Position numbers and translations under genes: made by a program
The notes under the pieces: model-generated
What the model was told of the DNA's origin: nothing
The model's input: the letters and a program-made list of their open reading frames with translations, nothing else
Databases searched by the model: none
In this document: in pieces, positions 1 through 22,636 of the stretch
How positions within the stretch are numbered: the first letter of the stretch is position 1
How the letters are laid out: each line of letters starts with the position of its first letter
Origin: a virus
Direction: 5' to 3' (one strand)
DNA: 22,636 nt
IMG/VR virus record: IMGVR_UViG_3300024518_001033
Span: 1-22,636 of that record

Positions 1-249
1 GGCAGGGAGTGCGGCAAGGGATGCGGCAAGTGCGGCATGGAATGCGGCATGGAATGCGGCATGGAGTGCGGCAGGGAGTGCGGCAAGGGATGCGGCAAGT
101 GCGGCATGGAATGCGGCATGGAATGCGGCATGGAATGCGGCAGGGAGTGCGGCAAGGGATGCGGCAAGTGCGGCATGGAATGCGGCATGGAATGCGGCAA
201 GTGCGGCAGGGAATGCGGCAAGTGCGGCAAGGGATGCGGCATGGGATGC
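1..249. repeat. Tandem 12-bp/9-bp repeat array with a 69-bp higher-order unit
   Basis: The stretch is built almost entirely from 12-base units of the type GGCATGGAATGC, with variants GGCAGGGAGTGC and GGCAAGGGATGC, and 9-base units GGCAAGTGC. The first two 69-base blocks (1-69 and 70-138) differ by a single base; a third block begins at 139 and then breaks into shuffled shorter units up to 249. The array touches the left edge, so its true length is unknown. No unit contains a stop codon in any frame, so all frames stay open through it. Near-identical blocks suggest recent expansion by slippage or recombination, or possibly a distorted copy number in the assembly. Confidence 0.95.
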
Positions 250-291
250 GGAACGCCGCGCTCAATCTCGCAAACTAACCAAGATGGTTAA
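1..291 (+). CDS. Cys-Gly-rich tandem repeat protein (5' partial)
   Basis: This frame is open from the left edge to a TAA at 289-291. It encodes units GMEC, GREC, GKGC and GKC, so a cysteine occurs every three or four residues, followed by a short non-repeat tail (TPRSISQTNQDG). Of the forward frames it is favoured because the common GAA/GAG variation among repeat units is silent here but changes residues in the other two (Met/Val in one, Asn/Ser in another). An internal ATG at 37 is possible, but the true start may lie outside the window. The pattern recalls metal-binding Cys-rich peptides or repeat peptides that get modified; I do not recognise a family. Reading frame is moderately sure, function unknown. 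Confidence 0.5.
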   Translation, partial: GRECGKGCGKCGMECGMECGMECGRECGKGCGKCGMECGMECGMECGRECGKGCGKCGMECGMECGKCGRECGKCGKGCGMGCGTPRSISQTNQDG

Positions 292-300
292 GGAAACACT

Positions 301-342
301 GTGAAAACAGCACTGGCAATCACGCATGAGGTGGTCAAGTGA
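301..342 (+). CDS. Possible 13-aa leader peptide
   Basis: A GTG at 301 follows an AAGGA Shine-Dalgarno-like site at 291-295 with short spacing. It reads 13 codons (KTALAITHEVVK after the start) to a TGA at 340-342, which overlaps the GTG start of the next gene in a GTGA arrangement. That is the same coupling style used throughout the region. It is too short for any composition test and could be chance. If translated, its most likely role is coupling ribosomes into the downstream gene. Confidence 0.25.
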   Translation: MKTALAITHEVVK

Positions 343-527
343 CCTCCGAGAAATGTGGCATAAAAGGCTGTGGTCGGGTTGGGAAACTAGGCCATAGCAT
401 CCTGTACGAAAAGGTCATTGATGAGACCAGCGGCAAGAGAATTAGTCTACCGATCTGCTCAGACTGTTCACGTAAGATAGAAGTCAGGAGGCGTCCACGA
501 TGTACCAACAAATCCTCAGTTGCATAG
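339..527 (+). CDS. Small zinc-ribbon-like protein (62 aa)
   Basis: GTG start at 339 with GAGG at 328-331 as ribosome binding site. The product has Cys pairs spaced as in small zinc ribbons: CGIKGC near residues 6-11 and CSDC near residues 40-43, then a basic tail ending KIEVRRRPRCTNKSSVA. Such 50-70 aa Cys-pair proteins are common among accessory genes of phages and usually have no assigned role; nucleic-acid binding is the usual guess. Its 3' end overlaps the next gene, whose ATG is at 500. The family is not recognised by name. Confidence 0.6.
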   Translation: MTSEKCGIKGCGRVGKLGHSILYEKVIDETSGKRISLPICSDCSRKIEVRRRPRCTNKSSVA

Positions 528-613
528 TATTCGGATTACGGCTTGCATGCTTTTGTTTGGCTGCTTTTGTCTTATATATATTCCTGGTGATGCTTTATGT
601 GGTGATGACATGA
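500..613 (+). CDS. 37-aa single-helix membrane peptide
   Basis: An AGGAG site at 486-490, nine bases before the ATG at 500, is one of the clearer ribosome binding sites in this region and fixes the start. The 37-aa product begins MYQQILSCIVFGLRL and continues almost wholly hydrophobic to its end, consistent with one transmembrane helix with a short N-terminal outside segment. It overlaps the end of the zinc-ribbon gene by 28 bases and ends in an ATGA overlap with the next gene. Candidates are a small holin-like or inner-membrane accessory peptide; nothing in the sequence decides. Automatic callers often miss genes this short. Confidence 0.5.
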   Translation: MYQQILSCIVFGLRLACFCLAAFVLYIFLVMLYVVMT

Positions 614-807
614 GAACACTCTACAACTGCACCGAATGCAATCCGGCACCAGAACCACGCAAGAAAAGGCCGGAATGTTTCGACGCTTATGCCAGTGGCA
701 AACTCAGACCTACCTGCCGTTCTTGCCGTCGAATAGAACGACATGCACGAGAAGCCAGGTCGAGAGAATTTGATATTGATGGAATGCTAAGAAGGTGGCC
801 AGCATGA
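610..807 (+). CDS. Small Cys-pair (zinc-finger-like) basic protein (65 aa)
   Basis: The ATG at 610 overlaps the stop of the membrane peptide (ATGA), giving translational coupling. The product has two Cys pairs, CTEC (residues 7-10) and CRSC (residues 37-40), with a further Cys between them, and an Arg-rich C-terminus (RRIERHAREARSREF). This is the layout of small HNH-like or zinc-binding phage proteins, but there is no His-Asn-His core. A longer version from a TTG at 520 would add a hydrophobic segment, but that start lacks a good ribosome binding site and the 500-613 gene explains the stretch better. Function unknown. Confidence 0.55.
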   Translation: MRTLYNCTECNPAPEPRKKRPECFDAYASGKLRPTCRSCRRIERHAREARSREFDIDGMLRRWPA

Positions 808-1031
808 ATAACGAAGACAAAATATTCCTTGCTGAGAAAATGGGGTGGTTGCGATGGGAGCATCCAAACCGCACTCACGTGGCCCAATTTGCTCCTCACG
901 CCAGCCTGCACCGTGACGCTAGCAATAGGGTTGAATTTTTTTACGCCGCCAATCAACGACTGAGTAAGCTGTGCAACGACTGGAAGCAAGGCGTATGCGA
1001 ACTGGCAATCAAGGTACTCCGAGATGAGTGA
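804..1031 (+). CDS. Hypothetical phage protein (75 aa)
   Basis: ATG at 804 overlaps the upstream TGA, with a GAAGGTGG ribosome binding site just before it; a GTG at 795 is an alternative three codons earlier. The product (starting MNNEDKIFLAEKMGW) is soluble and rich in Trp and aromatic residues, with no recognised motif. The leading segment about an enzyme-like 'AEKMGWLRW' followed by 'NDWKQGV' resembles short conserved hypothetical proteins in phages that carry only whole-protein homologues. It ends eight bases inside the next gene. Function not inferred. Confidence 0.55.
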   Translation: MNNEDKIFLAEKMGWLRWEHPNRTHVAQFAPHASLHRDASNRVEFFYAANQRLSKLCNDWKQGVCELAIKVLRDE

Positions 1032-1239
1032 ATATCGCAGTTACAGCGTGAAGTATGTGGAAGAACTTGAGGCAGAAGTAGAGCTACTGAAAGAGCAGCA
1101 CGAATATACCGGCAGTGCCGCGAGGGATGGAAGCGGTAAAGTGATCACCACATGTCTTGACCGCATTAAGAAGCAAGAAGCAGAAATAGAGAGGCTGATT
1201 ACACGCCTGACTTGCTTGGACGCATCCAGACACAGATAA
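1024..1239 (+). CDS. Coiled-coil hypothetical protein (71 aa), possibly frameshifted
   Basis: ATG at 1024 overlaps the upstream gene. Two heptad-rich stretches are visible: YVEELEAEVELLKEQ (residues about 11-25) and IKKQEAEIERLITRL (about 48-62). The last residues (TCLDASRHR) look unlike the rest. Immediately downstream, a different frame continues with protein-like sequence that lacks a start codon. The gene may therefore be an N-terminal fragment of a longer protein. No enzymatic motif is present. Confidence 0.5.
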   Translation: MSEYRSYSVKYVEELEAEVELLKEQHEYTGSAARDGSGKVITTCLDRIKKQEAEIERLITRLTCLDASRHR

Positions 1240-1381
1240 GCCAGCGGCGCTTGAGTGCGATCTACCAGACCCATTCACAGACGCTAACGATTGCGAGGCG
1301 CTGATTCGGCACCTGAATGAAAACGGCTATTCAGTTCATAACGGTGTGGTATTCAGTACGATAAATATGATGCAGAAATAG
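1211..1381 (+). pseudogene. Coding-like fragment without a start codon
   Basis: A frame open from just after a TGA at 1208-1210 to a TAG at 1379-1381 reads as plausible protein (for example PDPFTDANDCEALIRHLNEN, then GYSVHNGVVFSTI) but contains no early ATG, GTG or TTG. It lies +1 relative to the gene at 1024. The next coding-like stretch (1342-1485) is back in the frame of the 1024 gene. Two compensating shifts would join all three into one protein of about 150 aa. Sequencing or assembly errors, a decayed gene or programmed frameshifting could each produce this pattern. Confidence 0.35.
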
Positions 1382-1485
1382 AGCGACTGCGTGGTGTGCT
1401 TGAAAATATACGGGACCATGCGATAAGCAATGGCGAGGATTGTGCCTATCTAGATGCCAGAGCAGCACTCAAGGAGGCAGAGTGA
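1342..1485 (+). CDS. Small coiled-coil/helical protein or 3' part of a split gene; start unresolved
   Basis: The frame opens after a TAA at 1339-1341 and ends at a TGA at 1483-1485 that overlaps the next ATG in a TGATG arrangement, which supports it as real coding sequence. It contains YDAEIERLRGVLENIRDH, typical of small helical phage proteins whose usual N-terminus is close to that point, but no ATG is available; the first conventional start is a GTG at 1396. It may be the distal part of the gene beginning at 1024. Function unknown. Confidence 0.35.
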   Translation, partial: RCGIQYDKYDAEIERLRGVLENIRDHAISNGEDCAYLDARAALKEAE

Positions 1486-1721
1486 TGAACGATAAGACAG
1501 ATTTCGAGGTAAATGAGACAGGTACAGTACGTGTGTTGAACCTGAACCAAATGGCCCTGGTGCTGGCACTGAAAGTTATTGATGCCACGATGAAAGAAAG
1601 CTGTACCCACGATGAGATGGATCAGGCGCAGCAGGACTTACGTGATTTGAACGAGTTGAGGCGTGAGCTTGGGATGGAATCAGAACTTTCTGAACGTTCT
1701 GTACCGACAGAAACTAAATAA
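1485..1721 (+). CDS. Small acidic helical protein (78 aa)
   Basis: A strong AAGGAGG site at 1471-1477 precedes the ATG at 1485, and the start overlaps the upstream stop. The product is acidic and helix-prone, with a central segment MALVLALKVIDATMKES followed by a Glu/Asp/Arg-rich tail. An upstream GTG/TTG extension in the same frame is possible but lacks a ribosome binding site. No family recognised. It is the last gene before the hairpin at 1762-1798, so it closes the small-gene operon. Confidence 0.55.
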   Translation: MNDKTDFEVNETGTVRVLNLNQMALVLALKVIDATMKESCTHDEMDQAQQDLRDLNELRRELGMESELSERSVPTETK

Positions 1722-1761
1722 AATGGACTCAAACGTATGATAGGCGTAGTCTACAGACAGC

Positions 1762-1798
1762 GAAAAGGCCGAAACCCATTACAGGATTCAGCCTTTTC
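1762..1798 (+). terminator. Long hairpin, probable transcription terminator
   Basis: GAAAAGGCCGAAACC pairs with GGATTCAGCCTTTTC across a 7-base loop (CATTACA). The stem is 15 base pairs long with two mismatches, carries A-rich bases on its left arm and T-rich bases on its right arm, and lies 40 bases after a gene end. The T tract is inside the stem rather than after it, so it could act in either direction, or be an RNA-stability element. Confidence 0.55.
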
Positions 1799-1837
1799 TC
1801 ATCCGGTTAATGCTTACAGGCCACCGGGAGAACCAAG

Positions 1838-2398
1838 ATGATACCACATTATCTGGTACCTCCAACACCCTGTGACCACAACCGGCGGTGTTTTAATCAG
1901 TTCGACCGTAAAACAGACTGTTTTGATGGTGGCAAGCGGGTCGGTAAATGCGGGGATAGCAACCCTGCCGGGGTAAACCATGAGATCTCGTTAGAACATC
2001 GGCCTACTGGTAAAGCAACCAGTGCCACCTTCAAAGCAGTTTGCCTAACTCAAACCCGACACGATGGTCCCGTGAATAAAAATCAGCCCGATAGTCAGAG
2101 TTTTGTTGGTGGTATTAGGACAATAGACGGCAGTGCGCGTAGTCCCGCGCCATTGAAATCAAATAGGATAGCACTACGGGAATTGATCGCGCCCGATACC
2201 ACCAACCTTTTCTGGCAGAAACCTGGAATAGTCTTGGCAGATGTTAAGTCCAGTAGATCGCAGAGATACAACGGTTTTAGACCCGACCGAACAGCACTTA
2301 GAAAGACCTCAAGAGGTTGGTTGCCCTCAGACATAAGACATAAAGACCATGCTGGTTTTGTATTAATGGACATAAGGAACGTTAGAGCCTCTTTCTAA
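1838..2398 (+). CDS. Doubtful 186-aa ORF
   Basis: An ATG at 1838 follows GGGAG with usable spacing, and the frame stays open for 186 codons. That length is uncommon by chance, so the ORF is listed. Against it, the predicted protein is rich in Arg, Asn, Pro, Ser and Thr with no hydrophobic core pattern, no recognisable motif and no neighbour overlapping it. The interval also holds several inverted repeats. It stands alone between a terminator-like hairpin and the next operon. I regard it as somewhat more likely non-coding than coding. Confidence 0.3.
   Translation: MIPHYLVPPTPCDHNRRCFNQFDRKTDCFDGGKRVGKCGDSNPAGVNHEISLEHRPTGKATSATFKAVCLTQTRHDGPVNKNQPDSQSFVGGIRTIDGSARSPAPLKSNRIALRELIAPDTTNLFWQKPGIVLADVKSSRSQRYNGFRPDRTALRKTSRGWLPSDIRHKDHAGFVLMDIRNVRASF
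1890..1924 (+). promoter_or_regulatory. Overlapping inverted repeats that could form alternative hairpins
   Basis: The segment TAAAAC at 1909-1914 can pair with GTTTTA at 1890-1895 upstream. Its core AAAAC can instead pair with GTTTT at 1920-1924 as part of the near-perfect dyad AAAACAGACTGTTTT (1910-1924). The two pairings exclude one another, as in attenuator-like switches, or the dyad may be a protein-binding operator. Which of these applies cannot be told from one sequence. Confidence 0.25.
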
Positions 2399-2419
2399 AT
2401 AGGGGTCTATGATCTTGCT

Positions 2420-2770
2420 ATGAATAATGAACGCATCAACGGTGATTGGGCATGGAAGCCATCAAAGGCAGATAAAATTATTGCTGACGGTGATTTTTAT
2501 AAGTCGGATAAATGGCGAAGGCTTCGATACACGGTAATCAAGAAATACGAGGGTCGTTGCATGGCTTGTAAATGTAACGATAAGCCCTTGCATGTGGATC
2601 ACATAAAGCCTCGTTCGATACATCCTGAACTAGAATTATCTTTTAGCAATCTTCAGATTCTTTGCGTGGATTGCAATATAGGAAAATCGAATGTTGACGA
2701 AACTGACTGGCGAACCACAGAAGAAAAAAATCCGTGGCAAGCCATAGATGATTTAGATTTGCCGTTTTAA
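2420..2770 (+). CDS. HNH endonuclease (116 aa)
   Basis: The protein carries a complete HNH nuclease core. Cys47-x2-Cys50 and Cys82-x2-Cys85 form the structural zinc site. HVDHI at 58-62 holds the catalytic histidines and aspartate. Asn77 in NLQILC and Asn86 after the second Cys pair complete the fold. HNH proteins nick or cut DNA using one metal ion. In phages, small free-standing ones act in packaging, recombination or homing. This one starts the early operon rather than sitting beside the terminase, so homing or recombination is more likely. The ATG at 2420 has no good ribosome binding site; a TATGAT box ends six bases upstream, which would suit a leaderless message. Confidence 0.85.
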   Translation: MNNERINGDWAWKPSKADKIIADGDFYKSDKWRRLRYTVIKKYEGRCMACKCNDKPLHVDHIKPRSIHPELELSFSNLQILCVDCNIGKSNVDETDWRTTEEKNPWQAIDDLDLPF

Positions 2771-2786
2771 TGGAAAAGCTACAGCT

Positions 2787-3101
2787 ATGACTTCTAAATT
2801 TTATTTTATCCCAGAGAATTGGCAACTATCAGCCAAACTACTCAAATGGACAAAAGACATGGGTTTGAGTGATAAGCAGATTGCAGAACAGCGAGAACTT
2901 ATCGGAGACCATCAATATAAGCGAATGATGATGCGCCCTGATGCTTGTTGGCGAAACTGGATAAAAAACGGTATCAAGTGGGAGAACATTACGCCCACTG
3001 TGCAGAAGGAATATTCTCGCCCTGCCGAACTAAGTCCAGAACAGCGCAAGATAGATGCTGAGAAAGCCGTAGCACAAATGGATAAATACAGGAGAGGGTG
3101 A
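2787..3101 (+). CDS. DnaT-like replication accessory protein (104 aa)
   Basis: The segment from FIPENWQLSAKLLKWTKDMG (residues 6-25) through the CWRNWIKNGIKW motif (about 54-65) matches the layout of the DnaT-like DNA-binding domain found at the C-terminus of phage replication proteins: an aromatic-rich start, a 'species-specific I/L/E' helix, then a W-x-x-W stretch. Those proteins help load the replicative helicase on single-stranded DNA. A Glu/Arg/Lys-rich tail follows. The ribosome binding site (GGAAAAG) is distant from the ATG. The stop overlaps the next ATG. Assignment is by pattern and a free-standing domain is short for the family, so it is moderate. Confidence 0.5.
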   Translation: MTSKFYFIPENWQLSAKLLKWTKDMGLSDKQIAEQRELIGDHQYKRMMMRPDACWRNWIKNGIKWENITPTVQKEYSRPAELSPEQRKIDAEKAVAQMDKYRRG

Positions 3102-3754
3102 TGAATAAAGCAATTCAAGAATTACCAACATACATTCAAGAAAAAGTAAGTGCTGCCCAAGTACCAATTAAATACACTGCAGCAATCAAAGCATTGGCAG
3201 AATGTCGCAATATTGATGAGGCTAAATACTTTGCTGACAAGTCCGATGCATTGGCAGCATGGGCAAAGATTTACCAGCATGATGAAGCTGCGGCCGAAGC
3301 AAAGCGACTGAAGTTACACGCATACCGTCGTATGGGTGTTCTTGCACAAGAGATTCAACCCAGAAAGTCGTATGGTGGCACTCACGGTAGTTCGCCTGGT
3401 CCTGCGGCACTTCTCAGAAAGATCGGTCTAAAGAAGCATGAGGCGTCATCAGCAACTGCACTTTCAAGGTTGCCGTCTAAGGAGTTTCATAAAGAGGTTG
3501 CGCTTGCCCGTCCTCATGCACCGAGTTTCTTTGTAAACACGCTCAGTACTGCATCAGAGGGTTGGTTGACTATTAGTACACCCAATGGGCAATCAGGCGG
3601 CACGATGGCGGCCTTTAGGTGCTTTTGTCGTAAAGCTGATCCGAAGAAAATAGCCAAGTCGTTGCACAAGGGAGAGTTACAAAGAGCGCGTGAAATGATA
3701 ACCGAAATCATTGAGTGGGCAGATACCTTTGACCAATATCTTCCAAAGGAATGA
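3101..3754 (+). CDS. Conserved phage helical protein (217 aa), DNA-metabolism operon
   Basis: The ATG at 3101 has GGAGAGG directly upstream; the GTG at 3098 is a weaker alternative. The N-terminal half (AIKALAECRNIDEAKYFADK, then a long helix to HAYRRMGVLAQE around residue 80) matches a widespread phage and plasmid architecture seen in ParB-neighbour or methyltransferase-neighbour hypothetical proteins. There an 'A-x-x-A-L-x-x-A-x-x-x-D-E-x-K' helix is followed by 'R-A-x-R-R-x-G-E/V-L'. Two further parts follow: a segment about SATALSRLPSKEF that resembles a small helix-turn-helix, and a C-terminal helical region. The family is recognised, its function is not established. It overlaps both neighbours by one base. 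Confidence 0.6.
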   Translation: MNKAIQELPTYIQEKVSAAQVPIKYTAAIKALAECRNIDEAKYFADKSDALAAWAKIYQHDEAAAEAKRLKLHAYRRMGVLAQEIQPRKSYGGTHGSSPGPAALLRKIGLKKHEASSATALSRLPSKEFHKEVALARPHAPSFFVNTLSTASEGWLTISTPNGQSGGTMAAFRCFCRKADPKKIAKSLHKGELQRAREMITEIIEWADTFDQYLPKE

Positions 3755-4062
3755 TGATGTATCACAACAGCACCGAAAGCACACAGCCAGAACTAGCCGA
3801 GTATCGAGCAGCAGCGGCAAGTCAGGAGGTTAAAGTGTTGGCAGCCTTTCTGGAAAACCCTAGCGCTCCAGCAACGCCCAGCATGGTTCTGTCGTGGGTG
3901 TTCAATGGTAGTGTTCCCATCACATCCGTAAGACGCGCCCTGACTAACCTCACGAACTCTGGCGACCTTGTGAAGACTGAATTTCAAGTTGCCGGGCCGT
4001 ATGGAAGACCGGAGTTCATCTGGGAACTAGCCGACAAGTACAAGCAGCAGGAGATGTTCTGA
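3754..4062 (+). CDS. Winged-helix DNA-binding protein (102 aa)
   Basis: Three consecutive ATGs at 3751, 3754 and 3757 follow AAAGGA; 3754 overlaps the upstream stop, and 3757 has the best spacing. After about 20 linker residues the protein reads as a winged-helix: helices around VKVLAAFLENP and TPSMVLSWVF, then ITSVRRALTNLTNSGDLVK as the recognition helix and the first wing strand, and GPYGRPEFIWEL as the second strand. It probably binds DNA as a local regulator or replication accessory. The stop overlaps the ATG of the DUF1367-like gene. Confidence 0.6.
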   Translation: MMYHNSTESTQPELAEYRAAAASQEVKVLAAFLENPSAPATPSMVLSWVFNGSVPITSVRRALTNLTNSGDLVKTEFQVAGPYGRPEFIWELADKYKQQEMF

Positions 4063-4538
4063 TGGAAGCCTTTTTCACCAAGATGCCGAACGCCTCATTT
4101 ATTCCTGCGAGCGAGGACGATGCTGAACTGCTATCAAAGGTCAAGGTAGGTGAGACTGTACGGCTAACACTGGTCAGACCACGCAACATAAAGTTCCACA
4201 AGAAATTCTTCGCGTTAATTAACCTGGCGTTCGACTACTGGGAACCACCCAAACACGGTGAAGGTTCTGCATGGTCTGAGAAAATGCCCATTGAACGCAA
4301 CGTAGAGCGATTCAGAAAGGACGTAACGATACTTGCCGGATACTATGACGCGACATACCGACTCAATGGCGATGTACGCTTAGAGGCCAAATCAATCAGT
4401 TTCGGCAGTATGTCAGAGGATGATTTTGAGAAACTATACAGCAAGGTCATTGACGTAATTATCAATCGAGTTTGTACGCAATACACTGAGTATCAACTGC
4501 GAAAACAGGTTGAGGATATGGTGCTGGATTTTGTGTGA
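4062..4538 (+). CDS. DUF1367-like phage protein (158 aa)
   Basis: The N-terminus follows the DUF1367 (PF07105) pattern: a short hydrophobic start, 'F/L-I/V-P-A' (residues 13-17), 'L-x-K-V-K-V-G-E' (24-31), then 'R-N-x-K-F-H-K-K-F-F-A-L-I-N-L-A-F-D/E-Y-W' (41-60). The family is common in lambda-like phages of enterobacteria, near replication and recombination genes, and its activity is not known. Length (158 aa) is a little under the usual 180-200 aa, with the missing part at the C-terminus. The operon position next to nucleases fits a DNA-processing role. Confidence 0.75.
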   Translation: MEAFFTKMPNASFIPASEDDAELLSKVKVGETVRLTLVRPRNIKFHKKFFALINLAFDYWEPPKHGEGSAWSEKMPIERNVERFRKDVTILAGYYDATYRLNGDVRLEAKSISFGSMSEDDFEKLYSKVIDVIINRVCTQYTEYQLRKQVEDMVLDFV

Positions 4539-4562
4539 CAGAACAATGATGAGGGCAAGTCA

Positions 4563-4832
4563 ATGATAGATACTAGCGAGTGGAGCAGACCTGATGCACC
4601 TCTTTTGGAGGATATGATAAAGGTCAATAATGAGTGTTATGAATCCGCGCTTAAGGAGGCGTATTCTGCTGGGGCGAATGACTTGTTTGATGACCTGATG
4701 GTGGAAATAAAGGACGGTAAGTTGCAAGTTTATTCATCCGCATCATTTGATGATTATGCGGTAGTGCCACTGGAAAAATTAAGCGGGGAAGATATGGTAC
4801 CGCTCAAAGATTGGACGAACGAGACTCAATGA
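4563..4832 (+). CDS. Acidic hypothetical protein (89 aa)
   Basis: GAGG at 4551-4554 precedes the ATG at 4563 by eight bases. The product is strongly acidic, begins MIDTSEWSRPDAPLLEDM, contains the helix NECYESALKEAYSAGANDLF and a short C-terminal beta-like stretch (KLQVYSSASFDDYAVVPL). No family recognised. Its stop overlaps the ATG of the VRR-NUC-like gene (ATGA), so the two are probably co-translated. An acidic protein paired with a nuclease could be a regulator, but this is only inference from position. Confidence 0.6.
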   Translation: MIDTSEWSRPDAPLLEDMIKVNNECYESALKEAYSAGANDLFDDLMVEIKDGKLQVYSSASFDDYAVVPLEKLSGEDMVPLKDWTNETQ

Positions 4833-5119
4833 GAAAGCGTTACGGCAGAAAGACTGACGCTAACCAAAAGGATATTGTGCGAGCCTTGAGAAAGTGTGGT
4901 CGTATTGTTTTCGAGATTGAGGAACCTTTCGATTTGTTGATTGACAATATCGGGGAGTGGGTGGTTATGGAAGTGAAGAACCCTGAAACACACGCAAGGC
5001 AGAAGGGCGGCAGCAAAATGACCAAGAAGCAACTTGACATTCTTGAGACTTTATCGGCAAAGGTTCTGGTAGCAGAAACGGTGGATGAGGCACTGAATCT
5101 GGTCATTAAGAGATATTGA
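4829..5119 (+). CDS. PD-(D/E)XK (VRR-NUC-like) nuclease (96 aa)
   Basis: The ATG at 4829 overlaps the upstream stop; a TTG at 4811 is less likely. The N-terminus RKTDANQKDIVRALRKCG is the first helix of VRR-NUC and Holliday-junction-resolvase-like folds. It is followed by FDLLI with Asp35 and VVMEVKNPE with Glu48 and Lys50, the metal-binding core. The C-terminal KMTKKQLDILETL matches the 'L-T-x-x-Q' helix of the same fold. Such small VRR-NUC domain proteins act on branched DNA during phage replication or recombination. Its length is close to the bare VRR-NUC domain. Confidence 0.7.
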   Translation: MRKRYGRKTDANQKDIVRALRKCGRIVFEIEEPFDLLIDNIGEWVVMEVKNPETHARQKGGSKMTKKQLDILETLSAKVLVAETVDEALNLVIKRY

Positions 5120-5325
5120 TGAGTCAGAGTCTAATGCAATATTGGGAACGAAAGCACAATGAATCGTGGATTGCCCGATGGCACCGCCTTACGGATAATA
5201 GTCCGAAAGACAGCCTCAAGGCCACAAAGCATCTGAATTGTGGTGCTATAGGTATGGGCAGAATGATAGGTAGTGATGCCTGCACGAAAAGCAGTCAGGA
5301 GTTCAAGAATAATGAACAAGGCTGA
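5119..5325 (+). CDS. Hypothetical protein (68 aa)
   Basis: The ATG at 5119 overlaps the stop of the nuclease gene (TGATG). The N-terminal part (MSQSLMQYWERKHNESWIARW) is aromatic and basic; after about residue 40 the sequence is low in structure and ends with KSSQEFKNNEQG. Its 3' end overlaps the start of the Ref-like gene by 14 bases. The stop-start coupling supports it, but no family or function is recognised. Confidence 0.45.
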   Translation: MSQSLMQYWERKHNESWIARWHRLTDNSPKDSLKATKHLNCGAIGMGRMIGSDACTKSSQEFKNNEQG

Positions 5326-5698
5326 TAAATCCCGCATGCAAGCCATCAAGGATTCAGGGTGTATCTGCTGCTTACTCGCTACAGGTAAGACCCAAGCCCC
5401 AGACGTACACCATCTTACGGCAGGCGGGCGCAGAGATGGTCACCAGGCGACTATCGGACTGTGCCCATTTCATCATCGTGGACTATTGAACGGCGTGTCA
5501 AAACAGATGATGTCAGGACTTGTCGGACCCAGTTATGCATGGGGGCGGCGAGGTTTTCAGCAACATTTCGGCACGGATGAACAGTTATTGAAGATTCAGA
5601 ACATGATATTGGAACGATTTACTGAATTGCCGTGGCATGATTATGCAGTGCCGTACCTTGTTGTACGTGAGGCCAAACAGATGTGGGCTACCAGATAA
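5312..5698 (+). CDS. Ref-like RecA-dependent HNH nuclease family protein (128 aa)
   Basis: The ATG at 5312 has AGGAG at 5297-5301; an ATG at 5276 is possible but less like the family. The protein has a Cys-x-Cys-Cys metal site (17-20), His33-His34, the signature GGRRDGHQATIGLCPFHHRG (residues 38-57), then GPSYAWGRRGFQQHFGTDEQLL. This matches the C-terminal catalytic half of phage P1 Ref, an HNH-fold nuclease that cuts single-stranded DNA where RecA has formed a D-loop. P1 Ref also has a disordered N-terminal arm that is absent here, as in many phage homologues. Operon position after other recombination genes fits. Confidence 0.75.
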   Translation: MNKADKSRMQAIKDSGCICCLLATGKTQAPDVHHLTAGGRRDGHQATIGLCPFHHRGLLNGVSKQMMSGLVGPSYAWGRRGFQQHFGTDEQLLKIQNMILERFTELPWHDYAVPYLVVREAKQMWATR

Positions 5699-5705
5699 GC
5701 AAAAA

Positions 5706-5723
5706 TACTGTATTATGTCAGTA
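5706..5723. promoter_or_regulatory. LexA-like dyad TACTG-N8-CAGTA, possible operator
   Basis: TACTGTATTATGTCAGTA is a perfect 5-base inverted repeat around eight AT-rich bases. The E. coli LexA box ends are the same (TACTG...CAGTA) but have ten bases between CTG and CAG instead of eight, so this is not a canonical box. It lies in the gap between a Ref-like nuclease gene and the structural genes, where a promoter would be expected, and contains TATTAT as a possible -10. No good -35 is evident. Confidence 0.35.
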
Positions 5724-5835
5724 TGTCAACAAACCAACACAATTATGGACGGGGAAGCAATCACTGCACAGCTAATATGCAATCGTATCTACGCGATTAC
5801 GGTTGACGGGCTGCTGTGTGAACTGGAGCGCATCT

Positions 5836-6228
5836 GTGAAGAATATCCTGATACTGACGTTGATTCTGATAGCGTCATCAGCCCTTGCACTACCGCCGTA
5901 TGACGTAACCGTCACATTTTCGGCCCCTGCGGGCGGTGGTGCCCCGGACGGATTCAACTTCTACGTCGATGATTGTGCCGTTACAGGTCCAATTGCTGCG
6001 CCTGTTGGCTCGGTGGTTTCGGGTCAAACCTTTCCCGCGCTGATAACAGCAGACGGGACTTATCAGATGTGCGTGAGGGCATTCAATACAGCGGGTGAGA
6101 ATCCAGATCCGGGACAGGTGGCAAATGTGACCATCAATGACCTGCCTATTCCTGGCCCCATCCAAAATTTAGGCATTATTGTGACCTGCCCTACGAGTAA
6201 TTGTGTTGTCGAAGTCGTTATCAATTAG
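5836..6228 (+). CDS. Exported fibronectin-III-like protein (130 aa)
   Basis: The GTG at 5836 has GGAG eight bases upstream and starts a classic Sec signal peptide: a Lys, then ILILTLILIASSALA, with a likely cut after ALA. An alternative TTG at 5803 would bury the signal. The mature part (PPYDVTVTFSAPAGGGAPDG, later DGTYQMCVRAFNTAGENP) is one FN3/Ig-like beta domain. The last ~25 residues contain two Cys. Two short exported FN3-like genes in tandem begin the structural region. The signal peptide argues for export to the periplasm or cell surface of the host rather than assembly in a cytoplasmic virion. Confidence 0.6.
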   Translation: MKNILILTLILIASSALALPPYDVTVTFSAPAGGGAPDGFNFYVDDCAVTGPIAAPVGSVVSGQTFPALITADGTYQMCVRAFNTAGENPDPGQVANVTINDLPIPGPIQNLGIIVTCPTSNCVVEVVIN

Positions 6229-6263
6229 ACGATGCAAAACATTCCTATGCAATTGGGAAGGGC

Positions 6264-7322
6264 ATGATAAATATTGTCCGGTTTGTGGTCGTAACATGTT
6301 TACTGATGTTGTCGAGTACCGCATTGGCGGCAACAGCGGAACTTACATGGCAGGCGCCGACTCAGAACGTAGACGGATCAGCGTACAGCAATCCGTCTCA
6401 TTATACGGTACACGTTGGCTGTCAGAGTCCGGGACCACCGTACAACGAGCAAATAATAGACAACATTCCGCACACCGTCACGAATCTGACAGTGAGCGCG
6501 CTACCAGAGGGTGGAACATGTTACTTTGTTGTAACCGCAACATCCCTGATTCCAGAAACAAGTCAGTATTCCAATGAGGCAGTCAAGCAATTTGGTACAC
6601 TTCAGCCTCCCGGTCCAGTCACGACCACGGACATTACGTGGCAAGAAAGTGAGCCTCCTGTAATGGCAGCACCAGTCGTAGAATCTGTTTCTTCCGATGG
6701 CAATGTGGAAAGTGGTGGCAATTCCATACCTTTCCCATCAGGTATCGGTTCGGATGAATTATTAATTATGATTCTCGGTGTACGCGCCGAAACCGTTGAT
6801 GCCCATTCCGGCTGGACCTCTTTTGGCACTTCTGCCGGTTCGCTCACGCAAATGCGGGTTTTCTGGAAAGCGTCTGCGAGCGAAACAGGATCACAAACGG
6901 TTTCTTTTTCGGGTAATCCTTCGTGGTCGGGTGCTATCTATCGCATTTCGGGTGCTGCTGATCCCTCTGTCACCCCGCCCACTGTCACCCTGGACTATCT
7001 GGATTCGGATAGCGATACAAAGTCACCACCGGACCACGACGCAGGATCGTCAAAAGACTATCTATGGATTTCAGCTTTTGTTCATCGTGACGGCGGGACT
7101 ATATCGTCTTATCCACACGCGGGCGGCAACCTATACGAGGATGCAAACGCTTTCCCTGCGGTTTCTGGATACGTTTACAAGCAGGCAACACAACAGACCG
7201 AAACTCCGGGAGACTTTGTAACAAGCCACTCTGCCGATTGGTCTACATGTACCATAGCAGTACATCCGACTGGTGGTGCAACAGAAGAACATTTCTTATT
7301 GACTTTAGGGGCAGGAACTTAA
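6264..7322 (+). CDS. Exported FN3 plus beta-sandwich protein (352 aa)
   Basis: ATG at 6264 preceded by GGGAAGG. Residues 1-22 (IVRFVVVTCLLMLSSTALA) form a Sec signal peptide. An FN3-like domain follows (AELTWQAPTQNVDGSAY to about residue 110, including GTCYFVVTATS). The C-terminal ~190 residues (DELLIMILGVR, HSGWTSFGTSAG, MRVFWKASASETG, SGAIYRISG) resemble a beta-sandwich domain common in phage tail and receptor-binding proteins, with a typical GWT...W sequence order. It is the second exported protein in a row, and overlaps nothing. The fold is fairly clear; whether it is a virion part or a host-surface protein is open. Confidence 0.6.
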   Translation: MINIVRFVVVTCLLMLSSTALAATAELTWQAPTQNVDGSAYSNPSHYTVHVGCQSPGPPYNEQIIDNIPHTVTNLTVSALPEGGTCYFVVTATSLIPETSQYSNEAVKQFGTLQPPGPVTTTDITWQESEPPVMAAPVVESVSSDGNVESGGNSIPFPSGIGSDELLIMILGVRAETVDAHSGWTSFGTSAGSLTQMRVFWKASASETGSQTVSFSGNPSWSGAIYRISGAADPSVTPPTVTLDYLDSDSDTKSPPDHDAGSSKDYLWISAFVHRDGGTISSYPHAGGNLYEDANAFPAVSGYVYKQATQQTETPGDFVTSHSADWSTCTIAVHPTGGATEEHFLLTLGAGT

Positions 7323-7323
7323 C

Positions 7324-8229
7324 ATGGTTGACAATGTAGCTGCGAATACTTCGGACTCAGGCGGCGCAACATTTGCCACTGATGATGTCTCCACCGTTCA
7401 TTACCCGATTGGCAAGATTGCCTATGGTGCGCTGAACTCCGTAACGCTTGCATCAAGCGGGACTGGAACTGATGACGCTGGAACACAGAGGGTCACGCTT
7501 GCCACTGACATAAATTTGCCAACGGGTCCGGTGACGAATGCGGGTACGTTTGCTGTCCAGGTTGATGGCGCCGCCTTAACTGCGTTGCAATTGATAGATG
7601 ACCCTGTATTTGCTGACAATGCGGCATTCACGCTAGCCACATCAAAGACGATGGTTGCTGGTGGCGTGTATCAGAACGGTACACCAGGAACCCTCGCAGA
7701 CAACGATGCCGGCGCAATCCTGCTAAATAGTACTGCAGGCCAGATGGTTGAACTGATGGCGAGTTCTGCAGCAATCGGTGTTGTAGATCTTGGTGCGAAC
7801 AATGACGTAACTGCCACACTAGATGCTGAAACCACCAAGGTCATTGGGTCCGTTATCTCAGCGGCTGCTGCAACTGGCGGTATGTCGTTCACACAGCTTG
7901 GCATTGCTGCTGCTGATAATGACGTTGTTATCAAGGCGAGTGCCGCAACGGTTTATTTCATATCCATTCAATCGCTTGATGCCACGCCGGTATATCTGAA
8001 ACTGTTTAACCTTGCGAGTTTCACGCCAGGAACATCAAGCGCATCAATGCAGTTTATGTGCCCAGCCAACTCAACGGCGGCCAATGGCGCTGGTGTTGTC
8101 CTGAACTTTGGGGCACAGGGCATTCAGTTTGATACCGGACTCTGTGCGCTCATTGCAACGGGGTTCGCTCTTGCTGATAATACTGCTGTGAGTGCAAACG
8201 AGGTCATCGTACAAATCGGGTGGGAATGA
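7324..8229 (+). CDS. Phage structural protein (301 aa)
   Basis: The ATG at 7324 follows AGGAAC and starts two bases after the previous stop. The protein is rich in Ala, Thr, Gly, Asp and Asn and has no signal peptide. Sequence such as QRVTLATDINLPTGPV, GTFAVQVDGAAL and VYQNGTPGTLADNDAG is typical of tail-associated or decoration proteins in phages of marine and freshwater hosts. The C-terminal half (VYFISIQSLDATPVYLKLFN) looks like an adhesin or virion-decorating beta domain. Role inferred from composition and position only; no catalytic motif seen. Confidence 0.6.
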   Translation: MVDNVAANTSDSGGATFATDDVSTVHYPIGKIAYGALNSVTLASSGTGTDDAGTQRVTLATDINLPTGPVTNAGTFAVQVDGAALTALQLIDDPVFADNAAFTLATSKTMVAGGVYQNGTPGTLADNDAGAILLNSTAGQMVELMASSAAIGVVDLGANNDVTATLDAETTKVIGSVISAAAATGGMSFTQLGIAAADNDVVIKASAATVYFISIQSLDATPVYLKLFNLASFTPGTSSASMQFMCPANSTAANGAGVVLNFGAQGIQFDTGLCALIATGFALADNTAVSANEVIVQIGWE

Positions 8230-8230
8230 T

Positions 8231-8383
8231 ATGTTTCATATAACCACGTTAATTTTTATGACATTCTGGACTGGCGCCGATGAACCATCTGCCGGCGGCA
8301 GGGTCATGTCGAGTCTTGCATCCAGTGGTGGACTAGCCCATAAGGGTGGAATAGCAGGTAAGGGCGGTGGGTTAGCAGGATGA
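8231..8383 (+). CDS. Small Gly-rich protein (50 aa)
   Basis: The ATG at 8231 has GGGA directly upstream and the stop overlaps the start of the next gene (ATGATG at 8380). The 50-aa product has a hydrophobic N-terminus (MFHITTLIFMTFWTGA) and then a Gly/Ser-rich tail (SSGGLAHKGGIAGKGGGLAG). Short Gly-rich tail-fibre neighbours are common in phages, but this one is not assigned to a family. The hydrophobic start could be a membrane segment. Confidence 0.5.
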   Translation: MFHITTLIFMTFWTGADEPSAGGRVMSSLASSGGLAHKGGIAGKGGGLAG

Positions 8384-10338
8384 TGGACTACACAATAGAT
8401 GACGTAATCAATATACCGTTTACGACGCGAGCATTTGCCACCGGCGTACCAACAGTATTAACCGGCGCACAAACAGTAGAGATATACGAAGACGCCAGCA
8501 TTACCCCAATTGTGGAGGGGGCCAGTAAACTTGTTCTGACCATCGACCTGAATAGTATAGTTGGCTTCAATATGGCTACCGCAACCCTTTCAGCGGCAAA
8601 CGGGTTTGAGGTTGGCAAGCATTACACGCTAATCATCAAGACGGGTACGGTAGGTGGAGTTTCGGTAGTTGGTGAGGTAGTTGGTGAGTTTACTGTCGGA
8701 TTCCATGCCGCAACCGTTGACCTGGCTAACGCTACTGATGGACTTGGCGCGCTATCTACTGACATTGGAACGGCTCAAGCTGACCTCAATACAATCACTG
8801 GAACTGCCGGTGTTCTCATAGGTACAGATGCAGCTAACGTCACTGAAATCTCTGATGCTGTCTGGGATGAAGCCACAAGCGCTCATGCTATAGCGGGTAG
8901 TTTTGGTAAGTCTGCCGCTGATGTTCTGGTGGACACCGCTGACATCCAACCCAACTACGCAACTGAGGCGAAACAGGACACCGCACAGACAGACTTGAAC
9001 ACAATCACCGGAACAGCGGGCGTTCTCATAGGCACAGATGCGGCCAACGTGACAGAGATTAGTGATGCGGTTTGGGACGAGGTATTAACGGGTGGAAACC
9101 ATAATATCGCCACCTCCGCTGGTCGCAGACTCAGAGCACTGAACGACTTCGGGCAGTATGAAGGTGGAGCCGTTTGGTATGACGATGTAAACGGAGCGGC
9201 AGGAGCGACTGACTTTGAAAACGGCACCGTCAACAATCCGTGTTCGGCGGAAGCTGATGTAGTTACCCTGCTGGCGAGCCTGGGATTGACCACGGTCCAT
9301 TGCGCACCGGGCAGCACCTATGTTATGGCGTCCACCTATAATAATAATGTTTTCGAGGGTGAAAACTGGACACTACAACTGGCGAGTCAGGATGTTGCCG
9401 GAACAGTCATTATAGGCGCGGCGGTATCTGGTATTGCGACTGGCGTCGGCACAACTCAGCAGTTCAAAGGTTGCATCATGGGTGCGACCTCGATAATCAA
9501 GGGTACTCACTACATAAATTGCGGGTTTAGTGGTACGCAGACGCTAACCGAGGCTGGTGATATATTTTTCGACCAGTGTCACTCCGCTGTAGCGGGTACA
9601 GGCAGTGTTACCTTCGACTTTGGTGCAGCCCTTAATTCCTCAAATCTGAACGTAAGACACCATTCAGGCGGATGGACTATAGCCAATATGGGCGCGGGTA
9701 CAGGAACCTATAGCGCGTCATTTGAGGGCGATGGGCAGATAGTGTGGGCGGCATCGTGTAGTGCCACAAGTAACGCAAGCATACGTGGTAACTGGAAGAT
9801 AACCGATAATGCTAGTGGAGCCGTAACAGAGACTCTGGACGATAACCAAGTTGGTGTTGACCAGATTGGAACCGCTGGTGCTGGATTGACCAATCTCGGT
9901 GGAAGTAGCAACGACTGGAATACGGTAGTTCCTGACGCTGCTGGTGTTGCGCCAACTGCTGCCGAGGTTGTAAACGAGTGGGAGACTCAATCTCAGGCAG
10001 ACCCAACGGGATTCCATGTCAACGTATTGGAGGTTAGCGGTACAGCCGAAGACCTACCGACCGCAACGGCATTAGCGGTTGTGGATGCCAATGTTGATAC
10101 GATGGTTGCAGGGCTTGTGACTGGTGCATTTGAAGGAACTCCCACTACTACGGTTATGCAGACCAACCTGGCCGAGGCGACAGATGATCATTACAACGGT
10201 GCTGTGCTTATCATCACATCAGGCAACGGACTAGACCAAAGAACAGATATTACTGATTATGCGGGTGCAACCGGAACGCTGACTGTAACAGCGGTGGCAA
10301 CTGCTCCGGTGGCAACGGATACATTCAAGATAGTCTGA
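8380..10338 (+). CDS. Tail-fibre-like protein with duplicated module and beta-helix region (652 aa)
   Basis: ATG at 8380 overlaps the upstream stop. Residues 1-110 form an Ig-like N-terminal domain of the kind in phage baseplate or fibre attachment proteins (INIPFTTRAFATGVPTVLTG). Two near-identical 33-aa modules with an Asp-Leu-Asn-Thr-Ile-Thr-Gly core follow at residues 132-164 and 202-234. The middle (about 260-480) is a repetitive, Gly/Asn-rich stretch resembling a right-handed beta-helix, as in receptor-binding fibres. The C-terminus (TGTLTVTAVATAPVATDTFK) is typical of fibre or structural proteins. It is the largest gene in the tail-type block and probably a receptor-binding component. 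Confidence 0.65.
   Translation: MMDYTIDDVINIPFTTRAFATGVPTVLTGAQTVEIYEDASITPIVEGASKLVLTIDLNSIVGFNMATATLSAANGFEVGKHYTLIIKTGTVGGVSVVGEVVGEFTVGFHAATVDLANATDGLGALSTDIGTAQADLNTITGTAGVLIGTDAANVTEISDAVWDEATSAHAIAGSFGKSAADVLVDTADIQPNYATEAKQDTAQTDLNTITGTAGVLIGTDAANVTEISDAVWDEVLTGGNHNIATSAGRRLRALNDFGQYEGGAVWYDDVNGAAGATDFENGTVNNPCSAEADVVTLLASLGLTTVHCAPGSTYVMASTYNNNVFEGENWTLQLASQDVAGTVIIGAAVSGIATGVGTTQQFKGCIMGATSIIKGTHYINCGFSGTQTLTEAGDIFFDQCHSAVAGTGSVTFDFGAALNSSNLNVRHHSGGWTIANMGAGTGTYSASFEGDGQIVWAASCSATSNASIRGNWKITDNASGAVTETLDDNQVGVDQIGTAGAGLTNLGGSSNDWNTVVPDAAGVAPTAAEVVNEWETQSQADPTGFHVNVLEVSGTAEDLPTATALAVVDANVDTMVAGLVTGAFEGTPTTTVMQTNLAEATDDHYNGAVLIITSGNGLDQRTDITDYAGATGTLTVTAVATAPVATDTFKIV
8773..8871 (+). 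repeat. First copy of a 99-bp coding repeat
   Basis: It encodes a 33-aa module (starting AQADLNTITG, ending AVWDE) that recurs at 8983-9081 with one amino-acid change. I count 24 base differences between the two copies, nearly all at synonymous positions. This is therefore a protein-level repeat maintained by selection rather than a recent DNA duplication. Confidence 0.95.
8983..9081 (+). repeat. Second copy of the 99-bp coding repeat
   Basis: It encodes the same 33-aa module starting AQTDLNTITG and ending AVWDE, 210 bases downstream of the first copy (70-residue period). Only Ala to Thr at module position 3 differs at protein level, while synonymous positions differ at most codons. The sequences between the two copies also share TDIGTA/EAKQDT-like flanks. 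Confidence 0.95.
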
Positions 10339-10339
10339 C

Positions 10340-11194
10340 ATGGCATATTTAGATGCTGTATCAAGGATGGGGCTAGAAGGTAGTCCCGCCCGTCAATACG
10401 CAGGCTTTGCTGCAGCAGCATCAGCGGCAATCACAGGCGGTATAACCGAGGCACAAGCGGTTGCTGGTGGTGAAACCTTTACAGCAGAATTGACCGCTGA
10501 CACGTATCTCGCTGCGGGAACAGGTCCAATAGGGTCCATAGCTAATACTCAAGCCCTTATTGATGGGATTGTGAGCGCACAGGGCGAGGCGGCAGGATGG
10601 AATGCTGTGAGGTCAAGTATTGCCGTAACTGACATCACACGAACATCCGACACAGTAGCCACATTGACCCTGCCGGCCCTTGCTTACTCGATAACCGCTG
10701 ACGAAACACTGACCTGGACGATCCCGGCAGAGGCGGTGGCGGGCTCTGACGCTATTGTTGGTGCTCCGACGATCACCATTACGAACGCTGCTGAAGCAGT
10801 GCCGGAGGTTACGGGTGGTGGATGGGCAGCACTCAACTGGTACGACGGATACCGACAGAAAAAGCGTAGAAGGGAGAAAAGGCGAGATGAAATCCTTGAG
10901 GAAATCGAGGAAATCAGGGATGAGACAGACGCTGAAATAGCCCAACTACTGCATAAACAGATTGAGGTCGATGCCAGGGAGACTGAATTAGCTGAACTCG
11001 AGGCTATGGTCCAGTCGAGCTATACCAGAAAACAGGCTGAAAAGGCCGCTGAATACAACCAAAAGGTAGCAAAGGCATATGTAAGGGCAGCAGCACAGGC
11101 TAGTTTCTCTGCTGTTGAGGCATTTGAACGTGAGATGGAACAACTGCGCGAGGAAGAAGAGTTCCTGTTCCTGGCAATAGCACTACTGCAATGA
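10340..11194 (+). CDS. Ig-like domain plus long coiled-coil structural protein (284 aa)
   Basis: The start is two bases after the fibre gene stop. Residues 1-160 include an Ala/Gly-rich leader and an Ig-like beta domain (VATLTLPALAYSITADETL then TWTIPAEAV and PTITITNAA) of a kind frequent in phage structural proteins. After GGGWAALNWYDGYRQ the remainder is one long charged coiled coil (EILEEIEEIRDETDAEIAQL through FEREMEQLREEEEF). This head-plus-stalk layout suits a fibre or tail accessory. Its stop overlaps the start of the sulfotransferase-like gene (ATGA). Confidence 0.6.
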   Translation: MAYLDAVSRMGLEGSPARQYAGFAAAASAAITGGITEAQAVAGGETFTAELTADTYLAAGTGPIGSIANTQALIDGIVSAQGEAAGWNAVRSSIAVTDITRTSDTVATLTLPALAYSITADETLTWTIPAEAVAGSDAIVGAPTITITNAAEAVPEVTGGGWAALNWYDGYRQKKRRREKRRDEILEEIEEIRDETDAEIAQLLHKQIEVDARETELAELEAMVQSSYTRKQAEKAAEYNQKVAKAYVRAAAQASFSAVEAFEREMEQLREEEEFLFLAIALLQ

Positions 11195-11604
11195 TCATAT
11201 CCGTACCACATTCAGGCACTCGTTCGCTCAGAGAGCATCTTAAGGTTGATGGTTACTGGCACTGGGGACTAAATGACACAGACATAAATTCATTCACAGG
11301 TCATGCCGACATACCCATACGAAACCCTGTAGATATAGCACGGTCATGGGATGCCAGATATCCCACTGAAGAACATAAGGGCGCTGATAATATGCTGCAG
11401 CGCATGGACAGTATGATGGCATTCATTAACGACCACCCGGACCATAAGCTATGGCGATGTGAAGACCTGACAACCAATATCGGCAAGGGACCAGACAAAA
11501 CAAATGAACCAACAGAACGAACAGAGGCGCTGAAATTATGGCTGTCTGGTGCTAATATGGCATTCTATGAACAGCACTATCCTGACCTACAGAGGCAAAT
11601 CTAA
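11191..11604 (+). CDS. Small sulfotransferase-like protein (137 aa)
   Basis: Residues 1-13 (MIISVPHSGTRSL) carry a beta strand followed by a P-x-S-G-T loop, the 5'-phosphosulfate-binding loop of sulfotransferases. IRNPVDIARSW at 43-53 matches the 3'-phosphate-binding motif (Arg44 and Ser52). These enzymes transfer sulfate from PAPS to sugars or proteins. The length, 137 aa, is well below normal sulfotransferases (about 250 aa), and the usual Lys of the first loop is replaced by His7. A minimal or divergent enzyme, or a binding-only protein, is possible. It sits among virion genes with overlapping starts, suggesting a role in decorating the particle or a host glycan. Confidence 0.55.
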   Translation: MIISVPHSGTRSLREHLKVDGYWHWGLNDTDINSFTGHADIPIRNPVDIARSWDARYPTEEHKGADNMLQRMDSMMAFINDHPDHKLWRCEDLTTNIGKGPDKTNEPTERTEALKLWLSGANMAFYEQHYPDLQRQI

Positions 11605-11954
11605 TGGCTGACCAGGTAGAAATACAACTGCCAAAAACCCGCTTCTCTGAGGGCACTAACTTCACAGCACTGGTAAAGTTCAGAGACAGAGCAACACTGG
11701 CAGCCTCAACACCAACAACAATTCATTACCGTGTCGATGACCTCACATCCAGCACAAAGATTACAGACTGGACATCAGTATCAGCAGCAGCCAACGTCAG
11801 CATTGCCCTTAGTTCAACTGAGAACTCCATACAAGGACACTCAAACCGGGTAGAACGCAAACAACTACTGGTAAAGGCAGACAGTGGACTAAGCACTCAA
11901 GCAATGGGTCAAGTCGTATGGCAGGTGATAAACCACTACGGAATAGGCACCTGA
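11604..11954 (+). CDS. Ig-like beta-domain structural protein (116 aa)
   Basis: ATG at 11604 overlaps the previous TAA. The product (MADQVEIQLPKTRFSEGTN... IHYRVDDLTSSTKITDWTSV) is a single beta-sandwich-like domain without a signal peptide, of the type found as head or tail accessory proteins in phages. The DDLTSSTKITDW stretch is a common turn in that group. Last gene before the terminase, after which about 60 bases without a gene follow (11955-12015), in which I see only an AT-rich stretch and no convincing terminator or promoter. Confidence 0.55.
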   Translation: MADQVEIQLPKTRFSEGTNFTALVKFRDRATLAASTPTTIHYRVDDLTSSTKITDWTSVSAAANVSIALSSTENSIQGHSNRVERKQLLVKADSGLSTQAMGQVVWQVINHYGIGT

Positions 11955-12015
11955 AATGAGGCTGTTTAAGGCTAATTTATTGTTAATGAAATCAACAGCA
12001 TAGGACTTGACTTAA

Positions 12016-12318
12016 GTGGCTAAAAGTGGAGGACAACCCGGCAACAAGAATACATTCAAGGGTAACGAGTGGTCGAAGTCCTTAAAGCGAGCTATGGCGC
12101 GACTTGCCGCAGCAGATGGTGAAGACAGGGTTTCATGGCGCAGAGGTCTTGATAAGGCAGCAGACAAGGTAGTTGCAGCAGCATGTGAAGGTCAGAAGGA
12201 TGCATGGCAGGAAATAGCCAACCGTATCGAGGGCAAGCCCAGACAAGGTGTTGACCTGGATGCCAATGTTGATGTCAATGCCAGAATAGAGAAGATCGTC
12301 AATGAGATAGTCGATTAA
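12016..12318 (+). CDS. Terminase small subunit-like protein (100 aa)
   Basis: GTG start at 12016 with AGGA about ten bases upstream. The product begins with the Gly-Asn-Lys-rich stretch SGGQPGNKNTFKGNEWSKSLKRAMARL, then a helix with WRRGLDKAADKVVAAACEG and AWQEIANRIEGKPRQGV. This is the usual organisation of small-subunit terminases in many proteobacterial phages, ending in a charged helix before the large subunit. It recognises the packaging site and hands DNA to the large subunit. Immediate adjacency to the large terminase gene (no gap) supports it. Shorter than P22 gp3 (162 aa). Confidence 0.7.
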   Translation: MAKSGGQPGNKNTFKGNEWSKSLKRAMARLAAADGEDRVSWRRGLDKAADKVVAAACEGQKDAWQEIANRIEGKPRQGVDLDANVDVNARIEKIVNEIVD

Positions 12319-13647
12319 GTGCGTGGCAGAACCCTCAACACCAAGACAGCCAGGGTGTTTGTGCCATTATTGGAGCCGGCCAGATACAAGGGCGCTCATG
12401 GTGGCAGGGGAAGTGGCAAGTCACATTTCTTTGCTGAACGATTGGTAGTCGATAGTTGCAATGAACCTGGAGACAATGCCGGCGAAGGACTCAGGTCTGT
12501 CTGTATTCGTGAGGTACAAAAGGATTTAGCCCAGTCAGCCAAACTGCTTATCGAGCAGAAGATGTCGAAACTCGGTGTTGGTGAGAGTGATGGGTTCAAG
12601 ATATTTCGTGACCACATCCAGACTCCAGGTGATGGGATAATCATCTTCAAGGGCATGAACGATTACACCGCTGACTCCATAAAGAGCCTGGAGAATTTTA
12701 AGAGGGGTTGGTGGGAGGAATCACAAACCGCGACATCCCACAGTTTGAAGCTGTACAGGCCCACATTCCGGGCAGATGGTTCGGAGCGTTGGTTCTCATG
12801 GAATCCACGCAGAAAGACTGACCCTGTTGATATGTTGCTGCGCGGTCCTGAAAAACCTACTGGTGCTGTGGTCATTGAATCGAACTGGAACAACAACCCA
12901 TTCAAGCCGGCAGAGCAGGAACAAGAGCGTAAAGACACACTGAGAACCGATCCTGACCAATATCCTCATATTTGGGACGGTCACTATGTAAGTCTCATTG
13001 AGGGAGCCTATTACGGGAAGTGCTTAACCGAGGCACGGCAGGCCAATCGTATTGGCAATGTTGCTGCTGACCCATTGATGACTTATCACGCATTCTTCGA
13101 TATTGGTGGAACAGGTGCCAAGGCTGATGCTGTGGCTATATGGATAGCGCAGTTCATCGGTAAGGAAATACGAGCACTGAACTACTACGAGGCAGTCAGC
13201 CAGCCACTTGCAACACACCTGACATGGATGCGTGAGGAAGGATACAAGCCTGGAAACACCAAGATATGGCTACCGCACGATGGAACCCAGGGCGACAAGG
13301 TGTTCGATGTTAGCTATGAATCTGCTATACGTGCCGCACAGTACGAGGTTGAGGTAGTTCCGAACCAGGGCAAGGGCGCGGCTAAGATGCGGGTTGAGTC
13401 AGGCCGGCGATACTTCCCAAGCATCTGGTTCAATGAGGCTACGACATCTGGTGGTGTTGATGCTTTGGGTTGGTATCACGAGAAGAAGGACGAGAACAGA
13501 GACATAGGATTAGGCCCAGAACACGACTGGTCGAGTCATGGTTCAGATGCCTTCGGCTTGATGTGTGTGGCTGCAGAGCAGATAATGACCGGAACGTCAA
13601 TTATAGACAACCCATACAAGGGGTTTGAAAGTGGATACGCAGCATAA
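12319..13647 (+). CDS. Terminase large subunit (442 aa)
   Basis: GTG start immediately after the small subunit stop. Walker A GGRGSGKS at residues 28-35 and WWEES with Glu133/Glu134 as Walker B form the packaging ATPase. The C-terminal nuclease has likely metal-binding Asp261 (in FDIGGTGAKADA), Asp321 (LPHDGT) and Asp410 (HGSDAF). This is the Terminase_3-type ATPase-nuclease of headful-packaging phages, at a usual length for that group. It cuts concatemeric DNA and pumps it into the prohead through the portal. TAA overlaps the portal ATG by one base. Confidence 0.9.
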   Translation: MRGRTLNTKTARVFVPLLEPARYKGAHGGRGSGKSHFFAERLVVDSCNEPGDNAGEGLRSVCIREVQKDLAQSAKLLIEQKMSKLGVGESDGFKIFRDHIQTPGDGIIIFKGMNDYTADSIKSLENFKRGWWEESQTATSHSLKLYRPTFRADGSERWFSWNPRRKTDPVDMLLRGPEKPTGAVVIESNWNNNPFKPAEQEQERKDTLRTDPDQYPHIWDGHYVSLIEGAYYGKCLTEARQANRIGNVAADPLMTYHAFFDIGGTGAKADAVAIWIAQFIGKEIRALNYYEAVSQPLATHLTWMREEGYKPGNTKIWLPHDGTQGDKVFDVSYESAIRAAQYEVEVVPNQGKGAAKMRVESGRRYFPSIWFNEATTSGGVDALGWYHEKKDENRDIGLGPEHDWSSHGSDAFGLMCVAAEQIMTGTSIIDNPYKGFESGYAA

Positions 13648-15971
13648 TGGCTGACATGAGAAAGACGGCAAACAAGGACCTGCTGGTTAAAATACGTGGC
13701 AGGTACACCATCATGTTCGATGCAGACCATGAGAACCGATTGCAGGGCATGCAGGACCTGAAGTTTGCCCTCATTCCTGGTTGGCAGTGGGAAGACAACA
13801 TGAAGCAGGAGCGTGGTCTACGTCCCTGTTATGAGTTCAACAAATTAAGACCCTACGGCAAGCGCATCATCAACGAGATGAGAGCTAACAGGCCACAGGG
13901 TAAAGTCCGTGCTGTTGAGGGCGGCGATGTTGAAACCGCTGAAATCAATGAGGGACTTGTCAGGAATATCTGGAATGTATCCGATGGCGATACGATCATT
14001 GACTACGCTGCTGAGTATCAAATTAACGCAGGGTATGGTGCATGGCGTGTTGATACTGAATATGCCGATGACAGCATGTTCGAGCAGGACATCTGCATCA
14101 AGTCGATTGAGAACCCGTTTTGTTTGTACTGGGACCCATCAGCAAAGGACTCGTTAAAGCGTGATGCTGAAGACTGGATACTGACTGAAAAAGTATCACA
14201 CAGGGCATTCGAGGCTAAGTACGGCACAAAGGCCCAAAAGAGTAACTTCGAAGATGCGCTCGAGTTTGATGATGATGAGGACTGGCAAGACGATGACACG
14301 GTGCGTGTTGGTGAATATTGGTACAAACAACCTTACAAGAAAGAACTCTGGAAAGTACAGATGGATGATGATGTACTGGTGGTTGATTCCGAATCGGATG
14401 AAGCGCGGGGCATTCCAAAGAAGGCAATCATTGACCGTCGTGAGGTAATGACCAACAAGATTATGTGGTGTGTTGTCTCTGGCAGTGCAATCCTCGAAGG
14501 TCCATCTGAATGGGCTGGCAGCCACTTTCCGTTCGTGGTGGTGTTCGGTGATTACGTTGTTATTGATGGCAGACCGTACTGGTGGGGCTTGCCACGCTTT
14601 GCAAAAGATGCGCAACGCTCATACAACATCAGTCGTACAGCCATTGAGGAAACCATAGCTCAAGCACCCAAGTCGGTATTCTGGGCAACACCAGACCAAG
14701 CTAAGGGATTGACAGATCAGTGGGCAACAGCACACAAGAAGAACCTGCCATACATGCTCTATAACCCTGATGTGAAGGCGCCCGGACCACCAGCACGAAT
14801 GGGTGGTGCTGATATTCCCATTGCACTTATGCAGCAAGCAGCGATTGACTCTGAAGACTTGAAGGAGGTCATTGGACTACCTGATGCCTCGATGGGTCGC
14901 AGTGGTGATGAGAAGTCAGGACGGGCTATTTACGCAAGACAACAGCAGGGACAGATAGCAACCTTCAACTTTCCTGATAACCAGGCAAAGGGCATTGGCA
15001 GGACATTTGAAATCATCATTGACCTGATTCCTGAGGTTTATGATACAGAACGGGAACTGCGTGTACTGGGTTCTGATGGTTCTGAAAGCTATGTTGAAGT
15101 GAACAAGGTGGTGTTCGATCCTGTTGAAAACCGGGCTGTACGTGTGAACGATTTGGCACAGGGCAAGTATGACTATGTGATTACATCAGGTCCGAGTTTC
15201 AGCACATTACGACAAGAGGCGGCAGAAACTTACATGTCACTCACACAAGGTATGCCTGAACTGATGGGTGTTGCCGGCGACTTGATTATGAAGTCAATGG
15301 ACTTGCCTTATGCTGAAGACATTGCCGACAGGTTGAAGACACTGCTGCCACCACATATCCAGCAGATGATTGACAAGGACCAGGATATCCCGCCAGAAGT
15401 GCAGCAAATGATGCAGCAGGCAGAGCAAGCTATGGCCCAGGTGCAGGAATTTGGGTCATTGGTTCAAGCAGCGGCTCAAGAACTTGAAGAAGAGAAGTCT
15501 GTCAGTGAGCAGAAGAAGGCAGAGATTCGTACAGAACTTGCCCAACTTAAGCAGGCAGAGGCTGAGTTCAATGCTCGAATAGCGCAGGAAATGTCCAAAC
15601 TTGTGAAAGAAGGCGCCAACCTGACGCAGAAAGAGGCCAATCTTGTGGTCAAGGGTGCCGAGGTCAAAGAGGCATCTGTTGCTGCTGGTGTATCGCTCGA
15701 GCAGCGTGAGACAGGTGCAATGGAGCTATCTGTCAAGGTTGATGACGTCCTTTCGCAGTTTATGACACAGGCAGACCAGGCTATTGGTGTGATGCGGCAA
15801 CAGGCTGATGATGCTGACATTAAGATTAACCGCAAGGTGATTGGCGGAAAAACCTCTCGTGAGGGTGGTAGACTCACCGCAGAGGTAGAATTTGATGATG
15901 GCAGCATGAAGAGTATCAGTGCTGTCAGAGACAAAGGTGATTTAAGAATAGTTCCTGACTCCGAGGAATAA
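13647..15971 (+). CDS. P22-type portal protein (774 aa)
   Basis: The ATG overlaps the terminase stop. The N-terminal region (FEFNKLRPYGKRIINEMRAN-like stretch around residues 66-87, then ENPFCLYWDPSAK about 155-167) is the P22 portal pattern. A central part (WGLPRFAKDAQRSYNIS) follows. The last ~250 residues are a long helical, Gln/Glu-rich coiled coil (QQMMQQAEQAMAQVQEF onward), as in the barrel of the P22 portal. At 774 aa it is slightly longer than P22 gp1 (725 aa). It forms the dodecameric ring at one capsid vertex, through which DNA enters and leaves, and docks gp4. Confidence 0.85.
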   Translation: MADMRKTANKDLLVKIRGRYTIMFDADHENRLQGMQDLKFALIPGWQWEDNMKQERGLRPCYEFNKLRPYGKRIINEMRANRPQGKVRAVEGGDVETAEINEGLVRNIWNVSDGDTIIDYAAEYQINAGYGAWRVDTEYADDSMFEQDICIKSIENPFCLYWDPSAKDSLKRDAEDWILTEKVSHRAFEAKYGTKAQKSNFEDALEFDDDEDWQDDDTVRVGEYWYKQPYKKELWKVQMDDDVLVVDSESDEARGIPKKAIIDRREVMTNKIMWCVVSGSAILEGPSEWAGSHFPFVVVFGDYVVIDGRPYWWGLPRFAKDAQRSYNISRTAIEETIAQAPKSVFWATPDQAKGLTDQWATAHKKNLPYMLYNPDVKAPGPPARMGGADIPIALMQQAAIDSEDLKEVIGLPDASMGRSGDEKSGRAIYARQQQGQIATFNFPDNQAKGIGRTFEIIIDLIPEVYDTERELRVLGSDGSESYVEVNKVVFDPVENRAVRVNDLAQGKYDYVITSGPSFSTLRQEAAETYMSLTQGMPELMGVAGDLIMKSMDLPYAEDIADRLKTLLPPHIQQMIDKDQDIPPEVQQMMQQAEQAMAQVQEFGSLVQAAAQELEEEKSVSEQKKAEIRTELAQLKQAEAEFNARIAQEMSKLVKEGANLTQKEANLVVKGAEVKEASVAAGVSLEQRETGAMELSVKVDDVLSQFMTQADQAIGVMRQQADDADIKINRKVIGGKTSREGGRLTAEVEFDDGSMKSISAVRDKGDLRIVPDSEE

Positions 15972-15986
15972 TCGGAGGTTAAAATT

Positions 15987-16014
15987 CGCCGGGAGGCGCA
16001 ACACTTGAGGGTGT
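15987..16014 (+). promoter_or_regulatory. Two small hairpins upstream of the scaffold gene
   Basis: CGCC-GGGA-GGCG at 15987-15998 folds with a GNRA-type loop, and ACAC-TTGAGG-GTGT at 16001-16014 presents the Shine-Dalgarno GAGG in its loop, six to eleven bases before the ATG at 16021. They lie in the only sizeable gap between portal and scaffold. They could tune scaffold translation. The stems are short, so this is tentative. Confidence 0.3.
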
Positions 16015-16020
16015 ATCCAG

Positions 16021-16890
16021 ATGGCAGAGGTAGATGAAGGGTATGTAGCAACAGACCCGAATTTTGGTGCAGACGCGAGTTCGGAAACGGCTGATGAACC
16101 TGTAGAGGTGGATGCCAAAGCAGCAGAGGCAGAACCGGAACCGGAAAGCGAAGGTGACTCACCACCACCCGACGAGCAAAACGTCGAGGAAAAAAGCGAT
16201 ACGTTTCAAAAGCGTATAGATAAGCTGACTGGAAGTTTCAGGGAATCTGAAAGAGAGGGTGATGCACTACGGCAGGAGGGGTTGGCTAAGGATAAGCGAA
16301 TAGCTGAACTGGAACAGCAAGCCGAGCCGCAGCAACAAGCAAAAACCCTTGCAGACTTTGAATATGATGAAGACAAGTACCGGGCCTATGTGTTTGATGA
16401 GGCGCGTTCAATTGCTGAGAAAGCAGCAAAGCGTGTGCTACAGGAACAGCAAACGGCAGTCCGGGTTGATGAAGTCACAGAGAAGTTTGCACAAAGAGAG
16501 AAAGACTTTGCCAAAACTGTTGATGACTATCTTGAGGTAACTCGAGACAAGAGTCTTAAAATCAGCGAATCGATGGCAGGGGAAATACGTAATCTCGACA
16601 TAGGTCCACAAATGGCCTATCACCTGGCTAACAACCCGGATGAGTCAAGACGTATATCCAAACTGTCAGACCGTGAAGTTGTGCGGGAAATGCAGTTGCT
16701 TGAGACAACTATGCGTTCCGAGATGGCAAAGGCAAGCAAGAAGGTCAGTGATGCACCGCCGCCGCCGGCAAAGATTCAGGGAAGGGAACCCGGAATGAAG
16801 ACGGCGACTACCGATCCACGTTCGGACAAGATGTCGGACAAGGAATGGTTCGCAGCGGAAGACAAAAGAAATGCAAAACTGAGAGGTTAG
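16021..16890 (+). CDS. Scaffolding protein (289 aa)
   Basis: An acidic, Glu/Pro-rich N-terminus (AEAEPEPESEGDSPPPDEQN) is followed by a long helical region. This includes FQKRIDKLTGSFRESEREG, KDKRIAELEQQAEPQQQA and the charged KAAKRVLQEQQTAVRVDEV. The C-terminus (KMSDKEWFAAEDKRNAKLRG) is basic, as in scaffolding proteins that contact the coat. Length (289 aa) matches P22 gp8 (303 aa). Position directly between portal and coat fits. Scaffolds drive prohead assembly and exit before DNA packaging. Confidence 0.75.
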   Translation: MAEVDEGYVATDPNFGADASSETADEPVEVDAKAAEAEPEPESEGDSPPPDEQNVEEKSDTFQKRIDKLTGSFRESEREGDALRQEGLAKDKRIAELEQQAEPQQQAKTLADFEYDEDKYRAYVFDEARSIAEKAAKRVLQEQQTAVRVDEVTEKFAQREKDFAKTVDDYLEVTRDKSLKISESMAGEIRNLDIGPQMAYHLANNPDESRRISKLSDREVVREMQLLETTMRSEMAKASKKVSDAPPPPAKIQGREPGMKTATTDPRSDKMSDKEWFAAEDKRNAKLRG

Positions 16891-16893
16891 CCA

Positions 16894-18162
16894 ATGGCTA
16901 GTACTACAATTCTCACGCCAACCATGATTACTCGGAAGGCATTGGACGTTCTGCACCAGAAGTTGAATTTTGTTGGTAACGTCAATCGCCAGTACGATGA
17001 TCGGTTTGCTGAGACAGGTGCCAAGATCGGAACCAGTCTTAATATTCGGATGCCTCCGAAGTACGTCGTTAAGACCGGTGCCAGTATCTCGCACCAGGAC
17101 CACACTGAAAGGTCAACTCCGTTGACGGTCAGCAGTCAGTACCATGTAGACGTTTCGTTTACTACGGTCGAACTGACGATGGACCTGGATGACTTTTCTG
17201 ACCGTGTGATTGACCCGGCAATGGCTCAGTTGGCCGCGAAGATTGAGGGTGATGCTTTTGCTGTCGCCTACAAACTCGTGAACAACTACACCAATGCCAG
17301 TACCGACGCTTTGATGACTTACAAGGCTTTCCAGCAGGGTGGTGCGAACATCACCAACCAACTGGGACCACTGTCACAGCGTTGTGCTTGTCTATCTCCT
17401 GACTCACAGGTTGAATTTAATGATGCCGTTAAGGGTCTTTTTCAATCCCAGGAGAACATTCGCAAGCAATACCGTGAAGGTATGATGGGTCGTACGGGTG
17501 GTTTCGATGTGTATGAAAATACACTTGTTCCAAGTCACACCACGGGTTCATTTGCTGGTTCTGCGCTTACAAACGGCACAGCATTGGGAACGGCAACGAC
17601 TACTGCAAACACCTGGGTATCCCAGACCGACCTGTCAGTTGATGGTGCTACATCGACCACCAACCTGACTGCCGGTGACATTATTACAATGTCCGGTGTT
17701 TACGATGTCCACCCCGAGACCAAGACCACTCGTGGAAAACTCAAATCGTTCGTTGTTCAGACTGCGGTCACGCTTACGACTGCTGCAACGGCATACACAG
17801 TAACGGTCAAACCCGGATTCATTTATGGGTCTGGAAACGCTTACCAGAACTGTGCATTGAGTGGTGTTTCTGATACGGACGGACTGACCTGTACCCTGAT
17901 TGGTGCAGTGTCCAGTGGCTTCGGTCAGGACTTGCAATTCCACAAGGATGCGTTCGTGTTCGCGACTGCTGACCTTGAGGATGTATCACGTTATGGTGCC
18001 TGGGGTGCTCGCGCCCAGAAAGACGGCATCAGTATGCGTGTAGCAAGGCAGTACACGATTGCGGATGATTCTGTTCCGTGTCGTATTGATGTGTTGTGGG
18101 GATTTGCGGGTTTGTACCCGGAACTCGCCAATCGGCACATGTATGAATTGGACCTGCTCTGA
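16894..18162 (+). CDS. P22-type major coat protein (422 aa)
   Basis: The start follows the scaffold stop by three bases, with GAGAGG in the scaffold end as the ribosome binding site. The N-terminus ASTTILTPTMITRKALDVLH and the ensuing LNFVGNVNRQYDDRF, then KIGTSLNIRMPPKYVVK, are characteristic of the P22 coat family. An inserted domain is present in the middle (the Thr/Ala-rich stretch around residues 220-330), consistent with the telokin-like I-domain site. The C-terminus FAGLYPELANRHMYELDLL matches the family. Length 422 aa against 430 for P22 gp5. Forms the icosahedral shell. Confidence 0.9.
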   Translation: MASTTILTPTMITRKALDVLHQKLNFVGNVNRQYDDRFAETGAKIGTSLNIRMPPKYVVKTGASISHQDHTERSTPLTVSSQYHVDVSFTTVELTMDLDDFSDRVIDPAMAQLAAKIEGDAFAVAYKLVNNYTNASTDALMTYKAFQQGGANITNQLGPLSQRCACLSPDSQVEFNDAVKGLFQSQENIRKQYREGMMGRTGGFDVYENTLVPSHTTGSFAGSALTNGTALGTATTTANTWVSQTDLSVDGATSTTNLTAGDIITMSGVYDVHPETKTTRGKLKSFVVQTAVTLTTAATAYTVTVKPGFIYGSGNAYQNCALSGVSDTDGLTCTLIGAVSSGFGQDLQFHKDAFVFATADLEDVSRYGAWGARAQKDGISMRVARQYTIADDSVPCRIDVLWGFAGLYPELANRHMYELDLL

Positions 18163-18172
18163 GGTTGATTCT

Positions 18173-18203
18173 GGGGGGCCTCTTCGGGGGTCCCCTTTTT
18201 TTT
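18173..18203 (+). terminator. Strong intrinsic terminator with UUCG loop
   Basis: GGGG (18173-18176) pairs with CCCC (18192-18195) and an inner CCTC/GGGG arm closes a UUCG tetraloop at 18183-18186, with one bulge. Eight T residues follow at 18196-18203. It lies 10 bases after the coat stop. A strong terminator just after coat isolates the next genes from the highly transcribed capsid block unless readthrough or antitermination occurs. Confidence 0.9.
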
Positions 18204-18213
18204 GGAAGGTTGC

Positions 18214-18999
18214 ATGAAAAAGAAAGACAAGAAGGAAATCCCCCACGTTTACGTAGCTACGCCCGCTTATGATGGCAAGGTCGATTGTGATTTTGCCTCA
18301 TCACTGGCTAATGCTGCGTTCGGTTGTGCTGTACTTGGTGTGAGAATGACGGCAGCAACGATGGGCAACAGTTGCTTTATTGACCTGTCACGCAACATGT
18401 TCGTGAGGATATTCCTTGAAGAACACAAAGACTGTACGCACCTGTTCTTTGTTGACAGTGACCTGAAGTTCGAAACACGGGCACTGCCTGAACTGGTACG
18501 AAACTGCACCCCGGAACGTCCTGTTGTTGCTGGTGCTTATAGGCGCAGGAATGCAGATGTTGAAGACTATCCTATCGTGTGGTCGCCACATCCTGAAATG
18601 AAGGGTGAGAACGGTGAGGATACTTTGTGGCTCGATGAGGATGATTGGCTACAGGCAGACAGGGTTGCTACTGGTTTTCTGTGTATACGCCGCGAGATTC
18701 TTGAGGAAATGGCAGCAGATGCCCAAAAGGTGGTGGTGCAGAACCAGGCGCCTATTCCACGATTGTTCTATACCTACATTGACGATGAGGGCCGCTTTGT
18801 TGGTGAGGACTTTGCATGGTGTACAGACTACGTAAAACGCTATAACAAGAAAATCAGCGTGTGGACTGACTTTGACTTTGAGCACGGCAAATTGCCTTGT
18901 AACTATGCCAAGTGGCTACGTCGTGAGGTTGAGAAATTCAAATGGAACCGGGAGAACCCGGAACCGAAATTAGGGCAAAAGCGCAGGGGTGTGGCGTAA
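18214..18999 (+). CDS. GT-A-fold glycosyltransferase-like protein (261 aa)
   Basis: ATG at 18214 with GGAAGG four bases upstream. The N-terminus HVYVATPAYDGKVDCDF (nucleotide-sugar-binding strand VATP) and SRNMFVRIFLEE near residue 59 lead to FFVDSDLKF, a DxD motif (Asp81, Asp83) of GT-A glycosyltransferases. GEDFAWCTDY (residues 197-206) matches the acidic active-site segment, and VATGFLCIRREIL precedes it. The activity would be transfer of a sugar from an activated donor to an unknown acceptor. It is the first gene after the terminator, and its stop overlaps the methyltransferase start. Confidence 0.7.
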   Translation: MKKKDKKEIPHVYVATPAYDGKVDCDFASSLANAAFGCAVLGVRMTAATMGNSCFIDLSRNMFVRIFLEEHKDCTHLFFVDSDLKFETRALPELVRNCTPERPVVAGAYRRRNADVEDYPIVWSPHPEMKGENGEDTLWLDEDDWLQADRVATGFLCIRREILEEMAADAQKVVVQNQAPIPRLFYTYIDDEGRFVGEDFAWCTDYVKRYNKKISVWTDFDFEHGKLPCNYAKWLRREVEKFKWNRENPEPKLGQKRRGVA

Positions 19000-19508
19000 T
19001 GGAATTATTGATTGGGTGCGGAAACCAACGCAAGAAACAGGTCACTATTCCCGATATACCAAAGCAGTGGACTGAGCTTGTGACGTTGGATATTGATGAA
19101 TCATGCAATCCAACCTACTGCCATGACCTGACCAACCTGCCGCTACCGTTCGATGACAATATGTTCGATGAAATACATGCCTATGAGGTTCTCGAGCATA
19201 CCGGTGCGCAGGGTGACTGGAAATTCTTCTTTAACCAGTTCTACGAGTTCTGGCGCATATTAAAGCCCGGTGGTTATTTGATTGGCACGAGTCCAATGTG
19301 GGATTCAATGTGGGCATGGGGTGATCCTGGTCATACACGAATAATCAGTTCAGGTTCTCTGGTGTTCCTGTCGCAGAAAGAATACACCGCACAGGTTGGT
19401 AAGAATGCGATGACAGACTATCGTGCCTACTGGGAGGGTGATTTTGACCTGGTTGGCAAGGAGGAATCAGAGGAAACGTTCGGGTTTGTGCTGCAAGCAG
19501 TGAAGTGA
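18999..19508 (+). CDS. Class I SAM-dependent methyltransferase (169 aa)
   Basis: The ATG shares one base with the upstream stop. The N-terminal MELLIGCGNQ (residues 1-10) is motif I of the SAM-binding fold, with Asp31/Asp33 in TLDIDES as motif II. DLTNLPLPFDDNMFDEIHA (residues 43-61) and EVLEH (63-67) are motif III/IV of Methyltransf_11-type enzymes, followed by WRILKPGGYLIGTSPMWD. Small-molecule or sugar methylation is the usual activity of this subfamily when it sits with glycosyltransferases. Shorter than average because the region before motif I is absent. Stop overlaps the GTG of the radical SAM gene. Confidence 0.75.
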   Translation: MELLIGCGNQRKKQVTIPDIPKQWTELVTLDIDESCNPTYCHDLTNLPLPFDDNMFDEIHAYEVLEHTGAQGDWKFFFNQFYEFWRILKPGGYLIGTSPMWDSMWAWGDPGHTRIISSGSLVFLSQKEYTAQVGKNAMTDYRAYWEGDFDLVGKEESEETFGFVLQAVK

Positions 19509-20371
19509 CTGACTTTTTTGATGAGTTGGAAAAGACATCGTCGGCAGAGGATTACTTCGATGAAATGCGCCGCAACTACATGCACCAACCCAACGAGATA
19601 AGCCTTGAGACATTCTCGTATTGCAATGCAAGCTGTACCTTTTGTCCTTATCCTGTTCTCGAGCGCAAGGGCGATAGAATGCCTGATGAACTCATTGACC
19701 GTGTTATTGGTGAGATGTCTGAGTTCCAGGTGCCGTTCTACTTCTCGCCATTCAAGGTAAACGAACCACTGCTTGACACAAGGCTTGAGAGTATTTGCCA
19801 GCGTGTTGATGCCCAGACTATTGCCAGTACCCGGATATTCACCAATGGGGCCGCACTAACGCAGCGTCATATCGACTGGATTGGTTCATTGAGCCGACTA
19901 CAGCATCTGTGGATCTCGTTGAACTATCACGACCAGGATGAGTATCAGCGGGTTATGGGGATACCGTTCGAGAAGACAGCAAAACGGCTTGATAACCTGC
20001 ACGGGCAGGGGTTTCCGTATGAGGTGGTGTTGAGTACTGTTGGCTTTCCAAATGAGGTCTTCAGGAATTACTGCTTTGACCGTTGGCCTGAATTTACCTC
20101 GGTTGCAATACAAAAGTCTGAATGGTTGGGGTACACTGACTCACAGGTCGATACTGTGCCGGTCACGCCGTGCTCGAGGTGGTTTGATTTATCGGTCATG
20201 TCTTCTGGCGTAGTGTCATTGTGCTGTATGGATGGTGAGGGGCAGTTCCCATTGGGAGATATCACCAGGCAGACACTTTTAGAGGTGTATAATTCACCAA
20301 ACTGGCGACGAAGGAGGGAGCAGATGTTAAGCCGGCAGGCTTATCCTGCTTGTGAAGTCTGCACATACTAG
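19505..20371 (+). CDS. Radical SAM/SPASM-domain enzyme (288 aa)
   Basis: GTG start overlapping the methyltransferase stop. Cys40-x3-Cys44-x2-Cys47 (SYCNASCTFCPYP) is the radical SAM 4Fe-4S motif, preceded by ISLETFS. The C-terminal part has Cys223 (PCSRWFDLSV), Cys240-Cys241 (SLCCMDG), GDITRQTLLEVYNSPNWRRRR and terminal Cys283-x2-Cys286, the layout of a SPASM/Twitch auxiliary cluster domain. Length is short for SPASM enzymes but complete at both ends. It would start a SAM-radical reaction on a peptide or carbohydrate substrate. Its substrate is not shown. Lies just before the gp4-like gene. Confidence 0.8.
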   Translation: MTDFFDELEKTSSAEDYFDEMRRNYMHQPNEISLETFSYCNASCTFCPYPVLERKGDRMPDELIDRVIGEMSEFQVPFYFSPFKVNEPLLDTRLESICQRVDAQTIASTRIFTNGAALTQRHIDWIGSLSRLQHLWISLNYHDQDEYQRVMGIPFEKTAKRLDNLHGQGFPYEVVLSTVGFPNEVFRNYCFDRWPEFTSVAIQKSEWLGYTDSQVDTVPVTPCSRWFDLSVMSSGVVSLCCMDGEGQFPLGDITRQTLLEVYNSPNWRRRREQMLSRQAYPACEVCTY

Positions 20372-20788
20372 ATGTCAATCACAAATTTAGAGGTTATTGA
20401 TGATGCGTTAAAGGGTCTCAATGTCATATCCGAGGTCGCAACTGCATCAGCAGAACAAGGCAAGTACGTACTGACAAAGCTCAACCAGATGATGGAAATG
20501 TGGCGTGAAGACGGCATTTCTGTTGGCTTTTTTCCCCAGTCTGCGACCACAGAGACTTGTCCAGTCCCCGACTATGCTGAACTTGCTGTCATTTCATCCC
20601 TGTCCGTTGTGATTGCGCCCAAGTACGGTGCGTCATTATCACCGGAACTGGTAGCGATTATCGACAGGAGCTATACGGCCCTGTTGAGAAAGTCTTTGTC
20701 AGAGAAACTGGACAATACCGATATGTCACACCTGCCTATTGGTCAGGGTCATTTTGGCACCCGTTACGACATTACGACTGATAACTAA
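20372..20788 (+). CDS. P22 gp4-like tail accessory factor (138 aa)
   Basis: The ATG directly follows the radical SAM stop. The helical pattern DDALKGLNVISEVATASAEQ, then YVLTKLNQMMEMWREDGISVGFFP (M-M-x-x-W-x-x-D-G), and later ELAVISSLSVVIAPKYGASL (A-P-x-Y-G) matches the gp4-like tail accessory or head-completion family (P22 gp4, 166 aa). It lines the portal and forms the first ring of the tail machine after packaging. Slightly shorter than P22 gp4. Its stop overlaps the next ATG. Confidence 0.7.
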   Translation: MSITNLEVIDDALKGLNVISEVATASAEQGKYVLTKLNQMMEMWREDGISVGFFPQSATTETCPVPDYAELAVISSLSVVIAPKYGASLSPELVAIIDRSYTALLRKSLSEKLDNTDMSHLPIGQGHFGTRYDITTDN

Positions 20789-22479
20789 TGGGCAACCTCT
20801 TCGACGGGTCCGATGAAGACTTCCAGGTCAATCTTGGCAAGAACTTCAATTCCTTGATGTATGCCAAGAACACAGCCAATGCCGTAGGTGGTGGTATTAA
20901 GTCTATGTACGAAGTGCCTACCACGATTGCAACAGGTCTTGCTGGTCAAACTGTTGGCGCACTCGGTGGACTGGCTACCATGAAAGCCCCAGATCGTGAT
21001 GAGTCCGGTGCTTATATTAAGGGCACTGGTCGAGGTATTGACCATGTCGTGAAGTCGATAGAGGCTGGCGCTGAGAAGATGACAGTGATGCCGAGGTCCG
21101 AGGTTGGACAGAATGCACTGGTTGCTGCTGGTGAAGGTATGCAGAAGGTGGGAGATGCTCTATTGCCTGCCCGTGAGTGGCTCGAGGCTAAAGCTGTTGA
21201 GATGGGTATCCCGACTGAGGTTGCTGCGGCAATCTGGACAGTTGGTATTGTTGGTGCAGAAACACTAAGTCCAAGCAAGTTTGTGCCAAAGGGTGCGCTG
21301 CTGAAGTTTGCAAAAGAGGCTAGTGCATTCAAGGCAAAACTGGCGAAGGACACGGGTGTTGATATTAATGCGCTGGGTCCGATATTTGATGACGTTAAGC
21401 CCAATGTACCGCAGAAAGCACTACCCGCATTCAAGACAGATGTAGCGGATAACGCACTACTCGACAGTGAATTTGCTGTAAAAGCACTGGAACCTGACGT
21501 AAGAGCACAAGGTGCAGCAGCAGTGGGTGCGGGCAGGGGTGATAAACAGCGCGGATCCATAAAAGTAACGGACGATGATATCAAGGGTGTGAATGCCCTG
21601 GAGACTGTTGCGAGCAGGAGTGTACTTACTGACTATCCAACACTGTCACAGGACATCAAGAACCTGTGGGAGATGTTCGATGGTGATCCAAGCAAGGTCC
21701 GTGAAAGGATCATGTCTGCTCCGATTACTATGGACGCGCAACAAAAACTGATTACTGAACTGACTACCCTGGTTGATACGCAACCGTCGAAGAAAAGGAG
21801 TGCAGCAGAGTACAAGAAAGAGTGGGATGAGTGGCAAGAGGAATGGAAGACAGAAGAATGGACTGATGCCGATCTGGAAGAGTACATAGAATTTCACATA
21901 GCAGATGAAGGTTCAGTTGAGGGTGTTGCCAAGTGGGCCGAGGAAATGCTGGATCCACCAAGGTCAGATGTTGTCGATCGCATTAGGAACTGGAAAAACC
22001 AACGCGGCTCAGTCAAGACCATAGATGACGATACAAAGGGTGTAAACGCACTCAAGACTGCAGGTGGTAGGGGGGCGGTAGAAAAGATTAGTCCTGCATC
22101 GGCTGATGTTGTTGCATCGCAATCCAGAGCAGATGAACTGATGTCGGAGGTATCAAGGCTTGATCGTGTGCTTGATGCCTTTGAGGATGGCATACCGGGG
22201 ATTGGCAGGAGAGTGCAGACAGGTCAACGTCCTAGTGTTGACGATGTACGCAAAGCACTTGAGTCAAAATCGTTTACTGGCGACATTCCAAATATAAAGA
22301 TAGATGGTCAGGAGATGAGCATTAGAAACCCCAATGATGCAGTGCGCCTGTATGAGCAAGCACTAAATCAAAGGAATGCAGCAGACAAAGAGTTTGGCGC
22401 CGTTATGAATGCTATATCTAGTGGCAAAGAACGGGTCAGTCGCACAGCAGATAACGCACTCAAGCGTGACAAACCATGA
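20788..22479 (+). CDS. Polyvalent-protein-like virion protein (563 aa)
   Basis: The first ~170 residues (SMYEVPTTIATGLAGQTVGALGGLAT, then MPRSEVGQNAL, AGEGMQKVGDALLPAREWLE and IPTEVAAAIWTVGIVG) follow the order seen in N-terminal regions of large phage 'polyvalent' or ejected virion proteins: an amphipathic segment, a P-R-S/T-E-x-G motif, paired helices and a hydrophobic helix. The remainder is charged and helical, with a duplicated 24-residue motif at residues 254-277 and 405-428. No enzymatic domain is visible. It is inserted between gp4-like and gp10-like genes, where P22 has no gene of this kind. An internal or ejection protein is likely. Confidence 0.5.
   Translation: MGNLFDGSDEDFQVNLGKNFNSLMYAKNTANAVGGGIKSMYEVPTTIATGLAGQTVGALGGLATMKAPDRDESGAYIKGTGRGIDHVVKSIEAGAEKMTVMPRSEVGQNALVAAGEGMQKVGDALLPAREWLEAKAVEMGIPTEVAAAIWTVGIVGAETLSPSKFVPKGALLKFAKEASAFKAKLAKDTGVDINALGPIFDDVKPNVPQKALPAFKTDVADNALLDSEFAVKALEPDVRAQGAAAVGAGRGDKQRGSIKVTDDDIKGVNALETVASRSVLTDYPTLSQDIKNLWEMFDGDPSKVRERIMSAPITMDAQQKLITELTTLVDTQPSKKRSAAEYKKEWDEWQEEWKTEEWTDADLEEYIEFHIADEGSVEGVAKWAEEMLDPPRSDVVDRIRNWKNQRGSVKTIDDDTKGVNALKTAGGRGAVEKISPASADVVASQSRADELMSEVSRLDRVLDAFEDGIPGIGRRVQTGQRPSVDDVRKALESKSFTGDIPNIKIDGQEMSIRNPNDAVRLYEQALNQRNAADKEFGAVMNAISSGKERVSRTADNALKRDKP
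21547..21618 (+). repeat. First copy of a 24-aa internal motif
   Basis: It encodes QRGSIKVTDDD-x-KGVNALETVASR, repeated at 22000-22071 as QRGSVKTIDDD-x-KGVNALKTAGGR. The two share Gln-Arg-Gly-Ser, Asp-Asp-Asp and Lys-Gly-Val-Asn-Ala-Leu cores. Each follows a long charged linker. The motif may be a linker, a proteolytic site or a docking site. Confidence 0.85.
22000..22071 (+). repeat. Second copy of the 24-aa internal motif
   Basis: It encodes QRGSVKTIDDD-x-KGVNALKTAGGR, 151 residues after the first copy in the same protein. It is conserved mainly in its QRGS, DDD and KGVNAL blocks. The DNA of the two copies is clearly diverged, so the duplication is old and kept at protein level. Confidence 0.85.
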
Positions 22480-22636
22480 AGATTAATTTACCCATCATGT
22501 CCTACGAGTTACGCTCAAGCCCAGCGAGTTCATCCCGCCTTGTGAACTGCTTTGCTGAACAACTCCCACCGGACGCTAGAAACCCCGTTGCCATTACCCG
22601 TGCTCCTGGTATCAAAGCATGGACAACTGTCGGTAG
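22476..22636 (+). CDS. P22 gp10-like packaged DNA stabilisation protein (3' partial)
   Basis: The ATG at 22476 overlaps the preceding stop (ATGA), and 53 codons are present before the window ends. The N-terminus KINLPIMSYELRSSPASSSR, LVNCFAEQLPPDARN and the TRAPGIKAW segment match the start of the gp10 family (Leu-Pro...Arg-Leu-x-Asn-Cys/Met-x-Ala/Glu...Pro-Gly-Ile). gp10 plugs the tail after gp4 attaches, holding packaged DNA inside. Order gp4 then gp10 supports the call. Confidence 0.7.
   Translation, partial: MKINLPIMSYELRSSPASSSRLVNCFAEQLPPDARNPVAITRAPGIKAWTTVG

Follow-up and report, generated by a model that had tools for sequence, protein, structure and literature searches.

The window, by which we mean the whole stretch of 22,636 bases analysed here from an IMG/VR virus record, carries a P22-type virion operon in which the TerL-portal-scaffold-coat-gp4 order of P22-like phages can be traced by Pfam and PHROG matches, and in which three enzyme genes lie between coat and gp4. 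The relevant features are as follows.

12319-13647, TerL
13647-15971, portal, P22 family (Pfam)
16021-16890, scaffold
16894-18162, plus strand, P22-type coat gene (PF11651, E 1.4e-35), directly followed on its 3' side by the glycosyltransferase gene in most relatives
18173-18203, plus strand, terminator-like hairpin and U8 tract after coat, with a 9-bp stem and a UUCG loop
18204-18209, plus strand, SD-like GGAAGG, 4 nt 5' of the glycosyltransferase start codon, seen in the sequence
18214-18999, plus strand, GT-A glycosyltransferase (GT), 261 aa, ATG start (phrog_1574, E 3e-18)
18999-19508, plus strand, class I SAM-dependent methyltransferase (MT), 169 aa (PF08241, above cut-off)
19505-20371, plus strand, radical-SAM/twitch enzyme (rSAM), 288 aa, BtrN-like (PF04055 and PF13186, above cut-off)
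20372-20788, plus strand, P22 gp4-type head-tail adaptor, the right-hand boundary of the cassette (PF11650, E 1.1e-5; phrog_637, E 1.3e-16)

The GT and MT genes overlap by 1 nt (TAATG) and those of MT and rSAM by 4 nt (GTGA), while gp4 begins at 20372, immediately after the TAG stop codon of rSAM, and the three overlapping genes that an earlier note on this DNA had placed between coat and gp4 hold in both coordinates and overlaps. The arrangement exceeds chance, since it recurs in dozens of diverged contigs. Rfam and tRNA searches gave no match. Elsewhere in the window, a small ORF at 11191-11604 starting MIISVPHSGTRSLREHL has by eye a likeness to the sulfotransferase P-loop and could be another decoration enzyme, and it has no Pfam, PHROG or NCBIfam match; a long ORF with an internal repeat (DLNTITGTAGVLIGTDAANVTEISDAVWDE) at 8380-10338 is perhaps a tail fibre, and a short tandem repeat at 9-291 gives reading frames of the MRQGMRHGMRH and MECGMECG type.

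The stem and cUUCGg loop of the hairpin occupy 18173-18195 and the U8 tract runs to 18203, leaving 10 nt to the ATG of GT, and the strong UUCG terminator that had been described ten bases before the glycosyltransferase start is in this respect confirmed. A post-coat hairpin with a T-rich tail (dG at most -12, at most 90 nt from the coat stop) is likewise found in 66 of 83 non-redundant relatives, against 5-10 of 83 in dinucleotide-shuffled sequence and 6 of 86 windows taken at random. Reading it as a terminator is fair, but with a looser cut a hairpin also follows coat in several named P22-like phages that have no cassette, and we can conclude that the coat 3' end commonly has such a hairpin, which belongs to the coat gene and not to the cassette. 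It is plausible that it acts as a post-coat attenuator reducing downstream output. Transcription from a promoter inside coat and transcription by readthrough are indistinguishable, since a promoter scan gave no excess over shuffled sequences.

The first enzyme of the cassette belongs to a PHROG family of 'unknown function', and searches of Pfam, NCBIfam and PDB sequences gave no usable match for it. Its model is confidently of the GT-A fold (AF2 pLDDT 92) and its top structural matches are GT-A enzymes, the best in the PDB being STIV A197 (2c0n; Z 17.4, rmsd 2.4 over 164 residues, 19% identity), followed by entries of the collagen glycosyltransferase LH3 at Z about 15.5 and, further down the list, by domain 1, a GT domain, of PBCV-1 A064R (2p72); in the GT profile search of PDB sequences A197 is not matched at E at most 1. 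The DxD metal site, the ED catalytic motif and the C-terminal His are all present, and in alignment columns over all relatives, with rows not dereplicated, R60, D81, D83, E198 and D199 are found in 145 of 145 and H224 in 144 (the exception being a gap), a conservation that within the GT scan is partly by construction since the scan demands GT motifs. A GT-A enzyme with a DSD motif had been proposed, and of this the GT-A assignment stands, whereas DSD is just one form of DxD, the relatives showing DSD, DAD or DGD. The fold similarity leaves the donor and acceptor of GT unfixed.

The second enzyme is a Methyltransf_11 protein (E 8e-7) with motif I and the acidic residue expected of a class I SAM methyltransferase, its Pfam family being matched at E at most 0.01 by 43 of 44 MT members. 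Its conserved residues are G6xG8, D31, E66-H67, P99 and H112, and E66-H67, P99 and H112 occur in 177 of 177 aligned rows (not dereplicated). No PDB match was obtained at 1e-3 and no MT was found in GenBank phages. One relative (L004, 4206-5254) has two tandem paralogous MTs in its cassette, the second being 51% identical to the MT of the window.

The third enzyme matches both Radical_SAM (9e-12) and SPASM (8e-10), and its nearest PDB entry by sequence is BtrN (4e-14). BtrN is furthermore the best fold match of the model (pLDDT 82; Z 18.2, rmsd 2.9 over 224), followed by peptide enzymes and DesII at Z 14.9 or below. The cysteines C40, C44 and C47 occur in 88 of 88 ungapped rows, with two further rows gapped, and C223, G235, C240, C283 and C286 in 90 of 90 (rows again not dereplicated), while among distinct sequences the CX3CX2C motif is found in 47 of 48 and a C-terminal CX9-15GX4C-gap-CX2C, indicative of one auxiliary cluster, in 48 of 48. 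Since the C-terminus fits this latter pattern, which is the definition of the twitch motif (PMC6231123), and then stops, 2 residues past the final cysteine in the protein of the window and at most 6 past it in relatives, the enzyme is a twitch and not a full SPASM protein. The seven-cysteine SPASM pattern with CX5CX3C after CX2C was considered and rejected, PF13186 covering just the shared half, so that of the radical SAM/SPASM enzyme claimed earlier the radical SAM part is retained and the SPASM part is not. The notion that the enzyme classes are visible in the sequence is otherwise borne out, for MT and rSAM by Pfam and for GT by its predicted fold. The one rSAM sequence without CX3CX2C lies in a broken-looking locus (L118; L118/L263), where the portal frame is in pieces, a matter of sequencing error or decay. 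In two other contigs, which end nearby, rSAM is found 5' of scaffold (L025, 3-752) or after portal (L130, 3727-4347) instead of after MT. Distant viral relatives of rSAM adjoin Glycos_transf_2 and methyltransferase genes, and bacterial relatives, mostly from Betaproteobacteria (L155-L164, L172) and 37-45% identical, lie outside phage head modules in neighbourhoods that are housekeeping and give no hint of sugar.

The same gene order is found in three close relatives (L002, L003 and L004), with GT identities of 95, 84 and 80%, respectively. A GT-profile scan gave 77 loci, and all scans pooled gave 86 GT-locus clusters at 90% identity, 54 of them with at least 2.6 kb downstream. Among these 54 non-redundant loci coat lies upstream in nearly all, MT follows GT in 51, rSAM is present in about 29 and three consist of coat-GT-gp4 only; homologous cassettes, which the earlier note had proposed searching for in P22-like relatives, do indeed recur. 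Searches seeded with rSAM or MT are free of the motif bias of the GT scan. The former gave 43 rSAM clusters at 300 bits or above in the pooled set, and in the 27 with at least 2 kb on both sides MT lies within about 3 kb in every case and GT in 24, the remaining three having GT about 5 kb further on in the same head module. MT-seeded searches mostly returned the neighbourhood already seen in the GT scan, and outside P22-like phages GT is in the locus in 11 of 17 full contexts against 5 of 74 background loci, which were collected for the similarity of their coats and lie outside the cassette clade (Fisher p 8e-7, indicative only because the two sets have loci of different lengths). Scattering of the three genes as singles and a lack of conserved catalytic residues across homologues had been set beforehand as observations that would speak against a joint system, and neither was seen; together with the conservation of the GT DxD/ED residues and rSAM cysteines across homologues, the linkage seen across searches supports the idea that the three enzymes act jointly.

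Selection on the cassette genes is purifying, dN/dS being at most 0.09 where measurable: against close relatives, and counting unsaturated synonymous sites only, it is 0.054 for GT, 0.032-0.086 for MT and 0.087-0.090 for rSAM, with 0.02-0.05 for coat. Distances correlate between MT and rSAM (Mantel r 0.75), GT and MT (0.54), GT and coat (0.63) and coat and gp4 (0.36), and that GT tracks coat better than gp4 does is suggestive only, because gp4 is more diverged. The distribution is nested, in that some loci have GT alone, GT+MT is common and GT+MT+rSAM accounts for about half, whereas a strong rSAM is never found without MT in full contexts; GT and MT are the core of the system and rSAM an optional addition.

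A coat-seeded scan shows the cassette to be a trait of one P22-like clade, since GT is present in six of six loci whose coat is at least 59% identical to the query, while most loci with coats at 38-51% identity have no GT and a few distant loci carry just a GT in this position. The cassette is dispensable, as other P22-like phages do without it, and indeed Xanthomonas phage PBR31, Pseudomonas phage PAE2 and Rhodoferax phage P26218 have similar coats and no cassette. Among named environmental genomes, MW202573 has, in the interval that separates coat from the tail adaptor, an MT and a GT that carries the annotation 'A197', and MW202691 has a GT before gp4. The gp4 protein of cassette-bearing phages has about 135 aa, that of most P22-like relatives without the cassette about 237 aa. 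Furthermore, the three families recur together, in other orders, in unrelated head modules: TerL-rSAM-MT-portal-scaffold-major head protein-HNH-GT (L129), TerL-GT-portal-protease-MT in a module of the HK97 type (L233), head-tail adaptor-x-MT-rSAM-GT (L107) and MT-rSAM-x-GT (L143).

On balance we favor, with some confidence, the interpretation that the cassette is a modular, head-associated system for virion glycosylation, the acceptor being a head protein, most likely coat, and the sugar being O-methylated and then, in about half of the lineages, radical-modified. A cytoplasmic GT-A enzyme made late, with coat, would use a host nucleotide-sugar as donor and transfer its sugar to the head protein, MT would then O-methylate the transferred sugar, and where present the BtrN-like rSAM would oxidise a secondary alcohol or invert a carbon of the sugar, the outcome being a particle whose outer face bears an unusual glycan that can be diversified. 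The nested distribution suits such stepwise tailoring, in which the sugar is attached, methylated and then oxidised or epimerised. The donor is probably the host's, since a search of 14 records for a nucleotide-sugar pyrophosphorylase gave none. Coat is preferred as the acceptor because the GT gene follows coat and because in unrelated phages, too, the enzymes are encoded within head modules, but the co-location could also reflect convenient insertion behind coat, and we infer the acceptor as well as the identity of the sugar, the order in which the enzymes act and any advantage gained in shielding, adsorption or stability. The more specific notion that the twitch enzyme oxidises or epimerises a sugar bound to coat, so that the capsid glycan of a tailed phage is edited by radical chemistry, is a tentative one and less probable than the general reading.

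Phage serotype-conversion systems are well known, and the enzymes might correspondingly act on the host envelope (O-antigen, capsule or lipid-linked sugar) and alter a receptor or confer superinfection immunity, a notion that also draws on the rSAM relatives lying with GT2 and MT genes in apparent glycan gene clusters. We regard this as unlikely, since no transmembrane segment was found in GT, MT or rSAM (maximum 19-residue hydropathy 1.38, 0.51 and 1.05, respectively), no flippase or polytopic GT adjoins the cassette, and the linkage to head genes, which is seen in several head types unrelated to one another, suits late virion assembly better than host conversion. Serotype conversion of the gtrABC type, with a membrane GT and a flippase, was considered as a candidate in its own right and rejected, no membrane segment having been found and the neighbours being coat and gp4.

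The earlier note had left room for a peptide as well as a sugar as the substrate of the trio, and of these the sugar is favored. That rSAM acts directly on a virion protein or small peptide in a RiPP-like manner, with GT and MT acting on the same residue, might be suggested by the peptide enzymes CteB, SuiB and EpeE being among the next fold and sequence matches after BtrN. BtrN is however 3.3 Z above the peptide enzymes, the distant viral relatives have the sugar-type neighbours mentioned above, no precursor-peptide gene was found in the cassette, where the overlapping genes leave no room for one, and rSAM is optional while GT+MT persist, all of which makes this explanation improbable. Hypermodification of the phage DNA, by base glycosylation and further tailoring, is slightly more doubtful still. 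Phage glycosyltransferases and radical-SAM enzymes do work in DNA hypermodification, and a site in the head module could suit modification linked to packaging; yet the thymidylate-synthase/hydroxymethylase homologue (PF00303) is absent from 14 records of 22-43 kb, which may be fragments, in a search with a positive control, and the GT fold matches listed are protein, polysaccharide and nucleotide-sugar enzymes and not DNA GTs. A search for TET/JBP (PF12851) was empty, with its controls silent too. Finally, varied genes occupy the coat/gp4 gap in other phages, but that the three are unrelated cargo in an insertion hotspot with no joint function is very improbable in view of their nested co-occurrence (rSAM with MT, MT with GT), their reappearance, differently ordered, in other head types and the strong purifying selection.

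If virion glycosylation is the right reading, a widespread, uncultured group of P22-like phages adorns its particles with a sugar tailored by enzymes, as do phages of several other head types, and phrog_1574 gains a testable role, coat and three soluble enzymes making a compact test of autonomous capsid glycosylation in tailed phages. If furthermore the glycan is radical-edited, rSAM would be, as far as the searched literature shows, the first enzyme of the radical-SAM class with an assigned role in tailoring a virion glycan, and would belong to a modular head-linked system common to several head types. Virus-encoded virion glycosylation is already known from a few other viruses, but its GT-MT-rSAM form behind coat has apparently not been described, and no paper on such a coat-linked cassette was found in the searched literature, whose coverage leaves out most subscription journals.

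Among known systems, BtrN, an aminocyclitol dehydrogenase of the butirosin pathway, shares with the phage rSAM the cysteine pattern of a single auxiliary cluster, whereas the phage enzyme is about 20% identical to it and encoded among head genes. The mycobacteriophages Che8 (gp110), Corndog (gp38) and Myrna encode GTs that glycosylate their capsid and tail proteins (Freeman 2023, as described in PMC12363180), and are, compared by description, alike in having phage-encoded GTs that act on virion proteins; the description of them in PMC12363180 has no mention of MT and rSAM genes grouped after a coat of the P22 type. The coat protein of STIV is glycosylated and A197 is regarded as a strong candidate for the enzyme responsible (PMC4187194), and this soluble viral GT-A protein with a DxD motif, the best structural match of the phage GT model, differs in that it is a putative GT of an archaeal virus. 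PBCV-1 A064R (GT-GT-MT), which assembles the terminal part of the major capsid protein's glycan and O-methylates it (PMC9614988), is a single multidomain protein acting on an N-glycan in a large eukaryotic virus without a radical-SAM enzyme, but with its virus-encoded GTs and class I MT working on a capsid glycan it is the closest working precedent for the cassette described here.
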